From: Thermoanaerobaculia bacterium
Lineage (GTDB): Bacteria; Acidobacteriota; Thermoanaerobaculia; Multivoradales; Multivoraceae
Assembly (NCBI GenBank): GCA_022822365.1
Contig: JAJEBV010000041.1
Location: 1-64,000 of the forward strand
Length of the DNA stretch: 64,000 nucleotides
Direction of reading: 5' to 3'
The notes under the pieces were generated by a model that saw only the letters and a program-made list of their open reading frames with translations, did no database searches and was not told the DNA's origin. The position numbers were made by a program, and so were the translations under genes. This document shows, in pieces, positions 1-64,000 of this stretch. Numbering within the stretch: position 1 is the stretch's first letter; every line of letters begins with the position of its first letter.

Positions 1-138
1 GGATGTGAGGTCTGCGCGCACTCCGCTCCGCTCGCTCCGGTTGGTCGTCGCTTGATGCAGGGCACCGGGCGTCGCTCGCTTCGAGTCCGCTGGGACCCTC
101 CCCACGGAGCCCCGGACCGGCTGGAGGGCGTCGCTGCC
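1..138. repeat. Left arm of inverted repeat flanking apbE
   Basis: The reverse complement of this stretch aligns with about 1236-1374. A 21-base block at 24-44 is perfectly inverted at 1331-1351. Other shared blocks are gacgccctccag (inverted), the ggtccca core and gcgagcgacg. The two arms bracket the apbE gene. The stretch looks non-coding and carries no transposase, so it reads as a repeated intergenic element rather than an insertion sequence end. The element may extend left of the window. Confidence 0.6.
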
Positions 139-140
139 GG

Positions 141-1178
141 CTAGTCGGCATTCCCGAATCGGTCGCGGAAGGCGGCGCTTGAGAGCTCCTCCAGAGAGTC
201 CCCGCTGTAGATCAGGAGCAGGGCAGTGATGTTGTTCTCGTCGGCCCAACGCAGGCCTGCGTCGGGTCCGAGAACCATGAGTGCGGTCGCATAGGCGTCG
301 GCCGCGGCGCAGCTCTGGTGGAACACGCTTGCCGAGGCAAGGGCGTGCTCGACGGGCCGGCCGGTGCGGGGATCGATCGTGTGGGAGTAGCGCACGCCGT
401 CGCGTTCCCAGTAGTTACGGTAGTCGCCGGACGTTGCGAGTGAGCCGTCGAAGAAGGGCAGGATCCTCTGTAGGCCGGACTGCGTCGGGTCTTCCGGTGC
501 GCTCGGCGGAGAATCGGTCGCGGGAACAGGCGGCCGTTCAATCGCGATGCGCCATGCATCGCCGGCTGGGCTATGTCCTGCGGTGCGCACCTCGCCTCCA
601 ACTTCGACGAGGTGATTGGCGAAACCTGCATGGTTGAGGGCTTCCGAAACCCGATCCGTTGCCCAGCCCTTGGCAATGGCGGACAGGTCAAGAGCCGACC
701 CATCTTCGAGCTTGAGCACTCGCCGCTCCTCGGACAGGAGTTCGATAGCGCCGATCGCGTTTCTCATTTCAGCCAGGCGATCATCAGCTACTGGAGTTGG
801 TTCCGCGTCGCGCCCAGGCGCACCGAAACCCCAGGCGTCGACCAGTGGCCCAACGGTCGGATCGAACGCCCCGCCACTGTCTTCCCGCACACGCCAGGCG
901 AGTTCCAGCACCGCCCAGGTTTCCTCCGAGAACACCAGGGACTCGCCGGCTCCAAGCCGGTTGAAACGAGAGATTTCCGAGTCCTCTCGATAGGTCGACA
1001 TCGCCCGGTCCACTGCATTCAGCCGTTCCTCAACGAGGCCCCGGATCGCCTCCCGATCGCCAGCCTCCGCCACAACGCGAACCCGGTAGTAGGTACCCAT
1101 CGTGGCTCCCTGGAGCAGAGCTTCTTCAGGTACCTGTGCGCAGCTCGGGACCAAGCCAACCAACGCCAGCACAGGCAT
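141..1178 (-). CDS. apbE: FAD:protein FMN transferase (ApbE)
   Basis: A 345-residue ApbE-family enzyme, which covalently attaches FMN to threonine in target proteins. Here the likely targets are NqrB and NqrC, encoded just upstream. Visible family motifs are ATMGTYY near residues 25-31, DLSAIAKGWATD at 164-175, SGDYRNYW at 250-257, HTIDPRTG at 266-273 and AAADAYATALMVLG at 291-304. The start at 1178 is preceded by ggaag at a short distance and gives an N-terminus (MPVLALVGLVPSC) that looks like a short lipoprotein signal with a lipobox-like VPSC. The open frame continues up to 1397, but that extension is repeat sequence and low in plausibility. The gene is the last of the nqr series, 265 bases after nqrF, and has repeat arms on both sides. 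Confidence 0.9.
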   Translation of the reverse strand: MPVLALVGLVPSCAQVPEEALLQGATMGTYYRVRVVAEAGDREAIRGLVEERLNAVDRAMSTYREDSEISRFNRLGAGESLVFSEETWAVLELAWRVREDSGGAFDPTVGPLVDAWGFGAPGRDAEPTPVADDRLAEMRNAIGAIELLSEERRVLKLEDGSALDLSAIAKGWATDRVSEALNHAGFANHLVEVGGEVRTAGHSPAGDAWRIAIERPPVPATDSPPSAPEDPTQSGLQRILPFFDGSLATSGDYRNYWERDGVRYSHTIDPRTGRPVEHALASASVFHQSCAAADAYATALMVLGPDAGLRWADENNITALLLIYSGDSLEELSSAAFRDRFGNAD

Positions 1179-1235
1179 CCACTTCCGCCCCCGGCAAGAC
1201 CACCGAACTAGCCCTTCACAGGAAGCAGCCGTTGG

Positions 1236-1374
1236 GTGGCCCGACGCCCTCCAGTCTGGTGGGGGTCCGGGGGAGGGGTCCCAGGTGGCTCGGAGCGAGC
1301 GACGGCCGACGCCCTTTCGGAAGCCGATTCCCAACCGGAGCGAGCGGAGCGCAGTGAGCACACCCCCTCCCATT
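1236..1374. repeat. Right arm of inverted repeat flanking apbE
   Basis: Imperfect inverted copy of 1-138, including the 21-base perfect match at 1331-1351. Part of it (1265-1287) is also perfectly inverted at 1395-1417, so the nqrF-apbE gap can form a long stem with a loop of about 107 bases. Such a structure could act on nqrF-apbE readthrough, but nothing in the sequence proves it. Confidence 0.6.
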
Positions 1375-1394
1375 CTCCAGTTGAGTGCGAACGG

Positions 1395-1434
1395 CACCTG
1401 GGACCCCTCCCCCGGACACCCGCCAGACGGGTGC
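1395..1434. repeat. Third partial copy of the intergenic repeat
   Basis: Bases 1395-1417 are the exact reverse complement of 1265-1287 (23 bases), and similarity continues through cccgccagac. It lies directly after the nqrF stop codon, where a transcript terminator or processing structure would be expected. Confidence 0.5.
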
Positions 1435-1443
1435 CACCGCGGC

Positions 1444-2661
1444 CTAGCCGAAGTCGTCGAAGGCGATGTTCTCAGGCTCGACTCCCAGGTCGTCGAGCAT
1501 CTTCATGCAGGCCTGGAGCATCAGGGGGGGGCCGCAGAGGTAGTACTCGCAGTCCTCCGGGGCGGGGTGGTCCTTCAGGTAGTTGTCGTAGAGGACCTGG
1601 TGGATGAAGCCGGTGTAGCCGTCCCAGTTGTCTTCCTCGAGCGGGTCGGAGAGGGCGAGGTGCCAGGTGAAGTTCGGGTTCTCCGCCGCGATCCTGTCGA
1701 AGTGGTCGGTGTAGAAGGCCTCGCGGTAGGAACGGGCGCCGTACCAGAAGGACACCTTGCGGTCCGTGTGGAGGCGGCGGAACTGGTCGAAGATGTGGGA
1801 GCGCATCGGCGCCATGCCGGCGCCGCCGCCGACGAATACCATCTCGGCGTCCGTGTCCTTGGCGAAGAACTCGCCGAAGGGGCCGGCGATCGTCACGTCG
1901 TCGCCTGGCTTCAGGTTGAAGATGTAGGAGGACATCTGGCCCGGCGGCAGGTCCATCTCGCGGGGCGGCGGCGTCGCCACGCGGACGTTCAGCATGATGA
2001 CGCCCTTCTCCTCCGGGTAGTTCGCCATCGAGTAGGCGCGCACGACCGTCTCGTCGACCTTGGAAACGAGGTTCCAGAGCTTGAAGCGGTCCCAGTCCTC
2101 GTGGTACTCGTCTTCGACCGTGAAGTCGCTGTAGTTCACGACGTGCGGCGGGCACTCGATCTGGATGTAGCCGCCGGCGCGGAAGGGGACCTCCTCGCCT
2201 TCGGGCAGTTCCAGCACGAGCTCCTTGATGAAGGTGGCGACGTTCTCGTTCGAGCGGACCTTGCACTGCCACTTCTTGACCCCGAAGACCTCGGCCGGGA
2301 TGCCGATCTTCATGTCTTCCTTGATCTTGACCTGGCAGCTCAGCCGGCAGCCGTCACGGGCCTCGCGGCGGCTGATGTGCGTCTTCTCGGTCGGCAGCAT
2401 GGCGCCGCCGCCCTCGAAGACGTCGACGGTGCAGACGCCGCAGGTGCCCTGGCCGCCGCAGGCCGAGGGAATGAAGATCTGGTGCTCGGCCAGGGTGCCG
2501 AGCAGGGTTCCGCCGGTGGACGCCGCGAGGGTCTTCTCGTCGTTGATCAGGATCGAGACCTCGCCGCCGGCGACGAGCCGGGCCTTGGCCTGCATCAGGA
2601 CCGTGACCAGGGCGAGGATGACGACGGTGAACATCGTCACCCCGAGGACGACGGTGATCAC
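1444..2661 (-). CDS. nqrF: Na+-translocating NADH:quinone oxidoreductase subunit F
   Basis: NqrF is the NADH-oxidising subunit of the sodium pump; it passes electrons from FAD to a [2Fe-2S] centre. The 405-residue product has the usual length. It shows one N-terminal membrane helix (residues 2-23), then a ferredoxin domain with the cluster ligands C68, C74, C77 and C109. A ferredoxin-reductase module follows, with [11 protein letters not shown] for flavin binding and [17 protein letters not shown] for nucleotide binding. It is the sixth gene of nqrABCDEF and overlaps nqrE by four bases (ATGA), so translation is probably coupled. Confidence 0.97.
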
Positions 2662-3275
2662 AGCTGGATGCCCCCGAAGGCCATGAAGCCGAACGCCATC
2701 AATCCCGTGATGACGAAGGTCATGCCCAGGCCGCGCAGACCGTGGGGCACGTTGCTGTAGCGCAGGCGCTCACGGATGGAGGCCAGGGCGACGACGGCCA
2801 GGAACCAGCCGATGCCGTTGCCCAGACCGAAGACGACGCTCTCGCCGAAGTCGTAGTCCCGCTCGACCATGAACAGGGAACCGCCCAGGATCGCGCAGTT
2901 CACGGCGATCAGGGGCAGGAAGATGCCCAGCGTCGCGTGAAGCGCGGGGAAGAAGCGGTCGGTCGTCATCTCGACGAGCTGGACCATCGCGGCGATCGTG
3001 CCGATGAAGCAGAGCAGGTTCAGGAAGGTCAGATCGACTCCGGCGAACTCCGGGCTGATCCAGGCGAGCGCCCCTTCGTTCAGCAGGTGGGTCTGGATCA
3101 GGTTGTTCGCCGGCACGGTGACCGTGAGTACAAAGATGACCGCCAGACCGAGGCCGACCGCGGTCTCCACCTTCTTCGACACGGCCAGGAAGGAGCACAT
3201 GCCCAGGAAGAAGGTCAGCGCCATGTTCTCGATGAAGATGGCCTTCACGGCCAGGTTCAGGTATTCCTCGAACAT
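2658..3275 (-). CDS. nqrE: Na+-translocating NADH:quinone oxidoreductase subunit E
   Basis: NqrE is an integral membrane subunit of about 200 residues with six helices; with NqrD it forms the membrane scaffold of the Na+ channel and the intramembrane iron site. The 205-residue product carries the family's two inverted Cys-containing helices ([10 protein letters not shown] and AVNCAILGG). It starts 15 bases after nqrD and overlaps nqrF. Length and composition are normal. Confidence 0.97.
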
Positions 3276-3290
3276 CGTCCTGGCTCCTCC

Positions 3291-3917
3291 CTAGCCGTCC
3301 ATCTCGACCTGGGCGGGCTTATACACCCGCAACGCCCAGATCAATCCGCCGATGATGAAGAAGGCCGCGGGAGACAGCAGCATCAGACCGTTCGGCAGGT
3401 ACCAGCCGCCTTCCGAGACCGTGGGCAGAATGCTGTAGCCGTAGAGCTTCCCGGAACCGAACAGCTCGCGCAGGACCGCCGTGACCATCAGGATCGCGCT
3501 GTAGCCGATGCCGTTGCCGATGCCGTCGAGGATGGCCAGGGACGGCGGGTTCTGCATCGCGAACGCCTCTGCCCGGCCCATGATGATGCAGTTCGTGATG
3601 ATCAGCCCGACGAACACGGATAGCTGCTTGCTGATCTCGAACACGTAGGCCTTGAGAATCTGGTCGGTGACGATGACCAGCGACGCGATCACCGTCAACT
3701 GGACGATGATCCGGATGCTGTTCGGGATCTGGTGCCGGAGAATGCTGATCGTCAGATTGGAGACGGTCAGCACGCCGATGACGGCCGCGCACATGACGAC
3801 CGAGGTCTCCATCTTCGTGGTCACCGCCAGCGCCGAGCAGATGCCGAGCACCTGCAGCGCGATCGGATTGTTGTTGAAGAGGGGGTCGAGCGCCGCTTCG
3901 CTCTTCTTCACAGCCAT
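3291..3917 (-). CDS. nqrD: Na+-translocating NADH:quinone oxidoreductase subunit D
   Basis: NqrD is the inner-membrane partner of NqrE in the sodium pump. The product has 208 residues and several hydrophobic helices. It contains [15 protein letters not shown] and [14 protein letters not shown], the Cys-bearing half-helices conserved in the NqrD/RnfE family. Its ATG overlaps the nqrC stop by one base (TGATG), which suggests translational coupling. Confidence 0.97.
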
Positions 3918-4696
3918 CAGTTGGCCTCCGCGCGGATCCGGTTGAGGTAGGGCTCGAAGCCGTTTTCGCCGAGCCAGAACTCGAGCATGTTCGTCACTCC
4001 GTTGCTGGTGATCGTCGCGCCGGCGAGGCCGTCCACGCGGTGGGGATCCTGCTCGGGACCGTCGGCAAACCCCTTGATCACCGCGAGGCTGACCTTGCCC
4101 TCGTCATCGAAGGCCTTGCGCCCGGGCCAGCGGTCCTTCCAGCGCGGGTTGTCCACCTCGCCGCCCAGGCCCGGCGTCTCCTTGTGCTGGTAGTAGGTGA
4201 TGCCGCGCACGGTCGTCGTGTCCGCGTCGAGCGCCAGGAAGCCGTACAGCGTTCCCCAGAGTCCGAGGCCCTCGATCGGCAGCACGACCATCTCGAGTTC
4301 GCCGCCGTCGCCGCGCACCTCGTAGAGCAGAGCCCGGTCGGGAATGCGCTTGACCTTCGCGAGGTTGTCGGGGGCCTCCGTGCTGGTCGCGGGATCACGG
4401 GCGCGGCGCTGCTGGTCGAAGGTCGCGGTCTCGCCGTCCACCACCTCGCCGGAGGCGAGCTCGATCAGCACCGGTTCGATCGGCGCGAAGCGCTCGGCGA
4501 CCTGCGCCTCGTCGATCGGCTCGCCGGGCTGGAGCAGGCCCACGGCCTCGAGCACCCGCTTCTGCTTGTCGAGGGCGATGTTCTCGTCCTGGAGGTCCTC
4601 GAGGCTGACCGCGAACGAGGACACGAGGATCCCGCACACGATGCAGATCGCGGTCGCGAACAGGAGGGTGTAGCCGGTGGCCTGTCGGTTTGCCAT
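3917..4696 (-). CDS. nqrC: Na+-translocating NADH:quinone oxidoreductase subunit C
   Basis: NqrC carries a covalently bound FMN in the periplasmic part of the complex. The 259-residue product has an N-terminal membrane helix and a C-terminal LAGATIT motif. Threonine 228 is in the position of the flavinylated residue of known NqrC proteins (Thr225 in Vibrio, from memory). The canonical SGAT motif is AGAT here. ApbE, encoded downstream, would attach the FMN. The gap to nqrB is 42 bases. Confidence 0.96.
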
Positions 4697-4738
4697 GGGA
4701 AGTTCCGCCGGTCGGGGAGAGTCTATTGCGCTATCTCG

Positions 4739-5992
4739 CTATTGCGCGTAACGCGCCTGGCGGCGCTTGATGTTCGCTTTCAGCACGTAATGGTCGATCA
4801 GGGGCGCGAACAGGTTCATGAACAGGATGCCGAGCATCACGCCTTCCGGGAAGGCGGGGTTCACGGTGCGGATCAGGATGGCCAGGACGCCGACGAGGAA
4901 ACCGTAGATGTAGCGGCCCCGGTTCGTCTGCGCGGCGCTCACCGGATCCGTGGCCATGAAGACGATGCCGAACGCCCAGCCGCCGAGCACGACGTGCCAG
5001 TGGAAGGGGACCGAGAGCATCGCGTTCGTGTTTGAGGCGACGAGGTTGAGCAGCAGGGAGATCGCCGCCGTGCCGGCCGTCGCAGCGACCATGATCCGCC
5101 AGGAGCCGATGCCGGTGGCGATCAGGATGGCCGCGCCGATCAGGCAGGCCAGCGCGGAGGTCTCACCCATCGATCCCGGGATGTCGCCCAGGAAGGCCTG
5201 CATCCAGGAGACCTTGCCCTCGATGGCGGTCAGCCCGTCCAGTGGAGCGCTGGAACCCTCGGCGGCCTCGAGCACCGCGATGTCACCGAGCGCGGTGGCA
5301 CCGCTGTAGCCGTCGGCCGAAGTGCCGGCCGCGATCCACACCGCGTCCCCGGAGATCTGGGCCGGATAGGCGAAGAACAGGAAGACCCGCGCCGTGAGCG
5401 CCGGGTTCAGCACGTTGTAGCCCGTGCCGCCGAAGATCTCCTTGCCGACGACGACGCCGAAGGTGATGCCGACCGCGACCTGCCAGAGCGGAATCGTCGG
5501 CGGCAGCACGAGCGGGAAGAGCATGCCGGTGACCAGGAAGCCCTCGTTCACGTCGTGCCGCCGGACGACCGCGAACAGTCCCTCCCAGAGGCCGCCCACC
5601 GCGAAGGTCACGACCAGGACCGGCAGGTAGTAGAGCGCGCCGTGGGCCGTGTTGGCGAGGAGGCTCGAAGCGTCGAAGGGCAACCCCAGCATCTCCATCG
5701 CGTCGGTCCGCCAGTTGGGCAGGGCCGTCGCGCCGCCCGCGATCGCTATGTGGATCTGCCGGCCGGTGTTCCACATCGCCATCAGGACGCAGGGCACGAG
5801 CGCCACGACGACCGTCATCATCAGGCGCTTGAGGTCGAGCGCGTCGCGCACGTGCGCGGCGCCGGCGGTCGTTTTGCCCGGCGTGTACAGGAAGGTGTCG
5901 GGCGCCTCGTACAGCGGGTAGAAGCGCTCGAAGCGGCCCCCGGGCTCGAAGTGGCGGGCCTGCCTGTCGAGAATGCGGCGCAGGAATCTCAT
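4739..5992 (-). CDS. nqrB: Na+-translocating NADH:quinone oxidoreductase subunit B
   Basis: NqrB is the main membrane subunit; it carries covalent FMN and riboflavin and takes part in Na+ translocation and quinone reduction. The product has 417 residues with about ten hydrophobic helices. The flavinylation motif DGYSGATAL is intact, with threonine 233 as the expected FMN attachment site. The gene lies 10 bases after nqrA. Confidence 0.97.
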
Positions 5993-6002
5993 CGGAGTGG
6001 CG

Positions 6003-7412
6003 CTAGCCTTCCTTCTCGATCAGCTCGAGCGCGTCGCGCAGGTACGGCCCGTACTCCGTCTTGCCGGGGCAGACGAAGGTGCAGAGCGCCAGATCCTCCT
6101 CCAGCAGCTCCAGGCAGCCGAGTTCCTCGGCGCGTTCGATGTCTCCGGCCACCAGGGACTTGAGCAGGAAGGTCGGCTGCAGGTCCCAGGGGAAGACGCT
6201 CTCGTAGAGGCCGATGGGCACGATCGCCCGGGGCGAGCCGTAGGTGGTCGTCGTCATCGCGAAGGACTTGCGCGGCAGCAGCGAGGAGGCGAAGGCGCGG
6301 GCGCGGGAGAAGGCGCCGAAACCGGGCGTGAGCCAGCCCAGGAAGTGGCGGCCGTGGTCGTCCTCGAGCACCGAGACGACCTCATGGAAGCGACCCAGGT
6401 AGCCATGGAGATCGGCCGGTGCGTTCTCGCCGATCGCGGTGCGTCCGGCGAGCGGCGAGCCGGTGACGACCCGCACGGCGCTCTCGGGGACGGCTTCCGT
6501 CCCTGTGCCGATCTCGCCCCTCGTCACGTCGGCGAGCGCGGCGCCGAGCCGCGTGCGCAGGAGCCTGGGCCGGCGCACCGGCGGACCGGCCAGCGCGACG
6601 ATGCGCTGGACATCCGGCGTCCCCGTCTCGAACAGGCGGCCGATCGCCAGCGTGTCCTGCAGCCCGATCTGCCACACCAGCTTGTTGCGGTTCACCGGGT
6701 CGAGCGTGTGGACGTGCATCCCCGCGGCGCCGGCGGGGTGGGGTCCCGTGAACTCCTCGACCCGGACCGGTTCGCTCGTTTCGACACCGGCGAGGGTGCC
6801 GGGCGCGCGGCAGAGAAACACGGGTCCGTCCGTCAGCCGGGTCAGCGCGGCGAGACCTCGCTCGAGATCGCCCGTGCGCCCCTCGACGATCCGGTCCGCC
6901 GCGGGCGCGAACGGTTCCGTGTTCATCGCGGTGACGAAGATCGATTTCGGCACCGAATCGACGGCGGCGCTGCGTCCGAAGGGACGCGCGCGCAGGGAGA
7001 CCCAGTCCCCCGACTCCACCAGCAACGCCTGCACCTCCGCGCGGGAAAGGGCGCTCGGGTGTCTTCCGGTGTAGCTGGCGAAGCCGACTCCGGCGCCGCT
7101 GGAACTCGCCTGGTCGGAAGGATCCACCCGCACGACGACCGAGATCAATGCCCGCTTGGCGCCGCGATTCACCGCCGCCACGGTTCCCGCGGCGGGAGAC
7201 GTGAAGCGAACGCCCGGCTGCTTGCGGTCTTCGAACAGGAGCTGGCCACGCTGCACGGCATCGCCCGGCCCGACGTGCATGGCCGGTTTCATGCCGGGGT
7301 AGTCGGCCGCGCTGACGGCGACGGTACCCGGCGCCGCGGCGTCATCGAGCGTCTGCTCGGGAGACCCCGCGATCGGCAGGCTCAGTCCCCGCCTGAAACG
7401 GTGCGTGCCCAT
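6003..7412 (-). CDS. nqrA: Na+-translocating NADH:quinone oxidoreductase subunit A
   Basis: NqrA is the soluble cytoplasmic subunit involved in ubiquinone binding. The frame opens at 7499, but the family N-terminus ([12 protein letters not shown]) fits a start at 7412. That start is preceded by agga at a good distance and gives 469 residues, close to the usual 440-460. It is the first gene of the operon. The 160 bases between it and the divergent gene at 7574 should hold the promoter; I could not identify clear -35 and -10 boxes. Confidence 0.96.
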
Positions 7413-7573
7413 CGGATCCTGACGTCGGTAGTCGGGGTGCTCCGGCGAGCGAAGGCGAACAGGAACGCGTCGCTCAACCTGTTGCGGACTATTCCACAAA
7501 GGCCCGGGATGGGCAACAACCGCCAGGACCGGGCACCGGCATCCGCAGCCACCGACTGTTAGAGTTTCGGGTC

Positions 7574-8548
7574 ATGGACCAACTGGCCGATCAGGCTTCG
7601 CGGGGCGTTCGGACGGGCGCCGGCGAGCCCGCTTCCCGCGACTACAGAGGCTGCGATCGGGTTGCCATGACGCTCGCCGATCTGGACGCGGACGAGGGCC
7701 GCCGGGTCGAGTGCTGGGACGGGGCGACGCGGACCGCGATGGTCCTGCGGGAGCCGAGCGTTCAGCACGACTCCTCCACGAGTCGACTCGTCCAGTTGAT
7801 CAGGTCGATCGCTCATGCGCGCGGCGCCGCGATCTCCTCGGCAGGCTCGGCCGACCTCGTAGCCAGGAATGCCGCCGGGGTCAGGGATCTGATTCTCCAA
7901 GCCGACGCGACGATCTACGTCCACCCCGGGCGGGACTGGCCCGCGGGCGCTTACATCGAGGTGGATCGCGATCCCTTGCCGGATGTCGTGCTGGAAGTCG
8001 ATCACACCACCGATGTCCGGCAGGGCCGGAGAGGCCGCCGGGGAAAGCTGGACGACTACGCCGCCTGGAGACTGCCGGAGGTCTGGGTCGAGGTGCCCGA
8101 CTCTTCCTGGCGCCCGGGACGGCGGCCCGGGCTGACGATCTTCCTGTGGGAGGGCGAACGATACGTGGAGGCGCCGAGCAGCGGCGCCTTCCCGGGCTGG
8201 ACCGCCGCGGAGATCCATCGCGCCCTGAACGAGCGGGAAGAATCCGCCGAGACGGTCTCCGTGCTTCGCCGGGTGGGCCGCGCGATGGGCGCCGCCGAGG
8301 GGACCGGGCCGGACGACGATCCGTTCCTGCGGGAGGAGCGCAGGGAGGCCGCCGCCGAAGTCGTCCGCGCGACGGTCACCGAGGCGTTTGATTCGCGCGG
8401 CGTCCCGGTGTCGAGCGCGCTGCGGCGGTGGCTCGCCGAGTTCGACGATGCGTCCGATCCGGCGGGCGTGATTCGACTCGCGTTCACCTGCCGCGATGCG
8501 GACGAGTTTCTGCGGCGCGTCGAGGATGGCGGAGAAGCTGACGCGTGA
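7574..8548 (+). CDS. Uma2 family (DUF820) nuclease-like protein
   Basis: A 324-residue protein whose first two thirds match the Uma2/DUF820 family, a PD-(D/E)XK restriction-endonuclease fold. Visible core elements are VECWDG, an acidic strand at DATIYVHPG, PDVVLEVDHTTDV and KLDDYAAWRLPEVWVEVPD, which give the Asp, Glu and Lys expected for the fold. The last ~110 residues are charged and may form a C-terminal helical extension. Uma2 proteins are widespread and their biological role is unproven. A second copy lies at 10716 and shares similarity even upstream of the internal Met at 7667, which supports the longer start. It converges with the minus-strand gene ending at 8594. Confidence 0.8.
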   Translation: MDQLADQASRGVRTGAGEPASRDYRGCDRVAMTLADLDADEGRRVECWDGATRTAMVLREPSVQHDSSTSRLVQLIRSIAHARGAAISSAGSADLVARNAAGVRDLILQADATIYVHPGRDWPAGAYIEVDRDPLPDVVLEVDHTTDVRQGRRGRRGKLDDYAAWRLPEVWVEVPDSSWRPGRRPGLTIFLWEGERYVEAPSSGAFPGWTAAEIHRALNEREESAETVSVLRRVGRAMGAAEGTGPDDDPFLREERREAAAEVVRATVTEAFDSRGVPVSSALRRWLAEFDDASDPAGVIRLAFTCRDADEFLRRVEDGGEADA

Positions 8549-8593
8549 GGAGCACCGAGCGGGACGGCGCGGCCGAGTGCTCGGCTGGCAGCG

Positions 8594-10531
8594 TCAGGTT
8601 TCCTTCAGCCGGGGCAGGTGTTTCCCGCAATGCCCGATGACGATGCGTCCGGAGTCGTCGTCCCAGGCGAAGTGGACCCTGATCGTCTGCCGTTGGTCGG
8701 CCTTCCGGCCGATCTTCAGGTGTTGGAACATCTCGATGTCCCGGTCCTCGTAGCGGAAGATCCGCGCCCGCTTGAGTTTGCGGTTCCCCATGACGGTGGC
8801 TGATTCCTTGGCCGCGTAGTCATTGGCGCTGAAGACCTGGCGGGCCTCGGCGTCGCCGTTGGCCATCAGACGATCGCGGTAGTCCGTGACCAGCAACCGG
8901 AGCAGACGGAGCAGCTTGCGGCCGTGCCGGAACTGGTCCATGTCGGTCGCGCTGTCGCGGGCCGACTCCAGGACGATGCATCGGTCGCCAGAAGTGCGGG
9001 CGATGGCATCGATGCACTCCAGGGGGCTCGGTTCCTCCTTGCGGGCGGCGAGTTCGAGGAGAAGATCGGTCTGTGGCGAGCCGTTCGCGACCTGAGAGTG
9101 CCGAAGATTTGCCTTGAGGGAGGACAGTTCCCGATTCGCTGTGTGCAGTTGCTGCCGCAGGTCGTCCCGTTCTTTCCCGTAGGTCTGAACGTCGCGTTCG
9201 AGTTCCCTCAGCTTCTTCCTGAGGGCATCTGTCTCCCGGCGAGTTCTCGCGTCGACGCCGTCGCACCCTGTGGCGCCGGACTCTGGTTCTGCCACCTTGG
9301 CCGGTTCAGGCGGCTGGATGAGCGGAGGTTCGGGTGCCATCGCGTTCGCCACCTTCTCCGAAGGCGCCAAACCGTCGAGGAGCGCGTCTTCGGCGGTCCG
9401 GCGTTCCTTCAGGAGATACTCCGCGGCCTGGCGGTACTCCATCCGCCGATTCTCCCAGTCGCGCCTGGCCTTTCCCCGCGTCGGCTCCTCTCGTCGCAGG
9501 GCCGCCAGTTCGCCCTCCGCCTTCTTGTGCCGTTTGGCTGCCTTCCTGACCGAAGCAAGGGTCGTTCCGAAGGTTCCTCGCAGTCGCTGAAGCTCCGTCC
9601 GCACGGTTGCCGGGCCTGCCCCTGAGATATCGAACCAGCGGCCCCGTAGGCCGTTCAACTGGTCGTCGTCGATCGCCGAACAGCTCGGGTCCTTCTCGAT
9701 CTCCTCCAGAAACCCGTCGAGCGTGGACTTCAGTTCACGCAGGGCCGTTCGGGAGTCGAGAAACTCAAGGGCGACTGTGGCCTGCCTGATCGTGTCCAGG
9801 GCTTCCTCGCCAGCCGGTCCCGTTGCCGCTCGGGAAGCCAGAACCGAGAGCTTCCGGCAGGCCGCCTGCCACTCGTTCCCGTCGGCCGCGCCGTCCGGTC
9901 TGTCCGTCGCGTCCGCCCGAGGTTGCAGTTCGGCGAACTCCGTCGCCAGCTCCGGAACGGTTGCGGAAGCAGCCTCGAGGAGGTCGGCATCGTCCATCAG
10001 GGTGGCGAGGCAAAAGAGCTGGAGTGTCGTGTCGATGCGCGCCTTCTTCGTGAGTGACGCCCAGTCTTCCACGCGCCGGAGGATTCCTCCGGTCAGCGAC
10101 TCACGCCACTCGGGTTCGCTCCAGACTGGCTCTTCCGGCCCCGGACCGCCGGCGACGGGGGCGCTGCCGTCCTGGCATCGACCCAACACCTGCACCTCGA
10201 GACTGGGCGGCAGAAGCTCCGTCCGGCCGCGCTTGCCCGATCGACCGCTCGGCGCGGACGGGGGAGAGTCCATGTGACGGTCCCAGAGTTCTCGGCGGAG
10301 TTCGGGGTCGCCGTAGAAGGCGAGCATCCGCTTGCGATCCCGGTCCGCCTTGCGGCCGCCCTCGGAGTCGGGCGTCCCGATCCGGTCGACCACGTACCGG
10401 CTCTCGAGCACGTCCCGCCGGCTGGGGTTCGTCTTTGTGCTGAGGCAGAGTTGCGTTTGCAGAGGCCGTAACCCGCTCAGACAGCGAGGGAGACCCCGCG
10501 TGAGCGGTCTTGCACGTTTCTTTTCCGACAC
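8594..10531 (-). CDS. Large coiled-coil protein of unknown function
   Basis: I do not recognise the full-length family. The frame opens at a GTG at 10549. A second GTG at 10531 has gggagg eight bases upstream, so I prefer it (645 residues). The middle is charged and helical, with coiled-coil segments around residues 330-400 and 440-490 (for example TRRETDALRKKLRELERDV). The last 75 residues form a compact part with MGNRKLKRARIFRYEDRDI and a beta-type end HFAWDDDSGRIVIGHCGKHL. That pattern recalls a small conserved domain found at the ends of many uncharacterised bacterial proteins. The gene sits between two Uma2 genes on the other strand, so a functional link is possible but unproven. Confidence 0.7.
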   Translation of the reverse strand: MSEKKRARPLTRGLPRCLSGLRPLQTQLCLSTKTNPSRRDVLESRYVVDRIGTPDSEGGRKADRDRKRMLAFYGDPELRRELWDRHMDSPPSAPSGRSGKRGRTELLPPSLEVQVLGRCQDGSAPVAGGPGPEEPVWSEPEWRESLTGGILRRVEDWASLTKKARIDTTLQLFCLATLMDDADLLEAASATVPELATEFAELQPRADATDRPDGAADGNEWQAACRKLSVLASRAATGPAGEEALDTIRQATVALEFLDSRTALRELKSTLDGFLEEIEKDPSCSAIDDDQLNGLRGRWFDISGAGPATVRTELQRLRGTFGTTLASVRKAAKRHKKAEGELAALRREEPTRGKARRDWENRRMEYRQAAEYLLKERRTAEDALLDGLAPSEKVANAMAPEPPLIQPPEPAKVAEPESGATGCDGVDARTRRETDALRKKLRELERDVQTYGKERDDLRQQLHTANRELSSLKANLRHSQVANGSPQTDLLLELAARKEEPSPLECIDAIARTSGDRCIVLESARDSATDMDQFRHGRKLLRLLRLLVTDYRDRLMANGDAEARQVFSANDYAAKESATVMGNRKLKRARIFRYEDRDIEMFQHLKIGRKADQRQTIRVHFAWDDDSGRIVIGHCGKHLPRLKET

Positions 10532-10715
10532 TTCAGGGGCCTCCCACACAGTTCGGGATCGGAGATTCTACAGAGGCGCCGACACCACCGGGCGGTCCGA
10601 TCAGTTCGGCGATGGCGGTTGCTGCACGGCTTGCGATGAGGTGTCAGCGCCGGGACACTTGAAGAAACGCCCCAGTGCCTAGTACGGCCCGAGGCCTCGT
10701 TGATACCTTCCCCGG

Positions 10716-11453
10716 GTGGTTGATCCCACCGCGATACCTGCTTCCGACTCGCCGCCGCTGCGAGCTCCGGCTGGTCCTCGCTCCTACTACGGCTGCCGGC
10801 AGGTTCCCATGTCGCCGGAGGAGTACGAGCACTTCGACGGAAGGGTGGAGTGCTGGGAGGCGAGCAGCCAGACGGCCAACGTGCTGCGGGAGCCGACGGG
10901 CTTCCAGCATGAGTACTCTTCTCGCCGGCTCGTCGTACTCGTCCATGCGATCGGCGTGATTCGAGGTGCCGCCATCGCCTCGGCCGGGACGGTGGACATC
11001 GTGCAACGCGACGCGGACGGACGGAGAGAACTCGTCCTGCGGGCGGACGAGGCGATCTACCTTCGCCCGGAGCGGGACCGCCCCGCCGGGCTGTACGTCG
11101 AGGTTGGCTGTGATCCCCTTCCGGATGTCGTTCTTGAGGTCGACTTCTCGACCGATGTCCGTCGGAGTCGTCAGGGCCGGACCAGCAAGCTCGATGACTA
11201 GGCGGCTTGGGCCCTGCCCGAGGTCTGGGTCGAAGTGCCGGACTCGGCGAGGCCCCGAGGGCGCCGCCGGTCAGGCCTGACCATCTACCTGCATCGAGGT
11301 TCAGGTTACGTGGAAGCGCCCAGCAGCCGTGCATTTCCCGGCTGGACCGCCGTGGAGATTCACCGCGCGCTCAACGAGATGACGGACTCGCCCGAGACGA
11401 CGGCTGCCTTGCGCCGCGTCGGTCGGTCGATGGGTGAAGCGGGCGGAACCTAG
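10716..11453 (+). pseudogene. Uma2 family gene interrupted by an in-frame TAG
   Basis: Paralogue of the gene at 7574. The frame starts with GTG at 10716 and is clearly homologous (VECWEA, DEAIYLRPERD, PDVVLEVDFSTDV, KLDD). It then meets TAG at 11199-11201, exactly where the intact copy has the Tyr of KLDDYAAW. The same frame continues to 11453 with AAWALPEVWVEVPD, FPGWTAVEIHRALNE and LRRVGRSMGEA, matching the intact copy throughout. A single TAC/TAT to TAG change therefore splits the gene. Alternatives are a sequencing error or amber readthrough. The first part would still encode 161 residues, but without the C-terminal core strand. Confidence 0.75.
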
Positions 11454-11465
11454 CCCGAACGATTG

Positions 11466-12032
11466 CTACGGCGCGTAGTACGGGTTCGTACCGGCCGCGT
11501 GATCCGTCGTGTCGAGGACGCGCTGGACGGTCGGCACGGCTTCCACGATCGCCTGCTCGACGCCCTGCTTGAGCGTGTAGTCGGCCATGCCGCAGCCCTG
11601 GCAACCGCCGCCCATCGTGATGTAGGCGGTCTCGTCCTTGACCTCGAGCAGGGTGACGAAGCCGCCGTGGGCGGCGATCTGCGGGTTGATCTGCTCATCG
11701 AGGACGCGCTGGACATCGGCGGCCGGTCCGTCGCCCCAGACCGAGTTGGGGTTGTCGAACTTGAAGCCGCTCTCGGAGAGCCTGGTGACGAAGTCGATGG
11801 TGGCGCCGTTGAGGTCCGGAGCGGTCTCGGAGTCCACGAACACCTTGAAGGCGTCAAGCTCGAGGATCTCGTCGTCGGGCCGGGTCTCGTCGAGGCCGAC
11901 CAGGTCCATCTGGTAGCGGAAACCGCCGCCGCTGCGGCCGGTGATCGCGATGCGGAGCGCCAGGTCGTCGCGCTCTTCGGACTTCATCGCCTCAGCGACC
12001 TGCTTCTGCGCCAGTTCGGTGATCGTTAGCAT
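11466..12032 (-). CDS. nfuA: NfuA-like Fe-S cluster carrier
   Basis: The 188-residue product combines an N-terminal HesB/IscA-like domain (residues 1-90, LTITELAQKQV and SGGGFRYQMDL) with a C-terminal NifU domain bearing GGGCQGCGMA, where C144 and C147 would hold a [4Fe-4S] cluster. NfuA delivers clusters to target enzymes. The N-terminal domain lacks the IscA cysteines, as is usual in NfuA. The frame runs up to 12110; the start at 12032 fits the family N-terminus. It is divergent from the enoyl-CoA hydratase gene, with only 34 bases between starts. Confidence 0.88.
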   Translation of the reverse strand: MLTITELAQKQVAEAMKSEERDDLALRIAITGRSGGGFRYQMDLVGLDETRPDDEILELDAFKVFVDSETAPDLNGATIDFVTRLSESGFKFDNPNSVWGDGPAADVQRVLDEQINPQIAAHGGFVTLLEVKDETAYITMGGGCQGCGMADYTLKQGVEQAIVEAVPTVQRVLDTTDHAAGTNPYYAP

Positions 12033-12066
12033 GCGCCGCATTCTAGCTTGAAGGAGAACCCGCTTC

Positions 12067-12858
12067 ATGAGCTTCGAACACCTCCTGCTGTCCCACGAAG
12101 GGCCGATCACCCGGCTGACCCTGAACGTGCCGGATCAGTTGAACGCGATGACGCCGGCGATGGGCGCCGAGATCAGGGACGCCGTTCCGCTGATCAACGA
12201 CCGTGCCGAGACCCGCGTGGTCATCGTCCGCGGGGCGGGCCGGGCCTTCAGTGCCGGCGGCAGTCTGAAGAGCATCCAGGAGGAGGTCAGCGAGGACGCG
12301 AACGCCGGCCCGGGCCTCGGCGGCGGCGCGAACTTCTATCGCCTGTACCTCTCGGTGCGGGATCTCGAGGCGCCATCGATCGCCGCGATCAACGGCCATG
12401 CCATCGGCGCCGGCCTTTGCTTCGCGCTGGGTTGCGACATGCGCGTGATCCGTACCGGCGCCCGGGTCGGCATGACCTTCGTGAAGCTGGGGATTCACCC
12501 CGGGATGGCCGCGACCTGGACTCTGCCGCGCCTGATCGGCCCCGCCCGCGCCGCGGAACTCCTCTACAGCGGGCGGCTCATCGACGCCGCCACGGCGGTC
12601 GAGTGGGGGATCGCCAGCCGGGAGGCGGACGAGGACTTCGACCGCGTGGTCGACGACCTCGCCCTGGAGATCGCGGCCGCCGGCCCGATCGCGGTCAAGG
12701 CGACCAAGCGCACGGTGCGCGGCACCTTCGAGCGGTCGATCGGCGAGGCGCTCGATCTGGAGAGCGCGGAGCAGGCGGTGACCTTCCGCACCGCCGACGC
12801 CCGCGAGGGGGTGCAAGCCTTGACGGAGCGCCGGTCGCCGCGATTCGAGGGCCGGTAA
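12067..12858 (+). CDS. Enoyl-CoA hydratase/isomerase family protein
   Basis: A 263-residue crotonase-fold enzyme that hydrates or isomerises acyl-CoA thioesters. Typical elements are GAGRAFSAGGSLK (oxyanion hole strand and loop), INGHAIGAGLCFALGCDMR and FVKLGIHPGMAATWTLPRLIG, with the Glu and Asp positions of hydratases partly replaced, so the exact substrate is uncertain. A strong ribosome site (aaggag) precedes the ATG. No beta-oxidation partner genes are adjacent. Confidence 0.9.
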   Translation: MSFEHLLLSHEGPITRLTLNVPDQLNAMTPAMGAEIRDAVPLINDRAETRVVIVRGAGRAFSAGGSLKSIQEEVSEDANAGPGLGGGANFYRLYLSVRDLEAPSIAAINGHAIGAGLCFALGCDMRVIRTGARVGMTFVKLGIHPGMAATWTLPRLIGPARAAELLYSGRLIDAATAVEWGIASREADEDFDRVVDDLALEIAAAGPIAVKATKRTVRGTFERSIGEALDLESAEQAVTFRTADAREGVQALTERRSPRFEGR

Positions 12859-12865
12859 GCTAGCC

Positions 12866-12895
12866 CCGAAACGCCTCGCATGCTCGGAGTTTCGG
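12866..12895 (+). terminator. Possible terminator hairpin after the enoyl-CoA hydratase gene
   Basis: A seven-base inverted repeat, ccgaaac (12866-12872) and gtttcgg (12889-12895), lies eight bases after the stop codon. There is no T-run, so this is a weak candidate. Confidence 0.3.
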
Positions 12896-12970
12896 CCCAG
12901 CCCATCCTCACTATGATCTTTCGCCTCGAAACTTGCTCCGCTGCGTTCCGCGGCGATAGCTCCTAGTCTT

Positions 12971-13723
12971 ATGCCGACCGCGGGTGCCCTGATCATTGGG
13001 AACGAGATCCTCAGCGGCAAGGTCGAGGAAGCGAACCTGAGCCTCCTGGCCAGGGAGCTGTTCGACCTCGGGATCGAGCTTCAGAGAGTCGTCGTCTGCC
13101 CGGACGACGTCGCCGATATCGCGGCCGATATACGGCGCCTGCGCGACCGGTTCGATTACCTGATCACGAGCGGCGGCGTCGGGCCGACCCACGACGACGT
13201 GACGCTCAAGGCGGTCGCGGAGGCGTTCGAGAGGCGACTCGTCCGTTCTCCCGAACTGGTCGCGAAGATCCGCGAGATGGTGGGGGACCGCTGCACCGAG
13301 GGCCACCTGCGCATGGCCGACGTGCCGGAAGGCGCGGAACTCGTCAGCACGCCGGATGTGCCCTGGCCATCCGTCGTCATGGAGAACGTGTACGTGTTGC
13401 CGGGCGTGCCCCGGATCTTCCGCATGAAACTGCCGATGCTGCGTGCCCGCCTGGCGGCCGGCCGCCGGTTCTACTGCCGGGCGGTCTACACTTCGTGCCG
13501 CGAGACGGACATCGCGGAACTGCTCGACCGCGTCGTCGACGCCCACGAGGAAGTCGACATCGGCAGCTACCCGGTGATGGACGGCGACTACCGGGTCAAG
13601 CTGACCGTCGACAGCCGCAGCCGTGGCGCCGCGGACCGCGCCCTGGAGGCGCTGGTCGAGGCGTTGCCGGCCGGGGCAGTTGTACGAGTGGACGGCGGCG
13701 CCCGTGTCGCCGGCAGCCGCTGA
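12971..13723 (+). CDS. CinA-like molybdopterin-binding (MoCF) domain protein
   Basis: A 250-residue stand-alone MoCF-type domain, as found at the N-terminus of CinA. The signature ITSGGVGPTHDD is present around residues 66-77, together with GNEILSGKVEEAN at 11-23 and VLPGVPRIFRMKL. Full CinA has a second deamidase domain of about 160 residues, which is absent here. Short relatives are annotated as competence/damage-inducible CinA-like, nicotinamide mononucleotide-related or FAD-synthase-like proteins; I cannot pick between these. It is followed after 29 bases by the M16 peptidase gene. Confidence 0.85.
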   Translation: MPTAGALIIGNEILSGKVEEANLSLLARELFDLGIELQRVVVCPDDVADIAADIRRLRDRFDYLITSGGVGPTHDDVTLKAVAEAFERRLVRSPELVAKIREMVGDRCTEGHLRMADVPEGAELVSTPDVPWPSVVMENVYVLPGVPRIFRMKLPMLRARLAAGRRFYCRAVYTSCRETDIAELLDRVVDAHEEVDIGSYPVMDGDYRVKLTVDSRSRGAADRALEALVEALPAGAVVRVDGGARVAGSR

Positions 13724-13752
13724 ACGCCCCACCAAACGAAGGAGAAACGTCG

Positions 13753-16698
13753 ATGATCGAGCGAAAGCGTGGCCGGTCGCACCCGTACCCTGCAGGTCTG
13801 CCAGCCGTCGCGGCGGCTCTGGTCGCCGGCTTGCTGGCGGCGGCGGGCGTTCACGCCCAGGAATACGACGCCGGCGTCGAGTTGCTGCCCGAATGGACCT
13901 ACGAGCTGACTGAGGTCCTGCCCGAGGATCCGGCGGTGCTCACCGGCGAACTGGACAACGGTCTCCGCTACTACGTCAGGCAGAACGGCCGGCCCGAGAA
14001 CCGCGCTTTCCTGCGGCTCGTCGTCCGCGCCGGTTCGGTGCTCGAGGACGACGACCAGCTCGGTCTGGCCCACTTCGTCGAGCACATGGCGTTCAACGGC
14101 ACGAAGAACTTCGAGAAGGCGGAGCTGCTCGACTACCTGCAGAGCATCGGCATGCGCTTCGGGGCGGACGTCAACGCGTACACCAGCTTCGACGAGACGG
14201 TCTACATGCTGGAGGTGCCGACGGACGACCCGGACATACTGGACAGGGCGCTTCTGGTGCTCGAGGACTGGGCGTCCGCCGTCTCCTTCGACGACGAGGA
14301 GATCGAACGCGAGCGCGGCGTCGTGATCGAGGAGTGGAGGGGCGACCGGGGCGCCGGAGCGAGGCTCCGCGACGCCGAGATCCCCTATCGCTTTCACGGC
14401 TCGCGCTACGCCGAGCGGCTGCCGATCGGCGATCCGGAGATGCTGCGCGAGGTTCCGCCGCAGCGGCTGCGGGACTTCTACCGGGACTGGTACCGGCCGG
14501 ACCTGATGGCCGTCGTCGCGGTCGGCGATTTCGACGCGGAAGCGATGGAGGCGGAGATCAGCCAACGCTTCGCCGGCCTCAAGGGGCCCGACGAGCCGCG
14601 CGAACGCTTCGAGGCGGAGATTCCGTCCCACGAGGAGACTCTGGTTTCCATCTTCACCGATCCCGAGTTGACGCGTTCTTCGATTTCGGTTGCCTTCAAG
14701 GGCGAAGCGGACGACTTCGTCACCGTGGCCGACTACCGGGAGCGGCTGGTTCGCGGTCTCTACAACGGCCTGCTGAACAACCGGTTGGCCGAGCGTGCCG
14801 AAGAGGCCGATCCGCCCTTCATCGGCGCCACGAGCACCCGCGGCACGCTGGCCCGGACCCGGAGCCTCTACCTGCTCCGGGCCGGGGCCCGGGAGGGCGC
14901 CGAAGTCCGGGCCCTCGAGGCGCTGCTCACCGAATCGGAGCGTGCCCGCCGCCACGGCTTCGAGGAGAGCGAACTGGAACGGGCCCGGGTGAACACGCTG
15001 CGCTCGATGGACCGCGCCTACGACGAACGGGACAAGACCCACTCCGCCGCCTACGCCGGCGAGTACCAACGGAACTTCCTGAGCGACGAGCCGTTCCCGG
15101 GGATCGCCTACGAGCGCGAACTGGCCCGCCGCTACGTCCCAGGGATCACGCTCGCCGAAGTGAACCGGGTCGCCGACGAGTGGATCCACGACGAGGATCG
15201 CGTCATTCTCGCCAGCGGTCCGCAGAAGGAGGGCCTGGAGCCGCCGGTCGAGGAGGAACTCCTGGCCGTGTTCGACCGGGTCGGCGAGCTGGAGGTGGCG
15301 GCCTACGAGGACGATGTCGGCGAGGGCGCCCTGGTGCCTGTTCCGCCGATCCCGGGCCGGATCGTGGAGCGATCGGCGATCGAGGAACTCGGCGTCACCG
15401 AGTGGCGGCTGTCGAACGGCGTCCGCGTGGTCCTGCGGCCGAGCGACTTCAAGAACGACGAGGTTCTGATCTCGGCCTTCAGCCCGGGGGGCGCCTCGCT
15501 GGTTTCGGACGAAGACTGGCTGGAGGCGAACCTGGCGACCTCGGTGGTGCAGCTCTCCGGCTCGGGGAGTTTCAGCCTCACCCAGTTGAACAAGGCGCTG
15601 GCGGGCAAGGTCGCGCGGGTCGGTCCGGTCATCGGGCCCCTGTTCGAGGGCTTCAGCGGCCGGGGCTCGCCCAAGGACCTGCAGACGCTGTTCGAGCTGA
15701 TCTACCTGAGCGGGACATCGCCCCGCCGGGATGCCGAGGCCTACGAGTCCTTCCTTACCCGTCAGGGTGCGCTGCTGCGCAACCAGAGCGCGATGCCGCA
15801 GTACACCTTCCTCAAGACGTTTGTCGAGATCCTGAGCCAGAACCACCCGCGGCGCCGGATGATCACCGAGGAGATGCTGGGAGACCTGGATCAGGACCGG
15901 ATCTTCGCCGTCTACGAAGACCGCTTCCGCGACTTCTCCGACTTCACCTTTTTCCTCGCCGGCAGTTTCGAACTCGAGGCGATCGAACCGCTCGTCGAGA
16001 CCTGGCTGGGCGGTCTCCCGTCGACCGGTCGCGAAGAGGTTTGGCGAGACGTCGGAGTTCGGACTCCCGAGGGCCTCATCGAACGGACGGTGTACAAGGG
16101 GCTCGAGGACCAGAGCCAGGTCGCCCTGGTGTTCAACGGACCCTTCGAGCAGAGCCAGTTGAACCGGTACCGGCTGAACTCGATGGTTTCGCTGCTGCGG
16201 GACCGTCTGCGGGAGCGCCTGCGGGAGGAACTCGGCGGTACCTACGGTGCGAACGTGTCGGGAGGGGCCGAGAGGATCCCGGTTTCGCAGTTCTCCGTGC
16301 AGATCCTGTTCGGCTGCGATCCGGCCCGCGTCGAGGAGATGCTCCAGGCGGTCCAGGAGGAGATCGAAGGCCTCCGGACGGAACTCGCCACGGACGAGGA
16401 AGTCGGCCAGATCCGGGAACAGCAGCGACGGGGCCGCGAAACGGCGAAGGAAACGAACGGCTTCTGGCTGGGAGTGCTGCAGACCGTGTACCAGTACGAC
16501 GACGATCCATTGAGCATCCTTACCTACGAGGAACTGTTCGAAGAACTTGACGCGGAGATGATCCGCGGCGCCGCCGTGGACTACCTCGGCGGCGAGAACC
16601 GGGTCCAGGTGCTGCTGCTGCCGGAGGCGGCCGAAGCGCCCAACGACAGCGCCGGCGAGGAAACCGCTGAGCCGGCCGCGGCAAGGGAGGCAGCGTGA
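13753..16698 (+). CDS. M16 family zinc metallopeptidase, exported
   Basis: A 981-residue pitrilysin/insulinase-type protease. An N-terminal signal peptide (PAVAAALVAGLLAAAGVHAQ) points to export. The zinc motif HFVEH is at residues 107-111, followed about 75 residues later by the downstream Glu in ERERGVVIEEW, so the first peptidase domain looks active. Three further M16-type domains follow, including the substrate-binding RERLREELGGTYGANVSGG near the C-terminus. The start at 13753 has a clear aaggaga site; the open frame extends upstream to 13495 only in the shadow of the previous gene. The gene overlaps the next by four bases (GTGA). Confidence 0.93.
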   Translation: MIERKRGRSHPYPAGLPAVAAALVAGLLAAAGVHAQEYDAGVELLPEWTYELTEVLPEDPAVLTGELDNGLRYYVRQNGRPENRAFLRLVVRAGSVLEDDDQLGLAHFVEHMAFNGTKNFEKAELLDYLQSIGMRFGADVNAYTSFDETVYMLEVPTDDPDILDRALLVLEDWASAVSFDDEEIERERGVVIEEWRGDRGAGARLRDAEIPYRFHGSRYAERLPIGDPEMLREVPPQRLRDFYRDWYRPDLMAVVAVGDFDAEAMEAEISQRFAGLKGPDEPRERFEAEIPSHEETLVSIFTDPELTRSSISVAFKGEADDFVTVADYRERLVRGLYNGLLNNRLAERAEEADPPFIGATSTRGTLARTRSLYLLRAGAREGAEVRALEALLTESERARRHGFEESELERARVNTLRSMDRAYDERDKTHSAAYAGEYQRNFLSDEPFPGIAYERELARRYVPGITLAEVNRVADEWIHDEDRVILASGPQKEGLEPPVEEELLAVFDRVGELEVAAYEDDVGEGALVPVPPIPGRIVERSAIEELGVTEWRLSNGVRVVLRPSDFKNDEVLISAFSPGGASLVSDEDWLEANLATSVVQLSGSGSFSLTQLNKALAGKVARVGPVIGPLFEGFSGRGSPKDLQTLFELIYLSGTSPRRDAEAYESFLTRQGALLRNQSAMPQYTFLKTFVEILSQNHPRRRMITEEMLGDLDQDRIFAVYEDRFRDFSDFTFFLAGSFELEAIEPLVETWLGGLPSTGREEVWRDVGVRTPEGLIERTVYKGLEDQSQVALVFNGPFEQSQLNRYRLNSMVSLLRDRLRERLREELGGTYGANVSGGAERIPVSQFSVQILFGCDPARVEEMLQAVQEEIEGLRTELATDEEVGQIREQQRRGRETAKETNGFWLGVLQTVYQYDDDPLSILTYEELFEELDAEMIRGAAVDYLGGENRVQVLLLPEAAEAPNDSAGEETAEPAAAREAA

Positions 16699-17999
16699 AC
16701 CGAACGAGAACGGAATCCGGACGCCACAAAGGGCGCGTCGTGCTGCGGGCCGCGATCTGGTGCCTCCTGACGGCGGTGTCATGCGTACTGCCGGCGAGCG
16801 AGCCGGAGTGGCCGAACTGGCGAGGACCCGAGCGAAACGGCTATAGCGCCCACACCGGGCTGCCCACCGAATGGGGGCACGACGGCGACACGGAGCGGAA
16901 CATCGTCTGGAAGCTGGCGCTGCCGGACCGTTCCGGGTCGACCCCGATCGTGGTCGGCGACATCGTGTTCCTGAACGTCGCCGAGGGCGACGACCTGTCG
17001 CTGTGGCGCGTCGACGCCGGTTCGGGGGACGTGGTGTGGCAGCGGTCGATCGGCGGCGGCAACCGCTTCCAGCGCAAGCACAACATGTCGTCGCCGTCTC
17101 CGATCACCGACGGCGAGCGGGTCTGGGTCCTGACGGGAACCGGCGCCCTGCAGGCCTACGACTTCGACGGCAACCAGCTCTGGGCGCGGGAACTCGAACA
17201 GGACTACGGCGCCTTCGGCCTGAACCACGGCTACGGTTCATCCGCCCTGCTCTGGCGGGATGTGCTCTACGTGCCGGTGCTGCACGGCATGAAGACGGAC
17301 GACCCCTCGTACCTCCTGGCCATCGACGCTGCCTCGGGCGAGACGATCTGGCGGCAGGAGCGGCCGACGAACGCCCGGATGGAGTCGCCGGACGCCTACA
17401 TCACGCCCGCCCTGGTCGAGAGCGGCGACGGCCACGTCCTCGTGCTGAACGGGGGCGACGTCGCCACCGGCCACGATCCGGAGGACGGCCGCGAGCTCTG
17501 GCGCGTGGAAGGCTTCAACCCGAGGAACAGCCCGATGTACCGGGTCGTCGCGTCGCCGGTGGCCGCGGGCGACCTGGTCTTCGTTCCCACCCGCGTCAGT
17601 CCCATGAAGGCGTTGCGACTCGGAGACGACGGCGATCCGGAGATCCTCTGGGAGACCGACCGCGGACCCGACGTGCCGACGCCCGCGACGGACGGCGAGA
17701 CGCTCTACCTGCTCCGCGACAACGGCCTCCTGTCGCGGCTCGACGCCAGGACCGGCGCGCCGGACTGGGAGAACCAGCGTCTCGAGCCGGGCACCTACAG
17801 CGCCTCTCTCCTGGTTGCCGACGGCAAGGTCTACGCGACCAGCGAGGACGGCGTGACCACGGTGGTCCGGGACGGGCCCGAGTTCGAGATCCTCGCGAAG
17901 AACCAGGTCCAGGGCTTCACCCTGTCGTCGCTTGGCGTGGCGCCCGGGAGGCTCTATCTGCGGACCGACAGCTTCCTTTACTGCATCGTCGAACCGTAG
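16695..17999 (+). CDS. PQQ-type beta-propeller protein, exported
   Basis: The 434-residue product begins with a signal peptide ending near VLPASEPEWP and then shows the WPNWRGPERNGYS motif typical of outer-membrane-assembly-like (BamB/PQQ repeat) propellers. Repeats of the form LWRVDAGSGDVVWQ, LLAIDAASGETIWRQ and LSRLDARTGAPDWEN mark the propeller blades. Such proteins are periplasmic and often scaffold other proteins; no dehydrogenase catalytic residues are evident. The GTG start overlaps the peptidase stop and has gggagg upstream, so the two are co-translated. Confidence 0.88.
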   Translation: MNRTRTESGRHKGRVVLRAAIWCLLTAVSCVLPASEPEWPNWRGPERNGYSAHTGLPTEWGHDGDTERNIVWKLALPDRSGSTPIVVGDIVFLNVAEGDDLSLWRVDAGSGDVVWQRSIGGGNRFQRKHNMSSPSPITDGERVWVLTGTGALQAYDFDGNQLWARELEQDYGAFGLNHGYGSSALLWRDVLYVPVLHGMKTDDPSYLLAIDAASGETIWRQERPTNARMESPDAYITPALVESGDGHVLVLNGGDVATGHDPEDGRELWRVEGFNPRNSPMYRVVASPVAAGDLVFVPTRVSPMKALRLGDDGDPEILWETDRGPDVPTPATDGETLYLLRDNGLLSRLDARTGAPDWENQRLEPGTYSASLLVADGKVYATSEDGVTTVVRDGPEFEILAKNQVQGFTLSSLGVAPGRLYLRTDSFLYCIVEP

Positions 18000-18086
18000 C
18001 GCGGAGGCCCGGGGCCGGCGAGTTATGATCGCCTGCCGCGCCTGTCCGGTGCGCCAACTTTCCGGCTCGCCCACGAGGTACCGTCG

Positions 18087-19091
18087 ATGAAGAACCGCCT
18101 GCTCATTGCCCTGCCGGCCTTTGCCCTGCCGGCGCTCGTCCTGCTGCTCGCCTGTGGCGGCGGTGGCAACGGAGCGGACGGCGGATCCGCGGCGCCCCGG
18201 TTTCTCAGCATGGGGACGGCGCCGGTCGGCGGCGCCTTCCCGGTCGTCGGCGGGGCGATTGCCGAAGTGCTGAACGACAACCGCGGCGAGAACAACTGGC
18301 GGGTCCAGCCGCGCGGCACGAAAGGCTCGCAGGAGAACATCCGACGGCTCGCGCGCGGCGAGCTGGAACTCGCCATGTCGAACTCGGCCATCAGCTACTT
18401 CGCGGTCCTGGGGGAATCGGGCTGGGAGCAGAGCTACGAGATCCGCGCGGTCGCCACGCTGGCGCCGAACATCGCGACGTTCATCGCCAAGGCCGACTCG
18501 GGCCTCGCCGCCATGAGTGACCTGGCGGGCAAGCGGGCGATGGTCGGCGTCGCCGGCGCCGGCTTCGAGATGTTCGTCGAGCCCCTGCTGGCGGCGCATG
18601 GCGTGACCTACGACGACTTCACCCAGGTCTACGGCACCCAGAGCGGTGCGGTCGACATGCTGGGCGATGGCTCGATCGACGCCGCCTTCCTCGGCGGCGC
18701 GGTGCCGACCGGGGCCGTGACCCAGGCCAGCAGCACCCACGACATCGTCTTCCTGCCGTTCGACGAGGAGAAGCGGCAGGAGCTCGCGCGCGACTATCCC
18801 TTCTTCCAGCTCGCCACGATTCCCGCCGACGCCTACTCGGACCTCACCGAGGACTACCCCGGCCTCAACGTCGGTTCGATGCACCTGATCACCTACGCCG
18901 ACGCGGACGAGGAACTCGTCTACCAGGTCACAAAGACGATGTGGGAGAACCGCCAGGCAATCGCCGAGAAGCACCCCGCGGGCCGGGCGATCAACGAGGC
19001 GAACGTCGCTCGCAACACCGGCACGCCGTTCCATCCGGGGGCGGAGCGCTACTACCGCGAGATCGGTATCTGGCCCGAAGCGGGCGGTTGA
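18087..19091 (+). CDS. TAXI family TRAP transporter solute-binding lipoprotein
   Basis: A 334-residue extracytoplasmic binding protein of a TRAP transporter. The N-terminus is a lipoprotein signal (LPALVLLLACGGGG, with LLAC as lipobox). The TAXI family pattern is visible: SMGTAPVGGAFPVVGGAIAE, then TKGSQENIRRLARGELELA, AVATLAPNIATFIAKADS and KRAMVGVAGAGFEMF. The fused permease gene overlaps its stop, so the two form one transport unit. The solute cannot be told; TAXI systems often take up dicarboxylates or glutamate. Confidence 0.93.
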   Translation: MKNRLLIALPAFALPALVLLLACGGGGNGADGGSAAPRFLSMGTAPVGGAFPVVGGAIAEVLNDNRGENNWRVQPRGTKGSQENIRRLARGELELAMSNSAISYFAVLGESGWEQSYEIRAVATLAPNIATFIAKADSGLAAMSDLAGKRAMVGVAGAGFEMFVEPLLAAHGVTYDDFTQVYGTQSGAVDMLGDGSIDAAFLGGAVPTGAVTQASSTHDIVFLPFDEEKRQELARDYPFFQLATIPADAYSDLTEDYPGLNVGSMHLITYADADEELVYQVTKTMWENRQAIAEKHPAGRAINEANVARNTGTPFHPGAERYYREIGIWPEAGG

Positions 19092-21256
19092 GCGAAGCCG
19101 CCGAGCGTACGCGCCGGGGCCTGATCGGGGCACTCGGCGTCGCCCTGTGCTTCTTCGTTCTGCTCGAGGTGAACTTCGGGCTGCTGCTGCCGCAGTCCTC
19201 CCTGGCCGTGTTCGTCGGTCTCGGGTTGCTGCTCTGCTTCCTCGCGTTTCCGGTTCATCCGAAGCTGGGATCGAACCCCTGGCTGCGGGGCCTGGACCTG
19301 CTGTTCGGTCTGATGGCCCTGGCGGTCTGCGCCTACGTCGTGGTGCAGACGGAACCGGCTTTCGAGCATCTGTGGTCCGGCGGCAGGTCCCTCGGCAACC
19401 GGGCCGGCATCGAGACCACGGCGGACATCGGCCTCGGCCTGGTCGGCCTCCTGCTCGTGCTCGAGGCCGCCCGGCGGAGCATCGGCTGGATCGTTCCCGC
19501 CCTGGGCCTGACCTTCGTCGCCCACACTCTCTACTGCTACTTCAGCCTGCGCAACGGCTGGGCGCTGCTGCCGGACTGGCTGTTTCCCCACGCCGGCCAG
19601 AGCCCCCGCGACGTGGTCGGCACGACGTTCCTGCAGAGCCTGGGCGTGTTCGGCCCCGCGGCGTCGGTCATGTTCCGCTACGTCTTCCTGTTCGTCGTGT
19701 TCGGCGCCTTTCTCGAGATGTCCGGCGCGACCCAGTTCATCATGCGCTTCGCGGAGCGGGTGTTCGGTACCAGGCCCGGCGGACCCGCGAAGGTGGCGGT
19801 GCTGAGCAGCGGACTGCTGGGCTCCCTTTCCGGCAGCGCGGTGGCGAACGCCGTGACGACCGGCGCCTTCACCATTCCCATGATGAGGAGCAACGGCTTC
19901 AGGCGGCACGTCGCGGCGGCGGTCGAAGCGGCGGCCGCGTCCGGAGGCGCCCTGGTGCCGCCCGTCATGGGCGCCGGCGCCTACATGATGCTCGAGATCG
20001 TCGAGCCCCAGGTCACCTTCCTGCAGATCGTGCAGGCGGCCCTGCTGCCGGCCATCCTCTTCTACCTCTCGCTCTTCCTCATCGTCCACTTCTACTCCCG
20101 GCGCGTCGGTACGCCTGAGCGTGAGAGCGAGCCGCCTCCGGTGCGGCGCTTCGACGCGCTGGTCTTCATCGCCGGCCTCGCCACCCTGATTCTGCTCCTG
20201 CTGCTGCGGTTCTCGCCGTTCCGCGCGGTGACCGGGGCGCTGATCGTCATCCTGGTGCTCGCGGTGCTGCGACCGGAGATCGACCTGCCGCGCCGGCTGC
20301 GCCGCCTGGCCCTCGGCTGTTTCGCCGGCGTGGCGCTTCTGCACCAGGTGATCTGGGGGGAACTTCCGGCGGACCCGTCGTTCCGGCAGGTCTTCGAGTC
20401 CTGGCTCTCGTCCGGCATCGTGGCGATGTTCGGGTTGATGGCGTTCGGCCTGATCCACCGCGTCTTCCGGCCCCACATCCTCGGCGCGCTGACCCAGGCG
20501 GCGCGCAACGGGATTCCGCTGGTCGCCGCCAGCGCCTGCGTCGGCGTGGTCATCGGCATCGTCCAGCAGACCGGCATCGCGGCGGACTTCTCGGCGGCGA
20601 TCAAGGGCGTCGTGGCGACGAACCTGTTCCTGGCCCTGCTCGGCATCATGGTCACGTCGCTCGTTCTGGGCATGGGGGTGCCGTCCGTCGTCTGCTACCT
20701 GCTGATGGCGACTCTGATGGGCTCCCTGCTCTCGGAGCTCGGGGTCATTCCCCTGGCGGCGCACCTGTTCATCTTCTACTTCGGGATGATGTCGATGGTG
20801 ACGCCGCCGGTGGCGCTCGCGGCCTACGCGGCTTCCAGTCTCGCCCAGGCACCGGTCATGCCGACCGCGCTGGCGGCGTTCCGCTTCGCCCTGGTCGGCT
20901 TCACCCTGCCCTTCATGTTCATCTACCGGCCCGCGCTGCTGCTGATGGACGAGGGAGGGGCGAGTCTCTTCGCGTCCGGAGCGGCGGGCCTGCCGCCGTT
21001 GATGCTCGCGCTCGGCGCCGCCGTCGTCGGCATCGTGGCCCTGGCCTCCGGGATCGGCGGCTACCTGCGATCCGAGCTCACCCTGCCGCTGCGGGTTCTC
21101 ATGCTGGTCGCGGCCGCCCTGCTCCTGGTTCCCGATCTCGGCGGTCCGACCCTCGGGCTCGTCGTCAACGGCGTTGGCGCCCTGCTGTTCGTGGCGCTTC
21201 TGGTACTGAACCGGCCTGACCCCGGCTCTGGTCCCGCGACTAGTCCAGGAACGTGA
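19088..21256 (+). CDS. TRAP transporter fused permease (DctQ-DctM type)
   Basis: A 722-residue membrane protein with many hydrophobic helices, matching the fused 4TM-12TM permeases that pair with TAXI binding proteins. Large-subunit motifs include LLGSLSGSAVANAVTTGAFTIP, APPVMGAGAYMMLE-type (VPPVMGAGAYMMLE here) and VLGMGVPSVVCYLLM. The only in-frame start near the expected N-terminus is TTG at 19088, which overlaps the upstream stop codon (TTGA). The frame open from 18941 lies in the shadow of the binding-protein gene. Its 3' end overlaps the convergent ligase gene by 17 bases. Confidence 0.92.
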   Translation: MSEAAERTRRGLIGALGVALCFFVLLEVNFGLLLPQSSLAVFVGLGLLLCFLAFPVHPKLGSNPWLRGLDLLFGLMALAVCAYVVVQTEPAFEHLWSGGRSLGNRAGIETTADIGLGLVGLLLVLEAARRSIGWIVPALGLTFVAHTLYCYFSLRNGWALLPDWLFPHAGQSPRDVVGTTFLQSLGVFGPAASVMFRYVFLFVVFGAFLEMSGATQFIMRFAERVFGTRPGGPAKVAVLSSGLLGSLSGSAVANAVTTGAFTIPMMRSNGFRRHVAAAVEAAAASGGALVPPVMGAGAYMMLEIVEPQVTFLQIVQAALLPAILFYLSLFLIVHFYSRRVGTPERESEPPPVRRFDALVFIAGLATLILLLLLRFSPFRAVTGALIVILVLAVLRPEIDLPRRLRRLALGCFAGVALLHQVIWGELPADPSFRQVFESWLSSGIVAMFGLMAFGLIHRVFRPHILGALTQAARNGIPLVAASACVGVVIGIVQQTGIAADFSAAIKGVVATNLFLALLGIMVTSLVLGMGVPSVVCYLLMATLMGSLLSELGVIPLAAHLFIFYFGMMSMVTPPVALAAYAASSLAQAPVMPTALAAFRFALVGFTLPFMFIYRPALLLMDEGGASLFASGAAGLPPLMLALGAAVVGIVALASGIGGYLRSELTLPLRVLMLVAAALLLVPDLGGPTLGLVVNGVGALLFVALLVLNRPDPGSGPATSPGT

Positions 21257-22544
21257 AGCGGTTCGCCTTCAGCTCGTAGCGGGGGAGCGAACCGGCGTCG
21301 GCGATCCGGACGGGAACCCGCAGGCTGAGCCGCTCCTCGAAGAGGTCCTGGAGCCGGGACCTGAGACGCCGGGCGTCGGCGCCAGTCTCGGGGTCGACCT
21401 CCAGCTCGACCTCGGCCATCTGGCGGCTTCGCCGCACGGTGGCGCTGTATTCGACGACTCCGCCGGCCTCCCGGACCAGGGCGTCGACGGCGCTCGGATA
21501 GACGTTGATGCCGCGGACGATGAACATGTCGTCGGCGCGGGCCAGCACGCCGCCGTCCAGGTACATCGTCGGCCGGCCGCTTGGACAGCCCGCGGCGCAG
21601 AGACGGCCGACGTCGCCAGTGCGGTAGCGGACGACCGGACTGCCGATCCGCCCCAGGTTGGTCAGCACGAGCTCCCCGAGGACCGGCTCGGCGGGCTCGC
21701 TCGCCGCGGGATCGACCGGTTCGAGCGGCTCACCTGTCGCCGGGTCGAACCACTCGACGATGAACTCGTCCTCCAGGACGTGCAGGTTCTCGCCGACACC
21801 GCAGGGGCAACCCCAGGCGCCCACCTCGGTGGCGCCGGCGTGGTCGAAGACCCGGGCGCCGTATCCGGCGGAGAGCTGTTGCTTGACCGCGGGCACGCCG
21901 CCGCCCGGTTCGCCGCCGTGGATCGTCCGCTCGAGGGAGCTCGCGGCCAGGTCGAGGCCGAGCGCCTCCGCCGCCTCCAGGAGGCGCAGGCCATAGGTCG
22001 GCGTCGCCACGAGCACCGTCGCGCCGTCGTCCAGCATCACCCGGAGGCGCTGCTCGGTGCTGAGGTGGCCGGCCGGCATGACCAGGCAGCCGAGCTGCTG
22101 CGCCGCCTCGAACGCGGTCCAGAATCCGACGAAGGGGCCGAAGCCGAACGCCACGAAGACCCGGTCGGCCGCTTCGACGCCGGCGCCCTTGTAGGTCTCC
22201 AGCCAGCAGTCCAGGAACCACTGCCAGCTCGCCGGCGTGTCCAGCCAGCGGAGCGGCGTGCCCGTCGTGCCGGAAGTGCGGTGGACGCGGACGTAGCGTT
22301 CGAGAGGGAAGGTGAGGTTCGTTCCCCAGGGCGCGTTCGCCTCCTGGTCGCGGGCGAGTTCCTCCTTCGTCGTGAACGGCAGGTCAGCCAGGTCGTCGAG
22401 CGTGGGCGGCGACTCGAAGCCGGCGGCCCGCCACTTCGCCCTGTAGAACGGGTTGTGGCGATGGACCTGCTCGGCCATGCGGCCGAAGCGATCCGCCTGC
22501 CGTGCCCGGAGCCGCTGGCGCCTCCGCGCCAACCGGTCGGTCAA
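21240..22544 (-). CDS. Phenylacetate-CoA ligase-like AMP-forming enzyme
   Basis: A 434-residue member of the PaaK branch of the ANL superfamily, which activates aryl or other carboxylic acids to CoA thioesters through an acyl-AMP. Motifs seen are RVHRTSGTTGTPLRW (P-loop-like), GATEVGAWGCPCG, VRYRTGDVGRL and ARADDMFIVRGINVYPSAVD of the mobile C-terminal domain. The final lysine region PRYELKANRF fits the catalytic Lys of the family. Its start overlaps the upstream membrane-protein gene by four bases. No phenylacetate degradation genes are nearby, so the substrate is open. Confidence 0.88.
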   Translation of the reverse strand: MTDRLARRRQRLRARQADRFGRMAEQVHRHNPFYRAKWRAAGFESPPTLDDLADLPFTTKEELARDQEANAPWGTNLTFPLERYVRVHRTSGTTGTPLRWLDTPASWQWFLDCWLETYKGAGVEAADRVFVAFGFGPFVGFWTAFEAAQQLGCLVMPAGHLSTEQRLRVMLDDGATVLVATPTYGLRLLEAAEALGLDLAASSLERTIHGGEPGGGVPAVKQQLSAGYGARVFDHAGATEVGAWGCPCGVGENLHVLEDEFIVEWFDPATGEPLEPVDPAASEPAEPVLGELVLTNLGRIGSPVVRYRTGDVGRLCAAGCPSGRPTMYLDGGVLARADDMFIVRGINVYPSAVDALVREAGGVVEYSATVRRSRQMAEVELEVDPETGADARRLRSRLQDLFEERLSLRVPVRIADAGSLPRYELKANRFTFLD

Positions 22545-23356
22545 CGTCGCGGTTCCTCGGTGACGGGAGGCCCCGGGTCGACAGCCGAGTCCACGTCGAC
22601 CTCATCGCGGAAGCGCACCTCGATCCGGTAGGCCTCCACGTCCTCGCCGAACTGCGAGAGCAGGAAGGCGCGCACGAAGTCGGCGGTCCGGCGGCGGCCG
22701 AGCTCGCGCACGAGGGCGATGTTCTCGCCCGCGCGGGCGGCCAACTGGTCCGTGATGCGGAGTCGGAGCTGCTCCAGGACCGCCTCTTCGTCGCGCAGGA
22801 TCGAATCTCCCTGAACGCGATACTCGATCGCCGAGGCGTCCACGGCCGGCCGGTTGGCTCGCACGCCGGGCGCCAGGACGTGGACCGTCGTTCCCTCGAG
22901 TGTCAGCGACCACTCGTCCTCCAGGTCGAGGTAGTAGGTGTAGCGGACCGGGACGCGCGCCTCGACGACCACATCGGGCAGCCTGAGGCGGCCCCAGAGC
23001 AGGCTGGCCGAGTCCGTGCGCTCCAGCACCTCCGTCTGGTCGAGGGAGGCGAACTGGAGAAAGGCGCTGCCCGAAACCTCCGTGGCGTAGCTCACGAAGG
23101 ACGTCTGGACGCTGCCGGTCCGGAAGGCCTGGGCGATGCGCTCCACGCTCTCCACCGCGGCGCGGCCGATCTCCCGGCCGCTTTCGACGATGTCGCCGGG
23201 CACCTGGGTCAGGCGGATGATCACGTAGCCGACGACGATGACCACGACCATGCCCAGGATCAGCGTGATGAAGCCGAGCCGCCACAGCATCTGGCTGCGC
23301 GGATTGCGCGGGCCGCGGCCAGGAGGACCGCCCTGCTCTCGGGGTGTCTCGACCAT
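22541..23356 (-). CDS. Single-pass membrane protein, DUF4230-like
   Basis: The 271-residue product has a Pro/Gly-rich cytoplasmic start, one strong membrane helix at about residues 27-47 (LGFITLILGMVVVIVVGYVI) and a soluble C-terminal part. That part ends in an amphipathic helix (LRLRITDQLAARAGENI) and a strand (AYRIEVRF), an outline that resembles DUF4230 proteins. No enzymatic motif is seen. It shares an ATGA overlap with the ligase gene downstream and is divergent from the LLM oxidoreductase gene. Confidence 0.65.
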   Translation of the reverse strand: MVETPREQGGPPGRGPRNPRSQMLWRLGFITLILGMVVVIVVGYVIIRLTQVPGDIVESGREIGRAAVESVERIAQAFRTGSVQTSFVSYATEVSGSAFLQFASLDQTEVLERTDSASLLWGRLRLPDVVVEARVPVRYTYYLDLEDEWSLTLEGTTVHVLAPGVRANRPAVDASAIEYRVQGDSILRDEEAVLEQLRLRITDQLAARAGENIALVRELGRRRTADFVRAFLLSQFGEDVEAYRIEVRFRDEVDVDSAVDPGPPVTEEPRR

Positions 23357-23457
23357 CGAAGCGCAGTCTATGTCCGACCTGCGGGCTACCTGCTAGCCTC
23401 GCGCGCGTTTCGCTCTCGCGAACCTCGACGGAGACTCAAGACCCTGGAGACCGGACC

Positions 23458-24498
23458 ATGGAACTAGGACTGCTCGCCGGCGCCTTCGGCAGCCAGATCA
23501 CCATCGACATCGATCGCATTCGGCAGGCGGAAAGCGCCGGCTTCACGTCGGTCTGGACCGCGGAGGCCTACGGCTCCGACGCCGTGTCCACGGCGTCCTG
23601 GATTCTGGCCCAGACGGAGAAGATCAAGGTCGGGACGGCGATCATGCAGATGCCGGCCCGCAGCCCGGCGATGACCGCGATGACCGCCATGACCCTGAAC
23701 CAGCTCTCCGGCGGGCGCTTCCTGGTCGGCCTCGGACCGTCCGGCCCGCAGGTCATCGAAGGCTGGCACGGCGTCGCCTACGGCCGGCCGCTGACGCGCA
23801 CGAAGGAGTACATCGAGATCATGCGCAAGGTCTTCGCCCGCGAGGCGCCGGTGACCCACGAGGGCTACCACTACCAGTTGCCCTACCGCGGCGAGGACGG
23901 AACGGGTCTCGGCAAGCCGCTCAGGAGCATCCTGGCGGCGGACACCTCGATCCCGATCTACACGGCCTCGATCAGCCCGAACGGGCTGGCGTGCAGCGCC
24001 GAGGTCGCGGACGGCGTTTTCCCGATCTGGATGAACCCCGAGCGCTACGACCTGATCGAGGACGCCCTCGAACGCGGCTTCGCGGCCGCCGGCAACGGCA
24101 AGAGCCTGGAGGACTTCAAGGTCATGCCCTTCGTTACCGTCGTCATGGGCAACGACGTGGAGCAGTGCCGCACGCCGGTCAAGCAGAGCATGGCCCTGTA
24201 CATCGGCGGCATGGGCGCGCGCGACAAGAACTTCTACAACGACTACGCCAAGCGCCTCGGCTACCCGGACGACGCGAAGCGGATCCAGGACAACTTCCTC
24301 GGTGGCAAGAAGAGCGAGGCGGTCGGCGCCGTGCCCGACGCCCTGGTCGACGACGTCGCCCTGGTCGGCCCGCGGGAGCGGATCGTGGACCGGCTCGCGG
24401 CCTGGAAGGAAGCCGCCGGCAACGGCCAGGTCGCATCGATGGTGCTCGGCTGTCGGCAGCCGGAGGCGCTGGAGGCGATCGCGGAGGCGGTGCTGTAG
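23458..24498 (+). CDS. LLM class F420-dependent oxidoreductase
   Basis: A 346-residue luciferase-like TIM-barrel protein. Typical features are VWTAEAYGSDAVS, KVGTAIMQMPARSPAMTAM, LSGGRFLVGLGPSGPQVIEGWHG (split across two strands) and a C-terminal helix bundle. The pattern is that of F420-dependent rather than FMN-dependent members, and the F420 biosynthesis genes are 7 kb away. The start at 23458 has ggag upstream; the frame extends further upstream only as a shadow. Substrate unknown. Confidence 0.88.
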   Translation: MELGLLAGAFGSQITIDIDRIRQAESAGFTSVWTAEAYGSDAVSTASWILAQTEKIKVGTAIMQMPARSPAMTAMTAMTLNQLSGGRFLVGLGPSGPQVIEGWHGVAYGRPLTRTKEYIEIMRKVFAREAPVTHEGYHYQLPYRGEDGTGLGKPLRSILAADTSIPIYTASISPNGLACSAEVADGVFPIWMNPERYDLIEDALERGFAAAGNGKSLEDFKVMPFVTVVMGNDVEQCRTPVKQSMALYIGGMGARDKNFYNDYAKRLGYPDDAKRIQDNFLGGKKSEAVGAVPDALVDDVALVGPRERIVDRLAAWKEAAGNGQVASMVLGCRQPEALEAIAEAVL

Positions 24499-24505
24499 GC
24501 CGGAA

Positions 24506-27331
24506 GTGCGTCTTTCCTGGAACGAGGTAAGGGTCCGCGCCGCGGCGTTCGCCGAGGAATGGCAGGACGCGGAGTACGAGAAGGGAGAAACGCAGAGCTT
24601 CTACAACGACTTCTTCGAGGTCTTCGGGGTTAAGCGCAGTTCGGTAGCGCGCTACGAGGAACACGTTCAAAAGCTGGACGACAGGAGCGGGTTCATTGAC
24701 CTCTTCTGGCCCAGCAAACTAATCGTGGAGCAGAAGAGCGCCGGGCGAGATCTGGCTAAGGCCTACGGTCAGGCGGGGGAGTACTTCGATGCTCTCGCGG
24801 AACGCGAGCGGCCGCGTTACATCCTGGTCAGCGACTTCCAGACGTTCGAGCTGCACGATCTCGGTGAGCGAGCGGTCACGAGATTCAACCTCGAGGATTT
24901 TCGCGACCACGTTGAGAGCTTCGGCTTCATCCTCGACGTCGAGCGCCGGGTGTTTCGCGACCAGGACCCGGCGAACGTCGAAGCGGCCGAACTGGTCGGC
25001 AGGGTCCACGACGCGCTTGCGGCAGCCGGTTACTCCGGGCATGATCTTGAGCGCTTCCTGGTCCGGCTCGTGTTCTGTCTCTTCGCGGACGACACGGGCA
25101 TTTTCGAGCCCCGCGACAGCCTGTTCGACCTCCTGGAGAGCCGAACCAGTCAGGACGGCGCCGACTTCGGTCTCTGGCTCTCGCAGTTGTTCCAGGTCCT
25201 GAACACCCCTCCCGAGGCACGCCAGGCGACGCTGGACGAGGACCTCGGCCGCTTCCCCTACGTCAACGGTGATCTGTTCGCCGGGGCGCTGACCATCCCG
25301 TCCTTCGACTCCTCGATGCGGCGGGCGGTGCTTGACGCATGCAGCTTCGACTGGTCCACGATCTCGCCCGCGATCTTCGGGGCCCTCTTCCAGTCCGTGA
25401 TGGATCCGGCTGAGCGGCGGGCTCAGGGGGCGCACTACACGACCGAGAAGAACATCCTGAAGGTCATCGAGCCTCTCTTCCTGGACGACCTGCGTGCCGA
25501 GTTCGAGCGCCTCAAGGCCCGGAAGGACGGTCGACGAGCGTTCGAGTTGAGGCGGTTTCAGAAGAAGCTGGGTGAACTGAATCTCTTCGATCCAGCCTGC
25601 GGCTGCGGCAACTTTCTCGTCATTGCCTACCGGGAACTCCGTCTCCTCGAACTGGCGGTATTGAAGGAGCTGTACGCCGGCAGTCGCCAGTTGGAAGTAC
25701 TTGTCGACCGAATGTCCGTACTCGATGTCGACCAGTTCTACGGAATCGAACTCGGCGACTTTCCCGCCCGTATCGCCGAGACTGCGCTGTGGATGATGGA
25801 TCACATCATGAACTACCAGCTCAGTCTGGAGTTCGGCCAGACGTACACGAGGATCCCGCTAGCGAAGTCACCGAACATCGTTCAAGGGGACGCCCTTGAG
25901 ACCGACTGGGCTGACGTGTTGCAACCCGGGAAGTGCGACTACGTCTTCGGCAACCCGCCGTTTCGGGGAAAGAGCCAGCAGAGCAAGAAGCAAGCCGCCC
26001 AAGTGCGCCGAGTGGCCGAACTCGGAAGGCAAGGGGGCACTCTTGACTATGTGGCCGCCTGGTTCATCAAGGCAGGAGCCTACGTCAGCCAATCTGGCAA
26101 ACCTGTCCGGATCGGACTTGTTGCGACCAACTCCGTGACTCAGGGTGAGCAGGTCGGCCTCCTGTGGCCAGTTCTCTTCGACAGGTTTGGCCTTGAGCTC
26201 GCTTTCGCCCATCGGACGTTTGCCTGGGGGTCGGACGCCCGAGGGAAGGCCCACGTCCATGTCGTAATTGTGGGGCTTGACCGGCGCCCGGACGCGCGTC
26301 CCGTCAAGCGCCTGTTCAGCTACGCGGATGTCAACGGCGAGCCCGACGAGCAGCGTTGTCGGGCTCTTTCGCCGTACCTGTTTGACGCGAGCAGGATGAC
26401 GGACCCACGTCTGACCGTTCAGAAGGTCAGCCGTCCCATCAATGGGCTTCGTCGTCTCAAGACCGGTGTTCAGATGATCGACAACGGACTCCTGACCTTT
26501 ACCGGTGAGGAACGCGAGGAGTTTCTCGTCCATGAACCGGGCGCGGCGAGGTTCTTCAGGCGCTACATCGGAGGCGACGAGTACATCAACGGCTTCCATC
26601 GGTGGATTCTGTACTTGGCGGAAGCGTCGCCGGCCGAACTCCGGCGGCTTCCGCGAGTGGCGGAGCGGGTCGCTGCGGTTCGGCGCTATCGCGCATCCCG
26701 TTCGCGGGAGAGCACGGTGAGGATGGCTAGCTTCCCGACTCGAGTTGGGGTTGACGACAGACTCGCGGAGCCGTTCCTGGTGTTGCCCAACACGAGCTCG
26801 GAGCGACGAGACTACATCCCAATCGGCTGGCTTACGCCCGAGGTCGTGGCGAACCAGAAGCTCAGGATTCTGCCGAAAGCGACTCTGGCTGACTTCGCCC
26901 TGCTGACGTCCGCCATGCACATGGCGTGGATGCGAACCGTCACGGGACGGATGAAGAGCGACTACATGTACTCCGTCGGCGTCGTTTACAACACGTTTCC
27001 AACACCGGTGGGTTTCTCGGAACCCGGCGAGTCACCGATGTCGCGGCTGAGTCCGCTGGCCCAAGCGGTGCTCGACGCACGCTCGGAACATCCCGACGCG
27101 ACCCTTGCCGATCTCTACGACCCCGACCTCATGCCCGCTGCTCTGAGAAGGGCGCATCAGCACCTTGACCGGGCCGTTGACCGGCTCTACCGCCCTGAGC
27201 GCTTCAAGAGCGAGAACGACCGTCTGGAGCACCTCTTCGGACTGTACGAGCGGATGCGGGCTCCGATTACAGCCGAGGCGGCTCGCGGAAGGAAGAGTAG
27301 GCGTCGGAGGCGGCTGCCCACGAGGCGGTAG
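24506..27331 (+). CDS. MmeI-type fused restriction-modification enzyme (Type IIL)
   Basis: A 941-residue single-chain enzyme. The N-terminal nuclease domain has D65-(9 residues)-E75-Q-K77, the same spacing as the PD-ExK site of MmeI (D70/E80/K82, from memory), within GFIDLFWPSKLIVEQKSAG. A helical spacer follows, then a methyltransferase domain with the AdoMet motif DPACGCGNF at 362-370 and the catalytic NPPF at 483-486 (adenine-N6 type). The C-terminal third should be the target-recognition domain. Such enzymes cut about 20 bases from their site and methylate one strand for protection, so no separate methylase is needed. The GTG start at 24506 lies 7 bases after the LLM gene. Codon use is visibly less G/C-ending than in the neighbours, which suggests transfer. 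Confidence 0.88.
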   Translation: MRLSWNEVRVRAAAFAEEWQDAEYEKGETQSFYNDFFEVFGVKRSSVARYEEHVQKLDDRSGFIDLFWPSKLIVEQKSAGRDLAKAYGQAGEYFDALAERERPRYILVSDFQTFELHDLGERAVTRFNLEDFRDHVESFGFILDVERRVFRDQDPANVEAAELVGRVHDALAAAGYSGHDLERFLVRLVFCLFADDTGIFEPRDSLFDLLESRTSQDGADFGLWLSQLFQVLNTPPEARQATLDEDLGRFPYVNGDLFAGALTIPSFDSSMRRAVLDACSFDWSTISPAIFGALFQSVMDPAERRAQGAHYTTEKNILKVIEPLFLDDLRAEFERLKARKDGRRAFELRRFQKKLGELNLFDPACGCGNFLVIAYRELRLLELAVLKELYAGSRQLEVLVDRMSVLDVDQFYGIELGDFPARIAETALWMMDHIMNYQLSLEFGQTYTRIPLAKSPNIVQGDALETDWADVLQPGKCDYVFGNPPFRGKSQQSKKQAAQVRRVAELGRQGGTLDYVAAWFIKAGAYVSQSGKPVRIGLVATNSVTQGEQVGLLWPVLFDRFGLELAFAHRTFAWGSDARGKAHVHVVIVGLDRRPDARPVKRLFSYADVNGEPDEQRCRALSPYLFDASRMTDPRLTVQKVSRPINGLRRLKTGVQMIDNGLLTFTGEEREEFLVHEPGAARFFRRYIGGDEYINGFHRWILYLAEASPAELRRLPRVAERVAAVRRYRASRSRESTVRMASFPTRVGVDDRLAEPFLVLPNTSSERRDYIPIGWLTPEVVANQKLRILPKATLADFALLTSAMHMAWMRTVTGRMKSDYMYSVGVVYNTFPTPVGFSEPGESPMSRLSPLAQAVLDARSEHPDATLADLYDPDLMPAALRRAHQHLDRAVDRLYRPERFKSENDRLEHLFGLYERMRAPITAEAARGRKSRRRRRLPTRR

Positions 27332-27492
27332 GTAGCCGAGCGTGGTCGGGAGGGTGCGGGTTCTCCACTGGGTCCTTCAGCCTGTCCATAGCCACATGAG
27401 CATAAGATGATTCGAGCACGGAATCCGCCTTGGTCCATGAAGGTGTCGGTCGCGTGCCCAACAGGATCTCCTACCCGCCTGCGAGGAACCCA

Positions 27493-29664
27493 TTGACCCG
27501 AGTCACGATTCTCAAGCAGCCGGGCGACGTACTCCCCTACGTCGACCAGATTGTCGCCGCGGCAGATGCCCATACCAGGGAACTCGGGTTTTTCACGCCA
27601 ACGGTCTATCGGCAGTCAGCGCGCAGGCGTCGGCTCTGGGTCGCGACGCGGCCGGGCAGTGGGGAAGTGGCGGGATTCCTCCGTTTCGGAGGCACTCACC
27701 AGCAGTTGAAGGTGTTTCAGATCTTCACGCTCGATACCGCACGACGACAAGGTGTGGCGGGACGCATGCTCAACGAGTTGGTGCGCTACGGCGAACAGCA
27801 GTCGGTCCTCAGTATCACGGCCCGCGTGGCCGCAGACCTCGCGGCGAATCAGTTCTGGGTACGCCACGGCTTCGCGCTCCACCGCACCGAACCCGGCGGC
27901 AGGACGACGAACCGGGAGATCAACGTCTACCTTAGGGAACTCGACGTTCCGTCGCTCTTCGGCAGGGCGTCCCCGCTGGACGAAAGCCCGCCGCCCGCCG
28001 CCGAGGCGATCACGTTCCGCGACAAGCCACGACTTCCGGCGCGTCGCTGGGTGCTTGACCTGAATGTCGTGTTCGACGCCCTGAGGCAGCGCGACCGGGG
28101 GCAGTCGTTGTGGCTGCTTGGAGCAGCCCCCATCGTCGTCACTGCTGAACTGATACGCGAGTTGGAGAGGACGTCCACCGAACCAGACGACGACTTCCTC
28201 CGAGCCGCTCGCAGCCTCCCCCGCCTTCCAGAACCCCCGGCAGATCAGGTTGCCCGGCTGACGAGTGCTCTGCGGGACTCGATGGGGCTGACCTCCGATG
28301 CCACCAGCAAGCGTGGCATCACGGACACTTCCGATCTGTGTCATCTCGCGGCGTGCATCTACCACCGCGCATACGGCTTTGTCACGCGGGACGGCCGGAT
28401 CCTCTCGCATGCCGAGGTGCTACGGGATCAGTACGGCCTCAGGGTCGCCACACCGGCGGACTTGGCGCCATCGGATTCCGGTGCCGGCGACGCCGGCGCG
28501 TCGACGGTCACCGCCGAACTCGACCACAGGCTCCTGACTGGAGGTTCGCTGAATGACGACGATCGTGCAGCCTTGGCGAACTTCCTTGAGCGCCTCGGCC
28601 TACCGGCTGACCGCAGGGATGCCGTCTTGAATCCGGGCACGACTCAGCAGCCCGCGGAACAGCGCGTGGTCAGACTAGGCGACAGGATCGTCGGGGTCGC
28701 CTCGTTGGCGCCTCCGACCATCCTGGGCCAGCCGTGGATCGCCCATGTATACGTCGAAGAATCTCGCCCCGAGTCGCAGGTTACGGCCGAGCATCTGTTC
28801 GACTGGCTAATAGGGCCCCGTACCTTCGGCAAGCTCTACCGAATCGATCTGCATTCGGAAGCTGGGAAACTCACGACGAAACAGGTTGCGCTCGATTGCG
28901 GCTTCCGTCGGGTACAAACAGACAATGGCGGGCCGGACGCGACACTCTCGAAGCTGGTCTACGGCGGCTTCTTGCTGCCAGATGGTTGGCGGAACTTCTC
29001 GGCCGACTTCAAGGAGCAAACAGGGCTTCGGTTGGCGCCGAGCATGCCCACGTGGAGCGAAGCAAGCGGCAAGGGCATCGAGATCAGCCAAGCGGAGGCC
29101 GCGGGCAATCGCACCCCTCTCTTCGACTTCGAGACTCTCATCTCTCCGGGCCTTCTGCTCCCCGTCGGCCGCACGGGCGTCGTGGTGCCGGTCCGGCCAA
29201 GCTACGCGGAGCAACTCCTTCCGCCCACCGTCAAACAGTCGTCGCTTCTGCCGGACCGAGAGGCAGCTCTCCGGCTTGAACGGGCGTACTTCTTCCGTGC
29301 CGGCCGGCACGGGCTCCTGCCTCGCGGAACGATCGTCGTCTTCTATCTCAGTGAGCCGAGGATGGAAGCGGCTGCTGTGGCTCGGGCGACGTTCTCGGCT
29401 ACCCTCTCGAAGGAGGAGGCCGTCGCAACCCTCAGCCGCCAAGGCGTCCTGACCTCCGCCGACATCGAAACGCGTGCGGACGCTGAGGGGCGAGTAACCG
29501 CGTTCACCTTCGACAGCCTGACGGGCATCCCGCACCCCGTCTCCTACAGCGAACTCAAGAGGCTGGATTGCGTCGGTCCCGCGAACTACGTCGCGGCGGA
29601 ACCGATCTCGCACGACCAGCTCCTTAGGATCGTGCTAGCGGGATTAGGAGAACTGGACTCATGA
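27493..29664 (+). CDS. GNAT-PIN-GNAT-ASCH multidomain protein
   Basis: A 723-residue protein of unusual architecture. Residues 1-150 form a GNAT acetyltransferase (FQIFTLDTARRQGVAGRML carries the acetyl-CoA loop). Residues about 184-320 form a PIN nuclease domain with D189 (VLDLNVVFD), E219, D278/D281 (TDTSD) and D300 (VTRDGR), a complete acidic set. Residues about 405-500 look like a second, weaker GNAT fold (GDRIVGVASLAPP, ALDCGFRRVQ). Residues about 560-723 resemble an ASCH/EVE-type PUA-like domain (VVVPVRPSYAEQLLP, LLPRGTIVVFYLSEP). The TTG at 27493 has gagg upstream. The gene overlaps the next (also ASCH) by four bases. A toxin, tRNA/RNA-targeting or restriction-linked role is plausible, but I know of no characterised match. 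Confidence 0.75.
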   Translation: MTRVTILKQPGDVLPYVDQIVAAADAHTRELGFFTPTVYRQSARRRRLWVATRPGSGEVAGFLRFGGTHQQLKVFQIFTLDTARRQGVAGRMLNELVRYGEQQSVLSITARVAADLAANQFWVRHGFALHRTEPGGRTTNREINVYLRELDVPSLFGRASPLDESPPPAAEAITFRDKPRLPARRWVLDLNVVFDALRQRDRGQSLWLLGAAPIVVTAELIRELERTSTEPDDDFLRAARSLPRLPEPPADQVARLTSALRDSMGLTSDATSKRGITDTSDLCHLAACIYHRAYGFVTRDGRILSHAEVLRDQYGLRVATPADLAPSDSGAGDAGASTVTAELDHRLLTGGSLNDDDRAALANFLERLGLPADRRDAVLNPGTTQQPAEQRVVRLGDRIVGVASLAPPTILGQPWIAHVYVEESRPESQVTAEHLFDWLIGPRTFGKLYRIDLHSEAGKLTTKQVALDCGFRRVQTDNGGPDATLSKLVYGGFLLPDGWRNFSADFKEQTGLRLAPSMPTWSEASGKGIEISQAEAAGNRTPLFDFETLISPGLLLPVGRTGVVVPVRPSYAEQLLPPTVKQSSLLPDREAALRLERAYFFRAGRHGLLPRGTIVVFYLSEPRMEAAAVARATFSATLSKEEAVATLSRQGVLTSADIETRADAEGRVTAFTFDSLTGIPHPVSYSELKRLDCVGPANYVAAEPISHDQLLRIVLAGLGELDS

Positions 29665-30128
29665 CGGACATCCTCATGTCGGTTAAGCCGCCATACGTCG
29701 ACATGCTCATCTCGGGCTTCAAGACGGTCGAGATCCGCAAGCGACCAGTTCGGGCGCCCGCTGGAGCAAGAATCTGGATCTACGCAACGAGTCCGCGCCG
29801 GCAGGTCGTGGCGTCGGCTCGGCTTGAAGGAGTCGCATTGGAAGCGCCGGACGAGATCTGGCATGCGTTCGGCGACCGAGTCGGCATCGACCGCCGGGAG
29901 TTCGATGCCTACGTCGGAGACGCCGAACTCGTCACCGCGCTGACTCTGACCGAAGTAACCGAACTCGATGCGCCTCTTTGCGCGCGGAGCGAGGTGCCGG
30001 CGTTCCGCCCGCCGCAGTCCTACGCGTTCCTCCACGACGCCGAGCTCCTGGCGGCGTTGGAGGCGAGGTGTAGCACGGAGCGCTCAGGAGACGTCGGCCC
30101 AGCGACCATCCCTCGGTCCAACCGCTAG
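29661..30128 (+). CDS. ASCH domain protein
   Basis: A 155-residue protein. The N-terminus DILMSVKPPYVDMLISGFKT followed by VEIRKRPVRAPAG is the typical ASCH pattern, a beta-barrel related to PUA domains that binds nucleic acid or modified nucleotides. Its ATG overlaps the stop of the GNAT-PIN-GNAT-ASCH gene, so the two products are likely made together and may interact. ASCH proteins include N4-acetylcytidine amidohydrolases; whether the catalytic residues are present cannot be judged by eye. It ends in a short convergent region with palindromes. Confidence 0.82.
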   Translation: MTDILMSVKPPYVDMLISGFKTVEIRKRPVRAPAGARIWIYATSPRRQVVASARLEGVALEAPDEIWHAFGDRVGIDRREFDAYVGDAELVTALTLTEVTELDAPLCARSEVPAFRPPQSYAFLHDAELLAALEARCSTERSGDVGPATIPRSNR

Positions 30129-30130
30129 CA

Positions 30131-30144
30131 CTAGCTATAGCTAG
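30131..30144. repeat. Perfect 14-base palindrome between convergent genes
   Basis: CTAGCTATAGCTAG reads the same on both strands, and further ctag tetramers follow at 30141-30150. It lies three bases after the ASCH gene stop and before the antitoxin gene's 3' end. CTAG is rare in many genomes, so a cluster of it is noticeable. It may be a binding site or part of a transcription end; there is no T-run. Confidence 0.5.
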
Positions 30145-30194
30145 GGCTAGAGCAGGACGTGCATGGCGTTTCCTACCGCCGAAACGGCCGGTTT

Positions 30195-30476
30195 CTAGTC
30201 GTCCTCTAGCCCGAGAACGCGACGGCTGAGGTCCGGGTCGTCGATCGCCGCGAGCATCGCGGCGGCCTCTTCCGGCGGTGCATTCTTGATCCCCATCCGG
30301 CGCCGGGTTTCCTCCCACTTCTTGAAGTCGAAGCCGCCCTTGCGCTTTCGCGGCGTGCAGCGGACCATCTCGGCCGCGGGTTCGCCGTTCTTCGTGATGA
30401 CGACGCGCTCCCCGTTCTGTGCCGCCCTCACGAGTTCTGAGAAACGGGCCTTGGCCTTTGTGATCGCGACTTCCAT
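30195..30476 (-). CDS. Phd/YefM family antitoxin, apparently without an adjacent toxin
   Basis: A 93-residue protein with the Phd/YefM N-terminus: MEVAITKAKARFSELVRAA then VVITKNGEPAAEMV. Such antitoxins bind DNA as dimers and neutralise a toxin through their C-terminal tail. Downstream on the same strand there is no Doc, YoeB or VapC gene, only the convergent ASCH gene. Upstream is a methyltransferase. The antitoxin may be an orphan, or it may act on the PIN domain of the neighbouring multidomain protein; that link is speculative. Confidence 0.85.
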   Translation of the reverse strand: MEVAITKAKARFSELVRAAQNGERVVITKNGEPAAEMVRCTPRKRKGGFDFKKWEETRRRMGIKNAPPEEAAAMLAAIDDPDLSRRVLGLEDD

Positions 30477-30529
30477 GGCTTACCTTCCGCATGCGGAAGC
30501 GTACTGCACCGTGGCGATCGGACGGCGCC

Positions 30530-31213
30530 CTACTTCCGGCCGACGATGACCGTGATCCCGACTTCGTGCCAGACGCAGTCGGTCGCGAAGCCGGCTGCCG
30601 CGACGGCTGCCAGCTCGTCTTCGATCGGGAAGTAGGTGTCCTCCTCCGACCAGTCCTCGAAGTGCTCGAAGGCGCGCCGCTCGTCGATGCCGTTGGCCAC
30701 GAGGTGGTCGGCCCAGCCGCGCCAGGTTGCTTCCCGGGCGGCGGGCTCCCTGGGCATCGTGGCGTCCGCGTTGACGAAGATGCCGCCGGGTTCGAGCGTC
30801 TGGAAGACACGGCCGTAGAGTTCCTGCTTCGTCTCCATCAGCGGGATGTGGTGCAGGGCGAGCGACGCGGCGGCGCCCCTGCAGCGGGGCAGGGGGTCCA
30901 GGAAGGAGGCCCTGGTGAAGCGGGCCCGGTCGCCGAACCGGGTGAGGCGCGTTCGTGCCTGATTCAGCATCTCCGGGTCAACGTCGATGAGCTCCAGGAC
31001 GGCGTCGCCCACGGAGTCGAGAATCGCCTCCGACAGGGCGCCGGTACCGGCTCCCAGGTCGATGATCGGACCGGGCGCCGCCGGAGCCAGCGCATCGGCG
31101 GCAACGGCGAGCATCTCCTCGTAGCCGGGGATGAACCGGCGAATCGCCGCGTCGTACTCGTCGACGGCGATGCGCAGGTGGCGGCGAACGGAGTGGGATG
31201 CGTCGTCGTTCAT
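30530..31213 (-). CDS. Class I SAM-dependent methyltransferase
   Basis: A 227-residue Rossmann-fold methyltransferase. The AdoMet-binding glycine motif is IIDLGAGTGALSEAIL (residues about 50-65), followed by LELIDVDPEML and a GGIFVNADATMP post-motif. Substrate unknown; the size and layout fit small-molecule methyltransferases. It lies 46 bases after fbiC on the same strand and may be read with the F420 genes. Confidence 0.85.
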   Translation of the reverse strand: MNDDASHSVRRHLRIAVDEYDAAIRRFIPGYEEMLAVAADALAPAAPGPIIDLGAGTGALSEAILDSVGDAVLELIDVDPEMLNQARTRLTRFGDRARFTRASFLDPLPRCRGAAASLALHHIPLMETKQELYGRVFQTLEPGGIFVNADATMPREPAAREATWRGWADHLVANGIDERRAFEHFEDWSEEDTYFPIEDELAAVAAAGFATDCVWHEVGITVIVGRK

Positions 31214-31259
31214 CGCCGATCGGCCGCACGCGGCGGTCAGGGGCGGGCCTCCGGCCGGG

Positions 31260-33776
31260 TCAGGAACCGTCCAGGCCCGGACGGACGAGGCGCAACGGCC
31301 CGTCGCGCTCGTAGCGGTGGGCCGGGTTGTTCAGCACGGCGGCCAGCTCCGCGGCCTGGAAGGACGCCTCGACGCGCTCGGGCGGCGGCGTGCCGTAGGG
31401 TGTCGTCCGCTGCCTGGGGACGCGGCCGGCGTCGCGGATGAGCTGCTCCATCTCGGCGGGAGACAGTTCCTGTCCGTGGGCGGCGCCGGCGGCCCGGGTG
31501 ATGCTCTCGTTCATCAGGGTGCCGCCCAGGTCGTTCACGCCCGCCTCGAGGCAGGCCGCGACGCCTTCCGGACCCATCTTGACCCAGGAGGCCTGGACGT
31601 TCTCGAACCAGGGGTGAAGCGCCAGCCGGGCCACCGCGTGCATCAGAACCGTCTCGCGGAAGGTCGGCCCCTTGCGGGCGCGGCCCTTGAGGTAGAGAGG
31701 CGCCTCCATGTGGACGAACGGGAGCGGCACGAACTCGGTGAAGCCGCCGGTCCGTTTCTGCAGCTCGCGCAGCCGGAGCAGGTGGCGGGCCCAGTTCCTG
31801 GGACCTTCGACATGGCCGTACATGATCGTCGCCGTCGTCCGGTAGCCGACGCCGTGCGCGGTCTCCATGACCTCGAGCCACTGGTCCGTGTTCAGCTTGT
31901 CGGGGCAGATGATCGCGCGGATCTCGTCGTCCAGGATCTCGGCGGCGGTCCCCGGCAGGGTGCCGAGGCCGGCGTCCCGGAGGCGCAGCAGATAGTCCCG
32001 CAGCGGCATGTCGAGCGTCGCCGCGCCCTGCCAGACCTCGAGCGGCGAGAAGGCGTGGACGTGGATCTCGGGCACCGCTTCCTTCACCGCGCGGCAGATG
32101 CCCAGGTAGGTCTCGCCGGTGTAGTCGGGGTGGATGCCGCCCTGCATGCAGACTTCCGTCGCGCCGCGCTGCCAGGCCTCGACGGTGCGTCGCATGACCT
32201 CTTCGAGTTCCAGGTCGTAGGGCTTGCCGCGCAGGTTCTCGCTCAGCTTGCCTTTGGAGAAGGCGCAGAACTGGCACTTGAAGTAGCAGACGTTCGTGTA
32301 GTTGATGTTCCGGTTGACGACGTAGGTCACCGTGTCGCCGTTCACTTCGCGCCGGATCGCGTCGGCGGCGGCGCAGACGGCGGTGAAGTCCGGGCCGCGA
32401 GCCGCGAACAGGCGCGCGATCTCGTCCTCGGAGAGGTCTTCGCCGGCCTGAGCGCGCTCGAGGATTGGGCCGATGCCCGTCGAGGCGCGTGGCGCCGCGC
32501 CGTTGCCGTTCGACGCCGGTGGGGCCGAGACCGCCGCCAGCAGGTTGGCCGGTGGCGGGGTTTCCTCGCCCGGGGACCAGTCGTCGGTGCGGGCGAGACC
32601 GGTGGCGTCGATCCGCTGCAGCACCGCCGTGCGGACGCCGCTCAGCCGCTTGACTTCCCGGCTCTGACCCCGGCCGTCATCGAGCCAGCGCTCCCCGTCG
32701 AGCGCCCACTCGGGGTACACCGTCAGCCGCTCGACCAGCGTCTTGCCGGCCGCCGCCGTCTCTTCCGCGAGGCGTTCCAGGTGCGGCCAGGGCGCTTCCG
32801 GGTTGACGAAGTCGGGTGTCACCGGCGATACCCCGCCCCAGTCGTCGATGCCGGCGTCGACGAGCCGCGGCAGCACGCCGGGGCTCAGGTTGGGCGGCGC
32901 CTGGATGTGCATCTCCGGCCCCAGCACCAGCCTCGCCGCGGCGATCGTCCAGAGCAGGTCCTCCAGGGTGGGCTCGGGCGCGTTGGCCATCCGGGTCTCC
33001 GGCTTGGCGCGGAAGTTCTGAACGATGACTTCCTGGATGTGGCCGTACTCGTCGTGCAGGTCGCGCATGGCGAGCAGGGCGTCGATCCGTTCCTCGCGGG
33101 TCTCGCCGATCCCGATCAGGATGCCGGAGGTGAAGGGCACGCGGGCTTCGCCGGCGAGGCGCAGCGTTTCGATCCGGCGTTCAGGCACCTTGTCCGGGCA
33201 GCCGTAGTGCGCCTGACCTTTCTCGTGCAGCCGCATCGAGACGCTTTCCAGCATGATGCCCATGGACGGGCTCACGGGGCGCAGGTGCTCGATGTCTTCA
33301 GCGGTCATCAGCCCCGGGTTGAGGTGGGGCAGAAGGCCCGTCTCGAGCAGCACCCGCTCCGCCGCCTCCCGCAGGTAGGAGAGGGTCGTCTCGTGGCCCA
33401 GCTCGGCCAGGCCGTCCCGGGCGGCCTTGTACCGCAGTTCCGGCTTGTCGCCGAGTGTGAACAGCGCCTCCTTGCAGCCGGCTGCGGCGGCCAGGCGGGC
33501 CTGGCTCAGCACGGAGTCGAGCGGCATGTACGCCGCCTCGCCCTTCTTCGGCGGCTGGGCGAAGACGCAGTAGTGGCAGATGTCCCGGCACAGGTGGGTC
33601 AGCGGCAGGAAGACCTTGCGGGAGTAGGAAACGAGGTCGCCGTGGCCCCGGTCCCGCAGCTCGCCGGCTACGTCGAGCAACCGTTCGAGGCCGCTGCCCG
33701 GCTCGATGCGGGCAAGCGCACGGGCCTCGTCGGGGGCCGGACGACGATCCAGAAAGGCGCTGAGTGGAGGTGACAT
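31260..33776 (-). CDS. fbiC: FO synthase, fused CofG-CofH
   Basis: An 838-residue bifunctional radical-SAM enzyme that makes 7,8-didemethyl-8-hydroxy-5-deazariboflavin (FO), the chromophore of F420, from tyrosine and a flavin precursor. Two CX3CX2C clusters are present: C63/C67/C70 in the N-terminal CofG half and C497/C501/C504 in the C-terminal CofH half. A proline/alanine-rich linker lies near residues 400-440. The fused form is typical of Actinobacteria and some other phyla, while archaea have separate genes. It is the last of the F420 biosynthesis genes, 54 bases after cofC. Confidence 0.95.
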   Translation of the reverse strand: MSPPLSAFLDRRPAPDEARALARIEPGSGLERLLDVAGELRDRGHGDLVSYSRKVFLPLTHLCRDICHYCVFAQPPKKGEAAYMPLDSVLSQARLAAAAGCKEALFTLGDKPELRYKAARDGLAELGHETTLSYLREAAERVLLETGLLPHLNPGLMTAEDIEHLRPVSPSMGIMLESVSMRLHEKGQAHYGCPDKVPERRIETLRLAGEARVPFTSGILIGIGETREERIDALLAMRDLHDEYGHIQEVIVQNFRAKPETRMANAPEPTLEDLLWTIAAARLVLGPEMHIQAPPNLSPGVLPRLVDAGIDDWGGVSPVTPDFVNPEAPWPHLERLAEETAAAGKTLVERLTVYPEWALDGERWLDDGRGQSREVKRLSGVRTAVLQRIDATGLARTDDWSPGEETPPPANLLAAVSAPPASNGNGAAPRASTGIGPILERAQAGEDLSEDEIARLFAARGPDFTAVCAAADAIRREVNGDTVTYVVNRNINYTNVCYFKCQFCAFSKGKLSENLRGKPYDLELEEVMRRTVEAWQRGATEVCMQGGIHPDYTGETYLGICRAVKEAVPEIHVHAFSPLEVWQGAATLDMPLRDYLLRLRDAGLGTLPGTAAEILDDEIRAIICPDKLNTDQWLEVMETAHGVGYRTTATIMYGHVEGPRNWARHLLRLRELQKRTGGFTEFVPLPFVHMEAPLYLKGRARKGPTFRETVLMHAVARLALHPWFENVQASWVKMGPEGVAACLEAGVNDLGGTLMNESITRAAGAAHGQELSPAEMEQLIRDAGRVPRQRTTPYGTPPPERVEASFQAAELAAVLNNPAHRYERDGPLRLVRPGLDGS

Positions 33777-33830
33777 GGGATGACGGCGGCAGGCGCTGAA
33801 CCCGCCGCCAAGTGGGGATAGCGAACGGTA

Positions 33831-34550
33831 TCAGTCCCGCTTCCGCGGGTTCTCGAGCCGTTCCGGCACGCCGAGTTTCCGCAGGAGACGGCCGGTTCGG
33901 CCCTCCCGGCCGGCACGTTCGAGCCGCAGGAGCTCGGCCAGGTCGTCCGGATGGTCCACGTCGAGTCCGAGGTTCGGCAGCACGATGCTGGAGTGGGCCG
34001 CTCCGGCCCGCTTGGCTTCCCGGAGATGAGCATGGAAGCTGCCGTCGCCGAAGCGGAACGGGATGCAGCCCGGCGGCGAACAGACGAGAGCATTGGTCCC
34101 TGATCGGAAGCGGTCGGGCGCGACGATCACCGCCGGTCCCGGCGCCGACTCGTCTCCCTGGCTGCTCCGATCCTCGAGGTGCCTGGCGCGGAGTTCCTCC
34201 AGGTCCGCCGCCGTCACCAGGGGCAGATCGATCGGCAGCACGAGCATCGTCGCCTCGCCTCTGCGGCCGAGCTCTTCGGCGGCCGTGCCGAGCGCCCGGT
34301 TCAGGCCTCGCCTGGGCTCGGACAGAACCTCGCATCCGGCTTCCTCGAGGTACGTCGCCGCAACACGGTCCGCGGTCACGGCAAGGGTGCCCGTAACGCC
34401 GGGAACGCCCGCGATCGCGGTGAGCACGTCGTCGAGCATCGAGCGGGCCAGTTCCTCCCGCTCCCCGGCGCTCAGGACGGGCGACAGTCTCCGCTTGGCC
34501 TCGGACCAGGCCTTGACCGGCAGGACCGCCCAGAGGCCGCCGGCGGTCAC
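33831..34550 (-). CDS. cofC: 2-phospho-L-lactate (or PEP) guanylyltransferase CofC
   Basis: A 239-residue nucleotidyltransferase that activates 2-phospholactate, phosphoenolpyruvate or 3-phosphoglycerate with GTP for F420 side-chain assembly. It has LPVKAWSEAKRRLSPVLSAG at the N-terminus, the metal/nucleotide region VLPIDLPLVTAADLEEL and the late GLDVDHPDDLAELL, all typical of CofC. The C-terminus carries an extra charged tail of about 25 residues. The GTG start overlaps the cofD stop (GTGA). Confidence 0.92.
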   Translation of the reverse strand: MTAGGLWAVLPVKAWSEAKRRLSPVLSAGEREELARSMLDDVLTAIAGVPGVTGTLAVTADRVAATYLEEAGCEVLSEPRRGLNRALGTAAEELGRRGEATMLVLPIDLPLVTAADLEELRARHLEDRSSQGDESAPGPAVIVAPDRFRSGTNALVCSPPGCIPFRFGDGSFHAHLREAKRAGAAHSSIVLPNLGLDVDHPDDLAELLRLERAGREGRTGRLLRKLGVPERLENPRKRD

Positions 34551-35560
34551 GCGGACCGTTCCGGTGGCGCGGCTTCCGCCCGGTCGCGTTGCCGGGAGTC
34601 GATCCCGTGTGCGAAGTCGATCGTCTCCGTGGCCAGGCGTTCGCGATCGGCCAGCGTTTCCATCACTGTGCCGGTCACCAGGGTGGGGAGGCCGAGATCC
34701 TCGATCTCCGCCGCCTGGCCGGCATCGGCGTCATCGATCACGAAGCCGTCGAGCAGGTTCCGTTCCCGGTAGTGCCGGGCAACGCCGGCCGCGGTGACCG
34801 GCATCCCGAGCTCCGCCATCATCTTGGCCGCCGGTCCCTTGATCGCCGCGCCGCCGACGATCGGCGAGACCGCGACCACGGGCGCAGCCGCTCGGCGAAG
34901 CGCCTCCTCGACGCCGTCGAGGGCGAGGACGGGATCCACGCTGACGAAGGGGTTCGAGGGGCAGACGAGCGTCGCCGCGGTCGCGTCGTCCTCCAGCGTC
35001 TGCAGGAAGGCGGGCGACGGCCGGGCCGCGTCGATCCCGGCGAAGCGAAACCCGGAGACGGTCGGGGCGCAGCCATCGCGAACGAAGTAGTGCTGAAAGC
35101 TGAGCTCGCCGGTCTCCGTCAGCACGACTGTGCGCACCGGGTCGTCGCTCATCGGCAGCACCCGGGCGGTGACCCCGAGGGCCTGGCAAAGGGTGGCGGT
35201 CACTTCGGTCAGGGTTTCACCCGCGCGGAGGCGTTGGGTTCGCTCCACGTGGGTGGCCAAATCCCGGTCGCCGAGCCGGAACCAGGTCTCGCCGCCGAGG
35301 TGGGAGAGTGCCTCCAGGAACGACCAGGTCTCGTGCGCCTGGCCCCAGCCCGTGACGCGGTTCGCGATCCCGGCCAGCGTGTACATCACCGTGTCGAGGT
35401 CCGGACAGATCCGGAGACCCAGGTGGTCGAAGTCGTCCGCGGTGTTGCAGACGACGGTCAGCGCGTCCCCCGGCAGAACGCGCGACAGGCCGAGAGCGAG
35501 CTTCGCCCCGCCGACACCGCCGGAGAGGGCCACGCAGTGGGTTGGGTGTGCTTCCTTCAC
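34547..35560 (-). CDS. cofD: 2-phospho-L-lactate transferase CofD
   Basis: A 337-residue enzyme that joins the activated phospholactate-type unit to FO, giving F420-0 or its dehydro form. The N-terminal ALSGGVGGAKLALGLSRVLP is the CofD/FbiA nucleotide-binding motif, and VCNTADDFDHLGLRICPDLD follows as in the family. The frame is open to 35770; the start at 35560 fits the family N-terminus and overlaps the cofE stop (GTGA). Overlaps on both sides show tight coupling in the operon. Confidence 0.95.
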   Translation of the reverse strand: MKEAHPTHCVALSGGVGGAKLALGLSRVLPGDALTVVCNTADDFDHLGLRICPDLDTVMYTLAGIANRVTGWGQAHETWSFLEALSHLGGETWFRLGDRDLATHVERTQRLRAGETLTEVTATLCQALGVTARVLPMSDDPVRTVVLTETGELSFQHYFVRDGCAPTVSGFRFAGIDAARPSPAFLQTLEDDATAATLVCPSNPFVSVDPVLALDGVEEALRRAAAPVVAVSPIVGGAAIKGPAAKMMAELGMPVTAAGVARHYRERNLLDGFVIDDADAGQAAEIEDLGLPTLVTGTVMETLADRERLATETIDFAHGIDSRQRDRAEAAPPERSA

Positions 35561-36318
35561 CGGAACAGATCCTGGTCGCGCGGTCTCAGCAGATCGCGGG
35601 CGGTCTGGGCCGGTCCGAGCCGAGCGAGACCGCGGACCCGGACCACGGGCGCTCCTTCGTCGCCCTCGCCCTGGATGATCTGGGCGGCGCTCGCCACCTG
35701 ATCCGCGATTCCGGTCTCCGACACCAGGAGTTCGCGGCCGAACAGGTCGCGCTCGCCGCGCAGGTCCCACAGGGCGGTCATGCCGGCTACGCCGATCGCC
35801 AGCCCGACGGTGCCGAGACGCCAGGCGCGCCCCACGCTGTCGTTGACGATGACGCCGAGGTCCTCGATTCCGAAGTGCGCCGTGAGGGCTTCGCGCAGGG
35901 CCGCCGCCGAGCCGTCGGGATCCTCCGGCAGGAGCAGGGCATGGCCGTGGTCATCGCCAGGACGGAGGTTCGACTGGTCGATCCCCGCGTTCGCCAGCAC
36001 GAGACCGAGCCGATGCTCGACGATGATGACTCCGGGCACGGTGCGCAGCACTTCGGTCGATTCCCGGAGCACGAGTTCGACGAGTCGCGGGTCCTTGTCG
36101 CATTCCGCCGCCAACCGCACGGCTTCGGCGCCGGGTTCGACCGTCGCGAGTTCGACGATTCGACCCTCCGCCTTGGAGACGATCTTCTGGGCAACGACGA
36201 GTACATCGCCGGTGCGCAACTTCAGGCGCGCCTGGCGCATCATCTCCGCGATCAGGAGGGCCAGGTCGTCGCCTGGCTTGACCTCGGGCAGGCCGGGTAC
36301 GGACTTGATGTTCAGCAT
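35557..36318 (-). CDS. cofE: Coenzyme F420-0:L-glutamate ligase CofE
   Basis: A 253-residue single-domain ligase that adds glutamates to F420-0 using GTP. Family features are GDVLVVAQKIVSKAEGRIV near residues 37-55, VVRTVPG-type (VLRTVPGVIIVEHRLG here) and VIVNDSVGRAWRLGTVGLAIG. The actinobacterial FbiB has an extra C-terminal nitroreductase-like domain which is absent here. That domain reduces dehydro-F420-0 in mycobacteria, so that step would need another enzyme or a 2-phospholactate route. Confidence 0.94.
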   Translation of the reverse strand: MLNIKSVPGLPEVKPGDDLALLIAEMMRQARLKLRTGDVLVVAQKIVSKAEGRIVELATVEPGAEAVRLAAECDKDPRLVELVLRESTEVLRTVPGVIIVEHRLGLVLANAGIDQSNLRPGDDHGHALLLPEDPDGSAAALREALTAHFGIEDLGVIVNDSVGRAWRLGTVGLAIGVAGMTALWDLRGERDLFGRELLVSETGIADQVASAAQIIQGEGDEGAPVVRVRGLARLGPAQTARDLLRPRDQDLFR

Positions 36319-36404
36319 GATGCGGGCGACGCGAAGCCAGGAGGCCGAAGGCTACCCGCCTGCGTAGGGCGCGGGCGTGCGAAGCGGTCGTTGCGCAGCC
36401 GTGG

Positions 36405-37109
36405 TCAGGGCGTACGGGTCACGTCGCCGGTGATCCGAATCCCCGCGCCGGCGATGCCGTACTTGCGGTTCAACTGGATGAGGATCGAGGTCAGGGCCTC
36501 GGCCGCGGCGGCATTGTCGAGTGGACCCGCATGCCAGCCGCGCATCCCCAGCGCCTCGATCAGTTCGATGACCTCGGCGCGGGCGGCCGGGTCGTCGCCG
36601 GTGACCAGGACATCGCAGGCGACGGCATCGTCCTCGCGCAGATGGGCGGCGCCGACGTTCTGGAAGGCGGAAACGACTCGCACACTCGGACCGACGGCCT
36701 GTTGGGCGATGACCGCGGCGCAGCCCTCCTCGGGAAGCTGCACCCGCGCGACCTTCGGCGGCACGAGCGGCACCGTGCAGTCGACCAGGATCTTGCCCTG
36801 GAGCGCGTCGCGCACCGCCTCCAGGGTGGCGCGCTGGAAGGCATACGGCACGGTCAGCACGACGAGGTCGCCCTCTTCGGCGGCGCTCAGGTTGTCCGTA
36901 CCGCGTACGGTCGCCGGCAGGCCCAGGCCCCGGAGCTGGTCGTTCACGTCCTCGGCCGAGCCTGCGCCCTTCTCGCGCGAACGCGATCCGATGACGATCG
37001 GGTAGCCGGCCGCCGCCCAGCGCCGGGCGAGACCGCCGCCCAGGTCGCCGGTCGCGCCGAGCATGGCGAGCGTGGGTAGGGAGTTGGTGCCTGGCTGATT
37101 GTCTGACAT
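36405..37109 (-). CDS. npdG: NADPH-dependent F420 reductase (NpdG/Fno-like)
   Basis: A 234-residue Rossmann-fold enzyme that exchanges hydride between NADPH and F420. The dinucleotide site is MLGATGDLGGGLARRWAAAG, followed by VIGSRSREKG, whose Ser/Arg pair suits NADP(H). GDLVVLTVPYAFQRATLE and GTDNLSAAEEGD are typical of the family. It lies 86 bases before cofE and probably heads the F420 operon, linking the cofactor to the NADPH pool. Confidence 0.9.
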   Translation of the reverse strand: MSDNQPGTNSLPTLAMLGATGDLGGGLARRWAAAGYPIVIGSRSREKGAGSAEDVNDQLRGLGLPATVRGTDNLSAAEEGDLVVLTVPYAFQRATLEAVRDALQGKILVDCTVPLVPPKVARVQLPEEGCAAVIAQQAVGPSVRVVSAFQNVGAAHLREDDAVACDVLVTGDDPAARAEVIELIEALGMRGWHAGPLDNAAAAEALTSILIQLNRKYGIAGAGIRITGDVTRTP

Positions 37110-37208
37110 GACGGTTCCCGTGAGTTGCCGTGGCGCTCTTCGCCTCGTGCAAGACCTGCGATGCGAGGGCGGCGATCGTACACCGCCCGGATCCGGCGCC
37201 GCCCGCGT

Positions 37209-38006
37209 CTATTTGTGCCGGCGGTGGAGCGCCACGGTATCCACTTCCCGCTTGCGCTCCCACCAGTTCTGGTAGAGGTCGAGCGCGAACATCAGAAGCA
37301 GGATGAAGATGACGATCCACTGCGGGATGTACGGAGTGGGGGCGCCGTTGACGACCATGTGCGCGCTGTGGCCCGCTTCGAGGATCAGCACGAAGCCGAT
37401 CAGCAGCAGGACGAACAGGCCGAGGATCTCGAACTCGGGGTTCGAACTCAGGAAACGCGAGATCGGGCCGGCGAAGACCAGCATCAAGGCCACGGAGATC
37501 AGCACCGAGCCAACCATGACGGCAAAGATGTCCGTCATGCCGACGACGGTGAGGATCGAATCGACCGAAAAGATGAGGTTCATGCCGACGATCAGGGCCA
37601 CGACCTCGGCGAAGCGGTTCGCCTTTGCGACTTCGTGCTCGACCGCCTTCAGCTTGACGCGGAGCTCCTTGACGCCCTTCCAGATCAGGAACAGACCGCC
37701 GATCACGAGAACCAGGGACTTGCCGTCCACGGTCCCGGCCATCTCCACGCCGAGGAACGTCCCGTCGAAGCGCCAGAGTTCGGTCGTGGCCGCCCCCAGC
37801 ACCAGGCTCAGGATCAGCAGCAGCACGATGCGGAGCGCCATCGCCAGGACCAGGCCGAGCTGGATCGCCTGCCTGCGCCTCGCCTCCGGCAGCTTGTTCG
37901 CGATGATCGTGATGATGATCAGGTTGTCGGCGCCGAGCGCGATCTGGATCAGCGTGACCGAGAAGAGGGCCGCCCAGAAGGCCGGCTGCGCCACGAGCTC
38001 CATCAC
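37209..38006 (-). CDS. TerC family membrane protein
   Basis: A 265-residue integral membrane protein with about seven helices. TerC motifs are LGADNLIIITIIANKLPE near the N-terminus and NLIFSVDSILTVVGMTD in the middle, each with the acidic residues thought to bind metal. TerC proteins are linked to tellurite resistance or, in some bacteria, Mn2+ export at the secretion machinery. GTG (38006) and ATG (38003) starts are adjacent. It is divergent from the GST gene. Confidence 0.9.
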   Translation of the reverse strand: MMELVAQPAFWAALFSVTLIQIALGADNLIIITIIANKLPEARRRQAIQLGLVLAMALRIVLLLILSLVLGAATTELWRFDGTFLGVEMAGTVDGKSLVLVIGGLFLIWKGVKELRVKLKAVEHEVAKANRFAEVVALIVGMNLIFSVDSILTVVGMTDIFAVMVGSVLISVALMLVFAGPISRFLSSNPEFEILGLFVLLLIGFVLILEAGHSAHMVVNGAPTPYIPQWIVIFILLLMFALDLYQNWWERKREVDTVALHRRHK

Positions 38007-38118
38007 GAGACGTGCGCTCGCGGCGTTGCGTTCCTGCGGCGCAAGCCCCTAGACTCTGCGCCCATCGTCTTCCGTGCCTCGACCATCAGCAGCCAACCTC
38101 CAGGAGATGTCCTGAGCC

Positions 38119-38730
38119 ATGAAGCTACACGAAGCCGCCACCGCCCCTAACTGCCGCCGCGTTCGCATCTTCCTGGCCGAGAAGGGCATCGAGGTTCCCG
38201 TCGTGCCCGTCGACCTGGGCCAGGCGGAGAACCGCCAGGAGCCCTTCCGGCAGAAGAACCCGATGGGCCGCGTGCCGGTGCTCGAGCTCGACGACGGCAC
38301 GTTCATCGCGGAATCGGTCGCGATCTGCCGCTACTTCGAGCAGTTGCAGCCCGAGCCCGTTCTGATGGGTGGCAGCGACCCGGAAGAGGCGGCCCGCATC
38401 GAGATGTGGCAGCGGCGGATGGAACTCGAGATCGCCCTGCCGATCATGCAGGTCTTCCGCAACACTCACCCGTACTTCGCGGACCGCATCGACCAGTACG
38501 CGGACTACGGCGAGGGTCAGCGCAGCCACGCCACCAAGCGGCTGGAGTGGCTGGACAGGGAGCTTGCCGACCGGGAGTTTGTGGCGGGCGACGCGTACTC
38601 GATCGCCGACATCACGGCCCAGATCGGCATCGACTTCGGCCGGGTGACCAAGTTCAAGGTCACCGAGGAGACGCCGAACCTCCTGCGCTGGCACCAGGCG
38701 GTGTCGGCGCGGCCGAGCGCGAAGGCGTAA
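38119..38730 (+). CDS. Glutathione S-transferase family protein
   Basis: A 203-residue protein with an N-terminal thioredoxin-like domain (KLHEAATAPNCRRVRIFLAE, then NPMGRVPVLELDDGTFIAES, where the cis-Pro and the Glu-Ser glutathione site are visible) and a helical C-terminal domain with FVAGDAYSIADITAQIGIDF. Likely cytoplasmic detoxification or conjugation; substrate unknown. It stands alone between divergent and convergent neighbours. Confidence 0.92.
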   Translation: MKLHEAATAPNCRRVRIFLAEKGIEVPVVPVDLGQAENRQEPFRQKNPMGRVPVLELDDGTFIAESVAICRYFEQLQPEPVLMGGSDPEEAARIEMWQRRMELEIALPIMQVFRNTHPYFADRIDQYADYGEGQRSHATKRLEWLDRELADREFVAGDAYSIADITAQIGIDFGRVTKFKVTEETPNLLRWHQAVSARPSAKA

Positions 38731-38739
38731 CTTCACCGG

Positions 38740-39999
38740 CTAGCGACAGAGCTGGGCCGCCTGGGTCTCCAACTCCTCGCGGAACTCGGGCGCGGCGATC
38801 CGGATCAGCCGCCGCGCTCGTTCGACGCCGTCCAGCGCGCGGACCTCGGCGACGCCGTACTCGGTGACGAAGAAGTCGGCGTCGGTGCGCAGCGCCGTGG
38901 CGGCGTGCTCGGGCGGCAGCGCCGGGACGATGCGGGAGAACCTGCCGCCGCCCGCGGTCGCCTCGAGGGCGACGATCGAACGTCCGCCGGCCGACATCCG
39001 GGCGCCTCGCATGAAGTCGACGGCGCCCCCGGTGCCGCTGATCTGGCGGCCGCGGACCATCTCCGAGTTCACTTGGCCGAAGAGGTCCACCTCGACCGCG
39101 GAGTTCAGGGCCACGAAGTTGTCCAGCCTGGCGATCACCCGCACGTCGTGGGTGTAGTCGACGGTGCGCAGGTCGATCAGATCGCAGCGCCTCGCCCAGT
39201 CGTATAGCGCGGGTGAACCGAGGACCATGGCCGCGACGAGACGTCCCCTGTCGATCGTCTTGCGGGCGCCCGTGAGAGCGCCCGCTTCCACGAGGCCCTT
39301 CACGCCGTCCGACAGCAGGCCCGAGTGAAAGCCAAGGTCGCGGTGGCCGTGCAAGGCAGCCAGGACCGCGCCCGGGATCGCGCCGACGCCGGTCTCGATG
39401 CAGTCGCCGTCGCGGATCAGTTCCGCGACCAGTGCGCCGATGCGCTCCGCCACGGGACTGGTGCGACTGGCCAGCATGGCCGGTTCGACGTCGGTCTCGA
39501 CCACGTAGTCGAAGCGGTCCACCGGCACCGTCGGAGCGCCTGGCAGGCGTGGCAGGGCCCGGTTCCACTCGGCGACGAAAGGAATCTCCGGGCGCCCCAG
39601 CAGTGCCGGCAGAAACCCGGCGCCGATGCCGAGCGAGCAGTCGCCGTTCCCGTCCGGCGGCGTGAACTGAGCGATCGCCAGGTCGAACGGCGCCGCCAGA
39701 AGATCGTCCCAGACGTGCCGGTACTGCATCGGCACGAAACGGACGGAACCGGCCTCGAATCCGGCGCGCATCTCCGGCGTGACGAAGAAGCTCCGCACCG
39801 TCGAGCCGGCCCAGGGTGCGAGCGTCGGCGAGGAGATGCCGGGAATGCGGGTAACCGTGAACTCCACGCCGGCGGTCGCCTCCGGCTGGGCATGCAGTGC
39901 CGCGGCGATTCCGCGAGGCTCGTTGCAGCCGCCCAGGACGGCGACCTTCATGCCGGGGCGGAGCAGTGCGCCGACCTGTTCGGGAGCGAGCTTCCTCAT
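38740..39999 (-). CDS. Acetyl-CoA hydrolase/transferase family protein (4-hydroxybutyrate CoA-transferase-like)
   Basis: A 419-residue CoA-transferase. Family signs are the ALNSAVEVDLFGQVNSE segment with the active-site Glu, GTGGAVDFMRGARMSAGG, and the C-terminal DADFFVTEYGVAEVRALDG. Such enzymes move CoA between acetyl-CoA and 4-hydroxybutyrate, butyrate or similar acids. The frame opens at 40227, but MRKLAPEQV at 39999 fits the family N-terminus and has aggaag just upstream. The upstream extension runs into the DUF5615 gene and is unlikely to be used. Confidence 0.88.
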   Translation of the reverse strand: MRKLAPEQVGALLRPGMKVAVLGGCNEPRGIAAALHAQPEATAGVEFTVTRIPGISSPTLAPWAGSTVRSFFVTPEMRAGFEAGSVRFVPMQYRHVWDDLLAAPFDLAIAQFTPPDGNGDCSLGIGAGFLPALLGRPEIPFVAEWNRALPRLPGAPTVPVDRFDYVVETDVEPAMLASRTSPVAERIGALVAELIRDGDCIETGVGAIPGAVLAALHGHRDLGFHSGLLSDGVKGLVEAGALTGARKTIDRGRLVAAMVLGSPALYDWARRCDLIDLRTVDYTHDVRVIARLDNFVALNSAVEVDLFGQVNSEMVRGRQISGTGGAVDFMRGARMSAGGRSIVALEATAGGGRFSRIVPALPPEHAATALRTDADFFVTEYGVAEVRALDGVERARRLIRIAAPEFREELETQAAQLCR

Positions 40000-40024
40000 C
40001 GCGCGCCGTAGCGTAGCGGCGTAC

Positions 40025-40351
40025 TCAGCCCTCGACGCGATGAATGCGATGTTCGGTGTCGGCAGACAGAAGAGCGACCACCTTCCCAACCAGGGGTCGC
40101 AGTTCCTGCAAGCGGGTGCGCCGAGCGATAATGATGACGACGGGGATCGGGAGCTCCTGGACGTTCTGCTCGAACTCGAAACCCCGGTCAACCGTGACGA
40201 GGGCTCCGAAGCCGCGGTCCGCGGCAAGGCGCAGGAGGCGCCCGTTCAGGTAGCCCGCCCAACCCATCTGCCGCACCGTGTGTATCTCGAAGGACTCGGG
40301 GAACGCCGCCCCGAGTCGCCTTGGGACGGATTCGTCGAGTAGCACCTTCAC
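40025..40351 (-). CDS. DUF5615 PIN-like toxin candidate
   Basis: A 108-residue protein with the DUF5615 pattern: [17 protein letters not shown] at the N-terminus, HTVRQMGWAGYLNGRLLRLA and VTVDRGFEFEQN. The family is a divergent PIN-type nuclease fold with the acidic residues D6/E7 and the VDRG Asp. It overlaps the upstream DUF433 gene by four bases; DUF433-DUF5615 pairs are predicted toxin-antitoxin modules. Confidence 0.88.
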   Translation of the reverse strand: MKVLLDESVPRRLGAAFPESFEIHTVRQMGWAGYLNGRLLRLAADRGFGALVTVDRGFEFEQNVQELPIPVVIIIARRTRLQELRPLVGKVVALLSADTEHRIHRVEG

Positions 40352-40614
40352 TCGACGTCGCGCATCAGTTGCGCCGTCATCTGTTCGAGCAGCGCGACGG
40401 CCTGCTCCCGCTTAACCGTGGGGAAGTCGTCCAGAAACTCGTCGAGCCGGTCACCGGCCTCGAGATGCTCCATCAGGATCCTCACGGGAACTCGCGTTCC
40501 CATGAAGACGGGTGTTCCGCCCAGAATGCCGGGATTCCTGTCGATGACTCTCGCGGCGCCCTCAGACGCCACTCCGGTCACGGGAGTTCCTGGTTCTCGT
40601 CGCTGTTCGTGCAC
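40348..40614 (-). CDS. DUF433 antitoxin-like protein
   Basis: An 88-residue protein with the DUF433 core: [20 protein letters not shown] then [20 protein letters not shown]. The family has a winged helix-turn-helix fold and usually partners DUF5615 as antitoxin. The frame is open to 40908, but the GTG at 40614 is preceded by aaggag ten bases upstream and gives a normal length. It is divergent from the sigma-fusion gene, sharing a 143-base region with inverted repeats that it might bind. Confidence 0.85.
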
Positions 40615-40655
40615 GGTCCTCGGGCTCCTTGAGGCATCCTGGATTGTATCGCTGC

Positions 40656-40699
40656 CTCTCAGCAAGAGAGAGCACGGAGTTCCGTGCACCACCTGGTGC
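40656..40699. promoter_or_regulatory. Three consecutive inverted repeats in a divergent promoter region
   Basis: Between the DUF433 gene and the sigma-fusion gene lie ctctc-agcaa-gagag (40656-40670), gcacgga-gt-tccgtgc (40672-40687) and gcacca-cc-tggtgc (40686-40699). The second and third share two bases. This could be an operator for the antitoxin-like protein, a site for the sigma-fusion itself, or a structured leader about 60 bases ahead of the sigma-fusion start. No convincing -35/-10 pair with normal spacing was found. Confidence 0.5.
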
Positions 40700-40757
40700 G
40701 ACGTGGACGCCAAGGGCGGTCGGATGGCATCATCGTTCGAACTCAAGCAGCACGAGC

Positions 40758-43700
40758 ATGGATGAGAGTGCCCCCGATCCGAGAACAGCATCCGATGCCT
40801 TGAAAGCCCGCCAACCCGGCGTCGAGGCGGAAATGGCTGCGTGGGTCGGGGCAATGCTGAAGGCGCTAAGGCGCTCTCACGAGTTCGCGAGGATGGCTGA
40901 ACGGGCACGGGCTCTCCTGGCGAGGGCTCGCGATCGGTCGAGTCGCCTGGGTGCCGAAGTCGAGAGGTACAGCGAGGAGCTTCCGGCGATCAAGGCCACG
41001 GCGGCATGCCTTGAAGAGGAGGTCCCGACGCTGATCGCCGAGTTGGGCTTCAGCGCTTCCGACATCTGCCGGCTGGTCGATCTGGTCGAGCTGATCGACA
41101 ACCGCTTCCGGCGCAGCGAGCGCGACATCAGCCGCGCCCAGGCGGCGCTTGAGCGCGAGCGCAACGAGAAGCTCAAGGCGCTGCACTGCCGGCGCATCCA
41201 GAAGTACCGCGAGGCGATGCGAGCGCTCGAGACGCGCTACTCGACCACCCAGGGTGAGTTGCGGGCGCTGGTGGCGAAGGTCAACGACGGAGCGGCGGCG
41301 AGCGAGCGTGCCAGGAAGCAGTTCATCATGTCGAACCTCCGCCTGGTCGTGTGGACCGCGAAGAAGTACACGAACCGAGGCCTCCAGTTACAGGACCTCA
41401 TTCAGGAGGGAAACCTCGGCCTGATGAAGGCGGTGGAGAAGTTCGAGTACCGCCGCGGCTACAAGTTCTCGACCTACGCCACCTGGTGGATCCGCCAAGC
41501 CGTCGTGCGGGCCATCGCCAATCAGTCGCGGACGATCCGCATCCCCGTCCACATGATCGAGAACATCAACAAGCTCACCCGCACGTCGCGTTCGCTGGTG
41601 CGGGAACTTGGCCGCGAACCGACGGCCGAGGAAATCGGCGAGCACATGCACCTGCCCGCCTCCAAGGTGCGGAAGATCATCAGGATTGCTCAGGCGCCGG
41701 TGTCGCTGGAGAGTCCGGTCGGCGAAGAGGAGGATTCTCATCTCGGCGACTTGATCGAGGACGGAGACGCGCCGTCGCCGCTCGATGACCTCGTCGCCGC
41801 CGACCAGCGCGAACAGATCGGCAAGGCGCTGCGCTCGCTGTCGCCGCGCGAGGAGCTGGTACTGCGAATGCGCTTTGGTGTCGGGGAGGGAACCGAGCAC
41901 ACCCTGGCGGAGGTCGGCAAGACACTCGGCGTCACGCGTGAGCGGATTCGGCAGATCGAGTCCAAGGCGCTGGGAAAGCTCCGCCACCCGGACCGGGTGA
42001 AGAAGCCGCGTCCCTTTCTAGACGACGGCGTCAGTGGCAGCGGCAGGAGTCGGCCGCCAGGGAAGCAAGCAGAGCGAGACATCCGGTCTCTCGTCAAGCG
42101 AGCGGAGCCAGTGACCCTCATCTCGGAGAAGGCCGAGGTTCCCCGCGCAGAGGAGGCAGGCGCCGATCTGGATCTTCCAGGCTTGTACGACGCCGAGATC
42201 CGCAGGGAGCCCTTGCTCGACAAGGATGGCGAAGTCGAGCTCGCGCGGGCGATCGAGGAGGCCGAGTGGTTGGTCTTTCAGGCCTTGGCCGGGCACCCTG
42301 ATCTGAGGACGCGCTTGCTTGCGTTGACCGAACTCGCTGACCGCGAGGACGCGGAAGGGCCGCTCTCGCAGTTGGTGGAGATCGAAGATCCGGTCGCGTT
42401 TCTCGACCAGAAGGGTAAGAAGCGGGTCGCGGAGCGGGTTGACGTGCTCGAGAAGATGAGGGCACTCGAAGATGAGTTCCGGCGAATCGACCGGCGGCGA
42501 CGCCAACTGGCCGAGCGGCTTCGACGGAAGCGTCTGAGACGGTCCGAGTTGGAGAAGCTCGTCGCAGCACTGGAGACCCGGGAGACCGATTCAACGACTC
42601 GCGAAGCGGCGGCCGTGAAGGGCCTTGTCCGCACGGAGGGCGCCGGTCTGGCGAGCCCGGGCTTCACCGAACGGGATTGGGTTCGCCTGCTCGACCTCTT
42701 GCGCGTCCCTGGCTCAACGTCCCTGGCAGCGTGTTCGATGGACCGGATCCGTCAACTGATCAGGAACCGGCACTCGCCGCGGCGGGAGGCCGAGGCTTCG
42801 CCCGATTCGATGAACGCGGATGGTCGGGCCCCGGCACTCCCTGCTGACCGGGTCAGCCGCGGACAGCTGCCGGAACCGCCGGATGACGAGTGCCGTGGGT
42901 GCCTGATCCGGGCACTTGGAGCGCTTGCGTCGGGCTCTGCCAGCGACCGGGCGATCCTCACCGATCTTCTTGTAAGCGTGCGTGCCTCCACTCGCGCGCC
43001 TGATCTTGTGGAGGAGGAGAGCTTGCCGCTGCCCGCGTGGGAGGACCCTCCCGATCCCGCGACCGGTCCGGAGATCGACGGTGACCACGGACCGGGAGTC
43101 GATCCGGCGGTGGAACCTGCAGCCCCTCCGCGCACCCGGAAGCCGGTTCGAGAACTCGGTGGGCGGCGGAAGCAGGGCGTAGTGCCGGCTGGCAAGCCAC
43201 AGCGGCGTGGCCCGCGGCCTCGCCCGTCGTTGCGCCCAGTCCTGGAGTGCCGCGAAGCCCCTGAAGGCTGGAGATACAACTTGTCGGTGTCCATCCCGGA
43301 CGGTTTGAACGTCCGGGCGGTGCTCTTCGACGGGACGGAACTGGACGTCCAGAACGGGAGCTGTGACTTGCCATCGTGCTGTGGCGTTCTGATCGTGAGG
43401 ACCGCCAGTAAAGGGGAGATTGAAGTGCCGCTGTTTGAGGAGAAAGCGCTCGTCTTCAGGACGGACACGGACTGGAGTATGGGCCGGTTGGCGCGCGGCG
43501 TCGGTCAAGGCCACTTTCTCGTGGTCGCCCCCGAAGAGTGGCGCCGAATCGGCGAGGCTCCGGTGGAGCCGGCGGCTTGCGGACGGGGCTTCCTGGCGCA
43601 CTACTTTCACTTCGAGGAGGACGACACGGTTGACGGCCCCGTGGGGTTCCGCGGACACGAACTCGACTCTGTCGGCCCTGGGTTCACACTCAGTGGTGTG

Positions 43701-44702
43701 CGGGTCTTCGACGACTCTTGCCATGGCGACCTTTTCCGAACGATCCCCGGCCTCTCCTGTGCCCCGGGGGTTCGGGAGGTTCGCGTCGGCTCCGAAGGCG
43801 ACGGTTCCTGGCCCGGCGAGACGTTCGACCCGAGCGAGAAGCACCTGGCGGAGGTTCTCGGCGGACGCCAAGGCCGTTTCTTCGTTCGCGTCTACGACGA
43901 CTCGGGCTTGCGCGACAGCGGTCAGTTCCGCCTTCTCGAGGGGCTCCGGGAGATCCGGGTCAACGGAGAGCCGTACTCCCGACGTACCGTGCTGCTGCCG
44001 AAGCCGACAGGCCACCGAGAAGCGAGGGTGCAGCTTCTCGCCACGGACCGGCACGAAGCCGGTGCTGCGTGGCGAGTTCGCCGTCTACCACCGGAACCGG
44101 ACGACGAGCAAGCCCTCTACAGGTTGGAGTCAGGTTTCGGCGCTGTGAGTGTTGAAGTCCGTCCGCCTCGAGTGTGGTGGCGGCTTCGGGAGGCGAAGGG
44201 TGAACCGGGTGGCTGGCGGGACCTCCGACTTGAGCTGAAGCGGCAGGACTTCCAGAGACTCGGCGAGGAGGGGCGGTGTTTGGAGGTTCGTTTCCCTCAA
44301 GCGATAAGGAGCGTCCGGGTCGGCTTCGATTCAGTGACGCGAAGGAGTTACCCTGCGGCTCTAGCTGGAGAATGGCGTGTCGTGCGGGCACCGTTGCGGG
44401 ACTTCCGGGACTATGCGGCGGCGGCTCGGCCCGCGGCGAGAGAGCGGGCGCTCCATACCCGGTTCGGGGATGTGACCATCAGGCCGCTGCGGATCTGGGA
44501 TGAGCCTCCGCCGTCGGCATGGATCCAACCCAAGCCCCGGGTCTGGCGACAGGTCGGCTACAGCCAAGGTGAGTTGGAAGAGGCCGGCCTGACGATTGCC
44601 GAGGCTCGGAGGCGGAAGATCTCCATCGAGGAAGGACGGGCCGAGGTGGAACAGGACAACGTCGATCGGTTGCGAGGGTGGCTTGACTCCCAACGAAGTT
44701 GA
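40758..44702 (+). CDS. RpoD-type sigma-70 core fused to a large C-terminal extension
   Basis: A 1314-residue protein. Residues 1-180 are helical; the last 50 align without gaps to the segment preceding region 2 of RpoD. Residues 182-430 are a near-complete sigma core: [18 protein letters not shown] and [17 protein letters not shown] (region 2.1-2.2), [14 protein letters not shown] (2.3-2.4), region 3, and [14 protein letters not shown] at 392-405 (4.2, -35 helix). Q247 matches RpoD Q437, but V250 replaces the T440 equivalent. Residues 473-530 resemble region 1.2 ([18 protein letters not shown]), here placed after region 4. Residues about 850-1250 are beta-rich and unrecognised. Residues 1267-1314 ([20 protein letters not shown]) resemble ribosomal L13e. 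Ordinary RpoD is about 600 residues. The ATG at 40758 is chosen over an upstream TTG at 40629; the ribosome site is weak. It overlaps the helicase gene. Confidence 0.85.
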
Positions 44703-47700
44703 CATCAACGAATGGCCCGAGCGGATCCGCCGTCGCTACGAGGCTTATCTCAAGACCTCGTTCTTCTTTCGGGAACCGGCTCTCAGAGCCTCCTTTCAGC
44801 GGGCGCTTCGCGAGGAGGGGACCCTGCTCAAGGGGCCGATTCCTGAACGTTCTCGAGACTTCCGGCGAAGCGTCTCGGCACGAGTGCTGGCGCAGGAGTG
44901 GTTTCCTGGCCGAAGTTCCGGCATAGCGCCAGCCTTGATCGACAAACGCTTGTATGTGCATCAGGAGAAGGCGATCCGTCTGCTTCACGCCGATGACAGG
45001 AACGCTGTCGTGGCAACCGGGACGGCCAGCGGCAAGACAGAGAGTTTTCTCTATCCGATTCTCCTGCATCTGTATCGGCAACACCTGTCCGGCGGACTGG
45101 ACGGTGGCGGTGTCCGGGCGCTCATTCTCTATCCGATGAACGCCTTGGCGAATGATCAACGCGAACGGCTGGGTGGGATCTGCCGGGCGCTTGCTGCGTC
45201 GGAATCTGCTTTTCGTCCGACGTTCGGGCAGTACATCGGGCAGACGCCCTACAACGTCGGTGACAGGTGGCGGCACGGCAAGACGAGGGAGGAGGGTCGG
45301 CTTCCGGGAGAGCTCGTGTTCCGTGACGAGATGCGGGATTCGCCACCTCACATCCTGCTGACGAACTACTCCATGCTGGAATACCTCCTGATCAGGCCCG
45401 ATGACAGTCCGCTCTTCGACGAGGGCCGGGGTTCCCTCTGGCGTTTCCTGGTGCTCGATGAAGCGCACCAGTATCGGGGCTCCAAGGGGATGGAGATGGC
45501 AATGCTGATCCGGCGGCTCAAGCAGCGGATTCGCGAAGGCGGTCGAGGTGGCGACAAGCCGTTCCGCTGCATCGCGACCAGCGCCACACTCTCGACTGGT
45601 GAGGGAGAGGGCGACCGGCTGGCGGTGGCGAAGTTCGCGGGGACTCTGTTTGGTGAGCGTTTCAGTTCAGGAGATGTGGTTTTCGCGGAACGCGAGGAGG
45701 AGGATGGAGCCGAAGCAAGCCGCTACCACGCGTTTCTCAGGGCGCTAGAAGGTGCCTTCCTGGTCCACCGCGAAGGTCGCGATGTCGTCCGTCTCAATCG
45801 TGGCGACGACGTGGGGGAGGAAGATAAGGGGACGCCACTTGAGATCGCCCTTTGCCGGGAATGCGGCCAGCACTACTACGTCGGCAAGGTACGCGGCGGC
45901 AGGCTAGAGGAGGCAGTGCGCGATCCCAGTCAATCCGGGTTCGGCGCCGACTTCTTCATGCCGTCCGAGCACGGCGACGCGACGCTGTGCCGCCGGTGCG
46001 GCGCGATAGGGAAGGGCGACTTAGCTTGTGGCTGTGACGCAGCGATCGACGTGATGCGCTGCGAACCGCACAAGGACCACACGGACCGGCTCGGCAAGTG
46101 CGCGGCCTGCGGCTACCGTCGGGGCGGCCTTGGTGATCCGGTCCAAGAGATCGTCCACGGCTCAGACGGGCCGAATGCCGTCATCGCCACAGCGCTGATC
46201 GAGCTGCTGCCTAAAGAGAGGCGGAAAGTGCTCGCCTTTGCCGACAGCCGGCAGGAGGCGGCATTCTTCGCGTGGTATGCCGAGGATTCCTACAAGCGGT
46301 TGCGGGACCGGAATCTGATCTTCCGGGCTGTGCGAGACGCGCCGGATGGGGAAGGCCTGAGCATCGAGGATCTGACCAGCAGACTGCACGAGGTGTGGGA
46401 GCAAGCCGGGCTGTTCAGAGCCTCCGACACGCCGGAGACTCGCCGCCGAACAGTCCTCGCCTCGATTCTTCGCGAGATCGTCACGGAAGAACGGCGAATC
46501 TCGCTGAGCGGTGTCGGTCTCGTTCGGTGGAGCGTCGCGCTTCCCGCGGACTTCTCAGTCCCGACCGGCCTGCTCGAACAGCCCTGGGCACTCTCGGAGA
46601 GCGAAGCGTTGAGCCTGGTTCAGTACTGCCTCAGCGTACTCTCGGCTCGCCGCGCCCTTAGCTTGCCGCGAACGGAGGGCGTTCCGGCCTGGGGCGAGGT
46701 CTCTACACTGCCCCAGACGGCCTACGGCCTGGGAAGGCCTGGCGGGCGCGCTCACGTTGCGGAATGGGGAAGCCGGGCTTCCGGGCTCGTCAGGCACTTT
46801 CTTCCCCGCGTGTTGGGCGAGAACGGACGGGACGAGGAGACGGTCCGTGACCTGAGCGCGCAGGCCGCGTACGAGGTTTGGAGGTCCTTGACCGCGATGC
46901 GGAGCACACCGCTGCTGGTCCGCGGGAAGTTCGACGGGACGTTTCGTCTGGGTTCGGAATGGCTGCGACTTCACCCTGTCGGGGACGGTTCGATCTGGTG
47001 CTGCGATACCTGCACCACGCTGACGCCGCACTTCGTTCGAGGCGTGTGTCCCCGCACCGGCTGCTTCGGGCGCCTCCAGCCAGCGAATCCTGAGGCCGCT
47101 GCGGAGAACCACTACAGGCTGCTCTACGAGAGCCTCGATCTGCCACCCCGGCTCCGGGCCGAGGAGCACACAGCCCAGGTCGCCCCGGAACAGGCCCGGC
47201 GCTTGCAGGAGGAGTTCAAGGAGGGACAGATTCAACTCCTCAGCTCCTCGACGACGTTCGAGGTGGGTGTGAGCCTTGGCGATCTCGACGCGGTTTTTCT
47301 CCGTAATGTCCCGCCCGAGCCATTCAACTACGTCCAGCGAGTGGGGCGGGCCGGGCGCGGAGAGCGAGCCGGTTTGGCGGTGACCTACTGCCGGCGCAAC
47401 CCGCACGATCTTCACCACTACGAGAATCCGGAAGCGAGCATGATCCACGGCGATGTGGATCCGCCGAAACTCCACCTTTCGAACGATCGCATCGTCTTGC
47501 GCCACGTGGCGGCGGCCGTCCTGAGCGGGTTCTTCCGTCACCACCGACAGCGTTTCGCGAACGTCGCCGACTTCCTCGAGGATTGGAAGGTGCCGCGGGC
47601 GGCGCTCGATTTCACCACTTGGTGCCAAGAGAACGCGACCCCCATTGAGTCCATGCTGACCCAGATCGTCCCTGAGCAGGTGGCAGACGCCGTCGGGCTC

Positions 47701-48924
47701 TCGGATCGGCACTGGATCGAGCGCATCGCCGGTCCCGACAGCCGGCTTGGCCTCGCCGAGGCTGAGGTCTGTTCAGAGTACCTTGAACTGGAGGACATCG
47801 AATCCGCTGCCGTGGATCAGCGTGACTACAGGAAGGCTCAGCGTGTCAAGAAACGGATGGACACGGTCACAGGGCGTACGACTCTGGAGTTCCTTTCCCG
47901 TAAGGCAGTCATCCCCAAGTACGGCTTCCCGGTCGACGTCGTCGAATTGCATTCGTGGCAGGTCGGGCGCGATGACGCCAGCGTCGCCCTCCAGCGCGAT
48001 CTCTCGCAGGCGATCGCCGAGTACGCGCCGGGCGGGAAGGTCGTGGCCAACAAGCTCGAGTGGGAGTCCTGCGGGATCAGGAGAGTGTCCGGTAAGGAAT
48101 GGCCCGTACGCATGTACCGGTACGACGACTCGAGAAGCTTCGAGCAGTGGACCGAGGGAAGATCCGATGCGCCTGCCAACGTACGGAAGAAGTACCTGAT
48201 TCCGCGGTTTGGTTTCGTCACGCCCCTGTTCAGGGACCCTAAGCCTCCTAGGCGACGAGCGCACAGGGTGTACAGCACTCGTCCGTTCTTCCAGAGTTTT
48301 TCGGAGGCCGGCGCCGATGTCGCGCGAAACCGCTCCGGGTTGTGGGTCAGTTCGGCCGCCTCGGGAACCCTGGTCGTGCTCTGCGAAGGCCACGGCGGTC
48401 GAGGGTTCCTCGTTTGCCGGTCATGCGGCGCCCATTCCGCGAAGCGCACGGCCAAACACGAGACTCCATCGGGTCGGGAGTGCAGGGGAACGCTGGAACA
48501 GTTCTCGCTGGGCCACGAACTGGTCACGGACGTGGTTCGGATGGAGTTCCCGGACCTGCGAGACCAGTGGACGGCATACTCGGTCGCCTACGCGATTCTC
48601 CTGGGAGCGGCTGACGCCCTCGGAGTTCCGCAGAACGACCTGAACGTCACGATTACGGCCGGGACCGAACCGGATTCATCGGCGGTTGTGCTCTACGACA
48701 ACGTTCCGGGCGGTGCCGGCCTGGTCACTCAACTGGACGACGACGATGTTCTGCTGCGAGTGCTTGCCGGGGCGCGTCGACGCGTGACCGGCGGCTGCGG
48801 CTGCGATGTCAGTTGCTATGGCTGTCTGCGGAGCTATCGCAACCAGTTCGCTCATCCTCATCTTGACCGTAGGCAGGCACAGGCGGTCCTCGACCAGCTT
48901 GAGATCTCCAGCCCGGGGCGTTGA
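44683..48924 (+). CDS. DEAH-box helicase with DUF1998 C-terminus
   Basis: A 1413-residue superfamily 2 helicase. After an N-terminal region of 90 residues come motif I (TGTASGKT, K118), motif Ia ([15 protein letters not shown]), motif II DEAH (259-262) and motif III (ATSATLS). An insert with zinc-binding pairs follows (CREC at 391-394, then CRRC and CAAC). The second RecA lobe has [20 protein letters not shown] and QRVGRAGRG (885-893). The end is DUF1998-like with [10 protein letters not shown] (C1372, C1374, C1378, C1381), as in MrfA/YprA, DrmA-DrmB of DISARM and DruE of Druantia. The start is inferred as TTG 44683, with gagg upstream, inside the sigma-fusion gene (20-base overlap); the frame is open from 44596. 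Activity would be ATP-dependent strand translocation, perhaps with associated processing. Confidence 0.88.
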
Positions 48925-48939
48925 TACTCTGCCGCCGCC

Positions 48940-49869
48940 ATGACCACGACCGATACAGCACGCAACGGCCTCCCGGCCATCTCGCTCGCCGCGGTGCCGG
49001 GCCGCCGCCGGCTGACTCTCGATCTCGCGCGGGAGATCGAGCGCCGCGGCTTCAGCGGCATCTACTGCCCGAGCATGGGCGACGGGTTGGCGTTGTGCGA
49101 GGGGATCGCGCTGTGCACCGAGCGCATCCACTTCGGGACCTCGATCGTCAACATCTACACCCGGCACGTGACGGAGTTCGCGCACACGGCGTCCTTCATC
49201 CACGAGGTGTCCCAGGGGCGGTTCTGGTTCGGCGTGGGCGTCAGCCACGCGCCGGCGCATGCGCGGCTCGGCGTTACCGTCGGCAAGCCGCTGGGGGACA
49301 TCCGTGCTTTCGTGGACGAAGTGAAGGCGGTGCGGGGCGCCGGCGAACTGCCGCCGATCGTCCTCGCCACGCTGCGCGACCGGATGATCGCCACGGCAGC
49401 CGAGATCGGCGACGGCATGGTGTTCGCGAACGGCGCCCGTTCCCGCATGGGTCACTCGCTGGCGGCGGCGGGGGAGAAGGCGACCGACCCGGACTTCTTC
49501 GTCGGCAACATGATCCCGACCGTGATCTCCGACGACCGCGACCTGGCGGCGGCGCGCAACCGGAAGACGCTCAGCCGCTACGCGCTGCTGCCGAACTACC
49601 GCAACTACTGGAAGGCGGCCGGCTACGTCGAGGAGATGGAAGCCGTGGAGCAGGCCGTCGAGCGGGGCGAGACGGAGCGCATTCCGGCCCTCCTCTCCGA
49701 CCGCTGGCTGGCGGATTGCACCCTGTTCGGGACAGCCGCGGAGGTTCGCGAAGGAGTCGAGCGCTGGTTCGACGCCGGCATTCGCACTCCCATCCTCGTT
49801 CCGTCGTCGGCGGCGGGCAACCAGATCAAGGCGTTCGAAGAGCTGTTCGCCGCCTTCGACGGGAGCTGA
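48940..49869 (+). CDS. LLM class F420-dependent oxidoreductase
   Basis: A 309-residue luciferase-like TIM-barrel protein. Seen are IERRGFSGIYCPSMGDGLAL, IHFGTSIVNIYTRHVTEFAH, VSQGRFWFGVGVSHAPAHAR and a C-terminal FGTAAEVREGVERWFDAG. The pattern fits F420-dependent members such as methylene-H4MPT reductase-like enzymes. It starts 16 bases after the helicase stop but resembles core genes in codon use, so it probably marks the end of the island. No strong ribosome site is visible. Confidence 0.86.
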   Translation: MTTTDTARNGLPAISLAAVPGRRRLTLDLAREIERRGFSGIYCPSMGDGLALCEGIALCTERIHFGTSIVNIYTRHVTEFAHTASFIHEVSQGRFWFGVGVSHAPAHARLGVTVGKPLGDIRAFVDEVKAVRGAGELPPIVLATLRDRMIATAAEIGDGMVFANGARSRMGHSLAAAGEKATDPDFFVGNMIPTVISDDRDLAAARNRKTLSRYALLPNYRNYWKAAGYVEEMEAVEQAVERGETERIPALLSDRWLADCTLFGTAAEVREGVERWFDAGIRTPILVPSSAAGNQIKAFEELFAAFDGS

Positions 49870-49889
49870 GGGGATGACGGCAGGCCATC

Positions 49890-51797
49890 TCAACGACGCT
49901 TGAACCGCCGCTCCAGGTCGCGGTCCGTGAGTTCCAGCACGACCGGGCGACCGTGCGGGCAGGTGTAGGGATGCTCGCAGGCGAAGAGCTCCGCGATCAG
50001 GCTCTCCATTTTCTCCGCCGACAGCGCCTCGTGCATCTTGACCGCGGCCCTGCAGGCCCGGCTGGCCGCCAGCTGCGTCAGGAGGTATTCGCCCAGCGCC
50101 CCCTCCTCGCTCGGCAGCTCATCCCCGCCGGCGACCTGCGTCGCGATCCGCAGCACCAGGCTCTCCGCTTCCCTGTCCGGCAGCACGGCGGGGATGGCCG
50201 TGATCGCGGCGCTGCCGCCGGAGAAGCTGCTGACCGAGTAGCCGCAGCGCTCCAGCCCGGCGGAGCACTCCGCGAGCGCCGCGTTCTCGGCCGCGGAGAG
50301 TTCCAGTACGCGCGGCACGAGCAGGGTCTGGCTGGCTGGCTCCTGCTCGGCGAGACTGTGGCGGAACCGCTCGTAGAGAATCCGCTCGTGGGCCACGTGC
50401 TGGTCCACGACCAGCAACGACTCCGGACCCTCGAGCAGGATCATCGTGCCCTTGTACTGTCCGATCAGCCGGAGCGACTCCCGGGCCTTGCCCGACAGGC
50501 GCACCGGGCGGGACGGCTCCGGCCGGTAGGCGACCTCCGCCAGCTTTCCTGCGGGCCCCGGCTGGGCGCCGCCATAGCGGGCCGCAAGCTCGGCCGCCCA
50601 GGCGGGCGCCTCCGGCGCCGGGACCCCTTCCTCCCGGTGGTCTTCCCCTGCCGCGCCGGACGGCCACCACGCCGCCGCGGCCCCGGTTTCGCGCAGTTGT
50701 CCGGCGCCGGTCCAGGCGGGCGGCGCCACCGGTCCTCCCAACTCGCGCAGCGGCGCCGGTTCCTCCCCCTTGGCGGCCTCGAGTCCCCTGCGCAGCGCGC
50801 TGCCGACACGGCCGAGCAGCGCCGCGTCGCGGAACCGGACCTCGGCCTTCTGCGGGTGTACGTTCACGTCGACGGACTCGGGCGGGATGTCGAGGAACAG
50901 GAAGAGAGCGGGCGGCCGCTCTCCCTTCATCAGGTCGCGCACCGCCTTGTAGTAGATGCTGAGTACGGCTCGGTCCCTCAGCAGGCGGCCGTTGACGAAC
51001 AGGAACAGGCGCCGGCCCTTCGTCGTCTCCCGGTCGCCGACGAAGCCGGAGATTCCCTGCTCCCTCCTGGCCTCGGGCAAAGGCGTGAGGTGGCTCACGA
51101 GGTCTTCGCCGAACAACTGCGCGATCCGGTTCAGCCGACCGGCCGCGTCGACTCCGGTCGCCTGGGCCCGCAGCAGCTCCCGCCCCGGCGACTCGGCGTC
51201 GGGGGCGTGGCGCAGAACGAAGGTCACGTCCGGCCGCGCCAGCGCGTAACCCTGGACCACGGTCAGCGCGTGACGGAGCTCCGTCGCGGGACGCTTCAGG
51301 AACTGCTTGCGGGCCGGCACGTTGTAGAACAGGGACTCGACCGTCACCGTGGTGCCGCGGGGGCGGCTCACGGGTTCCTCGACCGCCAGCCGGCCGCCTT
51401 CGACCACCAGCCGATGTCCGTCTCCGGCCGACCGGGCGGTCAGGAGCTCGCACTTCGACACCGCGGCAATCGACGCCAGGGCCTCTCCGCGAAAGCCGAG
51501 GGTCGCCACCTCCAGCAGGTCCTCGAAGGAGGCGATCTTGCTCGTCGCATGGCGTTCGAGTGCGAGGGGCGCGTCCTCAGCGGCGATTCCGCCGCCGTCG
51601 TCGGCCACCGAGATCAGGTCGCGTCCGCCGTTCTCCAGTTCGATCTCGATGCGGCCGGCGCCCGCGTCGAGGGCGTTCTCCACAAGCTCCTTGACCACGG
51701 AAGACGGCCGCTCCACCACCTCGCCCGCCGCGATCTTGGAGATCAGCGCGTCGGGAAGGCGCTGCAGGCCGAGCCGTTCCGGGCTGGGTCCGGTCAT
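49890..51797 (-). CDS. mutL: DNA mismatch repair protein MutL
   Basis: A 635-residue MutL. The N-terminal GHKL ATPase has VVERPSSVVKELVENALDAG, ADDGGGI and GFRGEALASIAAVS. The C-terminal domain has DQHVAHERILYE, a variant of the DQHA(X2)E(X4)E metal site, and TCPHGRP near the end, so the nicking endonuclease is predicted active, as in organisms without MutH. A proline/alanine-rich linker lies near residues 340-420. The ATG overlaps the recO stop by one base (TGATG). Confidence 0.96.
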   Translation of the reverse strand: MTGPSPERLGLQRLPDALISKIAAGEVVERPSSVVKELVENALDAGAGRIEIELENGGRDLISVADDGGGIAAEDAPLALERHATSKIASFEDLLEVATLGFRGEALASIAAVSKCELLTARSAGDGHRLVVEGGRLAVEEPVSRPRGTTVTVESLFYNVPARKQFLKRPATELRHALTVVQGYALARPDVTFVLRHAPDAESPGRELLRAQATGVDAAGRLNRIAQLFGEDLVSHLTPLPEARREQGISGFVGDRETTKGRRLFLFVNGRLLRDRAVLSIYYKAVRDLMKGERPPALFLFLDIPPESVDVNVHPQKAEVRFRDAALLGRVGSALRRGLEAAKGEEPAPLRELGGPVAPPAWTGAGQLRETGAAAAWWPSGAAGEDHREEGVPAPEAPAWAAELAARYGGAQPGPAGKLAEVAYRPEPSRPVRLSGKARESLRLIGQYKGTMILLEGPESLLVVDQHVAHERILYERFRHSLAEQEPASQTLLVPRVLELSAAENAALAECSAGLERCGYSVSSFSGGSAAITAIPAVLPDREAESLVLRIATQVAGGDELPSEEGALGEYLLTQLAASRACRAAVKMHEALSAEKMESLIAELFACEHPYTCPHGRPVVLELTDRDLERRFKRR

Positions 51798-52561
51798 CAG
51801 GGCGCCATGTCCCGCAGGGTCCGCTGCATCACGCCGTAGCTCTTCAGTTCCCGGCCCAGGAAGGCGCGGCGCACCTCGCGCGTCAACGACTCGACCGATC
51901 TGAGCGTCGCCTCGTCGACCTGTCCGTTCGCCTGCAGGCTCGCGAGATCCGAGCCGCCGATCCGGCGCAGGAAGTCCAGGGGCTCAGCCCCCACCCTTCG
52001 GTTCGCGCCCGCGCCGCCGCCGCAGGAAGGACACAGGAGGCCGGCCGCGTCGACTGCCAGGAAAGCCTCGTCGGCGATGGCCTTGCCGCAGGCGGGACAG
52101 CGGCGGGGCGTAGGGAAGACGCCGCTCAGGCGCAGGGTCCAGCATTCCAGGTAGCGCGCGGCGAGCCAGCGGTCGCAGCCGTCGAGCAGTGCCTGGACCG
52201 TGGTGTCCAGGAGGCGGTAGAGGTGGTTCTCCGGCTCGTCCTCCTGCGCGAAGACCTGCATGTGTTCCGCCAGGTAGGACGATACGAGGATCCCTTCCAG
52301 GTCCTCGTGCAGGGATCGCGCGCTGCGGATCATCTCCGCCTCGCCGAGCCGAACGAGTTCGCGCTCCGGCTTCTCGAACCACGTCAGGTGGACCTTGGCG
52401 AGCTGCTGCAGCTCGCCGCCGAAACGGCTGAAGCGCGTCCGCGCGCTGCGGGCCGCTCCACGTTTCAGTCCCCGATCGCGACTGAGGAAGACGACGATGC
52501 GGTCCCGTTCGTGCAGGTCCGTCGTCTGGAGCAGCAGCGCCTCGCCGCTGTGCTGCTTCAT
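51797..52561 (-). CDS. recO: DNA repair protein RecO
   Basis: A 254-residue recombination mediator that loads RecA at gaps together with RecR. It has the N-terminal OB-fold (EALLLQTTDLHERDRIVVFL), a helical domain and a zinc site CPACGKA...CPSCGGG (two CxxC pairs around residues 150-185). Length is normal. It is translationally coupled to mutL and follows mgtE with a 19-base gap on the same strand. Confidence 0.93.
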   Translation of the reverse strand: MKQHSGEALLLQTTDLHERDRIVVFLSRDRGLKRGAARSARTRFSRFGGELQQLAKVHLTWFEKPERELVRLGEAEMIRSARSLHEDLEGILVSSYLAEHMQVFAQEDEPENHLYRLLDTTVQALLDGCDRWLAARYLECWTLRLSGVFPTPRRCPACGKAIADEAFLAVDAAGLLCPSCGGGAGANRRVGAEPLDFLRRIGGSDLASLQANGQVDEATLRSVESLTREVRRAFLGRELKSYGVMQRTLRDMAP

Positions 52562-52580
52562 GCCCGGAACCCGCCGCCGC

Positions 52581-53951
52581 TCAGCGGACCAGCCAGTCGA
52601 TCATCAGGGTCGCCAGGCCGAAGTAGACGAGGATGCCGGTGATGTCGCTGCTGGTCGTGACCATGGGACCGGAAGCGATCGCCGGATCGATCCCGATCCG
52701 CTCGAACGCCATGGGCAGCAGCGAGCCGATCAGGGAGGCGAGCACGATGGCCAGGAACAGCGAACTGGCAACGACCGCGCTGTACGCCGGGTTCTGCTCC
52801 AGGAAGGCCGCCACCGCCGCCGCGACGGCGGCGCAGACGAGCGCCACCACGAGCCCGATGCGGATCTGCTGGAACAGAAACCGGCGCATCCGGCCGCCGC
52901 CTTCGCCGATCCGGCCGGTCGCCAGGCCGCGCACGGTCAGTGTCATCGTCTGGCTGCCGATGTTGCCGCCCATGCCCATGACGACCGGCGCGAAGGCAAG
53001 GAGGAACGCCTCGTTGAGCCGGAGCTGGAACTGCTTCATCAGCACGCCGGTCAGGGTCAGGCCGATCAGGTTGACCAGGAGCCAGGGCAACCGGATGCCC
53101 GCGACGCGCCAGGCACGCTCCCGGTACAGCAGCTCGTCGTCGGAGGTGCCGACCATCTTGTAGAAATCCTCTTCGGCCTCCTCCTGCACGATGTCGATCA
53201 CGTCGTCGACGGTCACCAGCCCCAGCAGGCGGCGGCCTTCGTCCACTACCGGAATCGCCAGGAAGTCGTAGCGCGAAGCGAGCTGCGCCACCTCCTCCTG
53301 GTCAGTGTCCGTCTTCGCCGTCACCAGGCCGCGGTTCATGATCTCGTTCAGGGTGCGGCTCGGAACGGAGAGCAGGAGCTCGCGCAGCGACAGGACGCCG
53401 ACCAGGCGCCCCTCCGGATCGACAACGTAGAGGTAGAAGATCATCTCCACTTCGCCGTGTTCGCGAATCTTGGCGATCGCGTCGCCGACCGAGGTGTTTT
53501 CCGGCAGGGAGAAGAACTCGGTGTTCATGATCCGCCCGGCCGTGTCCTCCTCGTAGGCGAACTGCGTCTGCAACTCGTCGCGGTCCGGCCGGTCGAGCAA
53601 GGCCAGGACGGCCTCCCGCAGTTCGTCCTCCAGACCGTCGACGATCTCGACGCTGTCGTCGACCGCCAGGGGCGACAGCAGGCCGGCAATCTCGGACGGA
53701 GCGAGCTCTTCCAGCAGCGGCCGCCGTTCGCCCGGTTCGAGCTCCAGCAGCACCTCGCCGGCCGAGTCCGGGTAGTCCTCGAGGGCGAGGCGGACGACGA
53801 ACAACTGCTCCGTGGGCACGAGCTTCCGCAGCGCGGCGGCGACGTCTCCAGGCCGCACTTTGCTCAGCACGCGAGACAGGTTCCGGCGCGCGCCGCGCCG
53901 GGCCAGCCGGCGCATCGTGTCGCCCAGAATCTCGACTCGCTGGGTGGACAT
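52581..53951 (-). CDS. mgtE: Magnesium transporter MgtE
   Basis: A 456-residue Mg2+ channel/transporter. It has a cytoplasmic N domain with MgtE repeats (LLEELAPSEIAGLLSPLAVD), a CBS pair (FLAIPVVDEGRRLLGLVTVD, VMTVDT-type segments) and five C-terminal membrane helices including MGMGGNIGSQTMTLTVRGLA, the pore signature (GGNxGSQ). The N and CBS domains sense Mg2+ in known members. It is followed on the same strand by recO and preceded by the RidA gene. Confidence 0.94.
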   Translation of the reverse strand: MSTQRVEILGDTMRRLARRGARRNLSRVLSKVRPGDVAAALRKLVPTEQLFVVRLALEDYPDSAGEVLLELEPGERRPLLEELAPSEIAGLLSPLAVDDSVEIVDGLEDELREAVLALLDRPDRDELQTQFAYEEDTAGRIMNTEFFSLPENTSVGDAIAKIREHGEVEMIFYLYVVDPEGRLVGVLSLRELLLSVPSRTLNEIMNRGLVTAKTDTDQEEVAQLASRYDFLAIPVVDEGRRLLGLVTVDDVIDIVQEEAEEDFYKMVGTSDDELLYRERAWRVAGIRLPWLLVNLIGLTLTGVLMKQFQLRLNEAFLLAFAPVVMGMGGNIGSQTMTLTVRGLATGRIGEGGGRMRRFLFQQIRIGLVVALVCAAVAAAVAAFLEQNPAYSAVVASSLFLAIVLASLIGSLLPMAFERIGIDPAIASGPMVTTSSDITGILVYFGLATLMIDWLVR

Positions 53952-53968
53952 GACGCGCTGTCAGCCTT

Positions 53969-54442
53969 TCAGTCGACCTCGAAGACGGCGTCGATCTCGA
54001 CCGGCACGTTGAACGGCAGCTTGTTCGTCCCCACCGCGAAGCGTGCGTGCCGCCCCTTCTCGCCGAACACGTCGACCATCAGGTCGGAGGCGCCGTTGAT
54101 CACGGCCGGGTGATTCTCGAAGTCGTCGCTGCAGTTCACGAAGCCGCCGAGCTTCACGCAGCGCTTCACCCGCTCCAGGTCACCTTCGCAGGCGGCCCCC
54201 ACGACCGCGACGATGTTGAGGCCGACGAGGCGGGCGGCCTCCTGCGCTTCCTCGAGGGAGTAGTCGACGCCGACCTTGCCGCGGTAGGCCAACTTCCCGT
54301 CCCTTACCGGGACCTGGCCGGACACGAAGACGAGGGAGCCGGTTCGCACGAACGGGACGTAGTTGGCGGCCGGCGCCGCCGGTTCCGGCAGTTCGATGCC
54401 CAGTGCTTCCAGCCGCTCCCTGGCCGTGGTTTCGCGCGTCAT
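53969..54442 (-). CDS. RidA family protein
   Basis: A 157-residue member of the RidA/YjgF family, which deaminates reactive enamine/imine intermediates. Typical are TGSLVFVSGQVPVRDGKL, the VGLNIVAVVGAAC strand and NKLPFNVPVEIDAVFEV at the end. It has a slightly extended N-terminus and belongs to the longer YjgH/TIGR-type group. The Arg that binds the carboxylate in active RidA is not obvious at the usual place, so catalysis is uncertain. Confidence 0.9.
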   Translation of the reverse strand: MTRETTARERLEALGIELPEPAAPAANYVPFVRTGSLVFVSGQVPVRDGKLAYRGKVGVDYSLEEAQEAARLVGLNIVAVVGAACEGDLERVKRCVKLGGFVNCSDDFENHPAVINGASDLMVDVFGEKGRHARFAVGTNKLPFNVPVEIDAVFEVD

Positions 54443-54550
54443 TCCCTTGGAGTTCCTTCGAGCAACGCCGAACCCTAGCAGCCGGAAATCAACGCCGTGC
54501 CATGTCTTACGGCGGCTGGCCGGCCCTTCCCCTGACGCCAGACTCGGACG

Positions 54551-55177
54551 TCACTGGAGCAGAGTGAAGCGAGCCATCATCGCGACCAGCAAGGCCATGG
54601 CCGCCATCATGGAGCGGATGGACCACTTTGTCGCCGCGTACTCGGCCGCTCGGACTCTCTCCTGTTGCTCCAGGCGGCCCAGGAGCAGATCCTTGAGGCC
54701 TTTGATCTCGGACCGGAGTGCTCTGGTCTCGTGAGCGAGCCTGGCTTCTGTCCCGTCCTTGGCTGCGCTGATCGCCGTTCGGAGGGATTCGGTCTCGTGA
54801 ACGAGCCTGGCCTCTGTCCCGTCCTTGACTGCGCTGATCTCCGTTCGGAGGGATCCGGTCTCGTGAACGAGCCTGGCTTCCAGCGATCTGAAGTCCGCTC
54901 GAAGCAGCCGGGTCTGGTCGTTGATTCTCTGATCCAGAAGCTCCCGGACGCCGGCGATCCTCTCCGAGAGAACGGCGTTCACATGCGCGCACTCGTTCTC
55001 GATTCTCTCGGAGAGTTCGGCCCTGAGACGTACGAAGTCGCCCTCCTCGGCATGGGGCTTCGACTGCGCCGTGGGTCCGGCTGTTCCCGCAGTCATCCGT
55101 CCAGTCCTTCCGCGATCTCGTCGTCGCGTCCGCTGATCGGAACCTTCATCATCGCGTTCGGAGTTTACTCGCTCCAT
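54551..55177 (-). CDS. Tail-anchored coiled-coil protein with 22-residue tandem repeats
   Basis: A 208-residue protein of no recognised family. After a charged, low-complexity N-terminus comes a long coiled coil containing three tandem 22-residue units (ARLVHETGSLRTEISAVKDG, ARLVHETESLRTAISAAKDG and ARLAHETRALRSEIKGLKD), which match a 66-base DNA period. A C-terminal membrane helix (SMMAAMALLVAMMARFTLL) would anchor it with the coil in the cytoplasm. The start at 55177 has ggaag six bases upstream; the frame runs up to 55390 through the rnc end. The outline is like DUF1640/CCDC90-type proteins, but that is only a resemblance. Confidence 0.7.
   Translation of the reverse strand: MERVNSERDDEGSDQRTRRRDRGRTGRMTAGTAGPTAQSKPHAEEGDFVRLRAELSERIENECAHVNAVLSERIAGVRELLDQRINDQTRLLRADFRSLEARLVHETGSLRTEISAVKDGTEARLVHETESLRTAISAAKDGTEARLAHETRALRSEIKGLKDLLLGRLEQQERVRAAEYAATKWSIRSMMAAMALLVAMMARFTLLQ
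54741..54938. repeat. 66-base tandem repeat inside the coiled-coil gene
   Basis: The block beginning ctgg(c/t)ctctgtcccgtcc recurs at 54741, 54807 and, more diverged, 54873, a period of exactly 66 bases. It encodes the three 22-residue coiled-coil units. The first two copies are close to identical, which suggests recent duplication or ongoing slippage. Confidence 0.75.
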
Positions 55178-55275
55178 CGGTATCTTCCGTCCTTTCGGGC
55201 CTAAGGGGCTAACACCGACAAGGACGGAAAGCAGCCACCTGAACCGACACCGAATCGTCTCGCCGGGCCGGGAGT

Positions 55276-55965
55276 TTACGGGTCGTGGGCCAACTCCATC
55301 TCCGCCAGTGCCCGGGCGGCGGCGCGCCGCTCGGCTTCCTTCTTGGAGCGGCCCGACGCCGTGGCCACGGCGCGGCCGCCGACCCAGCACTCGACGTGGA
55401 AGACGGGATCATGATCCGGCCCCTCACGGCCGACGTGGCGGTAGGACGGGGGTTCGAGACCCCGACCCTGGAGCGATTCCTGCAGGTCCGACTTCGCATC
55501 CAGGGCGTCCATCGCTTCCGCGGCCTCCGGGTCGATCCACGGTTCGACCAGGCGGCGGGCGGCCTGGAGGCCGCCGTCGACGAACACGGCCCCGATGACG
55601 GCTTCGAGGGCGTCCGCCAGGAGCGACTGCTTCCCGCGGCCTCCCGACTGGTCTTCGCCGTGGCCGAGCCGAAGCGCCGACCCGAGATCCAGCTCCCGGC
55701 CGCGCCGGGCCAGAGCCTCGGCGCTGACGACGTGGGACCGGATTCGCGACAGCACGCCTTCCGGAGCCGACGGATGACGCCGGAAGAGCCAGGCCGCCAC
55801 GACCAGTCCGAGGACCGAATCGCCCAGAAACTCCAGCCGCTCGTTGTCGTGTTCCAGACCCCGTTCGTTCGCGAACGAGCTGTGGGTCAGGGCCTGCTCG
55901 AGCAAGGCGCGATTCCCGAACCGGTGGCCGAGGCGCGCCTCGAGATCCTCGACCGGGTCCGTCAG
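55276..55965 (-). CDS. rnc: Ribonuclease III
   Basis: RNase III cuts double-stranded RNA in rRNA and mRNA processing. The product has the catalytic signature NERLEFLGDSVLGL, ADALEAVIGAVFVDGG with the second acidic site, and a C-terminal dsRNA-binding domain (GRAVATASGRSKKEAERRAA). Choosing the start is difficult. Between the GTG at 56109 and the conserved domain there is no ATG, GTG or TTG in frame. CTG at 55965 overlaps the asnS stop (CTGA) and gives 229 residues, the normal length, so I prefer it. The alternative GTG would give 277 residues with a start deep inside asnS. Confidence 0.88.
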   Translation of the reverse strand: MTDPVEDLEARLGHRFGNRALLEQALTHSSFANERGLEHDNERLEFLGDSVLGLVVAAWLFRRHPSAPEGVLSRIRSHVVSAEALARRGRELDLGSALRLGHGEDQSGGRGKQSLLADALEAVIGAVFVDGGLQAARRLVEPWIDPEAAEAMDALDAKSDLQESLQGRGLEPPSYRHVGREGPDHDPVFHVECWVGGRAVATASGRSKKEAERRAAARALAEMELAHDP

Positions 55966-57260
55966 GGGTAGATCCGGTCCATCGTTCGCGGATAAGGGAT
56001 CGTCTCCCGGAGGTGGGGCACACCGGCCATCCAGGCGACGAAACGCTCCACGCCCATCCCGAAGCCGCTGTGCTCGAACGTGCCGTAGCGGCGGATGTCC
56101 AGGTACCACTGGAAGGCGTCCAGCGGCAGGTCGTGTTCCTTGAGCCGCGCGAGCAGAAGATCGTGGTCGTGGATGCGCTGGCTGCCGCCGATGATCTCCC
56201 CGTAACCCTCCGGAGCGATCACGTCGAGCGCCAGAGCGAGGGACGGATCGTCCGGATCGGGTTCCATGTAGAAGGCCTTGAGCGAGGTCGGGTAGTGGGT
56301 GATCATGACCGGACGGTCGAACTCCCGGGTGATCGATGTTTCTTCGGGGGCGCCGAAGTCCTCGCCGAACTCGATCCCTGAACCCTGCCGGCGCAGGAGG
56401 TCGATCGCCTCGGCGTAGCGCAGCCGCGGGAACGGTCCCTGGATGGCTTCGAGCTTCGAAAGGTCGCGCTCCAGGATCGCCAGCGGATCACCGCAGTTCT
56501 CCAGCACCCGGCCCGCGAGGTAGACGAGGAAATCCTCGGCCAGGCCGCAAAGCCCCTCGAAGTCCAGGAAGGCTGCCTCCGGCTCGACCATCCAGAACTC
56601 CATCAGGTGCCGCCGGGTCTTCGACTTCTCGGCGCGGAAGGTGGGGCCGAAGCAGTAGACCTTGCCCAGGGCGGCGGCCGCGGGTTCAAGGTAGAGCTGG
56701 CCGGACTGGCTGAGATAGGCGTTGCCGTGGTCGAAGTACGGCGTCTCGAACAGGGTCGACGTGCCCTCGCATGCCGCGGGCGTCAGGATCGGCGAGTCGA
56801 CCAGGTAGTAGCCGCGCTCGCGGTGGAAGTCGTGGATCGCCTGGCAGACCTCGCTGCGGATCCGCAGTACCGCGCGCTGGCGGCTGGAGCGCAGCCAGAG
56901 GTGGCGATGGTCCATCAGAAAGGCGGTGCCGTGCTCCTTCGGCGTGATCGGGTAGCCGTCCGCTCCGTGGACCAGGGTCAGGGACGAGACCTGGACCTCG
57001 ACTCCGCCGGGTGAACGGGGATCCGCCGCGGCGGTGCCGGTCACGGCGACCGTCGATTCCTGGGTCGCGTGCTGGAGCACCTCCCAGGAGGCCTCGTCGA
57101 CCTGCTTGCGGCTGACGACGAGTTGAACAGTGGCGCCCGAATCCCGGAGCTGAATGAAGCCGATCCGCCCGCTGGAGCGGCGGCCGTCAACCCAGCCGCG
57201 CAGCCTCACGTCCTGGCCGATCAGGCCCCCGAGCTCGGGAATCGAGTTCCACTCCGTCAC
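55962..57260 (-). CDS. asnS: Asparaginyl-tRNA synthetase
   Basis: A 432-residue class IIb synthetase. It has an N-terminal OB-fold anticodon-binding domain (VRLRGWVDGRRSSGRIGFIQ) and class II motifs: motif 2 TFRAEKSKTRRHLMEFWMVE and motif 3 GFGMGVERFVAWMAG, ending in PRTMDRIYP. The MEFWMVEPE form and the final RxxxRIYP favour Asn over Asp. Length is normal. The 3' end overlaps rnc. Confidence 0.93.
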   Translation of the reverse strand: MTEWNSIPELGGLIGQDVRLRGWVDGRRSSGRIGFIQLRDSGATVQLVVSRKQVDEASWEVLQHATQESTVAVTGTAAADPRSPGGVEVQVSSLTLVHGADGYPITPKEHGTAFLMDHRHLWLRSSRQRAVLRIRSEVCQAIHDFHRERGYYLVDSPILTPAACEGTSTLFETPYFDHGNAYLSQSGQLYLEPAAAALGKVYCFGPTFRAEKSKTRRHLMEFWMVEPEAAFLDFEGLCGLAEDFLVYLAGRVLENCGDPLAILERDLSKLEAIQGPFPRLRYAEAIDLLRRQGSGIEFGEDFGAPEETSITREFDRPVMITHYPTSLKAFYMEPDPDDPSLALALDVIAPEGYGEIIGGSQRIHDHDLLLARLKEHDLPLDAFQWYLDIRRYGTFEHSGFGMGVERFVAWMAGVPHLRETIPYPRTMDRIYP

Positions 57261-57337
57261 CGATCGAGCCCCACGGCAGGGATCATACCGATGCCGCCGC
57301 GACCGCCGTCGGAGACGAGTCGCTACACTAGCCCGCG

Positions 57338-57946
57338 ATGCTTCGCCGGCGGCTCGGGGTTTCGACCCGAAGCGTTTCTGCCGGGCCTTCCGGGAGGGCC
57401 GGCCGGGGGCGCGTCAGGCTGTCAGCGCTCGTGACGCGAGGCCGGGTCACCGCGGCCGTCGGCGCGGCGTGCTGCCTGGTGGTCGGAATGGTCGTGGCGG
57501 CGCCGCTTGTCGCCGCCTCCGGCGGTCGGGCGGCCACGTTTCTCTACGAGGTCTTCGCCCCGGTCTGCCATCAGCTCGCCGAGCGCAGCTTTCACTTGGC
57601 AGGCCACCCCCTCGCCGTGTGCCATCGCTGCTTTGGCTTCTACTCCGGCTTCACCCTGGGACTGATCGTGCTGCCGCTGGTTCGTCCGGCGCGTGACTGG
57701 CTGCTCGACGAGCCCAGGCGCATTCTCCTGCTTCTGGCGCCTACGGCGGTCGACTGGCTGCTCCCGATGAACACGCCGGCGAGCCGCTCTGTGACTGCCG
57801 TTCTCGCCGGGGCCGGGATCGCCGTCCTGATCTGGGCTGCGATCGGCCAGATCGTCCAGCAGATGCCTCGAAACCTGCCACCGGGAGAAGCCGTAGGGCG
57901 TAATGTCGGCGCGCTTTCCGGTTCGACTTCTGAGGAGACTCCATGA
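57338..57946 (+). CDS. DUF2085 membrane protein
   Basis: A 202-residue membrane protein. The DUF2085 signature is clear: FAPVCHQLAERSFHLAG and then AVCHRCFGFYSGF, a conserved Cys/His set that could bind metal. There are about four membrane helices. Function unknown. The N-terminal 30 residues are basic and may be overlong. It overlaps the next gene by four bases and seems to form a three-gene unit with two paralogous membrane proteins. Confidence 0.82.
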   Translation: MLRRRLGVSTRSVSAGPSGRAGRGRVRLSALVTRGRVTAAVGAACCLVVGMVVAAPLVAASGGRAATFLYEVFAPVCHQLAERSFHLAGHPLAVCHRCFGFYSGFTLGLIVLPLVRPARDWLLDEPRRILLLLAPTAVDWLLPMNTPASRSVTAVLAGAGIAVLIWAAIGQIVQQMPRNLPPGEAVGRNVGALSGSTSEETP

Positions 57947-58428
57947 CACCGAAGAAACTGAAGGCCGCCGCCATCGGCGGCAGCGCGGCCGGGATCGCCT
58001 CCAGCATTCCCCTCGTCAACCTGGTCAACTGCGCCTGCTGCGCGCTGGTCGTGGGCGGCGGCATGCTGGCGGTCTACCTGGCGATGCGTGGCGAGCCCGC
58101 GACCGAGAAGGCGCCGCTTGGTGATGGCGCCATGGTCGGCGTTCTGGCCGGCGTCGCGGCCGCCGTGGTCGGTGCGATCGTTGCGATCCCGCTGGCGGCG
58201 GTCGTTGGTGATCCGATGGAACAGATGCGGTCGATCATGGAAGGGATCGAGGGCATGCCGCCGGAGGTGCTCGAGGCCCTGGGCGGCGAGGAGGCCGACA
58301 TCGGGGCGGCGCTCGGGTTGATCGGGTTCCTGTTCAACCTCGTCACCAGCGTCATCTTCTCAGGGATCGGTGGTGTCATCGGCGCCGCGGTGTTCCACAA
58401 GAAGCCCACGCTCGAGACCGGAGCCTAG
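57943..58428 (+). CDS. Small glycine-rich membrane protein, first of two paralogues
   Basis: A 161-residue protein starting KKLKAAAIGGSAAGIASSIP, with CACCALVVGGGMLAVYLAMR as a Cys-containing first helix, then two or three more Gly/Ala-rich helices. Its neighbour at 58440 shares the same start and the CCALVVGGG(M/I)LAVYLA helix, so the two arose by duplication. I recognise no enzymatic motif. An ATGA overlap links it to the DUF2085 gene. Confidence 0.75.
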   Translation: MTPKKLKAAAIGGSAAGIASSIPLVNLVNCACCALVVGGGMLAVYLAMRGEPATEKAPLGDGAMVGVLAGVAAAVVGAIVAIPLAAVVGDPMEQMRSIMEGIEGMPPEVLEALGGEEADIGAALGLIGFLFNLVTSVIFSGIGGVIGAAVFHKKPTLETGA

Positions 58429-58439
58429 GAGGCGTCATC

Positions 58440-58901
58440 GTGACGGGAAAGAAAGTCGGTGCGGCAGCCATCGGCGGAGGAGCGGGCGCCGTCGCTTCGC
58501 AGATCCCCGGCCTCCAGATACTCAACCTGGCCTGTTGCGCCCTGGTCGTGGGCGGCGGCATCCTGGCGGTCTACCTGGCGTTGAAGGACGATCAGCCCGC
58601 CGCGACCGCGCCCTATGGCGAGGGCGCGAAGATAGGAGCGCTGGCCGGGGTCTTCGGCTCCGCCCTGAGCATCCTGATCGGACTCCTGATCCTGGGCGGT
58701 CTCACGGGCGCGATGGGAATCGGTGCTCTCGTTTCGGAATCCGTCGAGGACTTCGAGGCCTTCAGCCTCTTCAGCACGATTGCCGGCCTGGGCATCATCG
58801 CGATCGTCATCTTCTCGCTGGTGATCAACGTCGCCTTCTCGACGATCGGCGGCGTGATCGGGGCGGCCATCGTGCACAGGAAGGCGCCCGCGGCGGAGTA
58901 G
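58440..58901 (+). CDS. Small glycine-rich membrane protein, second paralogue
   Basis: A 153-residue protein with a GTG start and aggagg 10 bases upstream. TGKKVGAAAIGGGAGAVASQ and LACCALVVGGGILAVYLALK mirror the previous gene, as does the end TIGGVIGAAIVHRKAP (IGGVIGAAVFHKKP in the paralogue). The middle is more diverged. The pair may form hetero-oligomers in the membrane; this is inference. Confidence 0.75.
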   Translation: MTGKKVGAAAIGGGAGAVASQIPGLQILNLACCALVVGGGILAVYLALKDDQPAATAPYGEGAKIGALAGVFGSALSILIGLLILGGLTGAMGIGALVSESVEDFEAFSLFSTIAGLGIIAIVIFSLVINVAFSTIGGVIGAAIVHRKAPAAE

Positions 58902-58916
58902 CCCCCGCGGCGGGAA

Positions 58917-59420
58917 TCAGCGGCTGAGGATGGTGCCCGGGCGGTAGTAGCGCTGGTGCCAGATGCCGGCCTGGTCCTCGTCGTCCACCGGCATGCGCCA
59001 GGTGCGGACGGACGCCTGGGCCAGAGGCAGGCGGTAGAGGCCGCGCGGCTGGTCGATTGTCGCCTGGATGTAGTCCTCGGCGGCGTCTTCCGGGACGTAG
59101 CGGCAGGCGATTCGCCGGTAGCGGTCGCGCCAGAGATCGTCGACGCCGATGTCGTGGACGAGTTCCGCTTCGCCCTCGACGAGGACCTTGCGGTAGGGGA
59201 GGTTCTGCTCGTCGATGGCCAGACAGGTCCGGGGATCGCGGCGCAGGTTGGCGAACCAGACGGAGTTCTCGCGCGGCGTGAACCAGATCGCCTCTTCCTC
59301 GAAGATGAACCAGATCGGCGTCACCAGGGGTCGGCCGTCGTCGCAGACCGTGCCGATCCGCATGAGGATGCCGGGCTCGGCGAGGAAGGCGTCGCGTTCG
59401 CTGTCGGTCATCGTCGGCAT
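58917..59420 (-). CDS. Split-barrel flavin/F420-binding family protein (PPOx/FDOR-like)
   Basis: A 167-residue pyridoxamine-phosphate-oxidase-fold protein: ILMRIGTVCDDGRPLVTPIW and FTPRENSVWFANLRRDPRTC are the two cofactor-contacting strands, with a KVLVEGEAELVHD continuation. In an F420-producing organism this family includes FDOR-B enzymes using F420, but FMN or heme cannot be excluded. It lies 6 bases after the SDR gene on the same strand. Confidence 0.82.
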   Translation of the reverse strand: MPTMTDSERDAFLAEPGILMRIGTVCDDGRPLVTPIWFIFEEEAIWFTPRENSVWFANLRRDPRTCLAIDEQNLPYRKVLVEGEAELVHDIGVDDLWRDRYRRIACRYVPEDAAEDYIQATIDQPRGLYRLPLAQASVRTWRMPVDDEDQAGIWHQRYYRPGTILSR

Positions 59421-59426
59421 GGGTCG

Positions 59427-60212
59427 CTAGTCCTCCTCGGGGGCGCCGAGGGTCCGTGCCGCCGCGATGTCGGCGGAGTAGTCGCGGAGCTTCGTCGGCA
59501 TCAGGGTCATTTCCTCGATCACGGTCCGCTCCGGCAACGCCGCGGCCGTCAGGATGGCTTCGGCGATGTCCTCGGAGGCCATCATGCCGGCCCGCTCGTC
59601 GGCCGACGGCGGCCGCGGCCGGTTGTCGAGGATCGGCGTGTCGACTTCGCCGGGCAGGACGCTGGTCGCCCGGATGCCGAGCTGCCGGAGCTCCGCACCG
59701 AGGCCGAAGATGTAGTTCCGGGACGCCGCCTTCGCGGCGCCGTAGGCGGTGCCCGCCATGACGCCCGGGCGGATCGCCGCCATCGAGGAGACCATGATGA
59801 CGGTCGCGCCGCCGTGGGCGAGCATCGCCGGCAGCAGCGCCTTGGTGAGCATGGCCGGCCCCGTCGCGTTGACCGCGATCACGCTGTCCCACTCTTCCTG
59901 GGAGATGTAGCGCGTGCTTCTTACCCTGGAACTGTGGCCGGCATTGTGGACCAGGACGTCGACCGTGGCGTGACGCTCGAGGATCGCCGCGGCCAGCCCC
60001 TGAACGGCCTCAGGATCCTCCATGTCGGCCGAGCGGGCCCAGGCGCTGCCGCCCTCGGCTTCGATCTCCGAAACGACGGCCTCGAGCGGCTCGAGCCGCC
60101 GGCCGGAAACGATGATCGACGCGCCTTCGCGGGCGAAGAGCAGCGCGGTCGCCCGGCCGATGCCGGTGCCGCCGCCCGTGACCAGAGCTGTCTTGCCTTC
60201 CAGTTTGCCCAT
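59427..60212 (-). CDS. Short-chain dehydrogenase/reductase
   Basis: A 261-residue SDR. It has the nucleotide-binding TGGGTGIG (residues 12-19), VLVHNAGHS, the catalytic Ser in IMVSSMAAIRPG and YGAAKAASRNYIFGL with the YxxxK pair. The loop VSGRRLEPLEAV, with Arg after the second strand, suits NADP(H). Substrate unknown. It is read between the MATE gene and the split-barrel gene, all on the minus strand with gaps of 1 and 6 bases. Confidence 0.92.
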   Translation of the reverse strand: MGKLEGKTALVTGGGTGIGRATALLFAREGASIIVSGRRLEPLEAVVSEIEAEGGSAWARSADMEDPEAVQGLAAAILERHATVDVLVHNAGHSSRVRSTRYISQEEWDSVIAVNATGPAMLTKALLPAMLAHGGATVIMVSSMAAIRPGVMAGTAYGAAKAASRNYIFGLGAELRQLGIRATSVLPGEVDTPILDNRPRPPSADERAGMMASEDIAEAILTAAALPERTVIEEMTLMPTKLRDYSADIAAARTLGAPEED

Positions 60213-60213
60213 C

Positions 60214-61545
60214 TCAGTGCCTTCCTCCCGCCGGTACTCCCGGGCCGATGAAGCGGCGCGCGGCCAGACCGAGAGTCACGGTCCGCGCCGCCATCAGACC
60301 GACCATGCTGAGCCACAGCAGGTTGTTGTCGTCAAAGTGAACCGCGGCCCAGAGCAACGGCGCGAAGCCCAGACCGCAACTGATTGCCATCGAACGGCTG
60401 AGCAGTCTACCTTCGGTGAGGCCGAGGTAGAAGCCGTCCAGGGCGTAGGCCAGGGCGGCGAGGAGGAGTACCGGCAGCAGCCAGAGGTTGCTGGCCGCGG
60501 CCAGGTCCACGATGTCCGGATGATCCGCCAGCAGGCCGTAGATCGTCTCCGGCAGCAGCAGGACGGGGAGCAGGAAGGCGACCGCGCAGAGTTCGGCGAC
60601 GAGCACCGTGAGAAACAGCACGCGCCGCAGTTCCGCACGGTCGCCGGCCCCGAAGGCGGTCCCGGCCAGCGTCTCGCCGGCGAACGCCGCGCCGTCGATC
60701 AGGTAGGACGCCACCCCCAGCAGGCGCAGGATGAGGCCGTTGGCGGCGAGCCTGGCGGTGCCGAAGAGGGCGCTGACGTTCGTGAACGCGGCGAAGGCCG
60801 TGATGAGGAACAGCGTCCGGACCACGAGGTGGCCGTTGAGCGCGACGATGCGGCGCAGCTCGACGGGCTCCAGAAGCCGCCGCGGAGAGACGGCCGGGAG
60901 GCCGGTCCGGACGGCAAGAGTCAGACCGAGGACAGCCGCCAGCCACTGCGCGGACGCCGTGGCGATCCCGGCCCCGTAGGCCGCCCAGCCGAGGTGGACG
61001 ATGAACCACCAGTTGAGCGCCACGTTGGCGAGGTTCGCCGCGGCGACGACGACCAGGGCGCGGCCGGCCTCCGCGCGGCCGAGGAACCACCCCGTCAGGG
61101 CGAGATTGGCGAGGGTCGCCGGCGCTCCCCAGATGCGCGCGTCGAAGTAGCTTCGCCCCGCCGCCTCGACGCCGGGCTCGCCAGACAGTAGCCGGAAGCC
61201 GAGATCGCCCATCGGATCCCGGAGTAGCAGGAACACGGCGCCCAGAACGGCTGCCAGGAGCAGCGCGCGGTAGAGGTGGGCGGCGATCTCGAACGGATCT
61301 CCCCGGCCCCGCGACTGGGCCGTCACTCCGGTCGTGCTCATGCGCAGGAACGCGCAGCCGAAGTAGAGGTAGTCGAAGATGAGCGCCGCCAGGATGACGC
61401 CGGCTAGAAAGCGCACGTCGTCGAGCCGGCCGAGCATCACCGTGTCGGCCAGGCCGGCGAGCGGCACCGTGAGGTTCGAGGCCGTGTTGAGCGCCGTAAG
61501 GCGCGCGAACCGGCGGGGAAGGCTGGTCCCGGGAGCCCCCATCAC
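60214..61545 (-). CDS. MATE family efflux transporter
   Basis: A 443-residue protein with twelve hydrophobic helices. It matches the DinF-type branch of MATE exporters: NTASNLTVPLAGLADTVMLG near the N-terminus and the second-half equivalent LFGTARLAANGLILRLLGVA. MATE proteins expel cationic or organic compounds using Na+ or H+; a Na+ gradient from the NQR pump would be available. GTG (61545) and ATG (61542) starts adjoin. It is divergent from the TRAP permease genes with only 33 bases between. Confidence 0.92.
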   Translation of the reverse strand: MMGAPGTSLPRRFARLTALNTASNLTVPLAGLADTVMLGRLDDVRFLAGVILAALIFDYLYFGCAFLRMSTTGVTAQSRGRGDPFEIAAHLYRALLLAAVLGAVFLLLRDPMGDLGFRLLSGEPGVEAAGRSYFDARIWGAPATLANLALTGWFLGRAEAGRALVVVAAANLANVALNWWFIVHLGWAAYGAGIATASAQWLAAVLGLTLAVRTGLPAVSPRRLLEPVELRRIVALNGHLVVRTLFLITAFAAFTNVSALFGTARLAANGLILRLLGVASYLIDGAAFAGETLAGTAFGAGDRAELRRVLFLTVLVAELCAVAFLLPVLLLPETIYGLLADHPDIVDLAAASNLWLLPVLLLAALAYALDGFYLGLTEGRLLSRSMAISCGLGFAPLLWAAVHFDDNNLLWLSMVGLMAARTVTLGLAARRFIGPGVPAGGRH

Positions 61546-61578
61546 GGCCGGAGCGCTGGTGGTAGCCTGCGCGCGTTC

Positions 61579-62163
61579 ATGGCGTCGGCACCAACTCCTG
61601 GCGGCTTCCTGGCACGTTTCGTCGCCTGGACCGATCGCTTCAATTCACGCCTCGGCGTCGCGGTCTCCTGGCTGACGCTGGCCATGGTCGCGGTCGGAGC
61701 GTACAACGCGGTCGTGCGGTACCTGGGCCGGTTCACCGGCTGGAACCTGAGTTCGAACGCCTACCTCGAACTCCAGTGGTACATGTTCAGCCTGGTCTTC
61801 CTGCTGGGCGCCTCGTACGCGCTGCTGACGGGCGCCCATGTTCGGGTCGACGTGATCTTCAGCCGGCTGCCGGAGCGCTGGCGGCGACGGATCGACCTCT
61901 GGGGTTCGCTGCTCTTCCTGGTCCCGTTCGCGGTCTTCGGACTCGTCATGTCCTGGCCGGCCGTACGGAACTCCTGGGCGGTGCTCGAGGTGTCCTCCGA
62001 TCCGGGCGGTCTGCCGCGCTATCCGATCAAAAGCGTGCTGCTCGTGGCGTTCACGCTCCTCGCCCTGCAGGGGTTCGCGGAGGCGGCGCGGAACTGGCTG
62101 CGTCTGCGGGCGCTCAAGGCCGGCGCGGAAGAGGAAGATCTGCAGCAGGAGGGATTGCTGTGA
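61579..62163 (+). CDS. TRAP transporter small permease (DctQ)
   Basis: A 194-residue four-helix protein of the DctQ family: WLTLAMVAVGAYNAVVRYLG, LELQWYMFSLVFLLGASYAL and AHVRVDVIFSRLPERWRRRI are typical. It forms the membrane unit with the DctM gene that overlaps it (GTGA). The binding protein lies just downstream but in the opposite direction. Confidence 0.93.
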   Translation: MASAPTPGGFLARFVAWTDRFNSRLGVAVSWLTLAMVAVGAYNAVVRYLGRFTGWNLSSNAYLELQWYMFSLVFLLGASYALLTGAHVRVDVIFSRLPERWRRRIDLWGSLLFLVPFAVFGLVMSWPAVRNSWAVLEVSSDPGGLPRYPIKSVLLVAFTLLALQGFAEAARNWLRLRALKAGAEEEDLQQEGLL

Positions 62164-63479
62164 GCGGCGACTTCCTCGGCCCGCTGATGTTCGTGGTCGT
62201 CTTCCTGTTCATCTTCGCGGGCTACCCGGTCGCCTTCTCCCTCGGCGGGACCGCGCTGATCTTCGCCTTCATCGGCATCGAGCTCGGGCTCTTCTCCTGG
62301 AACCTGCTCTACGCGTTCCCCGAGCGGGTCTTCGGCGTGATGTCGAACGGCGTCTTGCTCGCCGTGCCCTTCTTCATCTTCATGGGCACGATGCTCGAGA
62401 AATCCCAGCTCGCGGAGGACTTGCTGCGCACGATCGGCATGCTGTTCGGCCGGCTGCGCGGCGGCCTGGCGCTGGCGGTGGTCGTCGTTGGCGCGATGCT
62501 CGCCGCCGCCACCGGCGTCGTCGGCGCCTCGGTGGTCGCGATGGGCCTGATCTCGCTGCCGGTCATGCTGCGCTACGACTACTCGCCGATGCTCGCCACC
62601 GGCGTGATCAGCGCCGCCGGCACGCTCGGCCAGATCATTCCGCCGAGCGTGGTGCTCGTCGTGCTCGCCGACCAGCTCGGCATTTCGGTCGGCGACCTCT
62701 TCATCGGCTCCCTGATACCGGGGCTGATGCTGGCGGGCTTCTACGCCGTGTACGTTACCGGCGTCGCGATCGCCAAACCGGCCGCCGCGCCGGCGCTGCC
62801 GGCCGAGGAACGGACGCTGGGAGGCGCCGCGCTGGCCCGGCAGGTGGCCGTCGTCATGTTGCCGCCCATGGTGTTGATCCTGGTCGTCCTGGGCAGCATC
62901 TTCGCCGGCATCGCGACCCCTACCGAGGCGGGTGCCCTGGGCGCCGTCGGCGCCATCGCCCTGGCGCTGTCGCGCGGGCGGCTGACGCTGAAGGCCGTGA
63001 AGGAGACGATGGACGCGACGGCGAAGCTGACCACGATGGTCATCTTCCTGTTGATCGGCTCGACCGCCTTCGCTCTCGTCTTCCGGGGTCTCTATGGCGA
63101 CATCTGGATCGAGGACCTGCTGACCGGGCTGCCCGGCGGGAAGATCGGCCTCCTGATCGTCGCGAATCTCGCGATCTTCATTCTCGGCTTCTTCATCGAC
63201 TTCTTCGAGATCGCCTTCATCGTCATCCCGCTGATCGCCCCGGCGGCGCGGATCCTCGATGTCGACATGGTGTGGTTCGGCGTGATGATCGGGATGAACC
63301 TGCAGACGTCGTTCCTGACCCCGCCGTTCGGCTTCGCGATCTTCTATCTGCGTGGCGTGGCCCCGCGGCGGATCACGACGGTCGAGATGTATCGCGGGGT
63401 GATTCCGTTCATCGTCATCCAGCTCATCGGGCTGGCGCTGATCTGCCTGTATCCGGAGCTGGTGACGGCGCTGCTGTAG
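62160..63479 (+). CDS. TRAP transporter large permease (DctM)
   Basis: A 439-residue DctM with about twelve helices. Family signs are VPFFIFMGTMLEKSQLAEDL, AAATGVVGASVVAMGLISLP, GTLGQIIPPSVVLVVLADQL and PTEAGALGAVGAIALA. The start is GTG at 62160, overlapping dctQ, with gcaggagg upstream; the frame open from 61776 is a shadow. It would use a Na+ or H+ gradient to import the solute delivered by a DctP protein. Confidence 0.94.
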   Translation: MSGDFLGPLMFVVVFLFIFAGYPVAFSLGGTALIFAFIGIELGLFSWNLLYAFPERVFGVMSNGVLLAVPFFIFMGTMLEKSQLAEDLLRTIGMLFGRLRGGLALAVVVVGAMLAAATGVVGASVVAMGLISLPVMLRYDYSPMLATGVISAAGTLGQIIPPSVVLVVLADQLGISVGDLFIGSLIPGLMLAGFYAVYVTGVAIAKPAAAPALPAEERTLGGAALARQVAVVMLPPMVLILVVLGSIFAGIATPTEAGALGAVGAIALALSRGRLTLKAVKETMDATAKLTTMVIFLLIGSTAFALVFRGLYGDIWIEDLLTGLPGGKIGLLIVANLAIFILGFFIDFFEIAFIVIPLIAPAARILDVDMVWFGVMIGMNLQTSFLTPPFGFAIFYLRGVAPRRITTVEMYRGVIPFIVIQLIGLALICLYPELVTALL

Positions 63480-63481
63480 CA

Positions 63482-63495
63482 GCCCCCAGGGGGGC
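63482..63495. terminator. Possible bidirectional terminator hairpin
   Basis: gcccccaggggggc forms a six-base G/C stem with a two-base loop (or a shorter stem with a four-base loop) in the 17-base gap between the convergent dctM and dctP genes. There is no T-run, so intrinsic termination is uncertain. Confidence 0.4.
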
Positions 63496-63496
63496 C

Positions 63497-64000
63497 TCAA
63501 CCGCCGCCGAAGGAGAACCGTGCGTACGCCTGTTCGGCGGTACTGAACCAGCGGAAGGAGGACCGGCGGGCCTCGTCCCAGGACTCGAAGATCTTCCGGT
63601 AACCGGCGTCGGCAGCCGCGTTCTCGGTCATCAGTTCGAAGGCGGTGTCCCGGCAGCCGGTCATGATCTCGTCCGAGAACGGGCGGAGCGTGACGCCTTC
63701 GTTCACCAGAGTGCGCATGGCGCCGGGGTTCTGGGCGTCGTAGCGGGCGGTCATGTCGATGTTCGTCTCGGCCGCGGCGGCGGTGACGATCGCCTGGTAC
63801 TCGGAAGGCAGGGAATCCCAGGCGGCGCGGCTGACATAGAGCGACAGCGTCGGCCCCGGCTCCCACCAGCCGGGGTAGTAGTAGTTTTTCGCCACCCGGT
63901 GGAAGCCGAGCTTCAGGTCGTCGTAGGGACCGATCCACTCCGCCGCGTCCACTACGCCGCGCTCGAGCGCGGGGTAGATCTCGCCGCCGGGGATGGTCTG
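63497..64000 (-). CDS. TRAP transporter substrate-binding protein DctP, C-terminal part
   Basis: 167 codons of a DctP-type binding protein are visible; the N-terminal half, about 180 residues, lies beyond the right edge. The frame stays open to the last base of the window. The family core IPGGEIYPALERGVVDAAEW is present near the edge, followed by KNYYYPGWWEPGP and LPSEYQAIVTAAAAE. It converges on dctQM, an uncommon arrangement, since binding protein and permease genes are usually read together. Confidence 0.9.
   Translation of the reverse strand, partial: QTIPGGEIYPALERGVVDAAEWIGPYDDLKLGFHRVAKNYYYPGWWEPGPTLSLYVSRAAWDSLPSEYQAIVTAAAAETNIDMTARYDAQNPGAMRTLVNEGVTLRPFSDEIMTGCRDTAFELMTENAAADAGYRKIFESWDEARRSSFRWFSTAEQAYARFSFGGG

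Follow-up and report, generated by a model that had tools for sequence, protein, structure and literature searches.

An old family of structured palindromic intergenic repeats in a genus of Thermoanaerobaculia, with two copies beside apbE

Integron attC sites carry the core RYYYAAC / GTTRRRY, vary in stem sequence with the structure kept, follow stop codons in one orientation and fold on one strand. According to the part of PMC3733652 that deals with them, REPs with GTAG or CGTC tags are palindromes found for the most part after coding sequences and in the gaps of tandem or convergent gene pairs. In the passages of PMC2229807 on such repeats, the effect of ERIC on mRNA depends on orientation, and bacterial MITEs have TA at both ends and are A+T-rich. 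The element family described here resembles REP, ERIC and MITE repeats but misses defining features of each. With ERIC, bcr1, YPAL and Correia-type repeats, as those passages present them (PMC2229807), it shares a length of about 100-200 nt, an intergenic position often near genes and a long 5'-3' paired stem. In contrast to them, the element is GC-rich, shows neither a duplication nor TA ends, forms a three-way junction instead of a plain stem-loop, has stems that are near-random between copies and is very strongly fixed in its orientation to gene ends. Its palindromic structure and location mainly downstream of genes are shared with REPs as characterized in that part of PMC3733652, where REPs measure 20-40 bp, end in a tag and, in the GTAG types, flank a RAYT gene, whereas our element is ~190 nt long and does not flank the RAYT-like gene of this genus at the 12 loci fetched. 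A literature search found no paper on this family.

The window analysed here comprises 64,000 nt, positions 1-64000 of contig C43 of genome G000 (the own genome), so that window base 1 is contig base 1. Genes were called with a simple codon-based caller trained on the window, which recovers the nqr genes, apbE, rplQ and fusA. The window begins with the following features:

1-133, minus strand: left element copy, truncated where the contig begins; covers positions 1-133 of the 191-position model, with a model match at 1-132 of 85.9 bits, cut off at the 3' end.
141-1172, minus strand: apbE, FAD:protein FMN transferase family; gene call, Pfam ApbE (PF02424), E=6.7e-82.
1243-1433, plus strand: right element copy, full length, ~190 nt; covariance model match 177.3 bits, E=3.7e-31.
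1251-1287, plus strand: closing stem P1, 5' arm; inverted repeat with 1395-1431 (92% complementary), covariation.
1295-1345 (approximate), plus strand: internal helix region P2; hand-mapped from alignment columns 58-109, covariation.
1354-1392 (approximate), plus strand: internal helix region P3; hand-mapped from alignment columns 118-159, covariation.
1395-1431, plus strand: closing stem P1, 3' arm; inverted repeat with 1251-1287.
1444-2661, minus strand: nqrF, stop codon facing the right element; Fer2, FAD_binding_6 and NAD_binding_1 domains.

Used as query in a whole-genome search, the left copy matched the right copy with E = 1.2e-17, so their likeness is not due to chance. Each block, used in the same way, also turned up numerous other copies in the genome. 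The inverted blocks that the first-pass annotation had seen in a left and a right arm are present: in an inverted-repeat comparison of the window, 13-44 was 91% complementary to 1331-1362, including a 21-base perfect block, and 59-113 was 80% complementary to 1261-1315. Its right arm, placed at 1236-1374, is a real repeat of which the extent was wrong, as the element occupies 1243-1433. The supposed third partial copy after nqrF turned out to be the closing arm (1395-1431) of the right element's own hairpin; the pairing of 1251-1287 with 1395-1431 over 37 nt (92% complementary) makes the right block and this 'copy' a single hairpin. Truncation of the left copy is explained entirely by the start of contig C43, with which the window begins. 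Copies also lie at or near several contig ends (C43:1, the C39 end, and the C25, C18 and C45 ends), and the repeat therefore probably breaks assemblies. Further into the window, two related stretches (7574-8548 and 10716-11458), 3145 nt apart, share 152 nt at 71% identity; the second may be a shortened duplicate of the gene that the first contains.

Between the 3' end of the right element and the stop codon of nqrF there are 10 nt. The start codon of apbE is uncertain, its open frame running on to 1397. nqrF occurs in 19 of 21 genus genomes and apbE lies directly downstream of it in all 19, with or without the element, so that the neighbourhood is independent of the element. A full-length element separates the two genes in 11 of these genomes. 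No element follows nqrF in G017, where the gene is 99% identical; element remnants follow it in G011 and G007, and a short left-arm remnant in G001 and G016. These partial left-arm remnants show what appears to be deletion rather than a clean empty site. The idea that the repeats frame apbE as a movable cassette, which was to be checked in relatives having apbE without the repeats, is rejected in view of this arrangement: apbE keeps its place even where no element follows nqrF.

We built an alignment (A1) and a covariance model from 18 own-genome copies, leaving out C18:73186-73379, the C25 copy and C50:137460. The first of these is a perfect fold-back reaching the contig end and probably an assembly artefact; the C25 copy (G000:C25:21018-21279) is enlarged in its distal half by an inserted double hairpin, about 70 nt long, that the G003 and G017 orthologs lack. 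The whole-genome repeat search proposed in the first-pass annotation, run with this model, revealed a dispersed family with 26 full-length copies in the own genome; weaker matches were mostly reverse-strand echoes of the palindromes. The annotation's 'mobile element or REP-like family' was apt in that these are dispersed, REP/MITE-like intergenic palindromes with many copies in genome and genus, but their size and copy structure are unlike those of REPs (20-40 bp).

All 20 other same-genus genomes searched contain the family, with 9 to 43 matches each among those listed; at E<=1e-9, 42 matches were found in G003 and 58 in G017, both of the same genus. Model searches of 60 relatives gave matches at E<=0.01 in 27, namely 21 of the genus (own included) and six others of the order, and no element match in the three other genera of the same family. 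Four of the six order-level relatives outside the genus yielded 12, 8, 3 and 1 matches. The closing stem was present and the inner motifs were similar in 22 copies read in other genera of the order, where, judged by these features, diverged relatives of the element occur. In an even phylum-wide sample, with the best eight candidates per genome scored, 12 of 297 genomes matched, all in the genus. An exact-pattern scan of named genomes led to Acidobacteriota MAGs (Thermoanaerobaculia, Ca. Multivorans thiocomprendens and 'Holophagales' bins), which we take to come from sponges. A search of 14 copy-bearing loci with Rfam 15 gave no element match, the only hits at E<=1 being two tRNAs and one 6S RNA.

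Covariation among the copies shows a predicted fold on one strand, a three-way junction with a closing stem of ~35 bp. Both sides have changed in 28 of the 43 pairs in A1; stem sequence thus varies among copies with complementarity kept. Of the cells, 94.4% were paired, compared with 81.4% for shuffled and 44-49% for slid controls. The covariation score was 0.395; shuffling lowered it to 0.150 (0/500) and sliding to 0.07-0.10. These controls remove relatedness incompletely, the slid ones keeping it. When 204 copies (effective number 115) were scanned for mutual information without a guiding structure, the top-ranking pairs were those of P1, P2 and P3, and nearly all of them were standard. The arms within one copy are about 94% complementary, and when copies of one genome are compared with each other, their outer arms show 63-66% identity (53% for shuffled arms). 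Copies have a GC content of 0.64-0.78, about 0.7, and the end consensus CGACGNC.TCCAG / CGGGTGC.

On the element strand, G.T mismatches outnumber A.C mismatches by 94 to 37 over all copies, a table that retains the conserved A.G mismatch at position 10 (125 copies), and by 72 to 32 (p=1e-4) when counted once per ortholog cluster with position 10 excluded. One-step changes within ortholog clusters go weakly in the same direction (54 G.T, 37 A.C). On contig C6 of G017 the strand of the element seemed at first to go with the replichores, but only 20 of 28 copies lie opposite the leading strand (hand count, GC skew); sampled genes have no such bias.

Placement relative to genes was counted per ortholog cluster (84 clusters), and undeduplicated counts agree. 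In 62 of 76 clusters the 3' neighbour is directed toward the element (p=2e-8), with a median distance to the stop codon of 21 nt; for the 5' neighbour this holds in 42 of 82. Between tandem genes the element is antisense in 30 cases and sense in 4 (p=6e-6), and convergent pairs outnumber divergent ones by 31 to 9 clusters. Since its 3' end faces the stop codon, the element lies antisense and just downstream of genes. The bias is weaker in other families of the order, where the 3'-side gene points at the element in 13 of 21 cases (hand count, with a caller untrained on those genomes).

For at least 22 of the 26 own copies, an element also occupies the orthologous position in G003 or G017, the copy sets of both being partial. 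Ortholog comparisons (stem changes, 5' flank, identities) used 29 hand-listed pairs, own-G003 and own-G017. For G003 and G017, respectively, identity was 96.8% and 91.6% in the arms, 93.3% and 86.1% in the core, 85.2% and 79.0% at fourfold sites and 92.5% and 89.7% in alignable intergenic DNA; the 5' flank was 55% identical. The arms evolve more slowly than fourfold sites, in the more distant pair hardly more slowly than alignable intergenic DNA, and the core no more slowly, so that these rates do not prove a present function. Outer-stem changes between orthologs comprised 33 double changes with pairing kept and 2 with pairing broken, and 25 and 30 single changes, respectively. Arms created afresh at insertion are an unneeded assumption, as old divergence with pairing kept explains the paralog and ortholog identities.

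We sought a clean empty site at two places and obtained none, so the insertion itself is something we infer. The C5:134999 site has partial deletions in G003, G004 and G012, probable remnants in G013 and G020, no element in other relatives, and another, separate element in the same gap in G015 and G019; no junction could therefore be defined. At the second site, the copy is common to several relatives. These comparisons show copies that for the most part descend vertically, each keeping its position in different species, and losses that look like deletions. No target-site duplication was detected in 80 cluster representatives (best Z 3.7 of 11,272 tests), although old copies could have lost one.

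One locus varies in content, and we compared it among genomes:

G000:C11:14075-17778: rplQ-fusA hotspot; the same gap was compared in G003, G006, G018, G007, G012 and G019.

Inverted element pairs flank BsuBI/PstI restriction-modification cargo in the rplQ-fusA-like gap of G000 and G006 (Pfam) and, by likeness of called genes only, the same cargo in G018. In G003 a pair flanks an operon with two ATPase domains and a metallo-beta-lactamase. Both elements are present with 283 nt between them in G017 and 339 nt in G002; G008 has one element, G010, G014 and G015 have none and a short gap, and G019 has cargo without elements. The gap is an insertion hotspot, which by itself is no demonstration that the elements move cargo.

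A Y1_Tnp gene, the only transposase family searched, is present in 12 of the 21 genus genomes, and the element was absent from all 12 Y1_Tnp loci fetched. As read from the sequence, the Y1_Tnp gene of L199 stands between two oppositely oriented copies of another hairpin, which is small and GC-rich. This second family has the core GCCGGCCAGAAGGCCGGCGCACC and variable stems (L199, around 1000-2000), and a pair of such hairpins round a single-copy IS200-like (Y1_Tnp) gene is a typical REP/RAYT arrangement. The small hairpin often lies 5' of the large element and was seen upstream of several copies.

Several origins can be weighed against these data. The element could be a MITE of the usual sort, derived by shortening from a DDE transposon, ending in terminal inverted repeats and moved by a transposase encoded elsewhere in the genome; it is indeed a small non-coding element of about 190 nt with paired ends and many copies. 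However, its ends lack TA, its GC content is high rather than low, no target-site duplication was seen in the 80 representatives, its ends are near-random between paralogs and its internal helices covary strongly, which makes this origin improbable. A large palindrome moved by the genus's single-copy IS200-like transposase, in the manner of REP/RAYT systems, would agree with the occurrence of Y1_Tnp, and both placement downstream of genes and lack of a duplication fit single-strand transposition. But the element flanks the candidate gene at none of the 12 loci, that of L199 having the other hairpin instead, and is no palindrome of 20-40 bp with a GTAG or CGTC tag, being far larger; we give this reading little credence. 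Integron-like (attC-like) recombination sites marking gene cassettes would explain a kept structure with variable palindromic stem, one folded strand and one fixed orientation just after stop codons, as well as the element pairs round different cargo at rplQ-fusA in different genomes. Yet the end consensus has no RYYYAAC / GTTRRRY core, copies are inherited vertically beside conserved core genes (rplQ, nqrF) and not in arrays, apbE is invariant and the G019 cargo occurs without elements, so we regard this as very improbable.

The strand-specific fold with three covarying helices, the G.T excess and the fixed antisense position could also reflect transcription of the element strand into a structured RNA that is antisense to the end of the gene, such as a new small RNA or an antisense terminator. 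This seems unlikely: the poorly conserved 5' flank leaves no conserved promoter apparent, and Rfam gave no match. A broader proposal is tentative and still rather doubtful, namely that these are genus-wide structured elements acting via the strand antisense to the neighbouring gene, as three-way-junction RNA or folded single-strand DNA with a locus-specific closing stem, fixed in orientation ~20 nt after stop codons and kept as gene-end insulators or antisense regulators after single-strand transposition. The account that we favour as probable is that the two copies at the window start belong to an old family of structured intergenic palindromes, ~190 nt long and dispersed in the genome, that spread in the past and persists at gene ends. 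That the family was once mobile and is now mostly vertical is likely. Spread would have occurred as a non-autonomous element moved in trans, recognized most plausibly as a folded single strand, because no target-site duplication was found and the fold is strand-specific. The element would now persist as a gene-end hairpin that might help to shape mRNA 3' ends or to stop antisense transcription. That it has a function there today is conceivable, though we lean against it, and a simple mRNA-hairpin role fits badly, since the strand found in the neighbouring gene's mRNA is not the element strand.

Our findings describe a real, old, structured intergenic repeat family with a life style close to that of REP, ERIC and MITE repeats, for which we infer a mechanism of spread and a present role. 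They add a large, covariation-supported repeat family for acidobacterial symbionts of what are, presumably, sponges, and the element may explain assembly breaks, as the window itself starts inside a copy. With dozens of independent stems per genome and orthologs across 21 genomes, the family provides a natural test set for the question whether selection on bacterial palindromic repeats acts on an RNA, on folded single-strand DNA or on a signal at gene ends, and what accounts for their orientation relative to genes.
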